Assembly: GCA_032768795.1 (NCBI GenBank)
Contig: CP136490.1
Span: 2,108,001 to 2,172,000 of the forward strand
Direction of reading: 5' to 3'
From: Tremella fuciformis
Lineage: Eukaryota > Basidiomycota > Tremellomycetes > Tremellales > Tremellaceae
DNA: 64,000 nt
Position numbers and translations under genes: made by a program. Below are positions 1 through 64,000 of the stretch, one piece after another (within the stretch, counting starts at the first letter, position 1; every line of letters begins with the position of its first letter). The notes under the pieces were generated by a model. It saw nothing but the letters and a program-made list of their open reading frames with translations, searched no databases and was not told the origin of the DNA.

Positions 1-2338
1 GTTGAGGCGGCTCCAGAATCCGTCGCGGTTCATCTGAACGTGGCGTTGTCTTCTTGCCCGTGATGAATGTAACGTCCCGACTTGCGATGACCCTGTTGGT
101 TTGGGTCAACACCTTGTAGCCCCAGCTCCCTTCTGTGTATCCCAGCAGTCGACCGCATTGACCCCGCTCGTCGAGCTTTGATGCGGGGCTCACAACTCGA
201 TAGATGCAGTGTTGGCCAAATGGCTGCATTCCTTCATATCGTATGTCAATGTCGTGATGTGGTCGAAAGAGAGCGACAGGGATTTTTCCTTGGGAGTCTG
301 GTAGCCTGTTTCTGGTGAAGACTACATATCGTAATGCGTCGACCCAGAATTGACTTGACAGGTTCGAGTCCGCGAGACATGTGCGGATGTCATTGAGGAT
401 GGTGAGATGGACGCGCTCGACTCGACTGTTTTGATTGTGTGCGTCGGTCGGCGTGAGGGTATGCTCAATTCCCTTGCTTTTACACCAGTGGCTGAATTCC
501 TTGCTCGTGAACTCGCCTCCTTGGTCTGAGCGGATGGTCTTGACTGTTCGATCAAGCTGATTCTCTGCCAACTTGATATAGTCTTGCAGTGCTTCGGCTG
601 CATCCGACTTCTTCTTGAGTGGTATGGCCTGCACGTATTTGCTGTGGTCGTCATAGCAGGTGAGGAAGTATTGGAAGCCTTCTCTCGACTGGACGGTTGC
701 TGGTCCCCATAGATCGACTGATACCTCGACGAGGGGCTTGCTGGCTCGACGAGGGTTAGGTAGAGATGCCGAGCGCGTTGCCTTCCCTTTCAGGCAATCC
801 ATGCATTCGACTCTCCGAAATGACCCTGTCCACTTTGCGCCTAGCTTCCCCTCTTTCCCGAGCTCCCACACCTTCCTCATGTTCGAGTGACCTAGGCGTT
901 TGTGCCAGGTGAGGAGGCGAGTGTCTTCGGCTTCAGTGTTTTCTATTGCCTGAAGTGCTCGGTGAATGCGCGAGGTGGTGCGTACCGGTGTGTCGTCTAC
1001 AACCCATAGGTTGCCAAGTTTCTTTCCCCGGAGGATGACCTTCCCTTTCTCGACCAATGTAGCCGAGTCCTTCGAGAAGCGCCAGTGTGTCCCTGTGTAC
1101 GGACCGAGGCGCTGTGTTGAGAGGAGGTTGTGCGAGAATGATGGAACGTAGAGGGCGTTGTTGTACCATACGTTGTTGAAGGTGAGGCGGCCGGAGTGTG
1201 TAGCTTTGACAATCGATCCGTCTCCAATTTGGATCTTGACGGCCTTGTCGAGTTTGGTGAGATGTGAGAGAAGGTGCTTGTCCTTGATGAATGGACTGGT
1301 GGCACCGCTGTCGATGATGATGGAGGTGGATGGGAGGTTGTCGTTGGCGTGTAGTGCAATCTCCGTCGCATAATATCCTTCCTCCTTTGTCTCCCTCGAC
1401 GAGCCTCTCTTGCTCTCACTCGATGAGTCATCCTCTGACTCCATCTGCTCTCTTGCCTTCTTCGCTTGTCCTCCCTGCTTCCTTCCCTTGGCTGCTTCCC
1501 TGGCCGACCTTTGCTCCTGGATGTGCTTCGGCACTCCAATCACTTTCCAGCACTCATCTGTGGAGTGCCTCCCCTGATCCGGATGGTGGATGCATCTCTT
1601 GCTTGCCGGTTTCTGCAGGGATTTGCTGAGCATCCCCATCTCGTTTACGCTCTCGCCCTTTTGTTGACGTCTGCGATGTTCATCGGCGACCCTATCGATA
1701 ACCTCGTCGAGGTGGATCTTGTTCGACGAGGTCCCTGAGTAGAAGGTCGATGCGAGGAGGCCGTATGAGGACGGTAGGCGACGGATGGCGGCGTATGCGC
1801 CAATCTGGTTGGCAAATTGCTCAAGGGTGAGCTTGGAAGTGATGGCGGAGGAGGTGATTTCGGCCAGTTGCGACCGGATAGCTGTGAGATGAGGTTCGGG
1901 GTCCTCATTCTCTGGGATGGTCTCGCCAAATATCGATGACCATAATTCGGCTAGGCGAGATCCGTTGTCGGCCCCATATGTGGTGACCAGATGATCGTAG
2001 AGCCCCTTCGGTTGAGGATTCTCGAAGTCGATCAGGTTCGAGGGAAGCTTGTTTTGGACAGTCTCTGTCAGACTGCCATAGAGAGTGGAGAGGGCGGTGG
2101 ACTGCTCCTTCTCATGCTCGTATAGAGCAACTGCTCTCTTTGATGTCTCGGCTGCTGTCGCCGGACTTGACACTGGATATCGAGCCTCGACGAGTGCCCG
2201 AATCGCTGACGCGTCCTTGGTGATGTGGGGTACGAGACCGGCGGATCCGAGGACGACTCGAATCTCGCGCACCCACTGGGCGTAGTTGTCGCGCCCGTTG
2301 AGCTTGCGCTCCTCTTTCACCGTCTGCACAGATGGCAT
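1..2338 (-). CDS. Copia Gag-Pol polyprotein (Gag, zinc knuckle, protease, integrase), partial
   Basis: One uninterrupted minus-strand frame runs from ATG at 2338 to the window edge, 779 codons without a stop. In order it shows a Gag region with the tract NGRDNYAQWVREI near the start, a CHHC-type zinc knuckle (C, H, H and C around CIHHPDQGRHSTDEC), a K/R/E-rich linker, a retropepsin active site (IIDSGATSPF), the GAG-pre-integrase HHCC segment (WHKRLGHSN then CMDC), and an integrase core with VDLWGP, the second acid in IRSDQGGEF and the glutamate in NSRVERVH. This is the PR-IN order of Ty1/copia. An in-frame TAG lies a short way upstream of the ATG. No stop or frameshift was found, so the copy looks recent. 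RT and RNase H are off-window. Confidence 0.9.
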   Translation of the reverse strand, partial: MPSVQTVKEERKLNGRDNYAQWVREIRVVLGSAGLVPHITKDASAIRALVEARYPVSSPATAAETSKRAVALYEHEKEQSTALSTLYGSLTETVQNKLPSNLIDFENPQPKGLYDHLVTTYGADNGSRLAELWSSIFGETIPENEDPEPHLTAIRSQLAEITSSAITSKLTLEQFANQIGAYAAIRRLPSSYGLLASTFYSGTSSNKIHLDEVIDRVADEHRRRQQKGESVNEMGMLSKSLQKPASKRCIHHPDQGRHSTDECWKVIGVPKHIQEQRSAREAAKGRKQGGQAKKAREQMESEDDSSSESKRGSSRETKEEGYYATEIALHANDNLPSTSIIIDSGATSPFIKDKHLLSHLTKLDKAVKIQIGDGSIVKATHSGRLTFNNVWYNNALYVPSFSHNLLSTQRLGPYTGTHWRFSKDSATLVEKGKVILRGKKLGNLWVVDDTPVRTTSRIHRALQAIENTEAEDTRLLTWHKRLGHSNMRKVWELGKEGKLGAKWTGSFRRVECMDCLKGKATRSASLPNPRRASKPLVEVSVDLWGPATVQSREGFQYFLTCYDDHSKYVQAIPLKKKSDAAEALQDYIKLAENQLDRTVKTIRSDQGGEFTSKEFSHWCKSKGIEHTLTPTDAHNQNSRVERVHLTILNDIRTCLADSNLSSQFWVDALRYVVFTRNRLPDSQGKIPVALFRPHHDIDIRYEGMQPFGQHCIYRVVSPASKLDERGQCGRLLGYTEGSWGYKVLTQTNRVIASRDVTFITGKKTTPRSDEPRRILEPPQ

Positions 2339-2473
2339 GACGGAGGACCACTTCGAGGCTGGCGGTGCGTAGGCAAGGTCGACGAGTTTGTTGACGCGTT
2401 CTATCTACCGCGACTTGTCGAACGAGACGTTACCACGACGGAATCTTAGCTCTGAGGCAATGGGATTCCGGTC

Positions 2474-2555
2474 ACCTGTTGCCCGCTCAGCACTTGCTAT
2501 GAGTGATGCATTCGGACTTACCTGTTGCCCGCTCAGCACTTGCTATGAGTGATGA
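2474..2555. repeat. Two copies of a 34-bp direct repeat next to the copia gag
   Basis: A 34-bp sequence beginning CCTGTTGCCCGCTCAGCACT occurs twice, starting near 2475 and near 2521, about 46 bp apart. The second copy is followed by GGGCAACA, the inverse of the TGTTGCCC near its start. The copies lie between gag and the presumed LTR body, which suggests duplicated LTR ends or an LTR-internal tandem repeat. Confidence 0.7.
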
Positions 2556-2637
2556 GGAGGGCAACAGGCGGCGGCATTCTACAAGGTCGTCGAGGGTGTC
2601 GGCGTTATAAGCGGAGTTATCGTTGGTGGCAGCTTCT

Positions 2638-2712
2638 CTGCCTCGTCGAGGGTGAACCTCGTCGAGGCACAACCTCGTCGAGGATCGAGTAGCCTCGACG
2701 AGGTTACTCGAA
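2638..2712. repeat. Cluster of CTCGTCGAG / CTCGACGAG palindromic motifs
   Basis: Four copies of the self-complementary core CCTCGTCGAGG or CCTCGACGAGG lie within about 70 bp. The same core recurs inside the copia coding region (near 724-755, 1397 and 1702-1735). The density suggests LTR regulatory sequence, but that role is inferred. Confidence 0.6.
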
Positions 2713-3234
2713 GATGAGTCAAGCTCATGTGAGCGTACCACCTATTTCCGTCGTTGCTCGGTCTTGGTGCTGCTTTGGTGTCATTCGTGACACTCTGCTC
2801 CTCTCCCTCGTTGTGCGTTTGGGCGTAAGGAATGCATCTCGGGCCTGCCGGGAGGGCAGGGAAAAACTACCTGTTACTACGTGTGTCTACCAAGCTGTCG
2901 CACCAGGGGATCCCCCGCGTGCCAAGGGGTGGGGCGCACCCACCCAACAGCTGACCCGATCCAGGGTTCCCGGAGTCTCTGCCGTCGAGCGCAAGGCGTG
3001 GGCGGGTGGGCGATCGACGGACGGCAACGAGGACGAGGCGGCGGTGCTTGTGGGCAAGATGGTGACGGTTGAGAGGGACTCAAACGATCGCTCGGAGCCC
3101 TCAAGTCCCTTGCTGCATCACGTGACCATCCAACCTCTGAGTCCAATTTCTGCTATAAACTCGCGAGGGTTTCGCAAATCAAGTGAGCCAGTGACAGGGA
3201 GGGATCGGCTGCGTGAAGTCTTTCTCCAGTTCTA
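2713..3234. other. Non-coding stretch between copia flank and orphan gene
   Basis: About 520 bp holding short overlapping frames on both strands but no motif, convincing start or splice pattern. It could include the outer part of the copia LTR. Nothing else is recognisable. Confidence 0.4.
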
Positions 3235-3758
3235 CTAGGTCAAGCGGGACAGTGTGTCTAGAATGATCATTTGGTGTCGCGACACAAAATCCCTTACGAG
3301 GTGTCTGATCCCCAATGGGAGACGGACCATGTCAGAGACGGATTCTTGTTGGGTATTGGTATACTTCACCAGCCAAGGCTTCCACATTTTTCTCTCGACC
3401 AGGAGACTATCAGCTCCAGTGTACTCGAAGGATCTAAACGGACGCCCCAAGTACCCAGGTATATTGGGGTCGAGGTCATACTGTAGGTTTATCCAATCTT
3501 CATGTCGCTGTCTTCGTCATACCATGTCTTGGTGAGGCGGTTCCAGCACGTCTCTTCAGGGACGTACGGGCTGGGGTGGACTAGTTCTCCTTCGAAACGA
3601 CGAGTGATTGTAATTCGACGCCGCACCCCGTCCAAGGCATCTGCCTCGAGTGATAACATGTGTTCTGCCGTTTTGTTCGGCTGAAGGCTCGACTCCGCAC
3701 CTTCCGTGTCTCCGCGTGGCTCTTCCGCAACCCCATATAATATCGCAATGTCATTCAT
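3235..3758 (-). CDS. Orphan small protein, member 1 of the tandem family (two exons)
   Basis: The ATG is at 3758. The first frame stops soon after residue 85, but a GTACGT donor at 3567 and an AAG acceptor at 3512 join exons 3568-3758 and 3235-3511 in phase, giving 155 residues. The intron is inferred; a frameshift is the alternative. The C-terminal half carries the family signature: an aromatic-DLD segment (YDLDPN), then WLVKYTN and LPLGIRHLVRDFVSR. These align with the tails of the proteins at 5628, 7475 and 8607. There is no signal peptide or membrane segment, and the function is unknown. It is transcribed in the same direction as the other members. Confidence 0.55.
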
Positions 3759-4320
3759 CGTGGCTTGAGGGCCAAGGCAGGCTATAACGGACGTTCACAG
3801 ACCCAGAGTCGGCTCGGGACAGCGGCAATCGCTCTTCCGTTCCTTTTACTCATCGAAGAGAGACGCAAGGGTCTTGGCATTGATCTCGTATGTTGGCATA
3901 GTGGTGTGTGTGGCACGCTTCGAGGGAAGATGCTTGGGACGCGGAAGGATGGTGCGGATTTCTATACTGGATGTTCTGAGCAAGTTCACCATACATTCAA
4001 AACGAGTGTCAAAAGGACTAAGCGATTATTGGCGAGATTGAGCATGTCAGTATCTATAATTGACCAGTCTCGGTGACCTACCTAGCGTTGTACAGTTCTC
4101 ATTGACCTGTCACCGTTGGTACTCGACTTTCGAAGTCTCTCAAGTTGTAGATTCTCGCGATGCCATGTATAAGGCATCGGAACCCTCCCCCCTTTAGGAC
4201 GGCAAAAGTCGACCATGGCTGGCGCGAGAAATATGAGCATACAGCATGGAGGATGGCCTCCGTGGGGGGCTATAGAATGCACACTCGTACAAAGGTAAAG
4301 CTTCCCTCGACCATCTAGTG
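3759..4320. other. Intergenic spacer in orphan array
   Basis: About 560 bp between array genes. Short frames on both strands lack motifs or a plausible ATG context. No RNA gene or repeat was seen. Confidence 0.4.
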
Positions 4321-5040
4321 TCAATGATCGTTTGGGCGGGAGACATCAGAAGTAGCTTGAGCGGATCCTTCGGTATCTTGGGAGTTTGCTACAGGTAACA
4401 ATAATCTGAAGTCTACTCTTTTCAGAATGTTGTCTGGATCCTTGATATCCTTTAGGAGGAGTGAACAACTCGGAAAGCCGTAGCTGCACTGATAGGTCCC
4501 GTCCTGGGTCTGTCCAAGGCAGAACATCTCTTGCTTTGCCCCGGTCATGGAAAAGCTCTTGAGCGATCCATCCTGATTGTGCTCCCGGGACCCCTCAAAC
4601 AGCTTGCGACCATGGGAGAACGCATGGCAGGATATACTGTGCCACAATATCCCCTCTTTGGTCACTGTTCCCGTAAACCGGTCATTGGCCTCAAATTCAG
4701 GTGGACCATCTTCCGCAGCTTGAGATGTAAAGCGAGCCCAGAATCCGACTTCTTTCCCGAGATCGTCTGGGTGAGACGGACCGTTATCCGCTTTAATGTC
4801 GCAACTTGGGTTTTGCTGGCACGCCTCCCATGTGCTCTTGTACATTTGTTCAATGTCCTCGATATGGCAACCTTTTGTACCAAAACTTATGGACATGGCC
4901 TCGCTGAATGCAAGTGAGGGGAAACACGCCTCACACCCATTACCAGGAGAGTCATAGTCCTCGGCAATGGCCTTCAGCCAGCGGAGATACTCCTCACCCT
5001 CATCGAGGATCGCGGTTGCCTTTGGGTGGTCCACAGTCAT
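4321..5040 (-). CDS. Orphan 239-residue protein in the small-protein array
   Basis: A single open frame starts at the ATG at 5040, chosen because a TATAAAAGG box lies 35-43 bp upstream (the longer reading extends through that box). The protein is Cys-containing and acidic, with a GNGCEACF motif near residue 34 and CHIEDIEQMYKSTWEACQQ near residue 55. The C-terminal part (DGTYQCSYGFPSC followed by LLKDIKD) only loosely resembles the YTD-x-G...LP-x-x-I motif of neighbouring genes, so membership of the same family is uncertain. No signal peptide, transmembrane helix or known domain was recognised. It is co-oriented with the other array genes. Confidence 0.65.
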   Translation of the reverse strand: MTVDHPKATAILDEGEEYLRWLKAIAEDYDSPGNGCEACFPSLAFSEAMSISFGTKGCHIEDIEQMYKSTWEACQQNPSCDIKADNGPSHPDDLGKEVGFWARFTSQAAEDGPPEFEANDRFTGTVTKEGILWHSISCHAFSHGRKLFEGSREHNQDGSLKSFSMTGAKQEMFCLGQTQDGTYQCSYGFPSCSLLLKDIKDPDNILKRVDFRLLLPVANSQDTEGSAQATSDVSRPNDH

Positions 5041-5074
5041 GAGGGTGGTAGAGCAGGAAAGATACGATGTGCGG

Positions 5075-5083
5075 CCTTTTATA
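5075..5083 (-). promoter_or_regulatory. TATA box of the gene starting at 5040
   Basis: TATAAAAGG on the minus strand lies 35-43 bp before the ATG. The short distance implies a very short 5' leader. Confidence 0.65.
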
Positions 5084-5627
5084 CTGTGTGGCGACTGGTC
5101 CGAGTTTTCACATGAGGTTCTAAGGAGATGCAAATCATCAAAAGACGGTGAACAGCAACGAATAGCAATTGGTCTTCGTCATCAGCGTGTGACACGAATG
5201 AGAGATCGTCAATGGGCCAATTTGCACTACTGTACGCGCGCGCAGATCGAGTGATCAAACCAGTCTTCTCTGCCATTTTAGAGCGCTCAATCTCAAATTC
5301 AAGTTTGAGAACTTTTTGAAGACGTGGGATACAGACCTAGGCGGTCTTCCGGCGAGGGATAGTCTTCTTTGGGGAGCAGCTGAAATGCGTCTTTCGGCTC
5401 ATGACAAAGAATGAAAGCTCAACGATGGAGTACTCGGCACAGGAATTGTCAATCCATTGGTGACGTTGTTCACCTTGATCAGCAAGCTTTGGTCTTCTAT
5501 CCCTCCTATGCGAGACGCAACCCTCTCCGTAATGGCAAATGAGAAATAAAATGAGTCATCAAATGCTAACTACATGATAGTGCTGGATCAAGTTTGGACT
5601 GGAGAACAGGTGGCTTAGCCGCAGGAT
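5084..5627. other. Intergenic spacer in orphan array
   Basis: About 540 bp with no supported gene. It is less GC-rich than its surroundings. No RNA or repeat was recognised. Confidence 0.4.
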
Positions 5628-6083
5628 CTACCTCCCACCGACTGTGGACGACAGGGAGTTCTGCCGCTGTATGAACTTCTCCACATCGCCTCGAATCTCA
5701 CTCGGGAACTTGGATACCTCCTTAACCTGCCTACCATGGGCATCAGTGAAAAGGGTGATCCATCCGAGGATACTTCCGTCCGCCGCGCGACCCTTGATAG
5801 TGAGTACGAGGTTCTCTTGATCGACGCCACACGCGCTGAACGACATGAAGCGGTCTCCGTCAAACCTGCAGTGTGTGGTGGCAACGGGTTCTTTACCCGT
5901 TGGATCATACTCCTTGTTGTTATCCTTGGCCCACTTGGCGAGACTGCTGTCATCGAGGTCAAAGAGGGCCCTCAAGGCGCTCTGAATCTCCTTGCTCACA
6001 GCAGTTTGATCGTTCATGATCGTAGTATCGTCAGGCTTGACGAAAGTGGTATTGGTCCCTTCAGTACCGGCTTTGGTGCTCAT
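5628..6083 (-). CDS. Orphan small protein, member 2 of the tandem family
   Basis: The ATG at 6083 begins MSTKAGTEG; the longer frame upstream lacks an ATG. The protein has 151 residues and no intron. After a variable acidic N-terminus with a helical stretch (SALRALFDLDDSSLAKWAKD), the second half carries the family signature: FDGDRFMSF, then WITLFTDAHGR, then FPSEIRGDVEKFIQR. No signal peptide or transmembrane segment is visible, so a soluble intracellular protein is likely. Function is unknown. A TATATTAA-like element lies about 60-70 bp upstream on the same strand. Confidence 0.75.
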   Translation of the reverse strand: MSTKAGTEGTNTTFVKPDDTTIMNDQTAVSKEIQSALRALFDLDDSSLAKWAKDNNKEYDPTGKEPVATTHCRFDGDRFMSFSACGVDQENLVLTIKGRAADGSILGWITLFTDAHGRQVKEVSKFPSEIRGDVEKFIQRQNSLSSTVGGR

Positions 6084-7474
6084 GTCTGCCTGGATAAGTT
6101 GTGGTGCTGGAGGTGGGGGCAATCGTATGCCGAAGGGGTCATGTTAATATAAGACAGGCTCTTCCATTGTTCCGACGTTCACCTCCAAATAAAGCCAAAT
6201 GCGCGCTGTAATATTGCCCGTCCAAGCCAAACACACGCCCGCGCCATTGGTGATCCCTATTGGCAATGGGCGCAGTCGACGGTCTATGGAATTGTCCACG
6301 ACCGTTTCATACAGGACCCCGGGATTGTGACACGGCCGGTCACGGGATGCAAATGGCTGTCTTCGCCTTTGGTCATTCCCGTTGGCCATTCGCGTTGGGA
6401 AGTGGGCGTCCGCGCAATGTCACAGAAGACCACTATTCCAGATCAGGCGACGCTTTCGTCTGAGAGCAGTTCTGGCCATGAGGTGGGCCTCGTGCCAAGG
6501 ACAGCGAGCAAGATGAGACGAAGCAGAGCACCACTTGAGACTCATCCGCTCTCTTCGACTAGGTCTTGCTCAGTGCGACGGCTCGAACAAGACCCCGTTC
6601 GCAAAGCCGTGCAAACTTGGGGTCCGTGCGTCGCATCCAAGAAGCATTACTCTCAGAGCTTGTGCGAGCGTGAACGTCTGGACGTGAATTGTGAGACCAC
6701 TCTCCTGAGCTCGTACGTGATCACGTCTACTCAAGTATACGCCGACTCCATTTGTACACGGTGATTATTTGCTCTGTGCGGAGGAGACCTTCGGGAGGGC
6801 AGCAAGTCATACACGAGAGATCATTCGGACAACCACTGCCGTTGTTTCTGCGCTTTGTTCAGGAGGATTCGAGGCCAGTTTTGCGCACCGGACTCTGGAT
6901 GAGGTCCGACGACCAAAGGTCAAATCTTACCATTCCGTCAGATATATACTCCTCATGTTCCTAGCGGGACGCAGCAACGGGGTGCTCGCAATGACTCCAC
7001 TTAGGGCAAGCTGCGGCATAAGTCATACGACCATCAGATCCGTCTATCTGCGCTTCTTTTGGCTATCACAACGACGACTTGTTGGACCTAAGCCTCCCTT
7101 AACAGATTTTGCAGGTGAGACCTCTGATTCTGTCCTCTGCTTCCGACCGGCCAGTCGTTGAGAGCGGAGGCGGCTCACTCGTGCTGCAGGATTCTGGTCT
7201 CCACAAGACTAAGATGAGTGGCTTTGGAACGGGTCCGGTATCGGATCGCAGGGGGATCGTTGAGATACTTTGTGTGTCCCTCAACCTCTCAGCGGCGAAG
7301 GATCGTTTCGACCTCACTCGAGCGGGCTTCAGAGTGACAAAACTAGATCCGTCCACCACAGCACGTCAAAACGGACACAGGGAGATGTATACATGGTGCT
7401 GGGAAGTAACAGAGGACGGATTGACCGTGTGGCTGATGAAGGAGGAGGAAAGTCCGCCGTAGGAGGTGGAGAGT
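6084..7474. other. 1.4 kb gap in the orphan array, no confident gene
   Basis: Several medium frames occur here. The best is on the plus strand, ATG at 7214 to a stop at 7462 (82 residues ending in an acidic tail after YTWCWEV), but it has no family signature, neighbouring exon or motif. The gap may hold a decayed member or a promoter region. Confidence 0.35.
6145..6156 (-). promoter_or_regulatory. TATA-like element of the gene starting at 6083
   Basis: CTTATATTAA on the minus strand is about 60-70 bp upstream of the ATG, a position like those in front of the genes at 8134 and 9822. Confidence 0.4.
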
Positions 7475-8134
7475 TCACCTGTCATCTCCCCCAAACCCTT
7501 GCGTCTTATTCTCCCTGTCTATAAAGGTCTGTATCGTTTGCCGGATGACCTTCGGAAACTGTTCAAGGTCATTGATCTGACGACCTTTGCAGTTCGTGTA
7601 CACTGTCGTCCACATGGAGCTGGCATATGGGACTGCAATCCCAAGGCTCTCGTAGGTGGGCGTTGTGACTGAGAAAAATCTGAAATGCCCTTCGCCGTCA
7701 AGATCGTATGAGATAGTCACTTGTCGCTGTGCCTCGTGGCTATAATGAATCTCCTCTACTTGGCCAACGTCTTCGATGGGACTTGATGGCTTGATTCGCC
7801 GATTGGGCCGAAAAATGCGTGACACGGCGGGGCTGTCGGAGAACCCAGACTTGTTTGGCAGGGGAAAGAAGCGGGTGAAAACGCCATTCTGTTCTTTGCG
7901 GTTAATGTCACCTCCAAACCACATCTTCTCTTCCTCCGGTGCTTTGGAGTTCTTCTTCGTACTCTGCAGGAGAGCTTCGAGGTCCAGGGGATTAGTCTGA
8001 CCAAGACAAATCTCAACAGCTTGCTTGACCCATGCGCTTACACCAGTCTCAGCGGCTTTGGCCAAGTGGTTGCCGTCATCGTCCATGTCCGTGGCAAGGG
8101 ACCACAGGGTTGTGGACTCGTTGGATGGGTTCAT
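7475..8134 (-). CDS. Orphan small protein, member 3 of the tandem family
   Basis: Intronless, 219 residues, ATG at 8134. The N-terminal third is acidic and helical (TDMDDDGNHLAKAAETG, then AWVKQAVEICLGQ), followed by a Lys/Glu-rich linker. The C-terminal part carries the family signature in its clearest form: ISYDLDGEGHFRFFSV, then WTTVYTNCKGR, then FPKVIRQTIQTFIDR. It is a paralogue of the proteins at 3235, 5628 and 8607. No signal peptide, transmembrane helix or known domain was seen. A TATATATAAG box sits 60-69 bp upstream. Function is unknown. Confidence 0.8.
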   Translation of the reverse strand: MNPSNESTTLWSLATDMDDDGNHLAKAAETGVSAWVKQAVEICLGQTNPLDLEALLQSTKKNSKAPEEEKMWFGGDINRKEQNGVFTRFFPLPNKSGFSDSPAVSRIFRPNRRIKPSSPIEDVGQVEEIHYSHEAQRQVTISYDLDGEGHFRFFSVTTPTYESLGIAVPYASSMWTTVYTNCKGRQINDLEQFPKVIRQTIQTFIDRENKTQGFGGDDR

Positions 8135-8193
8135 GATCGAGCTCAGTCGTGTGGGGCGCAGTGCGGGCGCAGGGGCCGGCCGGCTTGGCCAAG

Positions 8194-8203
8194 CTTATAT
8201 ATA
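8194..8203 (-). promoter_or_regulatory. TATA box of the gene starting at 8134
   Basis: TATATATAAG on the minus strand, 60-69 bp upstream of the ATG. Confidence 0.65.
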
Positions 8204-8606
8204 CCAGGTTACTCCGTTGTCGCTCGTCTGGCATTGGAGTCTTGCCCAGAACAAACAATAGAACGATGTGAATATACCTGCCCAATTCAAATACCTTTCC
8301 TCGACTTTGTAAACTGTCGATTGGAATATAAGTGCGTATGAAAAGAGCTCCCCAAGCTCGAATGTGACAGATTGGGATTGAGGATGTGAAAAGTGTTCAA
8401 AGCAAATCATGCCACAGGGGGTTTCGCCGACAGCGGGCAGATGAGTCGTGAGCGCTTTCGGAATGATGATTCGCATACTCTATGGGACTTGCAAGCGTAA
8501 GAACGACTACAAAAGTGGCTCCGCTTCTTTCCGAGCTCACACGGTATGTACAGATTGCATGGTCAAAACATGGAATATCAAATGTCTTTGTTCAGAATAC
8601 GAACGC
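8204..8606. other. Intergenic spacer in orphan array
   Basis: About 400 bp with no supported gene, RNA or repeat. Confidence 0.4.
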
Positions 8607-9140
8607 CTACTGAGCTGGCTCATCCGTCGGTGGCCGTGGGCGCCAAGTCGAAGGTTGTGTTGCGGGAGCGTCATCCTGCGTGACGCTCGAAGCTGTTGAG
8701 ATTTTCCGGGTAGAAGACGAGTCTTGCGAGCTGTCCAGAGCTTCGGGCGTGTATATGGACAAGAATGTCACCACGGATCCCTTGATGTCATCTGGGAGGT
8801 TTTGTGTGCCCGAATAACGCCCCGATTGGTCAGTGTACTCTATCTTCCAATGAGATCCTGAGCGTTCGTTCTTCATGATCGAAAGCCTCTCCTTTTCCAT
8901 GCCAATGAAGAGGAAACTCGCGAATTCGCCACTTGCGTAGTCGAGATCGAACTGCGCACGGAAAATTTGCGTCCTACCCATGTCATGCCAAGCCTCCATG
9001 CTAGAAAAAGTGCGTGGCAGCCCTAGGTTCAAGCCGAATTTGTCTGTCAGCCTTCCAAAACTCTGCTCAAACGCGACCTTCTCCTGCCCCGGTTCGCCGG
9101 TTGAGGGGAATGTAAGGTTCACAGTGTGCACCTCCGTCAT
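8607..9140 (-). CDS. Orphan small protein, member 4 of the tandem family
   Basis: Intronless, 177 residues, ATG at 9140. The middle part carries the family signature: FRAQFDLDYASGEFASF, then WKIEYTDQSGR, then LPDDIKGSVVTFLS. Unlike its relatives it has an extra Ser/Thr/Pro-rich tail of about 45 residues after the signature. No signal peptide or transmembrane segment is present. There is no obvious TATA box in the 127 bp separating it from the next array gene. Function is unknown. Confidence 0.75.
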   Translation of the reverse strand: MTEVHTVNLTFPSTGEPGQEKVAFEQSFGRLTDKFGLNLGLPRTFSSMEAWHDMGRTQIFRAQFDLDYASGEFASFLFIGMEKERLSIMKNERSGSHWKIEYTDQSGRYSGTQNLPDDIKGSVVTFLSIYTPEALDSSQDSSSTRKISTASSVTQDDAPATQPSTWRPRPPTDEPAQ

Positions 9141-9267
9141 GACAGACGCCTACGGAGGAGCGCTCCGGGGTCGGAGTCTCTCTTCCAGGCAGGCCATGTC
9201 CTAGATGCCCTCGATTTGGGTGCCACATTGCCACATTCATAATGTTGCTGACGGACAATTTCGGGGA

Positions 9268-9822
9268 TTACAGGATTACAGGGCAACAACTGGGGTCTAT
9301 CGCCTGGCACAACTCCAGTATCTCAGACGGGATCATGGTGTGCTTGACCCCATTTGTACCAGTGTATGACACCGAGATGTTGGGCTCGCCTTGACCCGTC
9401 CCATATTCTACGTAAAATTTCTCCCATTCTCTTATAAAAGAAAAAGACCAAGACCGCGTGGCGTTCGCCTCGCGCTCTGTGTACTCCCATGAATCTGCAC
9501 TTGGATCGTAGGTACCGTAGAACTTCCGGATGCACCTGAAGCCTGCAGTTGGCATTTCGCACTTCGAAACTACGGCACAGTGCGGGCTGGGGAAGGCATC
9601 GTCTTTGTACTCGGCAATTCGGTAAAGGTCCTTCGGGGTGTTTTCTGTGTCCTTTGCTCTTTCTTCGTTAACGATTGTGTCGTATGTATTTTCCTCGCCC
9701 AACTGGCGAATAAAGTTCTGGATTACTTCGCTGCATCCTTTAGAGACAGTTGGCGTCACTGCCGACGTGCCCAGGGTGGGGTCGCCGCCCAGTGCAGTGT
9801 CATGGGCTGATTCAGAGCTCAT
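9268..9822 (-). CDS. Orphan small protein, member 5 (most diverged) of the family
   Basis: Intronless, 184 residues, ATG at 9822. It has a disordered N-terminus, then VSKGCSEVIQNFIRQLGEE, then FYGTYDPSADSWEYTER, then a weaker form of the family tail (ISVSYTGTNGV, IPSEILELCQAIDPS). It aligns with the other members in order and spacing, but the identity is low. It is Cys-containing with no signal peptide or membrane segment. A TTTATAAG box lies 74-81 bp upstream. Function is unknown. Confidence 0.7.
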   Translation of the reverse strand: MSSESAHDTALGGDPTLGTSAVTPTVSKGCSEVIQNFIRQLGEENTYDTIVNEERAKDTENTPKDLYRIAEYKDDAFPSPHCAVVSKCEMPTAGFRCIRKFYGTYDPSADSWEYTEREANATRSWSFSFIREWEKFYVEYGTGQGEPNISVSYTGTNGVKHTMIPSEILELCQAIDPSCCPVIL

Positions 9823-9895
9823 GGTTGGATAGTTATGGGTATGCTCGATGTAGAGTTAAGAGGGGGTGGCGGGGGAGTGTCGCATGCGGTTGGAG

Positions 9896-9903
9896 CTTAT
9901 AAA
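9896..9903 (-). promoter_or_regulatory. TATA box of the gene starting at 9822
   Basis: TTTATAAG on the minus strand, about 74-81 bp upstream of the ATG. Confidence 0.6.
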
Positions 9904-10319
9904 GCTTGCGGTGCGGTCCAACGAGCGGACCTCTTTGCAAATGCAAGAACAAAGGTGCGACAAAGGTCAAAGGAAGACGGTGCAGCTGTTGGATAATACA
10001 GCCAGCGGGTGTGAAATTCGACCTACAAATCGTCTCACAAATTTGCCAAATGGACGATTGCATATGGCCTCGACGACATGTGCATCGCTGTGCTTAGTCC
10101 GGCCCAGGTCATTTCAATTTTCGGTGTCGCGCCAAGCCGTCCCCGTGCTTGCGTGTGATGATCGGCAATCCGTGTATCAAATTGACTTTACTCTTCATTC
10201 GTCAGTGAAGATGGGGCATCATATCTTCATGAAATATCAATACAGGATATCACATCCAATCAGCTCAAGCATCACGGCCCCTGCGATCAGCTAACCCCAT
10301 GTGCCATGTGATTTGGAAC
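9904..10319. other. Intergenic spacer at the right border of the orphan array
   Basis: About 415 bp between the array and the 3' end of the next minus-strand gene. No supported gene, RNA or repeat. Confidence 0.4.
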
Positions 10320-12821
10320 TCACTTGGTGACCACAGCCCACCCATCCTCGCCGGCCTCGTAATCCCCTGGATCCTCGTCGTCCAACAAGGGGCTTTTCGG
10401 GCTTCGTCTGCTGCTCGCGCGCTTGACCCCAGCCGGTCCCACAGGCGTCTCATCCAATGAGCTCCTGCTTGCCGCTCGGGGCGTGTCAAAATCCTGAGCA
10501 GCTGCATCAGAGGCCGACTTGACGTGGCCTGGGACACGCGCAATCGGTGTCTCGGACGCCGTCTTCATTTTACTTGGCGTGGAGTTAGGCGTAGAGACAT
10601 GCACTTGCACGCGCGGCTTTTCTTCGGACGGCACATCCGGGAAGGATTTGAGGAAGTGTGGGTCGACAGGGGTAGCGGGCTCATCGGCTTTGAGTCCATC
10701 CAGAGGAGGCGGACCCTCAGGTGTGGGATCGGCGACATCGGGGTCCACTGTGGGTGGTTCCGGAAACTCAGGTGGGACTGGTGTCTTTGCGCCATCAGCG
10801 GTGTCGTCAACGCCTAGTGTCGCCGCAGCATCATCTGTCTTTGGACTTTCGGCTGGCTCTTTCGCTGGTTGGGCAATCGGCGCAGGCTCGACCTCGAGTT
10901 GGTGTGCCTCGGTGTGCAATCGAGCATTCAGCACGGTGTCTGGGCCGATGAGAGGCCCAGGCTCAGCAGAGTCGGGCTGAGCCCCGTCGGGCGGACTGGT
11001 CTGCTCGTCCTCTGTCACAGCCGCACCTTCGCCTTTGTCGTGCTCGTCCCTCTCCTGCTGACTCTTCTCGCGTTCTTCGTCCCTCTTCGCGTCGTACTTG
11101 CGCTTCTCCATCTCCCTTGCCTGATCTTCGACCTCGGTCAGGGTCTGCGGACGGGCACCATGGGCAGATACCTCGGCCTTCACGGTCATATCCTTGTCGG
11201 GTCCGCCTAACCGAGCCCAAGTCTCCTCGATCTGATCAACATCGCCAGTGACATCTTGCTTGGCACCGGGCGTCTCAGTGGTAGTTTCGCTGGTCCCTTT
11301 TGCCGTTTCAACATCGATGCCTCCCTCGTCGTACTCCGGCACGGCGGTCTCCTTCGGCTCGATCACCTCATCCGGAACTTCGACCTCGTCCATACGTTGA
11401 CCTGCCACACCGCCTTGTTCTTTCTTGTCTTCGTGAGGAATGACATGCTCCCCCAGCCGCTGCGCCATACCTTGTCCGGCCATCGAGTTGACCACGTCCA
11501 CTCCATCTGGCTTGAAGTTGGTGCCGACCTCGGCAGGAGGTGATTCCAGTCGCCCCGCTTTCAGATCGGCCAGATCGGCATCAGCGTTGGGATCGGTGTC
11601 GGGCTCGGGGCCGGCAATCTCGTCGATGTCTTGGGTTGAAGGCACTTCTTGCGTCTCGACAACGTCCAACTGAGGCTGTTCGTTGGGTGCAGGTGTGCCA
11701 TGAGGTACATTGGAGAGAGGGTCCTGGGTAGAAGCTCCTCCCTCGCTGCCTTGAGCCGTTGGCGTGAGCGGCACGTCTGGCAAGTTGTGCTGAATTGGTT
11801 CCGGGGTGATATCCTTGTCATCTTTGTCTCGAGGAGCGACTTTGAGACCTTCCATCCGCTCCGCGACCTCATCGACATCTGCCACGCTGCCTTCGCCACG
11901 AACGCTGCCTGCCACACTCCCCTCGAGGTCCCGCCTTGCAGCTCGAGGTGTGCCCATCGGAGTAGATATTCCGGATACGTCATCCATCATCTTCAGCTCT
12001 TCGCTGTCTTTGGAGGATGGGTCGTATTGGGATCGCACGGAAGAGGTGATGCTCGGGGCCACCAAGGCCGACAAGGGATTAGGAGCTGTGGCAATTTGAG
12101 CCACATTGCCAGTGAGCAGGTCCATATCAGGTGGAGGGAGGTCCATATTCCCCGCCACAGGAGTCGTGGGCGCGGACAGCTCGAGCGTACTCTCTCCCGC
12201 TTCTGCACGAGTAGACGAGGGTGTCATGGCGCCCGGACCGCCCATGTCTGGCAGTGTAGCGGAGAGGAGATGGCTGGGCAGCTCGCGGTCCAGCATTCCT
12301 GGCGAGCTGGGCGGAGATGACGTGCGCGATTCATGTGGCGAGACCGAAGACCCGCCCATCTGCCCAGAAGCAGTGGACGAATCGACACTGCCGGCCGGAC
12401 TGGCCGATCTGCCCGGGGGTTTCGCGCTGGCAGGGGCAGGCACGACCCCAGAAGGGATGCGGTTGCCGATGAGCCCGAGCCCCTTCGTATCTGATACGCG
12501 TCTCCCGGGGTTGATCATTCCTGCTGTTTTGGGGTCGAGCGACGGGATGCGGTTGCCGACCAGGCCGCCGCGTGCATATGACTGGGTTGAAGGGGGAGGG
12601 CCGGACGAGCCGAACGGGTGATTTGGGACGAGCGGGGCGGCGGAGGGGTTGTTGAACTTGGCTATGCGGTCTTTGAGCGAGCCTGAGACGGCGCGGACGT
12701 GCGGCGGGGGCGGAGGGGTTGGGTTGGACCCCGACGACCCCGGCCGCGAAGGCGGGTTGCTAGAGGGTGGGGTAGCCCTGACGTGAGCTGCGCGCTGGTC
12801 AGAGATTTGAAAGCCTCACAT
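10320..12821 (-). CDS. Acidic disordered protein, possibly Aim21-like; start codon split by an intron
   Basis: Exons 12820-12821 (bases AT) and 10320-12777 join across a 42-nt intron (GTGAGG donor, CAG acceptor, internal CTGAC) so that the ATG itself is split AT|G. The product is 819 residues. The N-terminus is Pro/Ser-rich and holds SLKDRIAKFNNPSAAP, then two short repeats (GLVGNRIPS, GLGLIGNRIPS). The rest is low-complexity acidic sequence with a Lys/Glu-rich segment near the middle and a conserved-looking tail ending GEDGWAVVTK. The SLKDRIA...F motif recalls fungal Aim21-type actin-patch proteins, but this is only a resemblance. No enzyme domain or membrane segment was seen. Confidence 0.7.
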
Positions 12822-13249
12822 GGGATTCCACTCCCGTCAATGCGCTGCTAGGGAGCGAGCGATAGTGTCTATATCACGCATCAGTGGCTACTTCATATAT
12901 TCTCGCAGTAACTTTACAGCCGCCCATCAATGCGGAAGAGGTCACGCGCCACTCACCCAAAGCGTCGACCTATAGGTATCCCCGTCGCCGTCGCCGTCTT
13001 TTCGGACCAAGAGGCTCGTTCGCTATTCGGTGTCTCCCAAGAAAGTCTCAACGTGCAAGCACTGTATGTTGAGCGGCAAAGGAGGAATGGAAGAGAGAGA
13101 GAGAAAGAGTCGTTTCGGCGTGTCCAATGATGGCGTCACCAACTTTCCCACGGTCACTTTATACCTCCACCATACAGCCAAAGACGCGTCTAAACAACTT
13201 TGTGATTTTGCTTTTGCTTTCTCACCTTCGTCTCATCGTATCAGTACCG
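12822..13249. promoter_or_regulatory. Divergent promoter region
   Basis: 428 bp between the starts of two divergently transcribed genes. It contains a GAGAGAGAGAAAG purine tract near 13091. No TATA box is obvious. Confidence 0.45.
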
Positions 13250-14628
13250 ATGTCAGAGTCGCACGAGCGAGACGCGCCCACAGCGGGACCTTCGAATCAG
13301 GGCAAGAACAGCCTTGGAATGGGCGACATGACCATGGCAGCCGCAGACGTGTCGCCTTCTCGCGTCTTCAAACCCCGACAACAGCTCCAGCGCTCGCCCG
13401 TAGCCGCTACAGCACCTGCCATCGAGGCCGACCAGACCATCAGCGAAGAGGTGTCGATGGAGATCGACCAGCCGACTCTATCGACAGAAGAAGCGGCCGA
13501 GATCGAAGATGCCATGGACGTCGAGGCGGCAGTAGCGGTAGAACCAGAAGCGGGGCCCTCAACCACGCCGCAGAAGAGTCCGCCGTCCAAGTCGAGCGCG
13601 GTCCGGACACCAGCACAGCCCATTCGCGTCTCACCGCGGATCGCCGCGCAGCAAAAAGGTGATGCGGGGTCCCGGGCGGAGGTGAAGACGCCCGCGGCGC
13701 AGACGGGGAGGCGGAAGAGCCGAGCGCGCACGCCGGCGCAGATGCAGGTGTTGAGCGAGCCGGTGGTGCCTATACCGATTGACGAGGCCGAGGAGGCCAA
13801 GGCGAGCGGGTATGGGAAGCGGTACGAGAGTCTGATGTATGCGCTGGAGCTTGCCATCAGGAGCGGGACGCAGAAGTGGACGTGAGCCGTGCCTTCCCTG
13901 CACACCTCACGATTCGTGAATGCTGATCCGCAGTATGCGAGATTTGGAACATTGCTTTCCCCTCCTGTCGGCGCGTATGGGACCGAGTATGAAGAACGTA
14001 TATGACGGCTCGTGCCAGAATATGCGCAGCCAGATCCAGGCGAGTCCCACGCACAATCCCCGAAATGGGTCTCCTCGCTTATGCTCCAGATTGCAGCACA
14101 AGACTTGATGGACCAATATCGCGCCGCTCCCGCTCTGCAACTGCTGGACGACGTGGTGGCGGATGCGAAAGCGCACGCAAAGGCCGGTGGCGGTCCCAGA
14201 CCCGACGCATGGCGGTGGGTCAGATTACTCAGATTGTTCAAGGTGGCTGATATCAGGCCGGACGTCTCGCCATACACCCTGACGGCAGCTACGAATCTCC
14301 CGATTTACGACGAAGCCTATGCACGTCTACGCTCAGAGTACCTCGAAGTAAGCTCATACAAGGTTCGTGATCGTCAGAGCTGACGAAGAGCTGCATGACG
14401 ACTGTGCGAAGCGATATAAAGGCATCCAGGAGAAACAAGCGCTGCTCAAGGAGATCGAAGGCAGTGTGGGCGAGGGCGTCATCGAATTAGAAGAAGTGAG
14501 TTTTTCTGCGGGGGAAACAGAAGTGTTGCTGAGATTAGACGATCAAGCTGTTCGAGAACTTTCCCGATGAAGAGATGTCTGGGTGGATGGAGCAAGTCAT
14601 GGGGCAGTTGGAGGGCGCAAGGGCGTAG
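13250..14628 (+). CDS. Unrecognised nuclear-type protein with disordered N-half and helical C-half
   Basis: Exons 13250-13881, 13942-13997, 14040-14347, 14391-14495 and 14548-14628 give 393 residues. The second intron boundary is the least certain (donor GTATAT at 13998). The N-terminal 200 residues are disordered and contain acidic patches plus basic SPRIAAQQK and GRRKSRARTP segments. The C-terminal half is helical (YGKRYESLMYALELAIRSG, DAWRWVRLLRLFKVADIRPD) and ends in a probable coiled coil (RYKGIQEKQALLKEIEG) and LFENFPDEEMSGWMEQ. The composition suggests a chromatin or kinetochore-type scaffold, but I do not recognise the family. It converges on the next gene with only 102 bp between the stops. 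Confidence 0.7.
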
Positions 14629-14730
14629 CCAACAAGTTTGTAGAAAGAGGTGGTCTCGGTCTGTACAACGCACTGTACATTGTGTAATTTACTCATGGTC
14701 TCTTTCTGTGGACTATATGTTCCTATCATG

Positions 14731-17670
14731 TCATATCCATCCTTCTCCCTGCCGTGTATTGCCCATCGCAGGCCACAGATCTCGCAAGCTCGACCGAGCC
14801 CCTGTAACAACGCTCCCGCGCCCTTCAGCCGACCCGGCGGCCAAAGGCACAGCGACCAAACCAGGCGAAGAGAGCCCATCAATCGAATCGCGCCGCGCAC
14901 CTGCGCTGGGCGAAGGCGTGGGCCGAATGACCTCGCGCTCGCGCTCGACGCGCGGTCTCGGCGGTGGGTAGAGGCCCCTCGGCGCGTACTCGGGCGACGG
15001 CGGGTCGGCGGCAAGAGGGTGATTGTGCTGCTGCTGCAGGTCGTACACCTTGCTCGTAGACGTGGGCCTTATCTCTCCCCGTGCACCGTCGGTGGACCAC
15101 CCGACGTAGGGCGGAGGGGGCGCCTGCCATTCTTCTCTCCTGGAGCTGGGGCCGGACTTGGACTTGGTGGGGCCGGACTTGGACTTGGACCTCCACGTCC
15201 CGTCTTCCACCGAGCCCAGGTCGACCTTTGTGAAGCCGCCCGGAAAATCGTCGGAGCGGTCAGTGGTGTTGGCGTTGAAAGGCGTAGGGGTGGTCCGGGC
15301 TCGGAACTTGGGAAGGATGGCGCGCCATCGTTCTCTTGCTTTCTGTCGCTCGCGCTCGCCTTCTGCCGAAATGGGATTCGCGTCCAAGTCTTGGTGGCCA
15401 GTTGGTGGCGGCGGGTCGCGCCATCGCCTGAATCCCAGGACCTTCTGGAGCCGCAAGGCCAACAGGCCGTCTTTGACACTGACCAGCTCGTGGTCCCTCG
15501 CAAATGCGCGCGTGGCCTCGCGAGTTCTGCGCCGCTCGCGCCAGATCCACCAGCCCACTGCGCCCAGTACAGCCAGACCCGCCGGGAGGCCAAACAGGCC
15601 CCACAGTGAGCCATCGTCACCTTCGACGAAGCTCGAGAGGCAGACCCCGGCGCCCGAGGCGAATCCCCCAGAGTTGCACGAGGCAGTGACGCACTGCCCA
15701 CTCTGCAGGGCAGAGCCGTCGGGGCAGGACGTACATCCTGCTTGGCCCGCCTGGGCGCACGAGGCGCACGAGCTGTCGCATGACGTGCATGTGGAGCTCG
15801 AGGTGTCCCAGTACATGTTGGACGGGCAGTGTGTCAGGCAGCGGTTCTGGAACAAGACGGGCGTGTTGGATGGGCAGGAGGTGCAGGCGGTCGAGGAGAG
15901 TGGGGAGGAGCAGCTGGCGCATGTGGGCGAGCATGGGAGGCAGGTGCCGTTGGACGCGAGTGTCGACTCCGGGCATGAGGACACTAGAGAGCCGGTTTGG
16001 GGATCGGCCAGTAGAGAGGAAGAGACCGAGCGGGTGCAGTGGGTCGATGAGCCGATGCAGGATGCGCAGGACGAGTCGCAGCCTGATATGAGCTTACAAT
16101 CGCTTCGACGAGGTAAACGCACGTTGGCATGTCCCGTTAGACCCTGTGGTACCCGTTGGCAGGTACCACCCGTCCTCGCAGCTCTGCAAGCACTGGCCGT
16201 CTTGCATGAGATACCCTTCGTGGCATGCCGAGCATTGAAGGTCGCTGTACGTTGAGGCCGTAGAGAAAGATGGAATGACACATGTGAGGCACCCCACCGG
16301 GCAGGCTGAAGATCAGCCTCGATCTCTCTTAATGTTTCCTCATCTCACCGTCGCATTCGCCCTTGCCGCTGTTGACGACGAACTGTCCTTGCAGTCCACT
16401 CAAACTGGCGTCGCACACGCCTGTCGAAGCATCGTAGCTGACGCAATTGCCATTCAGACTGACTCGAGGCGAAGCACATTGCAGGCAGTCCGCAGGATTC
16501 GGTCCAGAACAGGTCGAACACGACGGCGAGCAGCTGACCGTCAGTTCGGGCCTGTCTGTGTGGGGAGTGGCTGAACTAACCTCTCGCATGTCGAAGTGCT
16601 GCCATCCCAGTACTGCCCGTCGCTGCATGACTCGGGGCTGACACAAGTGGGCGGACTAGCGGACGACAGAGAGAGGCCAGACACGCAAGCAGTGCAGCTT
16701 GGCGTGTTGTCCGTCCCAGCTTGGAGGGTACACGTCGTACATCCTAGAGGGCAAGCTGGATGTCAGGTACTCCGACACGAAGGGGCACCTAAACCCACCG
16801 AGGCAATTTCCGATCGTGTCCTGGAAAAAGCCTGCTGTGCATACCGAGCATTTCTCGCCGCCTGTCGAGTCTTGGTAGCCAGCGGCACACTCACACACGC
16901 CATCACCGGTGCACGTTCCATGTGCGCAGTTGCAAGCTTGTGGTAAGTTCACGGGGTGGTGTGGGGAACGAACAACTCACTCTGATTGGCCGACACAAGG
17001 CTGAGGCACTGGCCCGTCCCTGCTAGTCCATCGTCGCAGACACTACACCCACTGTCGCAAGCTGTTCGTCAGCTCTTCGGCCTTTGTTGCAAGCAAGCTG
17101 ACAGACAATTGCATTGTGTGCCATAGAATGCAGTCGCGCACACGTCGCATGCACTGCCGGACCAGCCGGGAGAGCATTTGCATACTGCCGTGACGCTTGA
17201 GTTGTCTTGCATACATACGCCGTTCGAAGAACAGGGGGGATAACACGCGGCTGTTTTTAGATTTGGATCAGTGCAAGTTGAGTGAGTGACTCACAATTTC
17301 CAGCGGAGAGGATAGTTCGCTGGTCGATTATACTTGGCAGCTGCTTGATATCCGCAACGACGTTCCACAGAACTTTGCCACCACCCAGGACAGCATACCA
17401 CCCATTCGGCAGGTAGAGCGATTTCCACGAGTCCGACTGCCAGGTGCCGCCCGTCCATGCTGAGATCTCCCCTGTGTAGACGCCTTTCTCGAATGATACG
17501 GGCACGTGTGGGAATGGTACGACGGTCTGACCGTTGGAGGTGGACGGTGTTGCGTTGAACGTGCTGCTACGCAGAGGGGCGGTATCGAATGCGGCATAGG
17601 TGCCGGGGAAGTAGGACACGCCGGTGGCGGCCGATGTGAGTAGTACTGAGATCAGCTCCAGGCTTGCCAT
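14731..17670 (-). CDS. EGF/furin-like cysteine-rich single-pass receptor-like protein
   Basis: Eight exons (17295-17670, 17107-17250, 16981-17061, 16799-16936, 16581-16755, 16349-16533, 16123-16305, 14731-16082) give 877 residues with every splice in phase. The N-terminus is a signal peptide (MASLELISVLLTSAATG). A roughly 100-residue non-Cys domain follows, then EGF-like modules (PPCSSNGVCMQ, NCAHGTCTGDGVCECAAGY), then furin/TNFR-like CxxC repeats (CDSSCASC, CSPSCSTC, CSPTCASC). One transmembrane helix (LWGLFGLPAGLAVLGAVGWW) is followed by a basic stop-transfer and a roughly 280-residue disordered tail with KSKSGP repeats, a PPPPY motif and no kinase domain. It is probably at the plasma membrane or in an endomembrane. 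Ligand and partners are unknown. Confidence 0.85.
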
Positions 17671-18280
17671 GGTTAACGGGTATATAGAGACATAGAGAGA
17701 AGCTGTTGTCTACAAGTGAAGCACAGGAGCACAGAACATTACTCACAGCTGGAGTCTGTAGACCCATCCAGACAGGCATTGGGAGAGCACACTTGGGTGT
17801 CGAATGCGCCTCGATGTCAGCGAATGCGCGTACCATGACGACTCACTCACCTGCGAGCCTGGCAGCGCACAGAGTGAGATAGAAGATGAGCATGCTGCTA
17901 CCGGTGTTGATGCGATAGGCAGTATCGAGAGTCAGAGGAAGACGAGATGGTCAGAGTCAGAAGTCAACATCATTCTTCCTTCCGGCCCATATGAGTCGAC
18001 AAGGATGGTAGCTTCTGTCCCTTGCCATCAGCGTCGAGGAGAAAAGAACCATCCAGGCTGTGTATGAGGACCAAAAGAGCCCAGAGTACAGATGAAGCAT
18101 GATCAAAAGGCGGAGAAGGTATGATGTGTCGCAGAAAACAATAGGCTCTTTCGCACAAAGAGCGGGATCAAAGATGACGACCGTGGGAAAAAGGCGCCCC
18201 GGTGGAGGCAGCAGTCGTGCCTGAATGACGAAGACAGTCTCTATGGCAGTGAGTAAGCTGCTTCGGATCGCGACCAGATC
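17671..18280. promoter_or_regulatory. Divergent promoter region with TATA-like element
   Basis: 610 bp between two divergent starts. TATATA at 17681-17686 lies only about 11 bp before the minus-strand ATG and so may not be a functional TATA box. No other feature was seen. Confidence 0.4.
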
Positions 18281-19860
18281 ATGAGTCTCGCTGGACCGTC
18301 GCGCTTCGCCTTGACATCGTTCACTGCTGTACATAGCCCTTCACGTCCATCTCTCGCTCGTTCGTCTCTAAGGTACTGGAGCCGATCTATTGGGTCGCTT
18401 CAGCCCACTACCTCTGTAGCGCCCTCGTCTCGGTGGAACGCTTCTCGTCAGCTGCATTCGACGGGTACTCGAGAAGCTCTGGAGGCGCCAGACAAAATGC
18501 GGTGTATTCTCATCAAAGATGGCAAAGGGCCAGCGTCCAACCTCTACCTCGGAGAGGAGGCGACGCCGCAGCCAAAGGCTGGTGAGGCGCAGGTCAAGGC
18601 GAGTAGCTCAGCGGTATGAAACGACGAGCTCTAATGTCAGATCAAAGTGCGCTCCCGTCCCCGCTCAAGAACGAGTGAGCCTAACCTTAGGCATTTGGAT
18701 TGAACCGGATGGACATCCTCCAGCGAGAAGGCAAATACCCTCTGCCGCCCAAAGCCAGCAAGACGATTCTCGGAGTCGAGTTCTCGGGAATTGTCTCTGC
18801 ATTAGGGGAGGGGTCCAGTCTGAAAGAGGGCGACGAGGTATTCGGGCTCGCTTACGGAGCAAGTGCTCTGGGAGCCTGAATTTCGGGTTCTGCTGATGTT
18901 CAGGGCGCGTACGCCGAGTACATCGTCCTGGACGAGAAGATGGTTCTGCCCAAACCCAAGGAGCTCAGCTGGGTGCAGGCTGCAGCACTGCCAGAAGCGT
19001 GGATGACTGGTGCGGCGTCGCCTAATATCTAACTTCTGAGCTAATTCGTAGCGTACCAAGCTCTCTTTGTCGAGGGCAACTTCCAGCCAGGGCAGAATGC
19101 GCTCATCCACGCTGTAGGTCATTTGTCTGGGCCAAGATTCTAGATTGATAGGCAGGGAGCGTCCGGGGTTGGCATTGCGGCGATCCAGCTGGCTCGTGAG
19201 TTCCGACAGAGAGAGTGGGAGACGAGTTGACCGGTTCTAGTCCGGGTCGGAGGTGCCGACAAGGTATTCACGACGTGCGGAACGGACGAGAAAGTCAAAT
19301 TTCTGCAAAAGCTGGGTCCAGAGGACAAATTGCATGTCATTAACTACCGGACACAAAGTGTGTTCGGACCCCCCTTTCCTGGGTGTTCAGACTGGAAGAA
19401 GCTGACAAGCAGAATTCGACGAGGAGATCAAGAAGGTGGCACCAGGTGTCGACCAGATTGTCGACTTTATCGGCCGCGACTACTTCAACCAGAACCTCTC
19501 TGTCCTACGGCAAGACGGTATCATGATTCTTCTTGCCTTCCTATCCGGCGCTGCGGTACCCGAAGGAGCCTCCATTGCTCCCATTCTCGGCAAGCGACTC
19601 ACGATCAAAGGCTCGACACTCCGTAGTCGGAATGCCGACTACCAGGGAAAGCTGCTGCACATGTTCCGCGACAACGCCCTGCCAAAGATTATCGGAGGCG
19701 AGATGAGTGTCGAGGTGCACGAGGTGTTCCCTTGGACCAAGGTACAGGAAGCGCACGAGGAGATGGAGGCGAACAGGAATAGCGGTAAGGTGCGCGTCTG
19801 CTTTCATGCCCGGTTGTTCGAGCTGACGACGGTCAGATCGTACTGGAGGTGACAGAGTGA
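18281..19860 (+). CDS. PIG3-type zinc-independent quinone oxidoreductase, probably mitochondrial
   Basis: Nine exons (18281-18598, 18641-18646, 18691-18858, 18904-19009, 19052-19113, 19156-19195, 19241-19357, 19413-19789, 19837-19860) give 405 residues. The first 70 are Arg/Ser-rich and fit a mitochondrial presequence. The body is a medium-chain reductase: GLNRMDILQREGKYP, GVEFSG, FGLAYGGAYAEYI, the nucleotide-binding GASGVGIAAIQLA, VDFIGRDYF and a C-terminal FPWTKVQEAHEEME. This matches the NAD(P)H quinone oxidoreductase (PIG3/TP53I3) branch. Introns 1 and 3 use GC donors (GCGAGT, GCAAGT) and exon 2 is six bases (Ile-Lys). That exon is supported because with it the GE...LNRMD spacing equals that of PIG3 relatives. 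Confidence 0.9.
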
Positions 19861-20195
19861 CGAGCATGCATGCCTTCTCTGCGAACACATACTCAACCGT
19901 CCCAATGCGGTTATTCCCACGCACGGACCCCGCTGTTTTGCCACCGTGTATCCACGTCACGCGTCTAATTTTCTTTCCCTCTCTTTTGCATCTCTTCTCA
20001 TCGTTCTCCTTTCGTTTCTTCTGTCCACTCCTGCACGCAGCGACGTGGATGTGTCCCAGCTACAGTAGCTGACAATCATCTCCAGCTCGGCATCTTTCGG
20101 AGAAGACTTCTCGCCACGTCCAAACCACCTCCGCCGGTCCTCTCGAACCAGAAACCGTCCCCTCTTCCTCTCCCGGCCGCCTGAGGTACCCCAAT
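19861..20195. other. Short intergenic region with pyrimidine tract
   Basis: 335 bp between tandem plus-strand genes. It contains a T/C-rich tract near 19965-20030, probably promoter and 5' leader of the helicase gene. Confidence 0.4.
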
Positions 20196-23100
20196 ATGAC
20201 CGCCGAGGTCAACTTGGACGGCCTGAGAGCCAAGATGGCCGACCATCATGCGAGACGCGGGCGGCTCGAGTTGGACGAGGCGGATCTGCCATCTCGCTCT
20301 GCAAGCGAGGGACTAATCAGTTCATCCCCACGGTTCTTCAGTGAGCGGCAAATCCAGATCTGCTTGGCTCGCTACGAAAGACTGACACTCAGGTGATCTC
20401 ACTCCCCACTCTTTCGCTGTGGGCCTGCCTACCCGGCCGTTCGGTGAACAGGCATCTTCTTCTTCTCCGATCACGTCGCCCACTGTCCGGCCTGCGCGAA
20501 TGACCCGCCCCGTCGCAGGTCCAACCTTGTCGAGTGACCCCTTGGTCGCAGAAGCCCACGGCGAAGTGTCCACAAGTCTTTCGGTCCCTCAACAAGACTA
20601 CCACACGTCCTCTCCTGGGCAGGAGAACATTCGATCGGACGAACCGCTGCAACTGAATGAAGTCCACGCGGCGGGTCAGTCAAGTCTACCTTGTGACGAG
20701 ATCACGACTGACTGTGAACAGATGAGCCTGACTTCCCAGTGCCAGTAGAACCTGTCGCCACCGTCGCTGTGCTCGAGCAACGCAAGAAGGACGAAACAGC
20801 CCTTCTCGCCAAGCGCCGCGAGGCTGTTACGCGCAATGGACGACAGAGGCCGCTAGATGATCTGCGTAAGTGTTCCAAGTGGGAGTCTTACTGACCGTCT
20901 AGTGGACCATGAGAGGAGGTTCTTTCATCCGATCACTGTGCTCAACGCCATGCAAACGGCGGTCTTCCACGACGCAAGTGCTTGAGGAAGGAATTTGACA
21001 AGCTGATGAGCAGGCGTACGAGACCGACGCCAATCTCGTCGTCTCCGGTGAGCAAAGCCCGAAGCAATCGTACATTGTTGACGCCAGCACCGACCAGTTC
21101 CGGAAAGACGGCTATCTTTGACTTGGCCTTTCTGCGCATGTTCAAGAGCAAGCAGAGCCAGGTGAACGAAAGGCCAATGGCGGTGTACCTGTCGCCCACC
21201 AAGGTATGACTGTCTGAAGCTCGTGTGCTGAGACGCTAGGCGCTTTGCTCAGAACGGTTCCGCGAGTGGAGTGAGAGATTCCGAAAGGCCGGTCAAGATT
21301 GGATCTGTAAGCTTGAGCTGTCTCTTCGCTTAGCCGCTGATGGTAGGTAATGAGGTCACCGGTGATACAACGGACTACAGAGAGGTCAAAAATGCATTGC
21401 AAGATGCACATCTCGTTGTCACGACGGTAGGTGATCCGGCGCTCGGTTTTGGGTCAATGACTAAATTGCAGCCGGAGAAGTGGGACTCTCTCACGCGGAC
21501 TCCGAGTCACGCCACGGCGTTGTCAAATCGACTTGCCCTTGTGATGATTGACGAAGTGCACTTTCTTCACGAAACTCGAGGCGCTACTCTTGAAGTCATC
21601 GTTTCTCGCGTGAAGCGAAAATCAGAAGACGAAAAGTCCATCCGTCTAGTGGCATTGAGCGCAACGGTTGGCTCCAACGTCGCCCATGCCAAGGTCCTGC
21701 TGATCGGACAGGTCCCTAATGTCGACGATGTGGCGCGCTGGCTCGGTCGGGGCAAGGATAGGGTTGGAGATACAGATAAGCCCCGCGGAACAGACATGGA
21801 CAAGAAGGGGGAAACAGACCCTCCACAATCAGGGAGGACCATCGACGAAATGCCTAAGGCAAACGTGCACAACGTAGGGGTTTCTGATGCCCCGATATTC
21901 TGGAGTTGACAGCAGTTTGGGCAAGAATTCCGTCCCGTGCCTCTCGACATGAAGTATTACGGCTACAACGGAGGTAACGAGTGGAGCCTGAGTCCCCAGC
22001 TGGACCAAGACGTCTTCGCCATTTGCTTGCAGCATACGCAGGGGAAACCCGTACTGGTCTTTTGTCCGACCCGCCGAAGTGTGTCAAACGTAGTCTGGGC
22101 GAGACTGCTGAGCCGCAGGCTGTGTGAAGACCGCCGAAACCGTCCACAAAGCTTACGAAGAGGCTCTCGAGAGAGGCAAGCCTCTGCCATGGAGAATCGA
22201 TTCTCAGTGCGCGACTCCTTCTCATGCCCAGCCTAACGACCAGCACCCGATTGCAGCTCAACGACAAATCGCTTGCAGTATTCACCGGATGTGGAGTTGC
22301 GGTCCATCATGCCGGCTTGGAGACGCAAGACCGACGTCTCGTGGAAGAGGCATATAAGAGCGGTGCGCTGAAGATGATCATCTGTACATCGGTGCGGCCT
22401 TTTTCAGGACTTGTGAACACACTGATAGCAGACCTTGGCTGTCGGGGTCAATCTCCCCGCGCACACCGTTATCATCAAGGGCACCCAGACCTGGCAAGGC
22501 CCTGTCGCTGGATTTAAGGAATACAGCGATATGGAGCTGCAGCAGATGATGGGGCGAGCTGGTCGACCCCAATTCGATACCTCTGGCTTGGTGGTGGTAG
22601 GTCACCTGGCCCATTCGGGAGCTGAAGCTGATTCTCAAGATCATGTGCGAGCGCTCCAAAGTCGCAAAGGCACGGGTGTGCAGGTAAAACGAAATGGCTC
22701 TGATATGCAGATCAAGGACAAAATCGAATCCAAGACCGTTCTCGAAAGCTGTCTGTGAGTGCGCCAGGCTCTGAACAACCTGACATCAGGCATTGTAATT
22801 TGACCGAGCGTGAGGCCTCCCCTTCCCTAGCGACATGTGCCGGGACACGTCTCTTATAAGGAAGACATGAACAGCGAGATTGGCCTCGGAACAATTACCG
22901 ATTTCGAGAGTGCTCGGTCATGGCTGAGAAACTCCTTCTTGTTTGTCAGGATACAGCAGAACCCAAAACATTACGCCGCTGTGGCGAACAGAGACAAGAA
23001 TCGCTTCTCCACCTGGGAGGAGTGGCTGGACCATTTCGTCGAGGTGAATGCTAGCTCAAGACATTCAATACCACTAATGAGCAGGATGCCCTCCTGGAGC

Positions 23101-25702
23101 TTGGCGATCTGAAACTGATCACTTACGACCAAAAGGGCGAAGATGCAGACCAGGCCCGCCCCAATCTCCAGCTCACAAAGTCAGCCAAAATGCCATTCGC
23201 GACTCGCTGCTGAAGTATAGACTCGGCAAAATCTTGAGCTCGCACTACATCTGTTCGGAGAGGAATCCATTCCTCACCTGAGCTGATGATGACAGCTGTC
23301 GAAACTATGGCAAACATATTGTCGATGCAGCCGAGCGCATCTCTCCGAGACTTGCTAGAAATAGTGGCGTCCGCTAAAGAGTACGCTCTCCACTTGTATA
23401 TGAACCATCTTGAGAAGCAGGTTCGAGGACCTTCGCATCCGGCCAGGTGAGGCGACAAATCTAAACAAGTTACGGACGGACCCTGGACTCCGCTATACCC
23501 TCGACGAGCCAGCAAAGTCATATGCCGACAAGGTGTTTCTCCTCATGCAGGCTACGTTCTCAGATTTGAAGATGGAAGTGGACGAGTCGGGCACCAACAC
23601 GGCTCCGACCAAAATCAATCTGGCCATCTTTCAGCATGCGCCTCGGATTGCTCGAGGTGAGTCCAGCCAAGCGTATGAAGCTGATAGCAGCGATCAAAAA
23701 GGTAGCACACCTCCGAGAATGGGGACTGGCTGCCAAAGCCGCGTTGGAGCTTCTGCACGTCATGAACGGCAAATCGTGGGATGATGGAGCCATGGTCTTG
23801 AGGCAGATACGGAGGCTTGGTACGTTACCAACAGCGCAGCGCGAGGCGATACGTCTGATGCGAAGGTCCCAATACGATCAAGGTCTTTCAGGCTTTCGGC
23901 ATCAACTGTAACTCTGCACCCCAGATCTGAGGAAGTGGGCTGACAGCAGCCTTCGAGGACTTCGTCAAGGGCAATCCGGAGGTTCTTGGACGTGCAGTGA
24001 ACCGTCCGGCGACCTGGATCGTCGCGGCCCAAGAAGAAGCGGCAGCATTCCCTCGCTTCCGTGCAGAGCTGACGTGGGCTGTCAAACGAGTCCCTTGCCC
24101 GTGCTGACTGAGAGCTGCAAACGCGTCAGAACCGATGGTCTGTATCCAATCGTGACTTTCACCCTCACTCTGGTCCAGATTTCCAAGGATCCGCCGGACA
24201 TACAGGTGATCGCCCCTGGTGTCAAAGGCAAGCGATTCGTTCGGAGCCCAAAGCGATACCGCATATCGATTCTCGTCACACGTAGTGATGGTCACTGGAT
24301 AGATGATCGCCAAGCTCTGTGGGTGTTTGTGGTCTGTTGAATTTTTGCTGACCTGAAGAGTCTCGGAGATAGGGCGAGGAAACATCAAGTTCACCCTGCA
24401 AGCTGTGCTCGAACGGCCTGACCACAAGATCATAGCCTACGCCGGGGGTGAGAAGGCTGCTCAAGTAGGTAACTGTCCTGACTTGTAGTCGACAGTCTCG
24501 CGGGCTGCGCCTGCCAAGCGGTCTACGATCCTGGGCTGGCCGAAGATGCTTTCCCAGTCGTCGAGAGCGAGGAGGAATCCATGTGCTCCGATGAGGACGA
24601 ACGCCCTCCTGCCACAACTACCAAGCCAACAAAGAAAAACTCCCGCAGAAAGTCTGATCAGTCTTGCGCTCACAGCTGTCGCAACCGACAGACCTGCGGT
24701 CATGATTGTTGCAAGAGGCAGCCCCGGTCAGCCGTCACGGATCAGACACGCAAGAGAGCGATGTCCCCGGCGTCTGCGGACGAAAATGCTCTGCCCCGCA
24801 AGCCACTTGCAAAGAGACACAAGGCCAAGAAGCCTATCGAGTCGCGGAAGAGAGCGAAATCCAAGTCCGCTCGGAAGTTTATCGATGACGAGGCGGTAGA
24901 GGAGGACGAGGAGAGTGAAGACGAGTCCGGCGATCAATCTGACAAGTCTGAAGACGAGATTACCGATCTTCAAGGTCCAGCGAAGTCGAGAGCATCGCCA
25001 CCCCCGCCACCAAGCCAGAGCCGCCCTCCACCATACACCGGGCGAGGATCGGTCCTTGCTCGCCGGCGACTTCCCGTTGTCGACCGAACACCTAATCATG
25101 AGATCGTCGAAACGAAAGCGATGCAAGAGCCCAGTCAGCCAACTTCCCCTCACTCAGTGCCGGCACATCAAGACAGTACGAATTTCGAGGGCATCTTCGA
25201 TGACGATGAGGAGCTTCCGCCAACACCGAAACGCTCCAAGCAGGAACACAATCGAGCTGAAGTTAGTCATACCAGCTTGTGGGAAGATCTCGAGGACGAC
25301 GATCACATCGAGTCCCAGCCAATCAGCGCGAAGATGCGCCAAGACAAGAGCGACATGTGGTCGCTGTCGACCCAGCCTGCCCGACTCCTTCCGAACAGGC
25401 CCCTTCCGCCCAGGCCCCCTCCTGATCCACGAGACCCGCTGCTACGCACGGCCGGTGAGTCGTCATCCGCTTCACGTTCATCCCTACCATCGTGGTCGGG
25501 TACGTGCCTTCCTGTCGAGTGCTCGGGCTCATGCTCAGGCGAAGGAGGCGGTGGCCTGAACAGACACGTCACCATGGGATCTTCGCGGTCCGCTCCTTAC
25601 AAGATTCCGACTCTACCCGTCCCGCCGAGAGACGCATATGAAGACGAGATCGACGCGGAAATGCGAGAACTGCTGCAAGAAGGACGTCTCGCTTATACCT
25701 GA
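20196..25702 (+). CDS. HFM1: Meiotic DEXH-box DNA helicase HFM1/MER3
   Basis: About 28 exons can be followed in phase. Helicase motifs in order: I APTSSGKT (near 21090), Ia YLSPTKAL, II DEVH (near 21550), III ALSAT (near 21660), GVAVHHAG (near 22310), TLAVGVNLP and VI QMMGRAGRPQFD (near 22540). A winged-helix and Sec63-like region follows (GLGTITDFESARSWL; FEDLRIRPGEA). The C-terminal 370 residues are disordered and acidic but contain CAHSCRNRQTCGHDCCK, the cysteine cluster typical of HFM1/MER3. The family unwinds recombination intermediates in meiosis and promotes crossovers. Intron 4 (20974-21013) is GC-AG. The start at 20196 gives a disordered leader of about 200 residues before the helicase core; no frame break was found. 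Confidence 0.9.
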
Positions 25703-26602
25703 TCAATCTCGGTTCGACCAACACAGTCCAGTTATCGACCATCATGTCAAATCATCATTACCGAGCGTTGCACACACGCCGTCCATCACTGCCTCGTGCC
25801 TCATGCGTCATGCCTCGCCTACGGGACCGATCATGCATAACATGCTTACACCGCTGCTGATTCATGCGCTCGCTTGCAGGTCCCGCACACGATTGCCTAT
25901 CAGTGCCTGCCCGACCGAATGACGGCCTTGGAAGGGGTATCATCCGTGGGAACACCGGAATACCAAGAAAGCAGGGAGCATCAAGGGGCGGAAGGCCGAT
26001 CGTGCCCATCCACCCACTACCCAAGAAGTAAGAGAACGAATAACACACGACATGTGCGCCATGCGTCTCCCCGGGCTGGTGTCCTTGACCGGTGGGTGCC
26101 CGGGTGTCCGGCACGACAGGCCCAGGTCCAAGGGAGCGCCGGAAAGGCGTTTGGGACCGTCTGCGTCCGACCGACGTTCCCGGCATGGCAATAAAGGAGG
26201 AGGGGTCAGTGTGGGCAGTGCCCCACGCCGCACGTGCGGTTTGGCTTTTATGTGTGCGAGGTGTTCGCAGAGTTCTGACGCGGCGCGGCAGATGAGAAAG
26301 GAGCGCAGGTGAGAATGCTGGGAGGGAGGGACGGGCCGGCCGGCCGGCTCAGGAGGAAGGAGGACCTTTAGGGGGATGCGCGCGGTGGGAAGACGGAGGC
26401 GTGTAAAGGTAAAGCCCAGTCGTGCGGTGTCGGCGATCGCTCGTTCCCGCGATGGACCACTTTCCACGGAGGGGAGGGGCATGGGTATAAGTAGGACCCA
26501 AGTCGCCTGCTCTTCCTTACTGATCACCTCTCCCTCTTCCTGCGCTCACTGACGAGACACTGACACGGCCCACACCCATACATCGATACAGTACAGTTGG
26601 CC
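25703..26602. promoter_or_regulatory. 900-bp upstream region of the bHLH gene
   Basis: A long spacer with no supported gene. GGTATAAGTAGG near 26485 looks like a TATA box about 115 bp before the ATG. GGCCGGCCGGCC near 26335 is a palindromic GC tract. The length suits a regulated transcription-factor promoter. Confidence 0.5.
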
Positions 26603-27680
26603 ATGTTCCCCACGCCAGACTCGCCCACACCGCCCGTGCGGCTTACCCACCTGTCCCTCCCGCGGATATACACCTCGTCAGCGGACCAGCCTCCGCCGCC
26701 TCATCAGCTGAAGCCGCCTGCTGAGGGGTACCCGCGTCGCACACCCCTGAGCGCCTCGCCGCCCGGCATGCCCAACACGCTGCGAGAGCCCGAGTCGCAT
26801 TCCGTGCGGCGGTGGCACCCGTACGCCTCGCCCGCGAGGTATGTTCCGTACCCGCCACGAGTCCACTTGTGTGCCGACGCTGACGGGAAGGAACTCGCCC
26901 CCTACGCCGAGTCGGGCACATATGGCGCTGCCCCTTCCTGCGCCGTGGAGAGACTCCCCTGCGCCGTCCCTCCCGCCGAGCTTGTCAAGACTGCTGGACC
27001 CGGCGCCTTTCGGGCACACGGCCGTGCGCAGAGAACACAAGGCGCCGCCGAGACTATACGTCTTCCCGCCCAGACCGAGCATCTCCCCAAGAGTAGCCAA
27101 TCAGCACCAGCATCAGTATCCTCGGGAGACCCGATGGGGCTCGGCGGCCGAGGATATGAAGAGCGAGCGGGCGAGCATGTCCGAGCCGGACCTCTTGCAG
27201 ATGCAAGGTGACGAACCGGGCACCGACAACGAGCTTGAAGGGGCAGAGGAGGGATCAGAAGCCGTACAATCCGATGTCAATCTAGACTTGGGCGTCTCAG
27301 CCAACGACGAAGGTCGCCGAAGAGGAGGGATAGGGACAGGGGCAGGGGTGGCGATGGTGCGGAACGGCCGCGTGCTGAAGAGCCGAATGAGCCATATTCT
27401 CTCTGAACAGCGGCGGCGCGAAAGCATCAGTACGCCTCCTCCCCACCTTTTTGGTACGCGTGAGAAGCTCATGTCAGATTCTGGGTTCGATCGGTTGCGG
27501 TCGATGTTGCCGCTCGCCGAAGAGGGCATGACCAAGGCCCAGATCCTGCAGCAGGGTGCGGCGCTTCTTCTTTCGGCACTTGAGTAGTTGAGAGGGTTGA
27601 CGGAATTAGCATCAGACTATATACTCAAGCTCGAGTCGCGCGTGGCGGATCTCGTGAGCCGGCAGTACGGGAGGGCGTAG
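26603..27680 (+). CDS. bHLH transcription factor
   Basis: Exons 26603-26838, 26891-27429, 27478-27555 and 27616-27680 give 305 residues. The first 200 are disordered and Pro/Ser-rich, then an acidic stretch. The bHLH lies at the C-terminus: basic region SRMSHILSEQRRRESI, helix 1 NSGFDRLRSMLP, a loop with EEGMTK, helix 2 AQILQQGADYILKLES. The basic region has the H-E-R arrangement of E-box (CACGTG) binders, so a dimeric, DNA-binding nuclear protein is inferred. Two introns fall inside the bHLH. No leucine zipper is visible because the protein ends about 12 residues later. It converges with the F-box gene, 185 bp between stops. Confidence 0.88.
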
Positions 27681-27865
27681 CCCACACTCAGCGAGCGGGC
27701 GAGCGAGCGAGCGGAGTCAGTAGGCGAGATCAGTGTGAATAGAGGAGAGAGGAGGCAGAGCGGGTCTCTGCGTGTTGCTATTGTGTCGGCCTACTCGACT
27801 AGATCGTATGTGTAGCATATAGATGTAGAAGACAACACTGTGTATCTCCGTACCGCCTAGACCGG

Positions 27866-29804
27866 CTAGAAGCGCGGGTGGTAGTACATGACCCTGCCGT
27901 CAGCATCCCCCTCCCCAAGGTATGTCGAAGAGCGGCGGACCCACTTGGAAAAGTAAAACGGCTTCTGGTGCTTGAGACTCAAACTGAGGCTCTCGGCCGT
28001 CGCAAGGTTGATACTTCTATAATCCAGTATATCCAACTTGTTCCACCTGCCCCGTCCCGTCTCGCGCAGGCTGAGCTCCATGCAGAACTCGTACTTGGCA
28101 GGCGGGAACCCTTGGGCGGGCGGCTCGACCAGGTCTTCAATCACCACGCGCGCATGTCGTGCGCGCGGGGCGTGCTTGCCTGCTGTGTGGGCAGAGGCAG
28201 GATGGGCAGGGTCGTCGGAGCGGACGAGGCGCCATCGGCCGATGTGCAGGCCTTTGGCGCGCAGGGCGGGCCGGAGGGACGGGACGACGTCCGAGGGGCT
28301 GTACGTGAGCATCCAATATACGGAAAAGGGGAGACGCAAGACGCACTGGTCGGTCGTGAGAAAGGAGATGACCGTGCCGTCGGGGTAAAACCGCAGGAAC
28401 CGGTGGTACGTGACTGCGCGTGAGCTGTATCCTTGCCCCTGGGTCATGTCAAAACAGCGCACTCATGTGCGTGATCTGCGATCAGCCTCTGCGCATTACT
28501 AAAGCAGAGGGAGAAGACGTACCGCCACCCACTGGTCGCCCGCACCAGGCCGCCTGTCATCAGCCGAGTTTTTGGGCAAGACAAGGGGGACCCACACATA
28601 GTGGCACACAGAGATATAACACCCGTCCATCCTGACGCGCTCCTCCTCCACGACGACGCTCCTCCACTCGCCCCTATGGCGCCTGCCCAGCTCGCGCACC
28701 GCACGCGAATCCGCAACCATAGCCGGGGCGCGGTATATGCCCTCGGCGAGGCGGCGCCACACCTCGCTCGCGGCAGTGACATAACGCGCGCGCCAGCACG
28801 TGAGCGCGAAGCGCTCGAGGGAGGCGACGTCCAGGTGGGCAAAGATGGGGTCGAGCAGCTCGGCGGGGAGCGAGGCGATGGGCAGCGGGAGGTCTTCTTC
28901 GGCGGGGAGGAAGGTCGCGCTGGTTATGTCTTTGTGGCGGCTGAAGAGGCTGCTGAGCAGCGAGGTGTGCACCTCGCCTTCTCCTCGCCCGACAAGACTG
29001 TCCTGCGGGGGGATGTCGCCTGCGGCGACAGAGTCGATGGAGGGGAGGGGCCGCCGCTCGTAGTCTGGTGCGAGCTGGATGTGCCGTTGAAACGAGTACG
29101 GCTGTTCCGCGGGCGCAGAGGGGGAGACGATATCCGCCGAGGTGGACGTGGGCGTGGGGGCAGTATCCCGTGCGGCCGCTTGGGCGCGGGCCACCGAGCG
29201 CGCATACGACTTGTCCACCGAGTCTGCTCTGATCAGCCGCGCCCCTCTCACACGCACATCTTGCCGAGGTTGGCTCACCGTCCAGCTTGAAGGCGCGGCG
29301 GTAGAGACGCAGAGCGTCGTTGAGCCTCCCGGACTGCTCGTGCTCCACCGCCTGGGCGTAGATGGCGACGGGATCACCGTCGTCCAGCTTGCGGGGGCGT
29401 CTGGCGGCAGGTGTAGAGGTAGACGGCCCGGGAATAGGGGGAAGGGGAGGAAGGGCGAGCGTCGCCTGGCGTGGTGAAGAGGAGGCAACCGGTCGTCTAG
29501 GCGAGAGCGTGCGTTCTCTCGTCTCGCTCGGACCAGGCTGGGGGTACGAGCTGGCACCCGGCTCGCCCCATACGAGTGGATACGACTGGGCTTGCGATTG
29601 AGGGTGAGGGTGAGGATCGTGCTTCTTCGCCTGCACCTCTTGGCGCCATTCTTTCCTGAACGCCTCGAGCTCTTCGTCGGCGTCGGCAGAAGGGATTGGG
29701 GGCGGGGCCTGGAGTGGTGGAGGGGGAGGGGGACCGTCGGCGAGGCGCATGTAGGCGATACCGTCCAGTAGACGGTGCACCGGATCTGGCGACGAGATGG
29801 ACAT
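27866..29804 (-). CDS. F-box protein of the FBXO9 / Pof7-Hrt3 family
   Basis: Exons 29279-29804, 28596-29226, 28523-28553 (31 nt) and 27866-28438 give 586 residues. The N-terminus is Pro-rich. A single TPR-like unit (YAQAVEHEQSGRLNDALRLY) precedes a linker and the F-box (LPAELLDPIFAHLDVASLER). The C-terminal domain has the family's diagnostic segments: DGCYISVCHYV, YHRFLRFYPDGTVIS, LTTDQ, and FSKWVRRSSTYL. This order (TPR, F-box, conserved C-terminal domain) is that of FBXO9 in animals and Pof7/Hrt3 in yeasts, substrate receptors of SCF ubiquitin ligases. The 84-nt third intron is longer than its neighbours. It is divergent from the phosphatase gene, 224 bp apart. Confidence 0.88.
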
Positions 29805-30028
29805 GCCTACGACCCTTCTCAAGTGGAAATGAGAGACGAAAAGAGAGAGATGGAGAAGAGATGATTGATTATCAAGAGTTGGTCTCGTGTCTCGACTAGA
29901 TCTCTGGCTGAAGTGAATGACGTTATCTCCTACCCCACTCGTCCTGGCTGGGATGCATGCTTCGATCTTGCCTGAGCCTGATGGGATAGGATATGCATCT
30001 GTCACTTGTCTGATTGAGTAGAGTAGAG

Positions 30029-31075
30029 ATGACCAAGACCAGCCCGACAGCCAAGAGGATCCATATCGTGCGGCACGCCCAGGCCGAGCACAAGTGAGGC
30101 TCTCCTTGGAGGGGATGGAGGGGAGGAGCTGACAGCAGCGTCGCGTCAGACTACACCAGTGCGTCTCCTCTCTGCAAGAGAGGATCTGTGGGCAACAGAT
30201 GACCCGGTGAGGGTAGCTGGGAGAGGGGCTGATGGCAGTCCGCGATGCGCCGCTGACAGACCTTGGGCGAGAACAATGTGTCGCGCTGCACAAGCAGTCT
30301 GTCGAGGGCGTGCAACGCACCGCCGAGCTGCTCGTCTCGTCCCCGGTACATACCTCCCCCCTCTCAGCTCAGCTGTTGGGCCCAGCTGAGCCGCAGCTGC
30401 GCCGGACGATGGAGACGACGCTGAAGAGCTTTCCGCAGCTGCGCAAGCGGCTCGAGGGGCAGGGCCGGCCGATCCTCCTGCTAGACATACTGCAGGAAGT
30501 GAGCGAGTGAGTCTTCATTACTCCAGGGGAGCAGTGCCAAGTATGGTAATACCTTAGCCTGCCGTGCGACACGGCGCTGTACCCCCCCTCGACGCTCGCG
30601 GCGAGCAACGACGGCATGTTTGCCCAGATCGACTTTTCCACCCTCTCCCCCGAATACGCTAGCAAGAAGGGCCTCTACGCGCCGAGCGAGGCGCCGACGC
30701 GCGCGAGGGAGGTGCGCAGGTGGTTGAGAGACCGCCCAGAGGGCGAGATTGTCGGTGCGCCCCCTCCCCCAACTTGCCTCTCGTCTTGGCTTAGTTGCTG
30801 ATGACAGTCGTCGCGCACGGCGATATCATCCGGTTCATGGTGGGCCACTACAACGCCGCGGGGGTGGGCCTCCTCTCCTCTCCTCTTGTCTAGAGATAGT
30901 AAAAGCTGATGTGTAGGAGACATACGGCGCATGGGAGAACACCGAGACGCGGGTGTACACCTTTGCATCCACCTCTGACGCCGAGGCGAGCCTGGTCGAG
31001 ATTGACAAGGAGCTCAAGAATGCCAGCATGACCGACGCGCCGACGAGCAGCGAGATGTCCACCGCGACACGCTAG
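30029..31075 (+). CDS. Histidine phosphatase (phosphoglycerate-mutase superfamily) protein
   Basis: Seven exons (30029-30093, 30139-30158, 30239-30345, 30397-30506, 30558-30754, 30808-30863, 30917-31075) give 237 residues; exon 2 is only 20 nt. The N-terminal catalytic motif is IHIVRHAQAEHN (RHA replaces the usual RHG). APLTDLGREQC, the second arginine in SSPLRRTMET and the second histidine in VVAHGDIIRFM complete the active site of the superfamily. This resembles the fungal cytosolic PGM-like phosphatases of unknown substrate. No signal peptide was seen, and the C-terminus is Ser/Thr-rich. Confidence 0.88.
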
Positions 31076-31733
31076 TGTCGTCTTGGTGTCCTGTTAGACT
31101 AGAACATCACCCTTGCTATGCATGTGAGTAGCAACATAGAAGAGATCTCGGGCGGATCTCGGTGGAAGGGGCAAGGTAAGGTATATTTGTAGCTCATGAC
31201 GTATTCTCTTGCATGCTTCGTTCCTCTCTTCTCCGTCTCTCTCTCTTTCTTCTCCTCTTCCCGCTTCTGCTCTTCTTACGCTCTGCTTGTTCTCTGCTCA
31301 TCTGTTGTCGGCTACTCTACTGTACACCCTCGGCCGAGGTATTGCTTCCAGTATGGAACTGACAACGTGCTCTGACGAAATGGAATGACGACTGTCGCAA
31401 GTCGTAGGCACCCGCTCCTCCCCTCTTCTCTTCTCTCTCCACCATCGGCTGAGCTGGGCGGAAGCACGTTTGCTCTCCCTCTCCCGATGTCCAAGATGGG
31501 CGAGACAAGAATCACAGGCACTGCTGCACTACTCTACTCTAGACGTTGCGTCATCTGTCGCGGACGAGGAGTACAGTGTGACGTGACAGCGTGACGCCCT
31601 GGTTATACCCCAAGAGGGCGGCGTGTCCATGTATATATATACCCTTGTATATCGGGAGCTCTAACGCCACTCATCTCCACTCTCACTCTTACTCTCTTAC
31701 CGATCGACAAGCAAGAATCACAAGTCTCTCAAC
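31076..31733. promoter_or_regulatory. Upstream region with pyrimidine tract and TATA box
   Basis: A 65-bp C/T-rich tract lies at about 31211-31275. TATATATATA lies at about 31635-31645, roughly 90-100 bp before the ATG of the Gly/Gln-rich gene. A C/T-rich 5' leader follows the TATA box. This is typical of a strongly transcribed fungal promoter. Confidence 0.6.
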
Positions 31734-32700
31734 ATGGGCGTGAGTATCTTCTCTTCTCTCTAGCGTCTTCGAGTCATCGTCTCGCTCCGCTCGACGCTGA
31801 CTTTGTTATAGCTCATGGACAACCTCAAGGGCAAGGCCGAGCAGGCGCTGAGCGGCAACAACAACAACAACAACCAGCAGGGCGGGGTGGGTCTCTCTCT
31901 TCTCTATCTCTCTCTTCTCTATCTCTCTCCTCTCTCCTCACCATCTATCCTCCCCTCTCTCTCCTCTCTCTCATACTCTTCTCTTCTCTTCTCTGCGTGC
32001 TCGATCGTGGACGTGTACCTGACCCCCAGCAATACGGCACACAAGGCTCCGGAGACCAATCCGGTTTCGGCGGAGACGACCCGCAGTACTCTACCGGGGG
32101 CGACCTCGGCTCGGGTCAACAGGGGCAGGGCTTCAGCTCTGGCCAAGGACAAGGCTTCGGCTCTGGCCAGCAGGGCCAAGGGTACGGTGGCCAGCAAGGG
32201 TACGGCGGGACAGGCGGCGGGGGTCTGAGCGGAGACGATTCCGGATTCGCGGGCAATGATAATCAGTTCTCGACCGGGGGAGGGGACAACTATGGGCAGT
32301 CCGGCGGCATCGGCGCCGGACAAGGAGGTGGCTTCGGCTCTGGACAGGGCGGACAAGGATTTGGTGGGGGACAAGGAGGGCAGGGCGGATTTGGAGGAGG
32401 ACAAGGAGGATACGGCGACGACCAGTCTGGTCTCGGTGGTGGGCAGAGCGGTCTCGGTGGACAGGGCGGAGCTGGCGGATACGGGCAAGACCAGTTCGGC
32501 TCGGGCGGCCAGCAAGGCCAGGGTCAAGGAGGCTTTGATGGGCAAGGCGGCGGATACGCGTGAGTCGTCACATGTTCGAGTTCGAGTTCATGTTCGAGAG
32601 ACTGACACGCAGCGACGGCAATATGGGTGCGGGGTATGCTGGGCAGGGCCAAGGACAGGGCCAGGGCCAGGGCTACGGGCAAGACCAGTCCAACTACTAG
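31734..32700 (+). CDS. Gly/Gln-rich low-complexity protein (possible stress protein)
   Basis: Exons 31734-31739 (coding only Met-Gly), 31812-31886, 32030-32559 and 32613-32700 give 232 residues. After a short amphipathic start (LMDNLKGKAEQALSG) and an Asn6 run, almost the whole protein is Gly/Gln/Ser repeats such as FGSGQGGQGFGGGQGG, broken by acidic D-x-x-F/Y segments, ending YGQDQSNY. It is prion-like in composition with no RNA-binding domain, signal peptide or membrane segment. The strong TATA promoter suggests an inducible, abundant protein. The 143-nt intron 2 contains a CTCTCTCTTCTCTAT microsatellite. The function is not known. Confidence 0.75.
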
Positions 32701-32861
32701 GCTCATTGTTCACCAGCCCCGACTAGCTAGCTCCTGCGAGTGAATACGACGAAGAGAAAGAGAAGCCGACGAAGATGTACCACACACGATGGTCCATGCA
32801 GACATGCCGCAGCTGTACTTCAAGTTGTTTGCACTGACTGCATCACTACAACAAGATACAT

Positions 32862-35800
32862 CTACTCGCCCCTCGCCTGCTGAGCGCGCTTCATAAACCT
32901 GATCATTAGCACTCCACATCATTTTTCACGTCTGCAGCACCCACGCAGCAGCCAGGTCCAGCTGGCCCGCGGCGGCTTTCGGCTGTCCAACCACGCCGGG
33001 TCGCCCGGCCCCAGCTTGGGCCTGAATCTTCGGCGCACTGGGTACAGGCGGCTTGCCTCCGGCCGCAGGTTTGGCAGGTATACTCGGCGCGCCCGGTTTG
33101 GCAGGTACGACAGGCTTCGGCTTGGTCGCGAGCGGAGGAGCGGCCGGCTTGCCCAGGACCGAGTTTGGGCGAGACGCGTTCGGCGTGGAAGAGGGAGACG
33201 AGCGCGCGGTACCATTCACGACTGCCGCCAAGGCCGGTGCGGCAGGGGCATGCGGGGGCGGACGGCGCGCTGCGGGCGGAGGCGGCGGCGGCGGTGCAGA
33301 CTCGACGAGTTTGAGGCTACATTTCAGCTCGACGCAGATGAATCCTTGAATTGGAGCTGCTCACTAGTTGGACGGGGCCCAGCCTTCCTGGCCGCCCTTG
33401 ACGACCATCCACCACCCGTTGTCGTCCTTCTCCTTCACCTCGACCTCCTCCCCTTTGACGAGGTTCATCTCGCCCTCCTGACCCGCAAAGTTGTACAGCG
33501 CTTTGTACATCTCCTTCGGCGGACCGCTCGGCGGCGGAGGAGGCGGGGGTGGCGGGACACCTCGACCAGGTATGGATGGAGGAGCGCGCGCCGCGCCGGT
33601 CGCCTTGACCTTACTAGCGGCGGGTGCTGAGACGGCCGCAACGCTCGGCGGAGCAGCAGGCTTGGTCGCTCCCGGCAAGACTTTGGCTGCCGGAGGGTTG
33701 ACCGATCGACCAGCCATACCCGCAGGAGCAGCTTTTGCAGCTTTCTTCACCTTGGGTTTTCTTGGCGGCTGAGGTGCGCTGACCGAAGCGGGTGACTCGC
33801 CAGAGCCCACCAAGATAGTGTGCGACTTGTACACTGCATCTCCTGTCACCGACTCGTCCTTCTGAGCTTTAATCGTAGCCCGCTTATCCTTCTTCTTTGC
33901 ATAGTCGATTGTCGGCCCAATGTTCACTCCGACGTTGCCGCCTAACACGGTCAGGATGACCGTCGTCATCTCCGTCTTGAAGTTGCATGTGAAGATGGGA
34001 TCGCCTTCTTCGCAAGGATTGACGTTGAGGGCGACAAAGTCGTCTCGAAGATTAGTCATGGAGATGGCCCGGATGGTGATGAGGGGGATCTTCCGCTCCA
34101 GCGTGGTGGAGACACGACCGTCCTTGGCTGCTGATACAACGAAGTAGACCGCTTTGTCGGTCTAACAGGTCAGCTTGAACGCATCATTGCGAGGTAGCTC
34201 ACAATGATGAGGAAACGCGGCGACAGCTTTGACGACCTTCCCAGTTTAGACACCAGCAACTCGGCCCGCGAGCTAAAGTACACTCCCTCGGTCGCTAAAG
34301 ATCAGCTTAGGCCCAACAAACACGCTCGCAAAGCTGACGGGCAATCCCAGCGGCGTTGCGCAACAGTTCTCCCTGGGGACTGCGACCCCCGACGTCAAGG
34401 TAATCTCCCATGAACTTGCGCATACCGAGCAGACTGAATCTGCGCCGCTCCTTGCGCCCCGCCAGCACTTCGTGACCATAGTCCCGCTTGCGAGCATACA
34501 CCAAGACCTCCTTCTGGTCCCTCCAGAATCGCTGGATCTTGGTGGCCGCCTCGGTCTTCCGTCGTACATAAGCACGCCACGCTCGTTGAATACGAGCGGC
34601 CATGGTGTGCCAGTATCGATCGCGCTCGCCTTCGAGGTAGAAGAGCTGCCATCAGCGGGTTTCCGATCTCTGAGCAATCACGCACAGTCTCCGGAGTTTT
34701 GATGAACGCCTTGGTCACGCCCATCTGCCACTCGTCTCGCGCGATCTTGGCGTCCATGAGGATCCGCTCGCACCCAGACCGATCATCGCCCTGCCAGATA
34801 TAGTCACCAGCATACGAGGTCGCAGGAGAGAGCAGGTAGAATCTGGACGTCAGCTCGACATCTTGTGGAGGTTTAGCTGACCTCTGGATCATCTTGGAGA
34901 ACTCTGCTCGGTAGGCGAAGCCCGCTCGTCGCACACGGATGTTCTCTTGCAGACCGAGATACTTGATCTGATGCAAGATGGCCTTGTCATCATACTCTGA
35001 CGGCGAGCGATTCTGGTTCGGCTTGATCGTGCGGATGTAATGCGGTTGACATCTCATCAAGTTGGTGACAAGGTCATTTGCGCTCTGCTTGATCTTGTCG
35101 CCAGCTGTCGGCGGACGCTTCTTCGAATCCCGGTCGACTTTTTCGGGGAAGAGGGTGTGCAAGAATTTGTCTTTGCTGCCTTCGATGAGATCGAGGATGT
35201 CCTTGACAAGGGTATCCTTGTTCTTGTCGGTCATACCGGGAACGTTGTACAGCACATCTCCGGCATAGTGTTTGATGAGGAACTTGCTGCCTCGCGACTC
35301 GAAGTTTGGGTTGGAGCCGAGCATATTGCATCGCTGGATGAACGAGTTGTCGGCTGCGCTGGGGTCGGCGTGTGCGGTAGCGGTGGCATCGTTCAGTGTG
35401 GCAAAGATACCAGCGGGTCGTCGACCCTCGATAAGGTCACACACGACGCTGTTGTCGAAGAATTTGATGGGTGTCCACTTGATCTGCTCGCGAACATACT
35501 CCTCCTGCTCGGCTTTGAGGGTGAGCTCGATGAAGATTTGCTGAAGCTTCTCGTTGACGTAGTTGATGCAGAGTTGCTCGAACGAGTTGTCCTGGAAGAT
35601 CTCGAAGCCGCTGATCATCAGCTGAGTTGACATGTAAAGCCAAGACACACTAAATGTCCAGGACACCGATGACATAGTCTGTCGCCGATTGCGGCTTCAT
35701 CGAGACGTTGACTCGGCTGACGATCCACTCGAACAGGTTGTTGTAGAGAGCCTTTGCAAGTGCATCTCGGCCCGAGGATGCCTGTGCAACATTTTGAGGC

Positions 35801-37407
35801 ACTTCGTAAACCGATCCTGATGATCAGCTCAAGTTTTCCAGGACTTAGAAGCTGACCCCTCCGTCCTCCTCTTTGCGTCTCGACGACTCGGTTTAGCAAC
35901 ACCTTTTGCACCTGAGCCGGGTCGCACTCCATGAGATACGCCACAAAGTCGGTCACGCCAGTATCCGAAATCATGGCGTTGCCATCGTCGTTTTCTCGAA
36001 AGTCGACATTGCCGAGCCACAGAATCGTCGCGAGGACTTTGAAGATGGAATTTTGCTCGGCTGCCGAGAGCCCGATGACCTGCATGGCGCGCTGGTTGTC
36101 AGCTGTGGAGGAGCGTCTGACAGACCCGAGCTGACGAGAGTCTCCTGGAAATCCGCGACATCATTGATACTCCGTACATCCAAACATCCACTCTTGCTAA
36201 TGTAGGCATATGCCTCTGGTCCTTGCAGCCCGAACGCCTCTGCAATCGTCAGCTACTCAAGTGCACAACTTGCAAGCTGACCTTGCTGCTCTGGGCTGGC
36301 GCCTTTGGTGAACTGGTAGAAGATGTGGAAATCTCTCTCGTCTCGAATCTGCCCAACGACGCGACCCTGCCCGTCAGCTTTGTGACTGGTTCGCGTTGTA
36401 AGCTGACCTTTTCCAGGAGGTAATTGGTGATCTGCGCGCCGACGGGCTGTCCTAGGCTGTTGAACATGATCTCCAGGTATTTGCCCTGCCATCAGCCCGC
36501 ACCACCGAAGAGATGAGTGATAAGTGCTCACGTGCCGCGACGAGTTATCATTCCTCAGTGTCTTCGCACACCCAAAGCTCTCCAGTAGCGGGTTCGTAGC
36601 CAAGACCATCTCCTTGATGCCCTCTATTCCCCCTCCGGTCCCATCGCCCCCCGAGACCGCCGCAATGTACTGCATGATGCGCTTGGCAGCTTCGGTCTTG
36701 CCCGCGCCGGACTCGCCAGAGATGATGACGCATTGGTTCTCCTTCTCGGTGGTCATGCGATAGTAGGCCGACTCTGCGATGGCAAAGACGTGCGGGGGCA
36801 TCTCGAGGCGGTTCTTGTTGCGATACGAGCTGAGCACTTGCTCGGTGTAGATGCCGAGGTCTGGGCTCAGCCACCTCTGAAAACTCAACTAGGGCATTGT
36901 AACGCACCTCTGAAGGGGTTGACGGAGATGAGCACATGCGCAATGTACGTCTGAACATCAGCCACCGTCGCACGGAGGGGTGAGGGCGACTCGCGTAGAT
37001 TTCCTGGTTGTTGAAGCGCTGATGGAGGTTGTCGTTGATCGCGTCGTTAGTGATGGTGCTGAGGAGCGTCATGTCCGGTACGCCGGCCGACTTTTTCTTC
37101 TTGAAGCCCTCGCTCCAGTCGGCCTGGCGTCAGCCACACACTCTCTGTCACAGAGGACCAGAGGAGTGGAATGCAGCTGACCTTTTGGATCTTGGCCGAC
37201 TTGCCCCCTGTCGGTGCGGCGGCTGCCCCGCCTCCGCCTCCGCCGCCGAGCAGCCCGCCGATCTTCTTGCCGGCCTTCTTCGAGGGCGCCTATCCGCGTA
37301 ACACAGAGTAATAGTGACAGAGGATAGCATGGGGGAGCGAGGTAGCGTGGAAGGAAACACTGGGTCAGCCGGAGCTCGAACGACGTGGGAAGGGCTGGAC
37401 AGACCAT
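32862..37407 (-). CDS. MYO1: Class I myosin (Myo1/Myo3/Myo5 type) with SH3 domain
   Basis: The first exon is only ATG (37405-37407); the second starts at 37289 after a 115-nt intron. The motor has the P-loop [12 protein letters not shown] (near 36700), the NxxSSR loop, switch II DIYGFEIF (near 35660) and a TEDS-site serine in RRGSVYEVP, a PAK-type site as in yeast Myo5. Two IQ motifs ([23 protein letters not shown]) follow near 34590. Then come a TH1 domain, a Pro-rich TH2 region, an SH3 domain ([18 protein letters not shown], near 33460) and a Pro/Ala tail. A 47-nt intron (32899-32945) adds a last exon ending [14 protein letters not shown], the usual class I C-terminus. The family drives actin-patch assembly and endocytosis. 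Roughly 1250 residues are expected. Confidence 0.93.
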
Positions 37408-37731
37408 GGTGCCTCGCCGGCCTCGTCGGCGGTATGTAGCGCTACGTGCGGGCTGTGGGGATGACGGCGGCCGTGGCCACTATGCGGAGCGCGACTGTGA
37501 CGCGCGACACGCAGAGAGAAGTATGAATGTGAGAGAGCGCAAGTGACGTGAACAGCCATCGCCGTCACTGTCGCTCGTCGTCGTCATCATACCTCTTAAG
37601 GGGGGGTGGCAAAATAAGCCTGACCGTTCACTCAACTGCAACTACCTTCTAAGACGGCTCGCATTCGTTCACCTTGTGACACCTATGATCACGAGAGATA
37701 CACCGGCGACCAGCTACAGCTACAGCACACC
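37408..37731. promoter_or_regulatory. Divergent promoter, myosin and deadenylase genes
   Basis: 324 bp between two divergent start codons. No clear TATA box. An overlapping plus-strand frame from ATG 37685 is not the deadenylase frame. Confidence 0.45.
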
Positions 37732-39071
37732 ATGGCGGCCCTCCGGCGTCCAGAGTCCAAAGACTACGGCATACACGAGGTCAGTCCTCCGAGTGGGTGA
37801 AGAGGTGAAAGGGGCTGAAGAACAGGTATGGGCGGACAATCTCGAGACCGAGTTTGCGGCCATGCGAGCGGCCATCGACCAGTACCCCTACGTCTCGATG
37901 GTGGGTCTCCTCCCAAGGATGTAAGGTAGAAGAGGGGGCTGATGGATTAGGACACCGAGTTCCCCGGGATTGTCGTGCGGCCCATAGGCAACTTCAAGAC
38001 GGGCTCAGACTACCACTTCCAGACGATGCGCACGAACGTGGACGTGCTCAAGATTATCCAGCTGGGCATCACGCTCAGCGACGAGCAGGGCAACTCGCCC
38101 GAGGTGTCGACGTGGCAGTTCAACTTTGCGTTCAACCTGAGGTCCCCCTACCATATCCGAGTTGGCGTGCAACTGACGAGTAGCGAGGACATGTACGCGC
38201 CCGACTCGATCGAGCTGCTGCGAAATAGCGGGATCGACTTTAAGCGGAACGAAGAGGAGGGGATTGATGTCGAGGTGTTTGGCGAGCTGATGGTGACGTC
38301 GGGCTTGGTGTTGTTTGACCATGTGAAATGGGTGTCGTTTCACTCGTGAGTCCATGCGAGCGCAGCGAGCGTCTGCACGAGCGAAGCGAGTATCAGCCAA
38401 GCGCAGCGAGGCTCAACCAGAGGGAGCGAGTGTCAGCCAAGCGCAGCAAGGCTCGACCAGAGGAGGGAGGGTCGAGCCGAGCGCAGCGAGGCCTGTACAG
38501 CGAGGTGTGGTCGGGTGTGGAGACGCTGACACTTGTAGAGGGTACGACTTTGGCTACCTCCTCAAGATCCTAACGGCCGAACCGCTCCCCGCGTCCGAAC
38601 CAGACTTCTTCCGACTGCTATTCATCTGGTTTCCCTGCATATACGACATCAAGCACGTCGTGCGGTCGGTCAAGACGCTGCGCGGGGGGCTGCAGGAGAT
38701 CGCCGAGAGCCTGGGCGTGGCGCGCATCGGGCCGCAGCACCAGGCGGGCAGCGATAGTTTGTTGACGGCCGCTGTTTTCTTCAGGATCAGGGGGACGTAT
38801 TTTGCCAACGAGCTGGAGGACGAGTATTACAAGTGAGTGAGGCCTCCGCAGGAGGACTCCGCTCCCCCCTTTCCCCTTGCCCCACTCCCCCCCTCCCCTA
38901 CCTCCCCCTGCTAACTGATATCTTCCCTGCTACTGGATATCTCTGCTGCTCTCTTGTTGGGTGAGCTGCGCTCACTGTAGAAACTACCTCTACGGCTTCT
39001 CCTCTGGGCGACACGGGCGCCTCTCACCCCCTAGCACAGCAGCAGGCATGATCAACGAAAAGCCCTACTAG
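37732..39071 (+). CDS. POP2: CAF1/POP2 deadenylase, CCR4-NOT catalytic subunit
   Basis: Exons 37732-37779, 37826-37900, 37951-38345, 38539-38832 and 38981-39071 give 300 residues. The ATG at 37732 is chosen because its frame joins KDYGIHE to [10 protein letters not shown]; the upstream ATG at 37685 is out of frame. The four DEDD nuclease acids are visible: D and E in DTEFPG, D in SGYDFGYL and D in HQAGSDSL, with the preceding histidine. This enzyme removes poly(A) from mRNA in the cytoplasm as part of CCR4-NOT. Intron 3 is 193 nt, about four times normal, and is filled with imperfect repeats. The protein ends shortly after the domain (GMINEKPY). Confidence 0.95.
38350..38500. repeat. Imperfect repeats inside deadenylase intron 3
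   Basis: Units such as GAGCGCAGCGAGCG, AAGCGCAGCGAGG and GAGCGAAGCGAG recur. A 40-bp unit starting CAGCCAAGCGCAGC occurs twice (near 38395 and 38435). Similar GAGCGAAGCGAGCGAG sequence reappears near 43385 in the long intergenic region. Confidence 0.65.
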
Positions 39072-39413
39072 CTTACTCGAGTTGCACTTGGCTCTTTTGC
39101 TTCTTCATATTTCTAGTAGTTGTATGTACCACCACCAGCATGACATGACATGACCATAGCATCGCATTCCCCTGTTCAGCCTCGCAGCCTGGGACAGGTA
39201 AGTTGGGAGTCGTCACGATACATTCATCTTGTCATCTGATCTACCACATCTAACTAAATACAGCGAGTCAAGTGTAAACCATCAACTATAATTCTACACC
39301 ATTGTGTCGTACGACAGATATATATATACACAGTACCGCCTCTTCGTCTCTTCTTTTCTTGTTCTTTGCCTATACACAGTCTACACCTTCGGCGCGTTTG
39401 GGTAAGGATTGGT
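39072..39413. other. Convergent intergenic region
   Basis: 342 bp between two 3' ends. It contains ATATATATACA near 39318 and is relatively A/T-rich. Probably 3' UTRs and terminators. Confidence 0.4.
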
Positions 39414-42400
39414 CTAGAACATCTGCGGCGCTTGCGACTTTTCGATAATGTCTGCTTGTTCCGACCTATCATGAATCAGCTCCACGCAGAGACAAACGAC
39501 ACCAGCCCGGCAGCCAGACAGGTGAACGGTCAGATGGCTGGTGGGCGAAGGAGGTAAGAGGCAGGCAGTAGCAGGTAGGAGACGATGTTCGATGTAGGAA
39601 GTAGGAGGCGGACTCACGCAATGGGGTACAGTACACCAAGGGACCTCAAACCATCCACGATCCCCGCCGCATCCTCCGCACACCCCTGCGCCTCATCCAT
39701 CCTCCCCAGACCACGAAGGACCTTGGCACCACGAATAAGGCGGTCCGCGGTCCAATACCACGACGTGAGAGAGTACGGGCCGCCAAGGCCGTGTTTCCAG
39801 CGCATGCTGCCGTTGAGCTTATCAGAATTGGCGGTGGCACCGGCGGCCGTGTTGGCGTTGGCGGCGCCGACCGAGGCATCCTCCTTGCCGTGCTTCAGGA
39901 TGAGCTTGACGATAGAACATATCTCGCGCGCGGCATCGAGGCAGGTAGTGCGGTCGTACTCGTCGCCCTCCGGCTCATGGAGCATCATGCGGACCGAGTA
40001 GAGGGCGAGGTAGACAGTGGGCACATCGTCTTTGTCCCAGGGCGAGGCGGGGTCGAGCCATCGGATCTGGTGCTCGGGCGGGATGTTCTTGAGGAGGTGC
40101 TGCGAGGCGTCCATGAGCTCCTGGTACGCGGCGGGGTGATCGTGGCGCGCGCAAAAGGTATGCTTGGGTGCGCGGGAATGGCGCCCGAGCTCGCGGAAGG
40201 TGGGGCGGGCCTCGGGGAGCTCGGAGCGGAGGGACTTGGCGCGGTGGACGAGGTGGAGGCCGGACATGAGGATGGCAAAGTGGTACTTGAGCCTGGCCTT
40301 GGGGATGTGGGGGAGCTCGTAGACGTCGCGCAGGGTGACGTCGGGCTCGCGGAGGATGGTGCCGTCGAGGTAGTGGGCGGGGTCGCGCGGGAGCGGGGTG
40401 ATGATGAGGTCGTCGCGGATGGGCGTCTCCCACGGCATCATGATGGCGGCGCCGCGTGCGTTGCCCCACGTCGCCCAGCTGCGTGTCAGCCTCAACCAAA
40501 CCCTGATACTCGAACACTTACAACGCGTGGATGCGCTCCATGAGCTCGAGCTGGTCTTTGGGTGGGCCGAGGATGGGCCAGGGGTTGTTCATGTCGCGCT
40601 GGCCCTTGCCGAGCATGGCGGGCGTCCAGACGCTGGTGGGGATGCGGTCGAGCTGGCAGGCCATGACGAGACTGACGCTCTTCCAGGTCATCGTGTACGC
40701 CTCGAGGGGACGGGCCTTGCTGAAGAGCCACTTGCCGATGAGCTTGGAGGAGCGGATGGCATCGAGTATGCGGTCCTCCTGCGCGATGGCCTCGTCGAGC
40801 TTGGCGATGGCGATCGAGTAGAGCGAGTCGGAGAGGGCGCGGACGCCGGGGATGTACGATCCGCTGGCGGCGACGGTATACATGCCAAAGAGGAGGCAGG
40901 GGTGGGGGCGCTCGTGGGGAGGGAGGGACATTTTTGCGCGGAACTGGGTCTCGGAGAAGGCTTCCGAGCCGTAGATGAGGCGGGGCTCGCAGAAGAAGAG
41001 GTCGAGGAGGTAGTCCTGGGCGGACTGGCAGATGTCCTTTTCGGTGAGGGGCAGGGCGGCCTCTGAGATGGACGAGACGTGCGAGAGGACGCCGTCGATG
41101 GCTGCGGCGGCCTCGGGGGGCATGGCGGTGGGGCCAAAGGCCATGGCGGCGCCAAAGGGGTCGGAGAGGTGCGGGTCGGGGATGGTCTGGTGTAGGACCT
41201 TTTGGATGGGGTCCATGTTGAGCGACTCGAGGCCGAGGTTCTGGAGGGCGTCGATGCCAAAGCCGTCCGAGCCGGAGCGGGAGGGCGGGATGGGCTGCTC
41301 GACCTCTGGGCCGTTCCAGAGGGTGGAGACGTCGTTGGAGGCGCCGAGGAGGGGCCACGGGAGCTGGTCGAGCTGGACGGCCGAGGTCGAGGCGGACGGG
41401 AGACCCGACGAGGGGAGACCGGCGGAGAGCGTGTCGAAGGGGTTGGGCTGGGTCCACTGCCACTGGCCCAAGCCGCCGGCGCCGGGCTGGTTCATGGCTG
41501 CCGGGAGGCCCGAGGCGACGGGGTCGAAGGGCGCGCCCTGCGTGGGGGCCTGGAACTGGTATAGGCCAAGGTCGAAGGGCATGGGCGAGTGGAGGTTGAC
41601 GGCGGGCTCTGAGATGCGGGCGAGGGTGGGGTGGGTGGGGTGGTTGGGATGGGCGGGGTGGTTGGGATGGGTGGGATGGCTGCTGGAGGAGGCGCGGGCG
41701 TGGGCGTGGGTGCTGAACGCGCCTTCGGCAGAATGGCGGCGTGCGCTCATGACAGCTTGGTAATCTGCCTCTTCCATCTCGGCTAGCGCTGGCCTCAGTG
41801 GGAGGAGCGTGTGGGAGGCGGGGAGCTTACCGAGCTTGCGTTCGAGCTTTTCGACGCGCGAGGCGGGGCGGACGGCATCGTACACGCAGCGGTCTTTGCG
41901 CTTGTGACACTGGTCGCAGACGGGCTTGGTGGCGGAGCATTTCTGGGGGTCAGTGAGAGCCAAAGTGAAAGGCGAGGTGGGAGGACGTACAAGTTTCTTG
42001 GCGCGGCACATGAGGCAGGCGTCGCCGCGGCGCAGAGGCTGGCCGGGTGCTGCAAGTGAGTGGGCTTGCAGCTGTGAAGGAGAAGAGAGCTCACGGCGCT
42101 TGGCGCCTTTCTTCTCGGGCGAGTCCATCTCAGCGGGCATGGGGAAGCCCGAGGACGAAGACGGCCCGGGGTTATTGACAGCTCTGCGGGCCGACTTGGA
42201 GTGGTCGCTCATCGGCTCGACGCTGTACCTGCGGCGTACGTTGGCTGGTGGGTGGACGGGCGAGGGGTGGTATTGGCGCATATGCGGGGGGAGGTGTGAG
42301 CGGGGCAGGGGTTCGGGGACGGGAGGGGGAGGGGCATAGTTCCAAGCCGAGGACGGGTCGGCGAGACCGAACGGGTCGGAGTGGGCCGGCGGCGGCGGCG

Positions 42401-42503
42401 GGTGTTGTTGTTGTTGGTAGGTGTTGTTGTTGTTGTGGTATTGATAAGGAGGGGGATGGGGCGGTGGGTGGAGATATCGCGGCGGGGCGGAATGGTGTGC
42501 CAT
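39414..42503 (-). CDS. Zn(II)2Cys6 transcription factor with fungal-specific middle domain
   Basis: Exons 42095-42503, 41991-42049, 41831-41942, 40522-41788, 39618-40478 and 39414-39465 give 919 residues. The N-terminus is His/Pro/Gln-rich. The binuclear cluster is RRGDACLMCRAKKL joined by a splice to KCSATKPVCDQCHKRKDRC, spacing C-x2-C-x6-C-x6-C-x2-C-x6-C, followed by a basic linker and a short coiled coil (RVEKLERKLG). A disordered region precedes the fungal_trans-type regulatory domain (DYLLDLFFCEPRLI, RPHPCLLFGMYTVA). Introns 1-3 (45, 48 and 42 nt) are multiples of three without stops, so unspliced mRNA stays open. Target pathway is unknown. Confidence 0.88.
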
Positions 42504-45132
42504 GAGTGAGAGAAGAGAGAAGGAGGGGGAGACGGTATCAGCACTCGACCTTTTCTAGTGTTCTATTCTGCTGTCCTGCAAGCAGGAGCGAGGAGCGACG
42601 AGCGGGGTGCGAAAGTAGGCTCGACCGAGGAGGGTTGGCCGAAGAAGGGGTGAGGAGGGGAGGGGAGGTGCGACGAGTCAGAGAGGACCCGACAAGGGAA
42701 GGCAAGAGGCAGGTGCCGGTGCTGGGCAGGCTGGAGTGGGTCGTGGGTGATGAAAGGGCAGATGGCAGAGCAGACTCACCCATGGCCGATACAGTACTCT
42801 ATATACTATCAGTTGTCGGTAGACGAGGGTGAGGGTGAGACGGTCCTTTCTGCCCGTCGGGTCGTGTCGATCGCCTTACCAAGGTGGTGGTGGTGGTGGT
42901 GGTGCTCGTAGAGATAGTCAGCAGCGGTGGAAGGGATCGGCGGTGTCGCAGGGGGTGTCACACGCGCTGACAATGACGTCGCCTAGCGAGGTGCAAGTGT
43001 TGGAGAAGATGACACGCGTGTCGGGTGGTGTCGGGTCGTTTATCGAGCTGAGGGGGTGGTGTTCCAGTAGATCTCCGTCTCCGTGTCGCGGGGTGGGAAC
43101 GGTGATCGTCTGTCGAGCAGAGCAAGAGAGATAGGAGAGAGGAGAGAGGAGACGATCTCCTTGGGCTTGCTCTGGGGTGGTGGATCACTGTTGGTCAATG
43201 GTAATTCGCGCAGGGGAGACGGCCTTTGACACACCTCGGTGTTCGGTTGCGGGTCGGTTCCGGAGACGTGGGCTATCGTCTATTGTCTGGGTGGTCTGGT
43301 CCTCGTGGTCGTCGTCGTCGTCAAAGGGGAGCCAAGGGGCCGTGATGGACGGCGGGAAGGGAAGCGAGGCGAGTCACGAGGCTCGAGGAGCGAAGCGAGC
43401 GAGTCACGAGTCGAGTGATCAGTGATCAATGACGAGTGACGAGTGACGAGTGGCGAGCAGGTGGGGAGGCTGGGAGACAGATGAGCAAGGTCAAAGGTCA
43501 AGCAGCGTCAATGGATCAGACAAGAGAGCGAGGGAGGTCCGAGAAGAGAGAGGGGAGGAGGGGATATATGATGGACGCCGTCTAAACCGAGGTCGGTGTC
43601 GAGTGCCAGTAAGCCTGTTGGCCAGGTGCCTGCTTGGACGCGTAGCGCCGTGTGGTGGTGTGGTATCAAGGGTGCTGGGGCATTTCCGCAGGTCGGAAGC
43701 AGTGTCGTAGTGCCAGCAGCAGCGCCGGCGCGAGATTGTCGGGTAACAAACGAGGGTGCGGCGATGGCGCAAAGGGGGTCGGTGGTGGGCCGCAGAGTCG
43801 TCCGCACCACTCTGGGCGTCGGTCGCCGACGTGGAGGTGCGAGCGAGCAGCGAGCAGCGAGCAACGCGAGCTCTGGCCAGAGGCGGCCTGGGCAGCGAGG
43901 TGGAGAGAGGGTAGAGGGCTAGTGTGGTAGGGGTGGAGGGGCGAGTATTCCGGCGTGGTGATTGAGATGGGGTCGAGGGGCAGCGCCGTCGTCGTCGTGT
44001 CTAGACACCAGTAGAGTAGCGGTGTACCGTGCGGTGGGCAATGATCGTCTACTCTATAGCTTTAGGTGGTGGTGGTGGTGTTGAGATAGAGCGAGGCAGT
44101 GTATCACTACACTGCTCTGACAATCAACGACAACGACAATGGTCAGATGGGCGGTGCGATATCCTCTACAGTACCTCTTGGGTAGACCGAGCTCGGTGCC
44201 GCTCCTCTCCTGTCGGCGTGCATCTCTCTCGTGTTGAGAAGAGGAGAGATTAGATCAGGTGCGGTGCGGGTCGAGGTATCGGTGCGGCCGTCCCTGACCG
44301 CTCTCTCTCGTGTCATCTCATCTCATCGCTCCTCCTTCACCTGGAGGAGTAGCTCGGATGTATATCCTGGGTCTTGCTATGGACCACGCGGTACACAGGC
44401 ACTCCCTCCCATCGCATCTCTCGATCTGTACAGGGGGGGTAGGGGTACGGGGCCTTTACGGCTGCTGTTAGGTAGGTACTAGACTAGCGTGGATGCGAAA
44501 GCGGGGGGCAGACGTAGATCAAAGGCGCCTCCACTACACCGAGTTCTGGCCAGCGCAGCTGGACAGCGTAGAGGCAGCGGTACAGCGTAGAGAGGCAGCT
44601 GGACAATGAGCAGGGCTGGGGGACATGTGGAGGGCGCATCGCCGAGAGCTAGCACTAATGAGACCGACGACAACCAAGACCGACACGGGTGATCCGATAG
44701 CTGCCGACCCCTCCTTCACTACCATCACCACCACACTACCACACCGAGGTATCTCATCCTGTCTCGACTCGTCTTGTTGTGTCCGATCGACCCAGCCCCG
44801 TGAAGAGTATGGAGGGTCGTCAGTGGCGCAGCGATTGTCCATGAGTAATGGTACGACTTCCCTTCTCCCATTCCGTTCCGAGGCTTCCCCGCTGCCCACC
44901 TCTCTCTCCCGTGCTTCCACTCAGCTGAGGAGAAGAGAAGAGATCTCGTAAGGAGAAGACGAGGCGGACTCGGTCCTCGGCCCTCGGTGCTCGGGGGCAA
45001 TTCCAATTCCAATTCGCGGCGTCTCTCGATCAGTTATTCCTGTCCGACAATGAATTCCGGCGGATGGAGACCACGGCGGAGAGAGCTGACCAATCGCTGC
45101 ATAGACACTACACTGGATCTAGAGACAAGCGC
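42504..45132. other. 2.6 kb gene-free region upstream of the Zn2Cys6 gene
   Basis: No supported gene. It holds a (GGT)n run at 42883-42904, another at about 44065-44080, tandem TGACGAGTGACGAGTGACGA near 43430-43455 and AGCGAGCAGCGAGCAGCGAG near 43835-43860. It is much longer than any other spacer here. A long 5' leader, an extended promoter or a non-coding RNA gene are possible; nothing in the sequence decides between them. Confidence 0.5.
42883..42904. repeat. (GGT)n microsatellite
   Basis: Seven consecutive GGT units upstream of the Zn2Cys6 gene. Confidence 0.9.
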
Positions 45133-48100
45133 TTAAGCGCCCGGCGAGTGCTGCCGCCCAATGCGCGCCAGGCGCGCCTTTTCTTCCTCCATAAACTGCC
45201 TGACTCCCTGCTCGAACCGCGCCTCGTCGCCCTTGGCCTCGACGGCATATGTCCATTCTCTCACTCTGTGCAGCTTGTCTTCCCGCCCCTCGGACCCCGA
45301 GCCCGCGCGCAGGCTCAGCTCGTCCAGCACCAAGCGCGGCGTGTTGCTGCTCACTCCTACCCCTACTCCTGGAGCAGAGAGGGTGCTGCTGGGCACTCGG
45401 AGTGAGAGCGACGAGCGCAGCGACTGGAGTGGGCTCCGGCTTCGTTTTTGCTGCGCTGACCTGTGGGTCGGGAGGGAGGCCGGGTCTGTGCTGAGGAACG
45501 AGGGCGAGTGGTCCTCCGAGTCGTCGGCGAGGTACAGCGAGCCGTCGCCAGAGACTTCGCCAGACGTCGCAGACGTCTGTGTCGCTCGCCGCGGTGACGA
45601 GCGCGGGGGCGTGGGCGGCTTCCTCGTCCGTAGAGGGGACTTGGTCCCGCGCATCGGACTGCGCGGGGGCGGCGTCGGCGCCGTCGCAGACGAAGTCGCA
45701 GCCGCAGCAGGCGAGAAGGTCGAAAACGACGCATCCCTACTTAATTAGCCTCGCCTCGCACCCACTGACCACACTCACACGCTCACAGCCAAACCCGGCC
45801 TCGTGTCCACTGTATCAGTCACCCGCCTTACATCCTTCGCCTTGAGATAATGGCCCCTGCCCGCCGGTGGACTGATATACGGCGCCGTCCAGCGCTTCTC
45901 CTCCACCTCGGCAGCCTGCAGCAAGACATGCGGGATCGGCGGGCGTCTCTTCTCAGGACTGAGCCTGACCCCGCTCAGTGCTGAAGCGTCCTCAGAGGCT
46001 TCCTGCACAGAGTGCAGCGTGAGCGTGCGCGAGTAACTGAGATTCACCGCTTCTTTCAATATACTCTCGCGCCACTTATGCCCCTCATCCCCAACGTCGG
46101 CAGGGCGCTGGAGCGCCGGGTTCTCGAGCGGGCTCGAGACGCTCACTTTGGGCGTCGACTGCGTCGACCGGGGGGAAGAGCGGTCAAACACTTGAGATAG
46201 GCTGCGCGAGAGGGTAGACTTGGAGAAGACTCGGCGGAGGGACGAGGTCGCGCTGGCCAGCGGGGTCGACGCAGATGTCGCTCGCGACATGGGCGTGTGG
46301 GTCTGGGAAGGGTGACTCGGGTAGATCGGCGAGGGCGGGTGCGCCTGCGGCGGCGAGCAGAACGTGCCGAGTCCTCGACCTCGGCGCCGCGCCGTCGTGG
46401 TGGTGGTGGAAGTGCTGGCACTGGCAGTCATGAACGAGCTCCTGCACCCCGGTACGGCGGGCGAAACCTGCGCCTGCGCCTGTGCCGGCCGCTGAGGCTG
46501 ACTGGCGGACGGCGTGACGGACAATCTCTGCGCGGACCGCGCATTCGCCTCGGCCTTAGGAGATCGAGAAGGAGAGCGAAGGGCGGACGAGGGCGCAGCA
46601 GCCGAGTAGGCCTTGCGCAGCTCGCCAGGCTGCATCGTCTTGGCCGTCCGCATCGCCGGTTTCTCCCTCCCTCTCTCCCTCTCATCCTCATCATCGTCGT
46701 CTCGCAGGCGCCACAGGCTCGTCGAGCGCCGTGGGAGGTCCGCGGGCGTGGGCGGAGGCAGGGGCCGCGTCTCGGTGAGGTCGATCGCCTCGGCTTCCAG
46801 GCTGCTAGGCAGGGAGTAGGTCGATTCGGCCCGCGGCCGCTGCAGACTGACGTCGAAGGACGAGGCGAGGATGGAGATCTCGCTCGTGAGCGCCGTGTGT
46901 CCACGGACGCCAGGGCTGGCGTTGTTGTGGGGGATAGAGTACGGGCCGCCGAGGTCGATATTCACTTCGTCTGCGAAGGACCCCAGGGCATGGTCCAGCG
47001 GGGCCGGCGATGGCGGCGCAGGTGCTGGCGAATGTGAGTGCTTGGATGAGCGCGCAGAGAACGACTGCGAGCGCGCGCGGGGCTGCTCTGCTCGGTGAGG
47101 CTGCTTAGACGACGTGCTCCGCCTCAGACTCGTCTTGCTGCCTTTACTCTTCGGCGCCACATCCGCCGGCGCAGGCCGGTCGAGAAATCCGAGCGCCAGC
47201 GCTGGGGAGGGCTGAGCGCCCCGGCGGCGCTCAGCATCGTCCCGCGCAATTTTGCGCGCCGAGTCCCACGTCCCCAGCCCGGCTCGGGTCTCCCCTCGCG
47301 CCATCCCGATCCCGCCATACGTAGGCGCAAGGACGGCCAGGGCGTGCTGGCTCGCGCGGCGGGAGAATGTCGGCGTGCGTGCGTGCGCACGCACATGTGG
47401 GGAGGAGGCGGTGGACCCGGCTGTCGAGTAGTCGAGGTGCGAGAACGATGGCGAGGGAATGACGACCGATACAGAGAGGGGGTCGCCAAAGTCCACGTCG
47501 GGCAGGGTGGGAGATGGCCTAGGCGGCGTAGGCGGCCGCGGCGCACCTCCCGAGAGAGTATAGGAGCGCCGTTTGGTGGCGCTGGGGCGCGGAGAGCTCC
47601 CCGCGGTCCACTCTGCCGCTGAAGGGGGCACGATGGTCCGTGGCGAGATCAGCTCGCTGCGGGCGTAGGGCTGCCATTAGCAGCTGCAGCGCGGCGAGAA
47701 GGGACGAGGTGGCACACCTTGTTGTTGCTGTTGGGACCAGAGACGGCCTGCCCAAGGCTCCAATTCGTCACTTCGCCCAATACACCCAGGGTCGGTTCTT
47801 TCTCCCGCCCAACTTGCACTGCTAGGCCTTTCGACCTGCCCACTGACGAGCCGCCGCCGTTGCTGAGATTGGACAGGTCGGCCATACTGGGCTGCCGGCG
47901 CAGCGTGCGCATACTGGACCGGCTCTTGTGAGTGGGATTGGGATCAGGGCTGCTGTCGGTCTCGAGCCGAGAGGCAGACGGGACACGCTTGGCGGGTCCG
48001 AGCACGGCGCGGTGTCTCTCAGGTGGGTCCGACCCCCGCGAGGCAGATCTGGCGAAAGAGCGGGGCGAGACGGCGTCCACGAGCGCGCGCAGCGTCTGTG

Positions 48101-48650
48101 CCGTCGAGCTGGGGACAAGGGCGGACCGCACACAAGAGTGTTCTTCGATGGCGGTATAGGCGGTGCAGGCCGTGTGGCTTGTCAAGGCCGTAAGTGTCGA
48201 GGTGGTCGCTATTGATTCGCGCCCAGACAGGCCTGAGAGGGCCGAGGGGGTCGAAGCGAGGGTGGGGAAGAGGTAGTGCGCCGAACCGGTGGGCGAGTGC
48301 AGCCCGAGTGCTCCTTCCTCGACTCCACTGGGGGTTCCAGTCGGATGTTGGTGGTGGTAGTATCGCGCGCTCTTGCGCTCGTGCGAGTGAGAATGAGACG
48401 AGCGGCTCCTGCTGATGCTGGAACGAGGCGACAATGCACAACTCTCAGGATAGTGATCAGAGACGGTGATGGTGCTGGTGCGCTGTGCGCCGGGGCTCGG
48501 GCCTTGAAAGGGGTCCAGCACGAGGTGGATCGCCGACGACGCTGCGGCGGGGGGGTAGACGGACGACCGGCGTGGGTCGGCTGGCGGTGGGGATGTGGGT
48601 GGTGACCATGTGTTGAAGAGCGTGTGCGAGGAGCGGAGCGACCTCACCAT
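45133..48650 (-). CDS. Large disordered Ser/Pro/Arg-rich protein, unrecognised
   Basis: Exons 47718-48650, 45779-47670 and 45133-45736 give 1142 residues with all joins in phase. Almost the whole protein is disordered and rich in Ser, Pro, Arg and Ala. Short ordered islands include GHKWRESILKEAVNLSYS, EKRWTAPYISPPAGRGHY and a helical C-terminus (WTYAVEAKGDEARFEQGVRQFMEEE as two adjacent segments). Many SP/TP and RxxS sites suggest heavy phosphorylation, in the manner of cell-cycle or polarity scaffolds, but no family was recognised. No membrane segment or signal peptide was seen. Confidence 0.75.
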
Positions 48651-48998
48651 GTTGGTGCTTCCCGCAGGGTGAGCAAGAGCGCTCTGTTCGCTGTGTTGGG
48701 CTCGGGGTGATGGCGATGGTGATGGTGGCGATGATGAGCACGGTCGTCAGGGCACCCCTGGCCTGGGGGTGTTTCAGCGGGACGGCGGCGTACGTGCCAG
48801 CGAGATGGGATTATAGTGCTAAGAGATCATGAGAGAGAGAGGATGATAGACAGATGGTTGTGGTGGCGATCACACAGTCGAGTTGGGCGAGAGGACCAGT
48901 CTCGATTCAGCATGTCTCACTCACCACATCCATCAACGATCAACACCACCCACTCGTGGCCAGCTGCATGCGTCACAGTCACAGTGATGCATCCCATG
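48651..48998. other. Intergenic region with TGATGG repeats
   Basis: 348 bp. It contains GTGATGGCGATGGTGATGGT near 48709 and a GAGAGAGAGAGGATG tract near 48832. No gene or RNA seen. Confidence 0.4.
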
Positions 48999-50089
48999 CT
49001 AGTTTCGTAAGACGACCAAAAGGGCAACGACAAGCGGGATGAGCGCCAAACATCCCATCATCCCTCAAGGCATCAGCTCACCACCACTTGGGTTGCCGCC
49101 AAGTGCTCACCTCGCCAGTACATCGAGCGCCGCCACTGCCGCTGATCCACCAGACTCTTCTGCCTTGCAATCTCCGTCTCGAAGAACAGTTGCTGCCCGT
49201 CAGCTTTCACGATATCTGAAATGGGATAGCTGACCGTCTCCTCGGCCCAGCGCTCAATCTTGCTGAGCGCATCCTGGCTCTCGTCCGTCCCCGCCACGTC
49301 CACGCGCTTGATGCGCCCCTCGTTTCCATGGAACGGCTCCGAGTCCTCGACGTGCCGCACAAAGTCAGTCCATGGCGTCAGGCGCCGGCGGAGTGTCTCG
49401 ACGTCGCCTTTGCGCTTCGAGAGGATCTCGGCGAGGCGCGTTTGGTGCAGGGGCTGGGCGTCGCGCACCGTGCTCTGCAGCGAGTCGTTCAGGTCCTATT
49501 GTAAGCTCGGCATTCCACCAACAGCCAGACATACGTTCGCCTGCTGGTCGAACGATGCTAGGCGCGTAAACATGTTGTACCACTCAACAAAGAGCCGATG
49601 CTCCAGCGTATTCTGCCATCAGCCCGGTTCTTCACATCTAGCGTGCTTGATGCACGCACCTTGGACGCTCTGATCTTGCGCTCGTGCTCGTCGCATAAGG
49701 CAGTGAGGCGGTCGATCTCTTTCTGCAGCGCACTGCCCTCAGCCTTCATCTCCGGCATAGAGGTAGACGCACTGCTCCGACGTGATACTAGGCGTCACCG
49801 CCCTGCTTCGCACGACTTCCCGGTCCGACGACGCCCCCATCGACTCGTCATCCCTCGGCCGGAGTCTTGATGGTCCCGCATGTCCATGCCCAGTGATACT
49901 TGAGAAGGGATGCCCCTGGGCAGGAGGCGCCGAGAGTGGCGGGTGGTCGTGGGACTGGCGATGGGGGTGCGAGGTGTGGACGTGGACGGCCGCGACGGGG
50001 TTGGTGGATGTGCGCCGGGCGAACTGGACAGAGTGGTGTGGGCGGATGGGCACTGGCGACGAGGGGCGAGACCCGTTTCTCCGCTGCAT
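48999..50089 (-). CDS. Tail-anchored coiled-coil protein, unrecognised
   Basis: Exons 49773-50089, 49660-49732, 49535-49612, 49235-49495, 49111-49192 and 48999-49063 give 291 residues, total divisible by three. Residues 1-105 are disordered (His/Ser/Pro-rich). The rest is helical with heptad-like stretches (ALQKEIDRLTALCDEHERK, RLAEILSKRKGDVETLRRR). The last exon, found only by splicing, supplies GMMGCLALIPLVVALLVVLRN, a single C-terminal hydrophobic helix ending at the stop. This predicts a tail-anchored membrane protein facing the cytosol. It could be a SNARE-like or organelle-tethering protein, but no SNARE motif with a central Gln/Arg was identified. Confidence 0.75.
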
Positions 50090-50276
50090 CCCACTATAGT
50101 ACAGAGTAACAATGACAGTTGGGAAGAGATCCAGGTCCGACGACTCTCGGCGTATGCGATGGAGGCCACGTGTTTCTGCCCTGAATGACGGAGGTGGAGG
50201 CTGTTCTCGTCACCGAGGTTGTCGTCGTCGTCGTCGTCTTGGGCATCCTCATCGTGTAATCTCATTCATCAACAAA
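50090..50276. promoter_or_regulatory. Divergent promoter with GTC microsatellite
   Basis: 187 bp between divergent starts, with a run of GTC units at about 50218-50239 just before the GH15 ATG. Confidence 0.5.
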
Positions 50277-52966
50277 ATGTCGCCGGCAGCGCAGATCGAC
50301 CCCGACAAGGACAAAGACACGACCGAGACGCCCGTGCGGGGCATCCAAGACCATGCACTCATCGGCAACCTCCAAACCGCCGCGCTCGTCTCGGTCGACG
50401 GGTCGATCGAATCCATGTGCATCCCGTACTTTGACTCGCCCTCGGTGTTTGCGCGCATCGTCGACGCCGACAAGGGCGGCCACTTCTCCATCTCCCCCAC
50501 GTGGCCGTTCAAGCCCAAGCAGGCCTACGCGCCCAACAGCAACGTGCTCGTGACCAAGTTCCTGAGCGAGGAGGGCGTCGCGACGCTCACCGACCTGCTC
50601 GTGCCGCGCGGCGCCAACCGTACCGGCAGCCAGAGCAAGGTCTTCCTGCCGTGGCTCATCAGGCGCGTGGAGAGTATTCGCGGGACGGTGCCGTTCAGGC
50701 TCGAGTGCGCGCCCGCCTTCAACTACTGCAGGGACAAGCACACGGTCGAGGTACGCCCATCTACACCCATACTCACGCGGGAGCTGAGGGCAGATTGTCG
50801 AGGACGACTCGCTCACTTCGGGGTGCGGGCACACGGACAAGGCGCTCTTCAAGACGCCTTCCATGTGCCTCGACCTGCGGTACCTCAACATGCCCTCGCG
50901 GGACGGCGCGGGCGACCCGGTCGGCTCGGTCGGCGAGGGCGATGGCGACTGTCCCGGCCCCCAGATCGAGTGGAAGACCGAGAAGCTCGATGGGCGCGGG
51001 CTGCTGGGCGATGCTGTCACCGCCGAGTTTGAGCTCAAGGAGGGCCAGAGCGTCTGCTTTGTCCTTCGCCAGACGCGCGAGTGGGAGTACGCCAGCAAGG
51101 AGCACGAGCGCGTGGCGAACCCGAATCCGGAGCGGGCAAAGAGTCTCGGGGTCGACCTCCACAGTCTGGTCGCTGCGTCCAGCAAGCTCAGGCCGAAGGA
51201 GAACCCGAATCTCACCATAGTGAGTGATGAGATCTGAGCCGGGCTGACGGCAGGCGCTTCTCACTGCGCTCATGAGGGACACCCAGTCGTACTGGCAGGA
51301 TTGGATCAGTAAGAGCAAGTACCGCGGAAGATGGAGGGAGGCCGTACATCGATCGGCACTAGTCTTGTCAGCTCCCTTGCAACTCGTGCGAAGTCGAGCT
51401 GACGCTCAGAAAAATGCTCGTGTTCGAGGAGACGGGGGCAATCATTGCGGCGCCCACCTTTTCGCTACCAGAAAATATCGGTGGAGGGCGGAACTGGTGA
51501 GCTGAACAAGATGTAGGCTGTCAGCTGACGAGTAGGGACTACCGCTTCACCTGGGTCCGCGATACGTCTTTCTCCCTATACGCTCTGATCCGCCTCGGCT
51601 TCACGGAAGAGTGAGTATACATGGCCATAGGTGTGATTGACGCTAGGGCGAATGCGTATATGGACTTCATCTTGGCTCGGCTACGAGACCGCAACTCGGA
51701 CGGCTCTCTGCAAATGTCAGCTAGTCGATCATAGAGGGAACAAGAGCTGATCAGCAGCGTGTACACGATTCATGGTGGAAAGGCATGTTAGCCGATGGGG
51801 AGCTTGGAAGAGCACTTATGTCAGGACTTGGATGAGATTACGCTCGACCATCTGGCAGGACACAAGGGTTCAAAGCCTGTCAGAATCGGTAACGGCGCCG
51901 CGGACCATCTGCAGCTGGTGAGGCATGCTCTACCATCTGGGGACATCCTGACTTTCAGGACATCTACGGCGAGCTGATGGACTGTATCTATCTGGCCCAA
52001 AAGTACAGCAAGCCCCTGGTAAGTTAGTGCGGCTGTTTCAGGAGCTTATGCCAGAGCTGGGACTCATGGGTTGCCGTGCGACAAGTGATCGACTTTGTCT
52101 GCACCCAGGTAGACGAGCAGGACCTGTCGATATGGTCAGTAATCAGACTAGATGTTCTTTGAATAGTGCTGAAGATGAGGGAGGTAAGAGGCAAGAAGAA
52201 GAACTTCTTGTACTCGAAAGTGATGATGTGGTGAGTGCCTCATGTTGAGCGCGGCTGAAAGCAGGGTGGCGATCGACCGTGGACTTCGGTTGGCGGAGAA
52301 GCGATGCTTGCCATGTCCGAACCGGATCAAGTGGCTGGACACGCGCGATAGACTATACGAGACGATACAGGAGAAGGGGTTCAACAAGGAAAAGGGGGCT
52401 TTCATCCAGTCTTACGAAGACCGAGAGACCCTCGACTCGGCTGTGTGTGAGTATCCTCAGCTACCGTTCTCCTTGCGTCGAGCTGAGCAATAGTGATCAT
52501 GCCCCTTGTCTTCTTCATCTCCGCGGCCGATCCTCGCTTCACCTCGACTCTAGAGCAGATATTGAAGACACCCGAAAAAGGCGGTCTGACCGCCAACAAC
52601 TCGGTGTATCGCTACAACACCCAAACGTCCGACGACGGCGTGGGCGGCGAAGAAGGCGCCTTCAGCCTCTGCACCCTGTGGTGCGTCGAGGCAATGACCC
52701 GTGCGGGTGTATATGACCGCCGGTACCTCGACAAGGCGTAAGTCCTCTCTTATCCCTGGGATGTCGCTGATGGCAGTGTCAACATGTTCATGGATTTCCT
52801 GGGGTACGGCAATCACGTCGAGCTGTACTCTGAGGAGATCTCGCGCGGAGGGGAGGGGCTGGGCAATACGCCGCAGGCGTTCTCGCATGTCACGCTCATC
52901 TCGGCTGCGTTCAACCTGGATAGGGCTATCGGGGGCAGTTTCCAGACGGTCGCGAATGTTACGTAG
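50277..52966 (+). CDS. GH15 family glucoamylase/trehalase-like protein
   Basis: Fourteen exons (50277-50750, 50794-51219, 51254-51366, 51410-51496, 51536-51610, 51647-51715, 51758-51782, 51825-51917, 51959-52018, 52055-52134, 52180-52230, 52265-52446, 52494-52737, 52777-52966) give 722 residues. The N-terminal beta-rich domain ([33 protein letters not shown]) is the trehalase-like N-domain of GH15 proteins. The (alpha/alpha)6 barrel has [41 protein letters not shown] and [16 protein letters not shown] with the expected acids. No signal peptide is visible, so cytosolic action on trehalose or a short glucan is inferred. Exon 7 is 25 nt and is followed by a GC-AG intron (51783-51824). A DNA transposon begins 41 bp after the stop. 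Confidence 0.88.
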
Positions 52967-53007
52967 GCAGGTAGATGTTACGGACGATCTTGTAGGCGTA
53001 GGCTGTA

Positions 53008-53050
53008 ACGTCGGTCACGTGGAAAAGGGCCACACCCAAATAATTGCCAC
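53008..53050 (+). repeat. Left terminal inverted repeat of the transposon
   Basis: 43 bp. Pairs with 55513-55555 at 42 of 43 positions. Contains a CACGTG hexamer at 53016-53021. Confidence 0.95.
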
Positions 53051-53109
53051 CGAGCACCGAAGGTATCATCATGGTGTCAAGAACTGCTCTTGTGCATGCA
53101 GTTCTTGAG

Positions 53110-54774
53110 TTACATGCGTATGACTGTAGCTGGAGCACGAGACGGACCCCCTTGACCAGCCCCAACAGCGTTGGAAGCCTTAGCTCGCTTCTTTGCCGCC
53201 CTTTCTTCGTCCATCTTCGCCACTCTCTCATAAACCTCGGTCGTGGTGAGGGTGAAGGTTCCCAATGTAGAAACGCTCACGATCTTGCGCTTGGCCTTGG
53301 GTCGGTCCAAGGCAGCGTGCAGCTCGGTATTCTCTCGCTCTGCAAGGGTGTAGCGGGCGTGCGCAACCTCGGATGTCTCGACAAGCTTGTCGAAGTGATT
53401 TTTGACCGGTGTTGATAGATCCGAGCCATAAAGGCTCATAAAAGCTCGGTTCTCGCTTGAAAGTGAGCCCAATGGCTGGCTAAGCAGCAGATGAGACGGA
53501 CGAGGTGCTCTTTGAGGTGTGCAGACGTCCTGCAAGAGCTTCTGAGGGTTGAACGGCTCAAGACCAGTATTTCGCCACCCAGACTTGATGTTCCGCTCGG
53601 TCAGGGCTTCTTGACGAGCCTCGGCGAGCAGTCCGGCCCAGACACTCTTCGATATTGTCGGGGAGTGCCAGCGCGAGTAGCGAGCGATCGCAGAGGCCAT
53701 GGCGGCTTTCAGAGGCTTGAATACTCCAACATCCAGAGGCTGCGAGATGTTTGAGGTGTGCGAAGGTAAGATCATGAGGTCGATGTCGTTGGCAAGACAG
53801 ATCCCGATAAACGTGGCTCGCACATGGCTGCCATGACCGTCGACGATGAGCAGTCGACGCTGATTGGGTGTGTCGATTGCTGCATTCGGAAGGAAGATCA
53901 AGTCGAGCCATTTGAGGGCTGTCGCATCATTTGTCCAGCCTGACTCGCTTGCAGACCAAGCCCAAGCGCTGATATCGACCCTTGGGTTCTCTGGCATCCA
54001 CCCCGAGCTCACGCCTGCCTTGCCCTTGAAGATGACAAGTGGCGGTAAGGCCTTGCCTGCGGCCGAGACGCATTCGATGGTGGTTACCCACTCTCTCGAG
54101 CCCTGCTCCTTCTGCCAGGCCTTGTTGCCGGTCTTGGGCAATAACGAGACGGTATCGGCCTTGTCCATGACCGCAAGGACCTGTCGAGAGGCCGTGAGAC
54201 CAAGCCCGTAGCCAGTTTCGTCCATGTTGTAGATATTTTGCGGTTCGTAGTTGTTCAACTCTCGCAGCTCGCGGACCTCATTGAACCAGGCTGTCATGTT
54301 CTCCACATTGGCCCCATTGAAGCGGGCAGCATCGATCCTTCGCGTGGTGGTCGTGCGGACCTCTGGGTGTCGAGATTTGAAGCGTTGGATCCAGTTGATG
54401 CCAAGGGGCTCGATAGAATCCGGTCGGCAAGTCGGGTCAAGGAGCAGCCTGGTCTGTCGGAGCTGACTGGCAATGGTTTTGGCCTCTTTTGGTGTGATAG
54501 GATGGCCCAAATTGGTCATACGTCGCATGTGATCGACCAGGGCTGTCTCCTCACGCGGTGTGAGGGCTTGAAGGGGCTCTGCAGCGGTGTTGTGGTCGGA
54601 AACGCCAGCCGAGACGCGTTTGGATAGGGTCTGGTGGTTGATGCCAAATTCTGCAGCAATGACGCGCATTGAGGGAGGATTGTCGGGCTCTGCAAGTAGC
54701 CTAGACCAGTAAGCATCGACTGCAGCCTGGATGGTAGCTTTGGAAGCCCGCATGCTTGAGATAGAGCGATCCAT
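53110..54774 (-). CDS. pogo/Fot1-type transposase
   Basis: Intronless, 554 residues, ATG at 54774. The N-terminal HTH_psq-type domain (ATIQAAVDAYWSRLL, INHQTLSKRVSAG) is followed by a CENP-B-type HTH (EETALVDHMRRMTNLGHP, WIQRFKSRHPEVR). The DDE_1 catalytic core has its three acids in NIYNMDETGYGLG, LLIVDGHGSHVRA and SQPLDVGVFKPLK, giving a DDD triad as in pogo/Fot1 elements. The C-terminus is basic, possibly a nuclear localisation region. The ORF has no stop or frameshift and full family length, so the enzyme may be functional. It is the only gene of the element. Confidence 0.95.
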   Translation of the reverse strand: MDRSISSMRASKATIQAAVDAYWSRLLAEPDNPPSMRVIAAEFGINHQTLSKRVSAGVSDHNTAAEPLQALTPREETALVDHMRRMTNLGHPITPKEAKTIASQLRQTRLLLDPTCRPDSIEPLGINWIQRFKSRHPEVRTTTTRRIDAARFNGANVENMTAWFNEVRELRELNNYEPQNIYNMDETGYGLGLTASRQVLAVMDKADTVSLLPKTGNKAWQKEQGSREWVTTIECVSAAGKALPPLVIFKGKAGVSSGWMPENPRVDISAWAWSASESGWTNDATALKWLDLIFLPNAAIDTPNQRRLLIVDGHGSHVRATFIGICLANDIDLMILPSHTSNISQPLDVGVFKPLKAAMASAIARYSRWHSPTISKSVWAGLLAEARQEALTERNIKSGWRNTGLEPFNPQKLLQDVCTPQRAPRPSHLLLSQPLGSLSSENRAFMSLYGSDLSTPVKNHFDKLVETSEVAHARYTLAERENTELHAALDRPKAKRKIVSVSTLGTFTLTTTEVYERVAKMDEERAAKKRAKASNAVGAGQGGPSRAPATVIRM

Positions 54775-54967
54775 AGAAAGAGTAATGTCAACAACGCGTC
54801 ATGTCAGAGATGAACTAGGTAGATCGTGCAGGAAAGTGCGCGATAGGGCGTAGCTCGTTATTTCAATTCTTTTTTAGCTCTGAATTTCTAATCAGGTATT
54901 CAAGTTATTGGTTCTCAGGCAATTTGGAAAACCTAATGCAATTCCTTGTTCTTTGGTTCCGTTAGAC

Positions 54968-55065
54968 ATGGGGGGGTGGGACACCCCCCCAAGACCCCCC
55001 CTTGCGCCTAGCGGCGCAGCCATCGCAGCCCTTACGGGTCAAGCATCCGGCAAAGCCGGATGTAC
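54968..55065. other. Hairpin-rich, G/C-run segment inside the transposon
   Basis: Two consecutive inverted repeats: G7-T-GGG-ACA-C7 at 54970-54990, and CATCCGGC-AAA-GCCGGATG at 55044-55062. The segment lies upstream of the transposase start in otherwise A/T-richer sequence. Role unknown. Confidence 0.6.
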
Positions 55066-55512
55066 TGTAGAACATTGATTAGTTGCAAGCTAAAGCACTT
55101 CATCAAGAGATGCGCAAGTGCTTGTTGGGCATGCTAGGCTGATCAGATGATCATAGGCATGCCAAGCTGGTCACAGGGGCTATGTCACAGCTGCCACCTG
55201 GCAAGCCTATTGCAGTCTTGTCAGACTTGCGCTATTGTAACCATTTTGGTGCAATGATAGGGCAGGGTATGGCAGTAGCTATGTAGGCGATTGGTTCTGC
55301 TACAGAGATCATTCCATGCATCAGCCTCATGCATAGATCTTTATTCTCTGATGAAAGGCAATTTGGCAAGGACACAATGCATATTAGGATTGTGCTGATG
55401 AAATCAGAATGGCCGGAATTTTCTTATTTAATTCCCCCATTTACCGTTTTCGTTCCAGGGACACCCGCAGAAATTCGCCCCGTAAGAGCTACGCTGATGA
55501 CGACGCGTCCAC

Positions 55513-55555
55513 GTGGCAACTATTTGGGTGTGGCCCTTTTCCACGTGACCGACGT
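55513..55555 (-). repeat. Right terminal inverted repeat of the transposon
   Basis: 43 bp. Inverse of 53008-53050 with one mismatch. Contains CACGTG at 55542-55547. TA follows at 55556. Confidence 0.95.
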
Positions 55556-55658
55556 TAGGAGAGAGCGGGATCAAATTTCCGTGATATCGCCAAAATGTCC
55601 ACCGTCGAACTTGTACTTCCACCTCCTCAATCAGTCTATTGCAAAGCATTCATACAAG

Positions 55659-56392
55659 ATGTCGCTCATCTCGCGCCGCACCATCGCCTCGTCCTCAAGG
55701 CTACTCCAGACTGCCGCAGCAGCGTCCACCTCTCCCGCACCTGCGTCTGCGTCTGCTTCTGCGTCCGGGTCCGGATCGAAAGAACGAGAAACCGCCAATT
55801 CAATTATACAGAACGTCCTGGCAATGTACGATAAATCGGCAGCGGCAGCAGGCGGAGCAAGCTCGAACCCGTTTGGCGGGACGGCTGCCTCTGCTTCGGC
55901 GACAGCGGCAGGGGCGGCGATGGACGAGGGAAGGATGATGTTGAGTAGTTTGCCGAGTGGGCCCACTGGGCCCAGGCCGGTCTTTGCGGCGGGCGAGGTG
56001 GGTCCTCCTCTCTACACAACTCAGGCAAGACTCTGTATGTTGGGGGTAGAGCCTGACCCCAGTCCCTCCCGCCGCACGCCCTCTCCTCCCCCTCCATCCT
56101 CCCCCCCTCCAGACCCCCCGCGCGCCCGCCCCTCCTCGGCCCCTCCCGCGCCCTCGCCAAGCAACTCGACCCGTTCGTGCAGAGCGGCACGCGCCCCTTG
56201 GACCACGCGCTCAACCCCGCTTTCGCGCACCAGTTTGTCGATCGGATGGGCCGCATCAAGGGGCGCAACATGACGGGCCTGAGCTGGCGCAGTCAGCGCG
56301 CGGTGGGCAAGATGGTGCGAAGGGCGAGGGCGATGGGGGTCGTGAGTGGGTGGAGCGACCGGCCTGCGTTTGGCGGGTACGGGGAGCAGTAG
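55659..56392 (+). CDS. RSM18: Mitochondrial small-subunit ribosomal protein bS18m
   Basis: Exons 55659-55997 and 56063-56392 give 222 residues. The first 115 residues are Ala/Ser-rich with an N-terminal basic presequence (MSLISRRTIASSSRLL) that fits mitochondrial import. The C-terminal region is the bS18 core: FAHQFVDRMGRIKGRNMTG, then LSWRSQRAVGKMVRRARAMG. Bacterial S18 has the same order and basic residues for contact with rRNA. The extended N-terminus is normal for fungal mitochondrial forms. Its ATG lies about 100 bp from the right end of the transposon, so promoter sequence was displaced by the insertion. It converges with the next gene, 75 bp between stops. Confidence 0.85.
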
Positions 56393-56467
56393 CATCCACC
56401 ACCACTCGACATAGCCTGAGCTCTATATGCAGGCAGACATGACATGCGGCTGCAGACAAGCCATGGA

Positions 56468-57853
56468 CTACACGCTGCCCTCGCCGATCACCTTGGTCTC
56501 GCCCCAGCTGACGGACCGTTTCTTCTTTGGCTCCGGCCTGCTTCCTCCTACACCCCCTGCCGCTGCCCCTGCGTCCGCCTCGACAGCTCCTTCGGCGCCT
56601 TCGGCCGCCTCTGCCTCCGCTGCCTCCTCCGCCTCGCCCTCCTCTAGCCGCCGGATCTCCTCGTCCAGATCCACGTCCTCCCGCGCGTGCCCGCTGACCA
56701 TCTCATACTCGCCCCCCCTGTCCCAGATAATCTGATCCACATCCTTGAATTCCGCCGGCATAAACAGATAAAACACGAGCACGCTGAGGCACGCGCCGCC
56801 CGTGAGGTCGATCAGGTAGTGGTGCGACAGGTACATGGTCGACCACCACAGCACGCCGACGTACGTCCAGTACACGGCCTTGAGCCCCGGGAAAAAATGC
56901 GCGAGGAAGAGCGCCTCCATGACCCCGCACCCCGAGTGCAGGGACGGGAACGCCCCGAATACGAGCGGCGCAGCGCCGAACGTGTTGCTGTATCCCGACG
57001 AGTGGAACACGCGGTCGATACGCAGTAAGCCGCCGGGCGATCCCGGCATGGCGTAGTTGGCCGGCGTGAGGCCGTGGATAATCTCGTACCCTACATGTCA
57101 GATCGGATTGAGAATGATCAGAGCTGGGGGGAGCTTACATGGCGCGGCGCAGGGGAAGACCAGCTGCGTCAGGACCCCCATGAGGTTCATGAACCCAAAC
57201 GCGCGCCCCCAGTACTGCACGGCGCCCTTGGGCCCAAACACCCACAGCACCGCGGCGACGATGAACGGCAGCGCAAAGTGCAGCACGCCGTACGGCAGCC
57301 ACGCCAGCACGTCCAGGAACGCGTTCGTATACCTCGTCTGGAGGTCGGATATGTTCGCCCCGTACAGCACGCTCTCGAGCGCCGGCAGCAGCGCGACGTG
57401 GATATTCGGCCGGTGGCCCGATGGGATGTAGCGCGCCGTGAAGAACGTGATGAGCCACGCGAACACCGGCGTCGCGGGCAGCACGAACTGCGACGTGAGC
57501 GGCACGAGCAGCGCCGCGGTATATACCACAGGGAGGAATATCTGGAGCAGGAGCGACGGGATGAGCCATAGTGCGAAGAGCGCGCAGGTGCCCATGAAGA
57601 TGTAGGGGAACGTGTTGGACGGCGTGAACCGGTGTTTGCGCAACTTTTGCAGTGTCTTTTGAGGGTCGGTTGATAGGTCCAGTCGCTGAACCGCGGCGGT
57701 GAGTGCCAGTATGAGCGGCGCGGGGGAGGTGGGGAGCGAGGGGAGCGGAATGGAGAGCCGCCGTAGGAGGCGCAGGAGGGGCGAGAGGATCATGCGTGGG
57801 ACAGAGGCGGAGGGTGGGGAGGGGGTGACGGAGGGCAGAGCGGGTCGGGACAT
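56468..57853 (-). CDS. AUR1: Inositol phosphorylceramide synthase catalytic subunit
   Basis: Exons 57139-57853 and 56468-57090 give 445 residues. Several hydrophobic segments span the middle (FPYIFMGTCALFALWLIPSL, AFLDVLAWLPYGVLHFALPF). Catalytic motifs of the Aur1/IPC1 lipid phosphatase-like family are present: SSGYSNTFGAAPLVFGAFPS followed by LHSG, and SHHYLIDLTGG. The enzyme transfers phosphoinositol from phosphatidylinositol to ceramide in the Golgi, an essential fungal sphingolipid step and the target of aureobasidin A. The C-terminus is acidic and Ala-rich, then basic (PEPKKKRSVSWGE). The single intron is 48 nt. Confidence 0.95.
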
Positions 57854-58116
57854 GGTTCCGGGGTTGTTGGCGGCAGTTCGGCGGCCCACGCAGTCTCTGC
57901 AACGCTCAGGGGACCCCGATGTCAAGTCTTCAGTTGGCGAGAAAGCCCTCGTCGCCGTCGTCGTCGTCGAAAAGACATTCTCTCGCGTCAGTCTAACCTT
58001 ACGTGCCTATTCCGGTCGACCTGACAAGAGCTTGGCTATTTGTGCGCCTATTGCGATGCCCTCACACCTCGCGACCTGTTTTGCCTTTGCTTTCTCCCTC
58101 TTGACCCTCACGCATC
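57854..58116. promoter_or_regulatory. Divergent promoter, AUR1 and ARP9-like genes
   Basis: 263 bp between divergent starts, containing a CGTCGTCGTCG run near 57951. No clear TATA box. Confidence 0.4.
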
Positions 58117-59816
58117 ATGTCGTATCTGCTCAAAGACAACCAGGCGACCGTAATCCACATCGACGACGATATCATCAGGGCCAGCATAGGCCTGAGCGAC
58201 CTCTTCAACCGGCCGAGCATCGTGGGTCTATCTACAGGTAACAAAGTCGGGCTAACGCGCAGAGTTTACGCGCGTGCTATGGTGTACCCCGAGCAGGCTC
58301 AAGCAACGGCAGTGCCGATACGGGCGATGCCAAGGGCTGGCTGGTGGGTGAAGCACTTACAAACGTCCTCAGCCAGCCCGGAGGGGAGGACAACGTCGAG
58401 CTCCGATGGCCATTTCAGCCCACTACGCCTGAAGATTGGGAAGGGAGGGAGTATATCCTGTAAGCCGCTCACTGGGTCCAGGGTCGTGCTCACGGCCAGA
58501 ACCCATCTGTACTCCTTACTGAACGTGCAAATCCCCAGCAACACCTCGCCCCTGCTGCTCATTCCACCAGCTTCTCCGCCGACTCTGCCCCTCACCCACC
58601 AGGCTCTTTACACCCAACTCGCGTTCGAAGTCCTCAACGTGCCGGGCTTCTCCCTCCTCCCGTTACCCCTAGCGTCGCTCTTCGCTCTGAACGCCACGAC
58701 CGGCTTGATACTGCATATTGGACGGCATACGTCGAGTGTGTGGGTCGTGGTGGATTCGGTGGTACGGTGGGACGCGTGTGTCTCGGTGGATGTGGGACAA
58801 GAGCACTGCGAGCGCGCGCTGGAGGGCCTCCTGATGGCGGATCCAGCGCTGGATGCCGACTTGAAGAAGGCAGTGGGGGAAGGCTGGGAGGACGGGCAGA
58901 AGCAAAAGCTCGTTAGGGAGGTGTGCGAGGTGATATGGAAAGAGTGTCTCGGCGAGGATGTCGAAGTGCCTTTTGTCACCGGGGGCAAAGGAGCAGTGGT
59001 CGGTCCCACCGAGCAGGAGGACGAGGAGCAGTTTGATGTGGCGAAGAAGTCAGTGTGCTCACGATATACGACACAATGACAGCGCTGATCGTCCAGGCTC
59101 ATTGGTGACCCTACCGCGCCAACAGCATCACACTCACACAAGTCGAAAAAGCAGCAAGCGGCAGCTACGGCAGCGGCTACCAAAGCTGCGGCGGACGCCA
59201 AGGCCGAGGCCGTTGCGGCAGCTGCATCCGACTTTATCTCTATTCAGATCCCATCGTTGCCTGAGAAAGATATTGGCGTTGGGCCCGTACGACACCGGCT
59301 CTGCGAACCTCTGCTTTCGCGACCGAATGGCAAGGAAGCACTGTGGGAGGGGATCGGCCGAACCGTTGCCAGCTCTGGACTCAGCCAACGAGAGCGACTG
59401 GAGATATGGGAGGCTATAGGGATTGTCGGTGATCTCGCCAGGGTCAAATGTCAGCTCACCCTCTGCGACAGAACACGGTTGAGCTGACATCTAGCATTCG
59501 GTCCGGCTCTTATGACGTACCTCTCGCCCTTCCTGCTCAGCAGCGCCGACCTGCCGAGCGATACACAGCCCGCTCACGTCCGCCTCTTGCATATCCCGTC
59601 AGTCCTCTCGTGCTAACTTGAGCCGGACTGACAGGCAGGGACTACTTTGCCAATTTCAAAGGGTCCACTTCGGACCTCGCACCGTTCCTTGGCGGCTCGA
59701 TGGTCGCCAAGGTGGCCTTTAATGAGAGTGCCGGACGGCATTGTGTCACCAAGGTGGATTATAATGCTCGTGGGCCCGCAGCCGTGTATGCGGTCGTGTC
59801 GGGGGATAGGGCGTGA
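58117..59816 (+). CDS. Actin-related protein, ARP9-like (SWI/SNF-RSC subunit)
   Basis: Exons 58117-58221, 58263-58459, 58500-59048, 59097-59449, 59495-59597 and 59639-59816 give 494 residues. The start (VIHIDDDIIRASIGL) and the GLILHIGRHTSSVWVVVDS segment match the two phosphate-binding positions of the actin fold, but with poorly conserved nucleotide-site residues, as in ARP9. LPLPLASLFALNATTG and the C-terminal GGSMVAKVAFNESAG also align in order with ARP9. A charged, Ala/Lys-rich insert (KKQQAATAAATKAAADAKAE) sits near residue 300. ARP9 works with ARP7 in chromatin remodelling. Membership is inferred from gene order of motifs, not from a search. Confidence 0.7.
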
Positions 59817-60751
59817 TGCATCCGTGACAAAGGCTACTGACAATTTCTGACCGAGTCTCTGCCATAAAGCGTCCTTTTCGGACGCGACTGATATTGTCGC
59901 GCGTGTCTCGACCCCTGACTCTATTGTACTGTCGACCCTGAGTGAGCCGTTGTTGAGCAGGTGTCGGTGTTTCGATTTGATGTATGTTCCGGTCGCGCGT
60001 AGTGCTATTGAGGCTGAGCCGGGTGTGGTCCTCCACATGGTTCTCGTAGTGGTGAGTATGACACGAGAGGAACCGTAAGGAGGGTGCAGAGACGCACGGA
60101 AGAGGCAGTCGTCTACATGTTCGGCGGGGAAGCAACCCGTCATGCAATGGTCTTCTATTCTTTGAGTGCTTATTCTGCTATGAGTACATAACCCACTTCG
60201 GACTCATTATTGTGAATCAACAAGCGGGAGTTATAGCGTTCTGAATCTGGGACGACAGACTGAGTCTCGTAGTAGGCTGTTGTCGCGCGATGTGAACAGT
60301 CGATAGGAATACGTGTGAGGTTGGATGTCTTCATTGACTCGGATACTTGAAGGTGTACAAGGTCGTAAGGAGATCTATGGGAGCACGACGTCCGCAACAT
60401 AGCTCGTGAGCAGATGGCAGATCTCAGTGTAGCCAGGGCCACATTCGACTTTGAAGAGACAAAGACACCTGACAGTCGCGGACGTGTTCAGTGTACAGCC
60501 CTCTCGTAGTGTTGCATGGCCTGCCGGCGCCCATCACAACCTTGCACTTGGGGGCCGACGGACAAGAAGTGATAGCAATGGGTGTTGCTCTATCGATGGA
60601 GACCAGTCCGTCGTACAAGTACTTGAACAATCATCGTGTGTACACCCTCAGCACTCAGTACGAGTGTCTCGGTTGTACATGTCAACTAATGCTGTGCAGC
60701 GAAGACACGAGACAAGACAGATTTCATATCGTTACAACATCGCTAAGCGCT
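59817..60751. other. 935-bp convergent intergenic region
   Basis: Between the 3' ends of the ARP9-like and MAPEG genes. Short frames exist on both strands but none has a motif or consistent splicing. It is longer than other convergent spacers here (75-185 bp), so an unannotated non-coding RNA cannot be excluded. Confidence 0.4.
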
Positions 60752-61451
60752 TCAGAAGCCGTAGAGGCGATTTCCAGCCTGCACAAAGAGGGTCAGGCAG
60801 GTGATGACCCCAGTGAGGTACGCAGCGGACCGCAAGTTCCCCTTGAGATCTGGTGGAACATCAGCCCTACTACACGCTTCTTCCCAGGGATCGACATACC
60901 GTTCGTGCCGTTGCCGTTGATGTACAGCAGCGTATACGCCACCCTCGAACCGAGGTAGACGCCCGCAGCAATGTTGAGCGTAGCCGGCGTCAAGCGCGCC
61001 ACGTTCCCGGCGACCTGCCGTCAGCCTTCTCCCTCTCCCACAGCTCAGCTGCGCTACGGAGCGCAACGCAGTAGACCCACCAGGGCAGCGGCGAAGAAAG
61101 GCAGGTTGATAAAGTTGTTCTCGTTGGCCGCTTCGGCTCGGAGGTACGTCTCTTCCATCACCGGCGACAGCTTGGCATCTTTGATCTGCCTAATGTTCTT
61201 CTTTGGAAACTGCCGTCAGTCCCACCCATCACCATCACCTGGATTAACTTGCCGAGTTGTCCCATGCGGGTGTACCTGGTGCCCGCTCTTTGTTGTACAG
61301 CGCCTGAGCGTACATGTGAGGCGCGATCCTGCGCCTCAGTCCAGCACGTGTTAGAGCCCGGAGGAGGAGGGACGCACGCGATGAGCCATGCTGCGGGGAG
61401 CGCATAGAGGGAGAGGTTGTTGGCTGTGTTGAGACCTGCGATGGCGACCAT
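60752..61451 (-). CDS. MAPEG family membrane protein
   Basis: Exons 61378-61451, 61253-61328, 61081-61209, 60900-61014 and 60752-60849 give 163 residues, normal for the family. Four hydrophobic segments are visible: SLYALPAAWLIAIAPHMYA, INLPFFAAALV, ATLNIAAGVYLGSRVAYTLL and AAYLTGVITCLTLFVQ. The conserved polar part NENNFINLPFF between the first two is typical of MAPEG (membrane-associated eicosanoid/glutathione metabolism) proteins. An ER or mitochondrial outer membrane glutathione-dependent activity is likely. Intron 2 (61210-61252) uses a GC donor (GCAAGT). Confidence 0.85.
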
Positions 61452-61703
61452 TTTGCTGCTGCTCTTGCTCTTGTTGTAGCTACGAAACAGTAGGAATGCA
61501 ATCGCAACATTACAGAGAGCCATAGACCGAGCTGATGACGTCTCAGACCGGCAGCGCCGGATTCGCCACCCGGCCCCACGTGTCACCGAGCTCCTCAATA
61601 ACGCCGGTATTGCCGCTCAGCCAGGATTTCTGGGACAAGTCCATTCGATTCGACGTAGTCTCAGCGCCAACGACGAACGAGCAAGGCAACACATCACACC
61701 AAC

Positions 61704-62333
61704 ATGTCCCGCATACTCAACAGCCCGCGGCCCAACGCACTGCTCAATGCAGTAGCCGGCCCATCGCGCCTGTCACACTCTTCCCGGCCAACCCACCTTG
61801 TCCGAGTCGCCGCCGCGCGCAACTACGCCGCTCCGCCCGGGTCCAACCCCCACCTCGCCCCTACAGACAGCAAGACCGACATCCTGCGCACCCTGCTCTA
61901 CCCGCCCGAGTCCATCGCCCCCACGTCCTCATCGCCCGTTGGTGCGCACCACCCACAACACGCCGCGCGGGTGAAGCACATCATACAGGACCCCGAAGTG
62001 CACGAGACGATCGAGCGGGCGTACCAGCTGTACCGCCGCGAACAGCGTACGGCCCAGCAGGCGAGCCTGGAGGTCAAGTACGCGGCGATGGTCGAGGCGT
62101 GCGACGAGCTGGATCGAATGACGCAGAGTGGGGAGTTGGCGAGGGGGGTATATGATCGGGCGATGGCGCGGACGGCGGGGCCGGTGGAGAAGGTCGAGGG
62201 GAAGAAGAATAGCCCGGAGAGCAGGTTCAGCGAGGCGAGACTGGAGGGCTTGTTCCCGAGGGAGATGTGGGTGCCGACCGAGACGAGGGGCAAAGGGTGG
62301 AATTATGACTGGAAGCGGCCGGGCTCTGCGTAG
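61704..62333 (+). CDS. MRPL28: Mitochondrial large-subunit ribosomal protein mL40
   Basis: Intronless, 209 residues, ATG at 61704. The N-terminus (MSRILNSPRPNALLNAVAG, then RVAAARNYA) is a basic import presequence. The body is helical: VKHIIQDPEVHETIERAYQL, then YRREQRTAQQASLEVKYAAM, then CDELDRMTQSGELARGVYDR, ending in FPREMWVPTETRGKGWNYDW. This order and the final aromatic segment match fungal MRPL28 (mL40). The gene is divergent from the MAPEG gene, 252 bp apart. Confidence 0.8.
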   Translation: MSRILNSPRPNALLNAVAGPSRLSHSSRPTHLVRVAAARNYAAPPGSNPHLAPTDSKTDILRTLLYPPESIAPTSSSPVGAHHPQHAARVKHIIQDPEVHETIERAYQLYRREQRTAQQASLEVKYAAMVEACDELDRMTQSGELARGVYDRAMARTAGPVEKVEGKKNSPESRFSEARLEGLFPREMWVPTETRGKGWNYDWKRPGSA

Positions 62334-62655
62334 TCTGTCATGCATTTTCGGGCTGTAAAGCACATGTTGCGTTCATCAGTGTGCGTGTGAGGTCGACCGC
62401 GACTTGTGCACTGATACTTGGTCCATTCCTGCCACTGCGGATGCCATAATCTATGACGGACAGTCTGTCGTCGAAATAGTCTTTGTGGCACATTGAACGT
62501 CCGACCCGCGACTCTCCTCGTGTCTTGGGCAAAAAATCGACAGTCTTCTGACGCCTGCATGCATCCTACGCCAGACTTTGCGCAAAACGTTGACCCACCA
62601 TTTACGGTGAGAGGGACGCAGGAAAAACAAAAGATTTGGCGGGTTCAACGTCTGT
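62334..62655. other. Intergenic region
   Basis: 322 bp between the mL40 stop and the tRNA gene. No supported gene or repeat. Confidence 0.4.
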
Positions 62656-62757
62656 TGACGAGGACGCGATTCGAACGCGCGCGGTTTCCCATGACGGTTG
62701 GATCTGGACGAATCCATCACCTTAACGGCACTCCTTAGACCACTCGGACACCTCGCC
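62656..62757 (-). tRNA. tRNA-Leu(AAG) with a probable intron of about 22 nt
   Basis: The acceptor stem GGCGAGG (62751-62757) pairs with CCTCGTC (one G-T) and is followed by discriminator A, the leucine type. The D arm TCC...GGA pairs around AGTGGTCTAA, an A-box match. The anticodon stem TGCCG leads into TTAAGG, anticodon AAG. A long variable arm (type II) and the T arm with loop TTCGAAT (B box) follow. A 22-nt insertion after position 37 fits a tRNA intron. The 3' anticodon stem CGTCA leaves one mismatch, so the exact intron borders are uncertain. Confidence 0.8.
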
Positions 62758-63088
62758 GCTTGATGTTTGCTAGGTCTTTACATCATGTATATAGACATAC
62801 ACAAGAATAATCGATTCTTTGTGCAGGCTCAACGACCCACGCCTGGGAGGAATGGGCCATCCCACGAGCAATACTCTGACAATGTCACAGATCTGCCTGC
62901 AGCACCTGGTTCACGCGGCGAGAGCTTCTGTCATAATGCGTCTCGCGCCGTCAGGAAACGCAGCTACAGGACGCAGTGCAGATACATACAACAGCAATAG
63001 TCGTGAACGGAAATATGGATACAAATGTACCAGTCCCCAGAGACCAATGCGACCCCAGAAAGAAAAGAGCACTCCCGTAGACAGTCTT
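62758..63088. other. Intergenic region between tRNA and MED10
   Basis: 331 bp, mostly upstream of the tRNA and downstream of MED10. No supported gene. Confidence 0.4.
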
Positions 63089-63810
63089 CTATGGGCCGGA
63101 TGTCCCATTGACCATTCCGTCAATCTTCGGCGGCTCTGGCTGCTCCTGCGACAAAGGAATTTCGACGATCGCCTCCGGTCGGATAGGATGATGCTTTCGC
63201 TCAGGCAAGGGTACATCCGGGAAACCAATCGAGAGGGCATCGTGCAACTGCCTCCGAAAGCTCTGTCAATCAGCTCTCACTTGCCAGTCATTGCGAAGCG
63301 GTGAGGGTTCACCTCGAGACCCAAGACACGTCCGAGGGCATACTGGTTCTCGCCCGTCGCTCGCGAAAGGGTCATCTTGGTATACCCATGTGGATTCCGA
63401 TTCCGATCTATGTTCCTACCCGTCAGCTCAGGTCCGAATCCCCCCTCGAAACAAGGAGGCGGACGGCTCACTCTATAACCTGGTGCGGTACGGAATCAGT
63501 CATCTGCGCCGAGAGCGCGTCGAGCTCGGCTAGGGTCTTGTTGATCTCTCCTCTGACGATCAGCATGAGCATAGGGACGTTACTTATGACGCGACGCAGC
63601 GACGCACAGTAATCGCGGGACGGCGCCCTCCATACCCTCGTTCACGTCCCCGGCGCAGATCTCCATCTCGAACAGGTCCTGGCTGAGCTTCAGCAGCGCA
63701 TCCTCGACTCTCGCCCGTATGTCCGCTTGGTCTGGCGGGCCAGAGGGCGGTGCGGGGGGCGGTACGACCGAGTGATCTGGTGTCGGTGCAGGCGACGGGA
63801 GCTGCTGCAT
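63089..63810 (-). CDS. MED10: Mediator complex subunit 10
   Basis: Exons 63608-63810, 63472-63552, 63313-63415 and 63089-63262 give 186 residues. A Pro-rich N-terminus is followed by the helical MED10 domain: ARVEDALLKLSQDLFEMEI, INKTLAELDALSAQMTDSV, VIENIDRNRNPHGYTKMTL and RATGENQYALGRVLGLE. The NP-x-x-YTK and ALGR motifs are characteristic. MED10 belongs to the Mediator middle module that links activators to RNA polymerase II. An in-frame ATG at 63891 would add 27 residues; the start at 63810 is preferred because the extension does not look conserved. The C-terminus after LPERKHH is low-complexity. Confidence 0.9.
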
Positions 63811-64000
63811 GACCGGCCGTTGAGAGCAGACATAGAATGCAGAGTTCGGCGATATCGCCGCCCAGAGCAAGGATTTATTCCCTCCGCCCATTTAGGCAAA
63901 ACATTTTTCTTTTTTTGTGTATCTCCAGGCACTCATGACCTCATACCCATCAGCATTGAATCTGCCCAGTCCAGCCTCTCACAGTCCACATTGTCCTGCA
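63811..64000. promoter_or_regulatory. Upstream region of MED10
   Basis: 190 bp to the window end. A poly-T run (CATTTTTCTTTTTTTGTG near 63902-63919) reads as poly-A on the MED10 strand, about 95-110 bp before its ATG. No other gene seen. Confidence 0.4.

What the first reader, a model, noticed from the sequence alone, without database searches (positions are those of the whole stretch)
3235..9822. Tandem array of at least five diverged orphan paralogues sharing an unnamed C-terminal motif
The proteins at 3235, 5628, 7475, 8607 and 9268, all on the minus strand and 150-220 residues long, share a motif order seen directly: an aromatic-DLD/DGD segment, then W-x2-V/E-Y/F-T-N/D-x3-G-R (WTTVYTNCKGR; WITLFTDAHGR; WKIEYTDQSGR; WLVKYTN), then F/L-P-x2-I-R/K-x2-V/I-x2-F-I/L-x-R (FPKVIRQTIQTFIDR; FPSEIRGDVEKFIQR; LPLGIRHLVRDFVSR; LPDDIKGSVVTFLS). 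N-termini are unrelated. No known family was recognised. A locally amplified, fast-diverging family beside a retrotransposon suggests conflict, recognition or environment-response genes.
Basis: partly seen in the sequence, partly recalled or inferred. Interest (0 to 1): 0.82.

Follow-up and report, generated by a model that had tools for sequence, protein, structure and literature searches.

The report
Diverged orphan gene array in fungus
A fungal chromosome carries a row of at least eleven fast-diverging, same-strand gene copies that share one protein domain with no relative found in the databases searched; such rows of orphan gene copies are known in other fungi, but the function of this one is unknown.

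Summary
A profile of the shared C-terminal domain recovers each of 10 core members when held out (E 1.9e-7 to 7.4e-26 among 1385 ORFs) and finds an 11th unseeded (E 1.4e-17). All 11 lie on one strand in C1 2080.8-2117.1 kb of a 28.1 Mb tremellomycete-like genome; eight genome searches gave no credible match elsewhere. Two copies are frame-broken. The domain is predicted as seven antiparallel strands plus a helix, without a clear known relative. No homologue appeared in a word-based search of 5.8 billion proteins; a control gene found 42. The Copia element inside the array has identical LTRs (318/318), but the closest pairs have dS 0.72-1.50, so it did not build the array. Six of 12 promoters tested carry TATA-like boxes; some share a rare two-part element. 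Best reading: a lineage-restricted, inducible family of soluble intracellular binding proteins under birth-and-death evolution. This is a known kind of array with an unnamed domain.

The parts
3238..3794 (-). m08: frame-broken copy; C-terminal domain part 3238-3516, N-terminal part 3492-3794 in another frame
   Evidence: C-terminal part found by held-out profile at E 6.9e-10; the other frame 3492-3794 scores E 0.0029 with the core profile. A further N-terminal match to m03 (window 3504-3848, 25% identity, E 9.7e-4) holds 1 TGA and 1 TAA.
   Evidence: Core profile E 0.032, best-scoring ORF after the members; semi-global score z 3.5, 1 of 150 shuffles and 0 of 220 decoys as high; finds only itself by single-sequence genome search.
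5628..6083 (-). m10: member, 151 aa from ATG at 6083
   Evidence: Held-out profile E 1.1e-11; genome search matches m11 (1.7e-4) and m03 (0.0019).
7475..8134 (-). m11: member, 219 aa; N-terminal helices, then strand-rich domain and C-terminal helix in the model
   Evidence: Held-out profile E 9.4e-17; model mean pLDDT 73, block means 81-94 for residues 121-210.
8607..9140 (-). m12: member, 177 aa, starts almost directly with the domain
   Evidence: Held-out profile E 9.5e-12; genome matches to m02 (E 2.5e-4) and m03 (7.8e-4).
9268..9822 (-). m13: ORF of 184 aa in the array; membership not supported by sequence, but same strand, and its promoter has a TATA-like box and the two promoter words
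   Evidence: Core profile E 8.1, z 0.0, no other genome match; promoter features.
8385..8408 (-). Two-part promoter element GATTTGC-N10-TTTCACA upstream of m11
   Evidence: Exactly 2 matches of GATTTGCN{5,15}TTTCACA in 28.1 Mb, the other upstream of m03 at C1:2097406-2097427; reversed-pattern control 0. The pattern was chosen after seeing these promoters.
8198..8203 (-). TATA-like box of m11 (69 bases upstream of the ATG)
5078..5083 (-). TATA-like box of m09 (43 bases upstream of the ATG)
9896..9902 (-). TTATAAG, TATA-like box of m13 (80 bases upstream of the ATG)
2436..2753 (.). One LTR (318 bp) of the Copia-type element that sits inside the array; the other LTR is at C1:2105709-2106026, left of the window
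   Evidence: 100% identity over 318 bp. 'Copia-type' is read by eye from the ORFs.

Best explanation
A head-to-tail array of paralogues restricted, as far as could be searched, to one fungal lineage. At least 11 copies on one strand in 36 kb, in two sub-clusters, descend from one gene by tandem duplication; for the three adjacent close pairs promoter and ORF were duplicated together. The intact copies are small, acidic, soluble-looking proteins without a signal-like N-terminus. Most have a variable N-terminal segment, helical where modelled, and all share a C-terminal domain of seven antiparallel strands closed by a helix (predicted). The conserved positions look structural (F, W, Y, G-turn, P) and suggest a binding scaffold, not an enzyme (inferred). 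TATA-type promoters, some with a shared two-part element, suggest inducible, jointly regulated expression (inferred). The set turns over by birth and death: two copies are frame-broken and the rest diverge fast under weak purifying selection. Most likely function: inducible intracellular binding or adaptor proteins of an environmental or stress response, with specificity spread across copies (inferred). The array identity is about 95% likely; the functional part about 35-40%.
For: Held-out profile test, 10 of 10 core members, plus an 11th unseeded. Own-genome searches with eight ORFs of the array (m01, m03, m05, m09, m10, m11, m12, m13): every match below E 0.01 lies in C1 2080.8-2117.8 kb; the two off-array weak hits (C2, C4) fail the profile. 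Three of the four closest pairs are neighbours (m01/m02, m03/m04, m05/m06), and upstream DNA of those pairs is also similar, e.g. 78% over 77 bp for m05/m06. dN/dS 0.63, 0.52, 0.46, 0.40, with all four bootstrap intervals below 1. Model with seven strands then a helix; the other model ends in the same order, with one more strand before it. pI 4.6-6.1 and no N-terminal hydrophobic stretch for the 11 ORFs with their own start. TATA-like boxes at -110..-30 in 6 of 12 promoters against a shuffle mean of 0.15 and 0 of 14 hand-picked neighbouring starts, some approximate. Both promoter words within 40 bp in 4 of 12; none of 1000 shuffle sets reached 4.
Confidence: 0.45

Rival explanations
1. Conflict or self/non-self recognition genes: intracellular proteins that recognise a rival's or parasite's molecule and diversify in an arms race.
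For: Local amplification, strong divergence, broken copies, elevated dN/dS (0.40-0.63), N-termini unrelated between subfamilies.
Against: Neither the N-terminal part nor the domain has dN/dS above 1 in the pairs split that way (N-part v domain: 0.84 v 0.55, 0.54 v 0.51, 0.56 v 0.38); single sites were not tested. The N-part is somewhat higher in each, which leans mildly towards this reading. No known defence domain: PADLOC gave two weak one-member matches, to CARF/HEPN models, E 0.0036 and 0.0059. No population data.
Confidence: 0.2
2. Mostly decaying orphan duplicates with little function: an old tandem family under relaxed selection, kept by chance.
For: Two of 11 supported copies are frame-broken; dN/dS is high (that housekeeping genes are usually far lower is recalled, not measured here); GC is lower than in the flank (0.525 v 0.595).
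Against: Nine of 11 supported copies keep an intact frame although the closest pairs have dS 0.72-1.50; the bootstrap intervals of dN/dS exclude 1; upstream DNA and TATA-like boxes are kept.
Confidence: 0.25
3. Secreted effector cluster, as known from plant-associated basidiomycetes (recalled).
For: Clustered, small, orphan, fast-evolving, cysteine present in most copies.
Against: None of the 11 proteins with their own start has a hydrophobic N-terminal stretch: highest 12-residue mean hydropathy within the first 36 residues is 0.63. No conserved cysteine column. No dedicated signal-peptide predictor was available.
Confidence: 0.05
4. Retrotransposon-driven family: copies made or spread by the neighbouring Copia-type element.
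For: The element lies inside the array, and the intact copies appear as single ORFs.
Against: LTRs identical over 318 bp, against dS of 0.72 or more for the closest pairs. Copies are confined to one locus, and the adjacent close pairs share upstream DNA, which retrocopies would not.
Confidence: 0.03

Closest known systems
Tandem paralogous orphan genes of Neurospora crassa (Kasuga et al. 2009, PMC2684829; part of the abstract and passages seen; author name recalled)
   Same: Lineage-specific, mostly head-to-tail, tandem, strongly diverged paralogues (mean identity of tandem pairs 36.1% there; 31-47% for the four closest pairs here); a figure legend there marks clusters of five or more paralogues.
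   Different: That set is enriched near chromosome ends; this array lies about 2.1 Mb into an 8.65 Mb contig. Here a shared domain, a fold model and promoter features are described. Different phylum.
TATA-containing duplicated new genes in yeast (PMC3553024; passages seen)
   Same: Duplicated new genes there are often TATA-containing (71.4% against 23.3% genome-wide), which that paper links to stress-responsive regulation; 6 of 12 promoters here.
   Different: Different organism and a different TATA definition; no expression data here.
OspA central single-layer beta-sheet (PDB 6kk9 and others)
   Different: 10% identity; the best OspA row in Foldseek has E 0.088; bacterial surface lipoprotein (recalled). 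In that row the C-terminal helix is outside the aligned range (model residues 1-106). Likeness of shape only.
Basidiomycete secreted-effector clusters (recalled, no call)
   Same: Clustered, small, fast-evolving orphan genes.
   Different: No signal-like N-terminus here.

Membership tests
Tandem array of lineage-specific orphan paralogues (as in PMC2684829) | Paralogues detectable by sequence | tested here: met
   10 of 10 core members recovered when held out, 1 further unseeded.
Tandem array of lineage-specific orphan paralogues (as in PMC2684829) | Head-to-tail, adjacent | tested here: met
   All 11 on the minus strand within 36 kb; closest pairs m01/m02, m03/m04, m05/m06 adjacent. About 14 kb with other genes (WD40 and LUC7 recognised) separates m01/m02 from the rest.
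Tandem array of lineage-specific orphan paralogues (as in PMC2684829) | No homologues outside the lineage | tested here: inconclusive
   No hit up to E 10 for a profile (1165 candidates) and for one member (155 candidates) in 5.8 billion proteins; the control gene found 42 relatives, several from Tremellomycetes. The search needs shared 5-residue words, so remote relatives could be missed. The array's own proteins were not listed either, so this species is not well covered. No annotated sister genome could be read.
Tandem array of lineage-specific orphan paralogues (as in PMC2684829) | Located near a telomere (enriched there, not required) | tested here: not met
   C1:2.08-2.12 Mb of 8.65 Mb.
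Secreted effector | N-terminal signal peptide | tested here: not met
   Hydropathy only, 11 proteins with their own start: highest 12-residue mean 0.63; no dedicated predictor run.
Any Pfam / NCBIfam / PADLOC family | Match by several members with a convincing E-value | tested here: not met
   Best E-values 0.0036 (Pfam DUF5069), 0.054 (NCBIfam), 0.0036 (PADLOC); each listed family was matched by 1 of 12 proteins. m02 was not among the 12.
Named structural fold (OspA-like sheet, CapZ, START-like, LolA, MORN) | Significant structural match over the whole domain | tested here: inconclusive
Retrocopies made by the Copia-type element | Copies no older than, and dispersed with, the element | tested here: not met
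   LTRs 318/318 identical; closest pairs dS 0.72-1.50; one locus only in eight searches.

The most novel reading that the evidence does not exclude
A previously undescribed beta7-alpha domain family, invented in one fungal lineage and used as a co-regulated set of intracellular recognition proteins. Unrelated helical heads are joined to a common sheet domain, and some copies are driven by a private promoter element (GATTTGC-N5..15-TTTCACA) that occurs twice in the genome, both times in this array.
Probability: 0.15. Interest if true: 0.6.

Novelty: new member of a known kind. Interest (0 to 1): 0.36.

Why it matters
Many orphan genes stand alone and cannot be compared with anything. An array of 11 relatives in one genome supplies enough sequence to model a shared domain (mean pLDDT 85.5 from 11 rows), to estimate divergence of duplicates and to look for common promoter elements. 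It makes testable whether such clusters are regulated functional units or debris. If the family is functional it would be a lineage's own protein domain with its own regulation.

Tried and rejected
Retrotransposon as the driver: rejected on LTR identity against duplicate age. Membership of 9268: not supported, although its promoter has both words and a TATA-like box. Shared N-terminal helix motif (a W-Y/F-N segment seen by eye in several copies): tested by held-out N-terminal profiles and not supported (E 2.8 or worse for 8 of 8; m08, m10 and m12 not tested). Off-array hits on C4 and C2 (E 0.2 and 0.06): profile E 13 and 38, rejected. An ORF at L008:4217-4600, top decoy, lies upstream of m06 and shows no motif by eye. 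Fold identification by Foldseek on two models (PDB for both, viral library for one) and by VIA: no clear relative; CapZ, START-like, LolA, MORN and teneurin rows were seen at weak scores. Intron explanation for m08: considered by eye only; both parts line up with neighbours without a missing piece, so a frame break is more likely, but a sequencing error cannot be excluded. Literature: searched for tandem orphan arrays in basidiomycetes, Tremellomycetes or Tremellales and for birth-and-death arrays in fungi (3 of 3, 0, 8 of 8 and 10 of 33 papers listed); no listed title or abstract start concerns this family. One search gave PMC2684829; one search gave PMC3553024.

Rows dropped or mislabelled: m12's upstream region was left out of the promoter tests (it is m13 coding sequence), so n is 12 of 13; the start of m02 is uncertain, and m10 was taken from its ATG at 6083. 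In some searches the best non-member row, 3492-3794, is the other frame of m08. In one search the rows printed for m01 and m03 were the wrong ORFs (ambiguous label); one search gives the right ones. In one search the rows of m02 were left out of the decoy list. One search scored 220 randomly drawn decoys out of 435 ORFs of 100-400 aa (members removed before drawing). The output was cut, so some ORFs left of the window were not seen there; the later profile run used the full list.
Full report
WHAT THE WINDOW IS. The window is C1:2108001-2172000 of a 28.14 Mb assembly in 11 contigs. A gene in the window (61704-62330) has 42 relatives at E 0.001 or below in the protein database, named as a mitochondrial ribosomal protein where named. 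The best is an unnamed protein at 83%; the nearest with an organism name are from Tremella mesenterica (56%) and Saitozyma podzolica (56%), followed by other Tremellomycetes. The source is therefore a tremellomycete-like basidiomycete; the species was not identified.

THE OBSERVATION. The quoted motifs are present. A domain profile built from ten core members was tested by leaving each out in turn and searching 1385 stop-to-stop ORFs of the window and five 10-kb pieces left of it. All ten were recovered, E 7.4e-26 (m03) to 1.9e-7 (m01); unrelated ORFs scored E 0.47 or worse in the full-length run and 0.96 or worse in the domain run. Where a close partner stayed in the profile (m03/m04, m05/m06, m07/m11) the test is easy; m01, m08, m10 and m12 had none and still gave 1.9e-7, 6.9e-10, 1.1e-11 and 9.5e-12. 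The full profile also found an unseeded relative, L006:4222-4575 (m02, E 1.4e-17), and the second frame of m08 (E 0.0029). Window 4324-5178 (m09) reached E 0.032, the next best; in a semi-global test it beat 149 of 150 of its own shuffles and all 220 sampled decoy ORFs. Window 9271-9855 (m13) reached E 8.1 and z 0.0, so its membership is not supported by sequence.

EXTENT. Left of the window lie m01 (C1:2080854-2081540), m02 (about 2082222-2082835, frame-broken), m03 (2096563-2097435), m04 (2098019-2098861), m05 (2100004-2100699), m06 (2101404-2102093) and m07 (2102989-2103696) (coordinates of intact copies are stop-to-stop). In the window are m08 (frame-broken), m09 (probable), m10, m11 and m12, with m13 unsupported. 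All 11 supported copies are on the minus strand. Whole-genome searches with eight of the ORFs (m01, m03, m05, m09, m10, m11, m12, m13) gave matches below E 0.01 only in C1 2080.8-2117.8 kb. Two of them, m09 and m13, found only themselves, and m05 found m06 strongly but m04 only at E 0.45, so links between subfamilies rest on the profile. The two weak outside hits (C4 E 0.198, C2 E 0.0635) have profile E 13 and 38. About 14 kb with other genes, among them WD40 and LUC7 proteins, separates m01/m02 from m03-m12: a cluster of two sub-arrays, not one unbroken row.

BROKEN COPIES. m08 is split between two frames, and its far N-terminal match to m03 contains one TGA and one TAA. m02 is split between frames as well. 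Both were only described.

EVOLUTION. The closest pairs are neighbours in three of four cases. NG86 estimates (dN, dS, ratio, bootstrap 95%): m03/m04 0.45, 0.72, 0.63 (0.45-0.89); m05/m06 0.52, 1.00, 0.52 (0.33-0.79); m07/m11 0.68, 1.50, 0.46 (0.26-0.66); m01/m02 fragment 0.41, 1.02, 0.40 (0.21-0.69). All are below 1 and high; no conserved gene was measured beside them as a yardstick. Upstream DNA of the three adjacent pairs is also alike, so promoter and ORF were duplicated together there. N-terminal parts of different subfamilies show no detectable relation. The Copia-type element between m07 and m08 has LTRs identical over 318 bp, C1:2105709-2106026 and 2110436-2110753, so it is a recent guest.

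PROMOTERS. TATA-like boxes stand at -110..-30 in m01, m05, m07, m09, m11 and m13: 6 of 12, shuffle mean 0.15, 0 of 14 neighbouring starts picked by hand, some approximate. The 7-mers ATTTGCA and TGTGAAA each occur in 7 of the 12 (11 of 300 shuffle sets reach 7 for some 7-mer). Both words within 40 bp: 4 of 12 (m03, m09, m11, m13), 0 of 1000 shuffle sets reach 4, 0 of 115 pieces of the rest of the window. GATTTGC-N5..15-TTTCACA occurs exactly twice in the genome, upstream of m03 and m11, which are about 18% identical. A looser form, ATTTGC-N4..30-TTTCAC, occurs 51 times, against 32 for the reversed control, 2 of them in the array. The words were picked from the same data and, without m09 and m13, only tie with three others, so this is suggestive. 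With strand and position it is the only line that ties m13 to the array.

INTERPRETATION. Shown: tandem paralogy, confinement within the limits of the searches, dN/dS below 1, frame breaks in two copies, a recent Copia-type insertion. Predicted: fold, solubility. Inferred: inducible expression and a binding role. TATA-containing genes are linked to stress-responsive regulation, and duplicated new genes to TATA boxes, in yeast (PMC3553024, passages seen). Tandem, head-to-tail, strongly diverged orphan paralogues are described in Neurospora crassa (PMC2684829, part of the abstract and passages seen). The finding is a new member of that kind, with an unnamed domain.

Noticed in passing
L010:2852-3394 and 3619-4026 (+), C1:2060.9-2062.0 kb: A pair of related orphan ORFs on the plus strand (E 7.8e-5 and 1.3e-4 between them); a genome search with part of the first finds only itself at E 1 or below. 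ORFs at L010:276-1070 and 1276-2259 look similar by eye but gave no match at E 1 or below.
   Followed up: partly
C1:2105709-2110753 (right LTR at window 2436-2753): Copia-type element with 318/318 identical LTRs inserted in the array, so recently inserted. Other copies were not sought.
   Followed up: partly
window 53110-54798 (-): Long ORF that looks like a DDE-type transposase (by eye, no search run).
   Followed up: no
L008:2004-2699 (m05): The ORF ends in C-I-V-I, a CaaX-like end that could be prenylated (motif recalled); not seen at the ends of the other copies.
   Followed up: no
L008:6479-7105 (-), C1:2104479-2105105: Glutamate-rich repetitive ORF (ELGEGLAELEEVNEELGEG...) next to the Copia-type element.
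   Followed up: no
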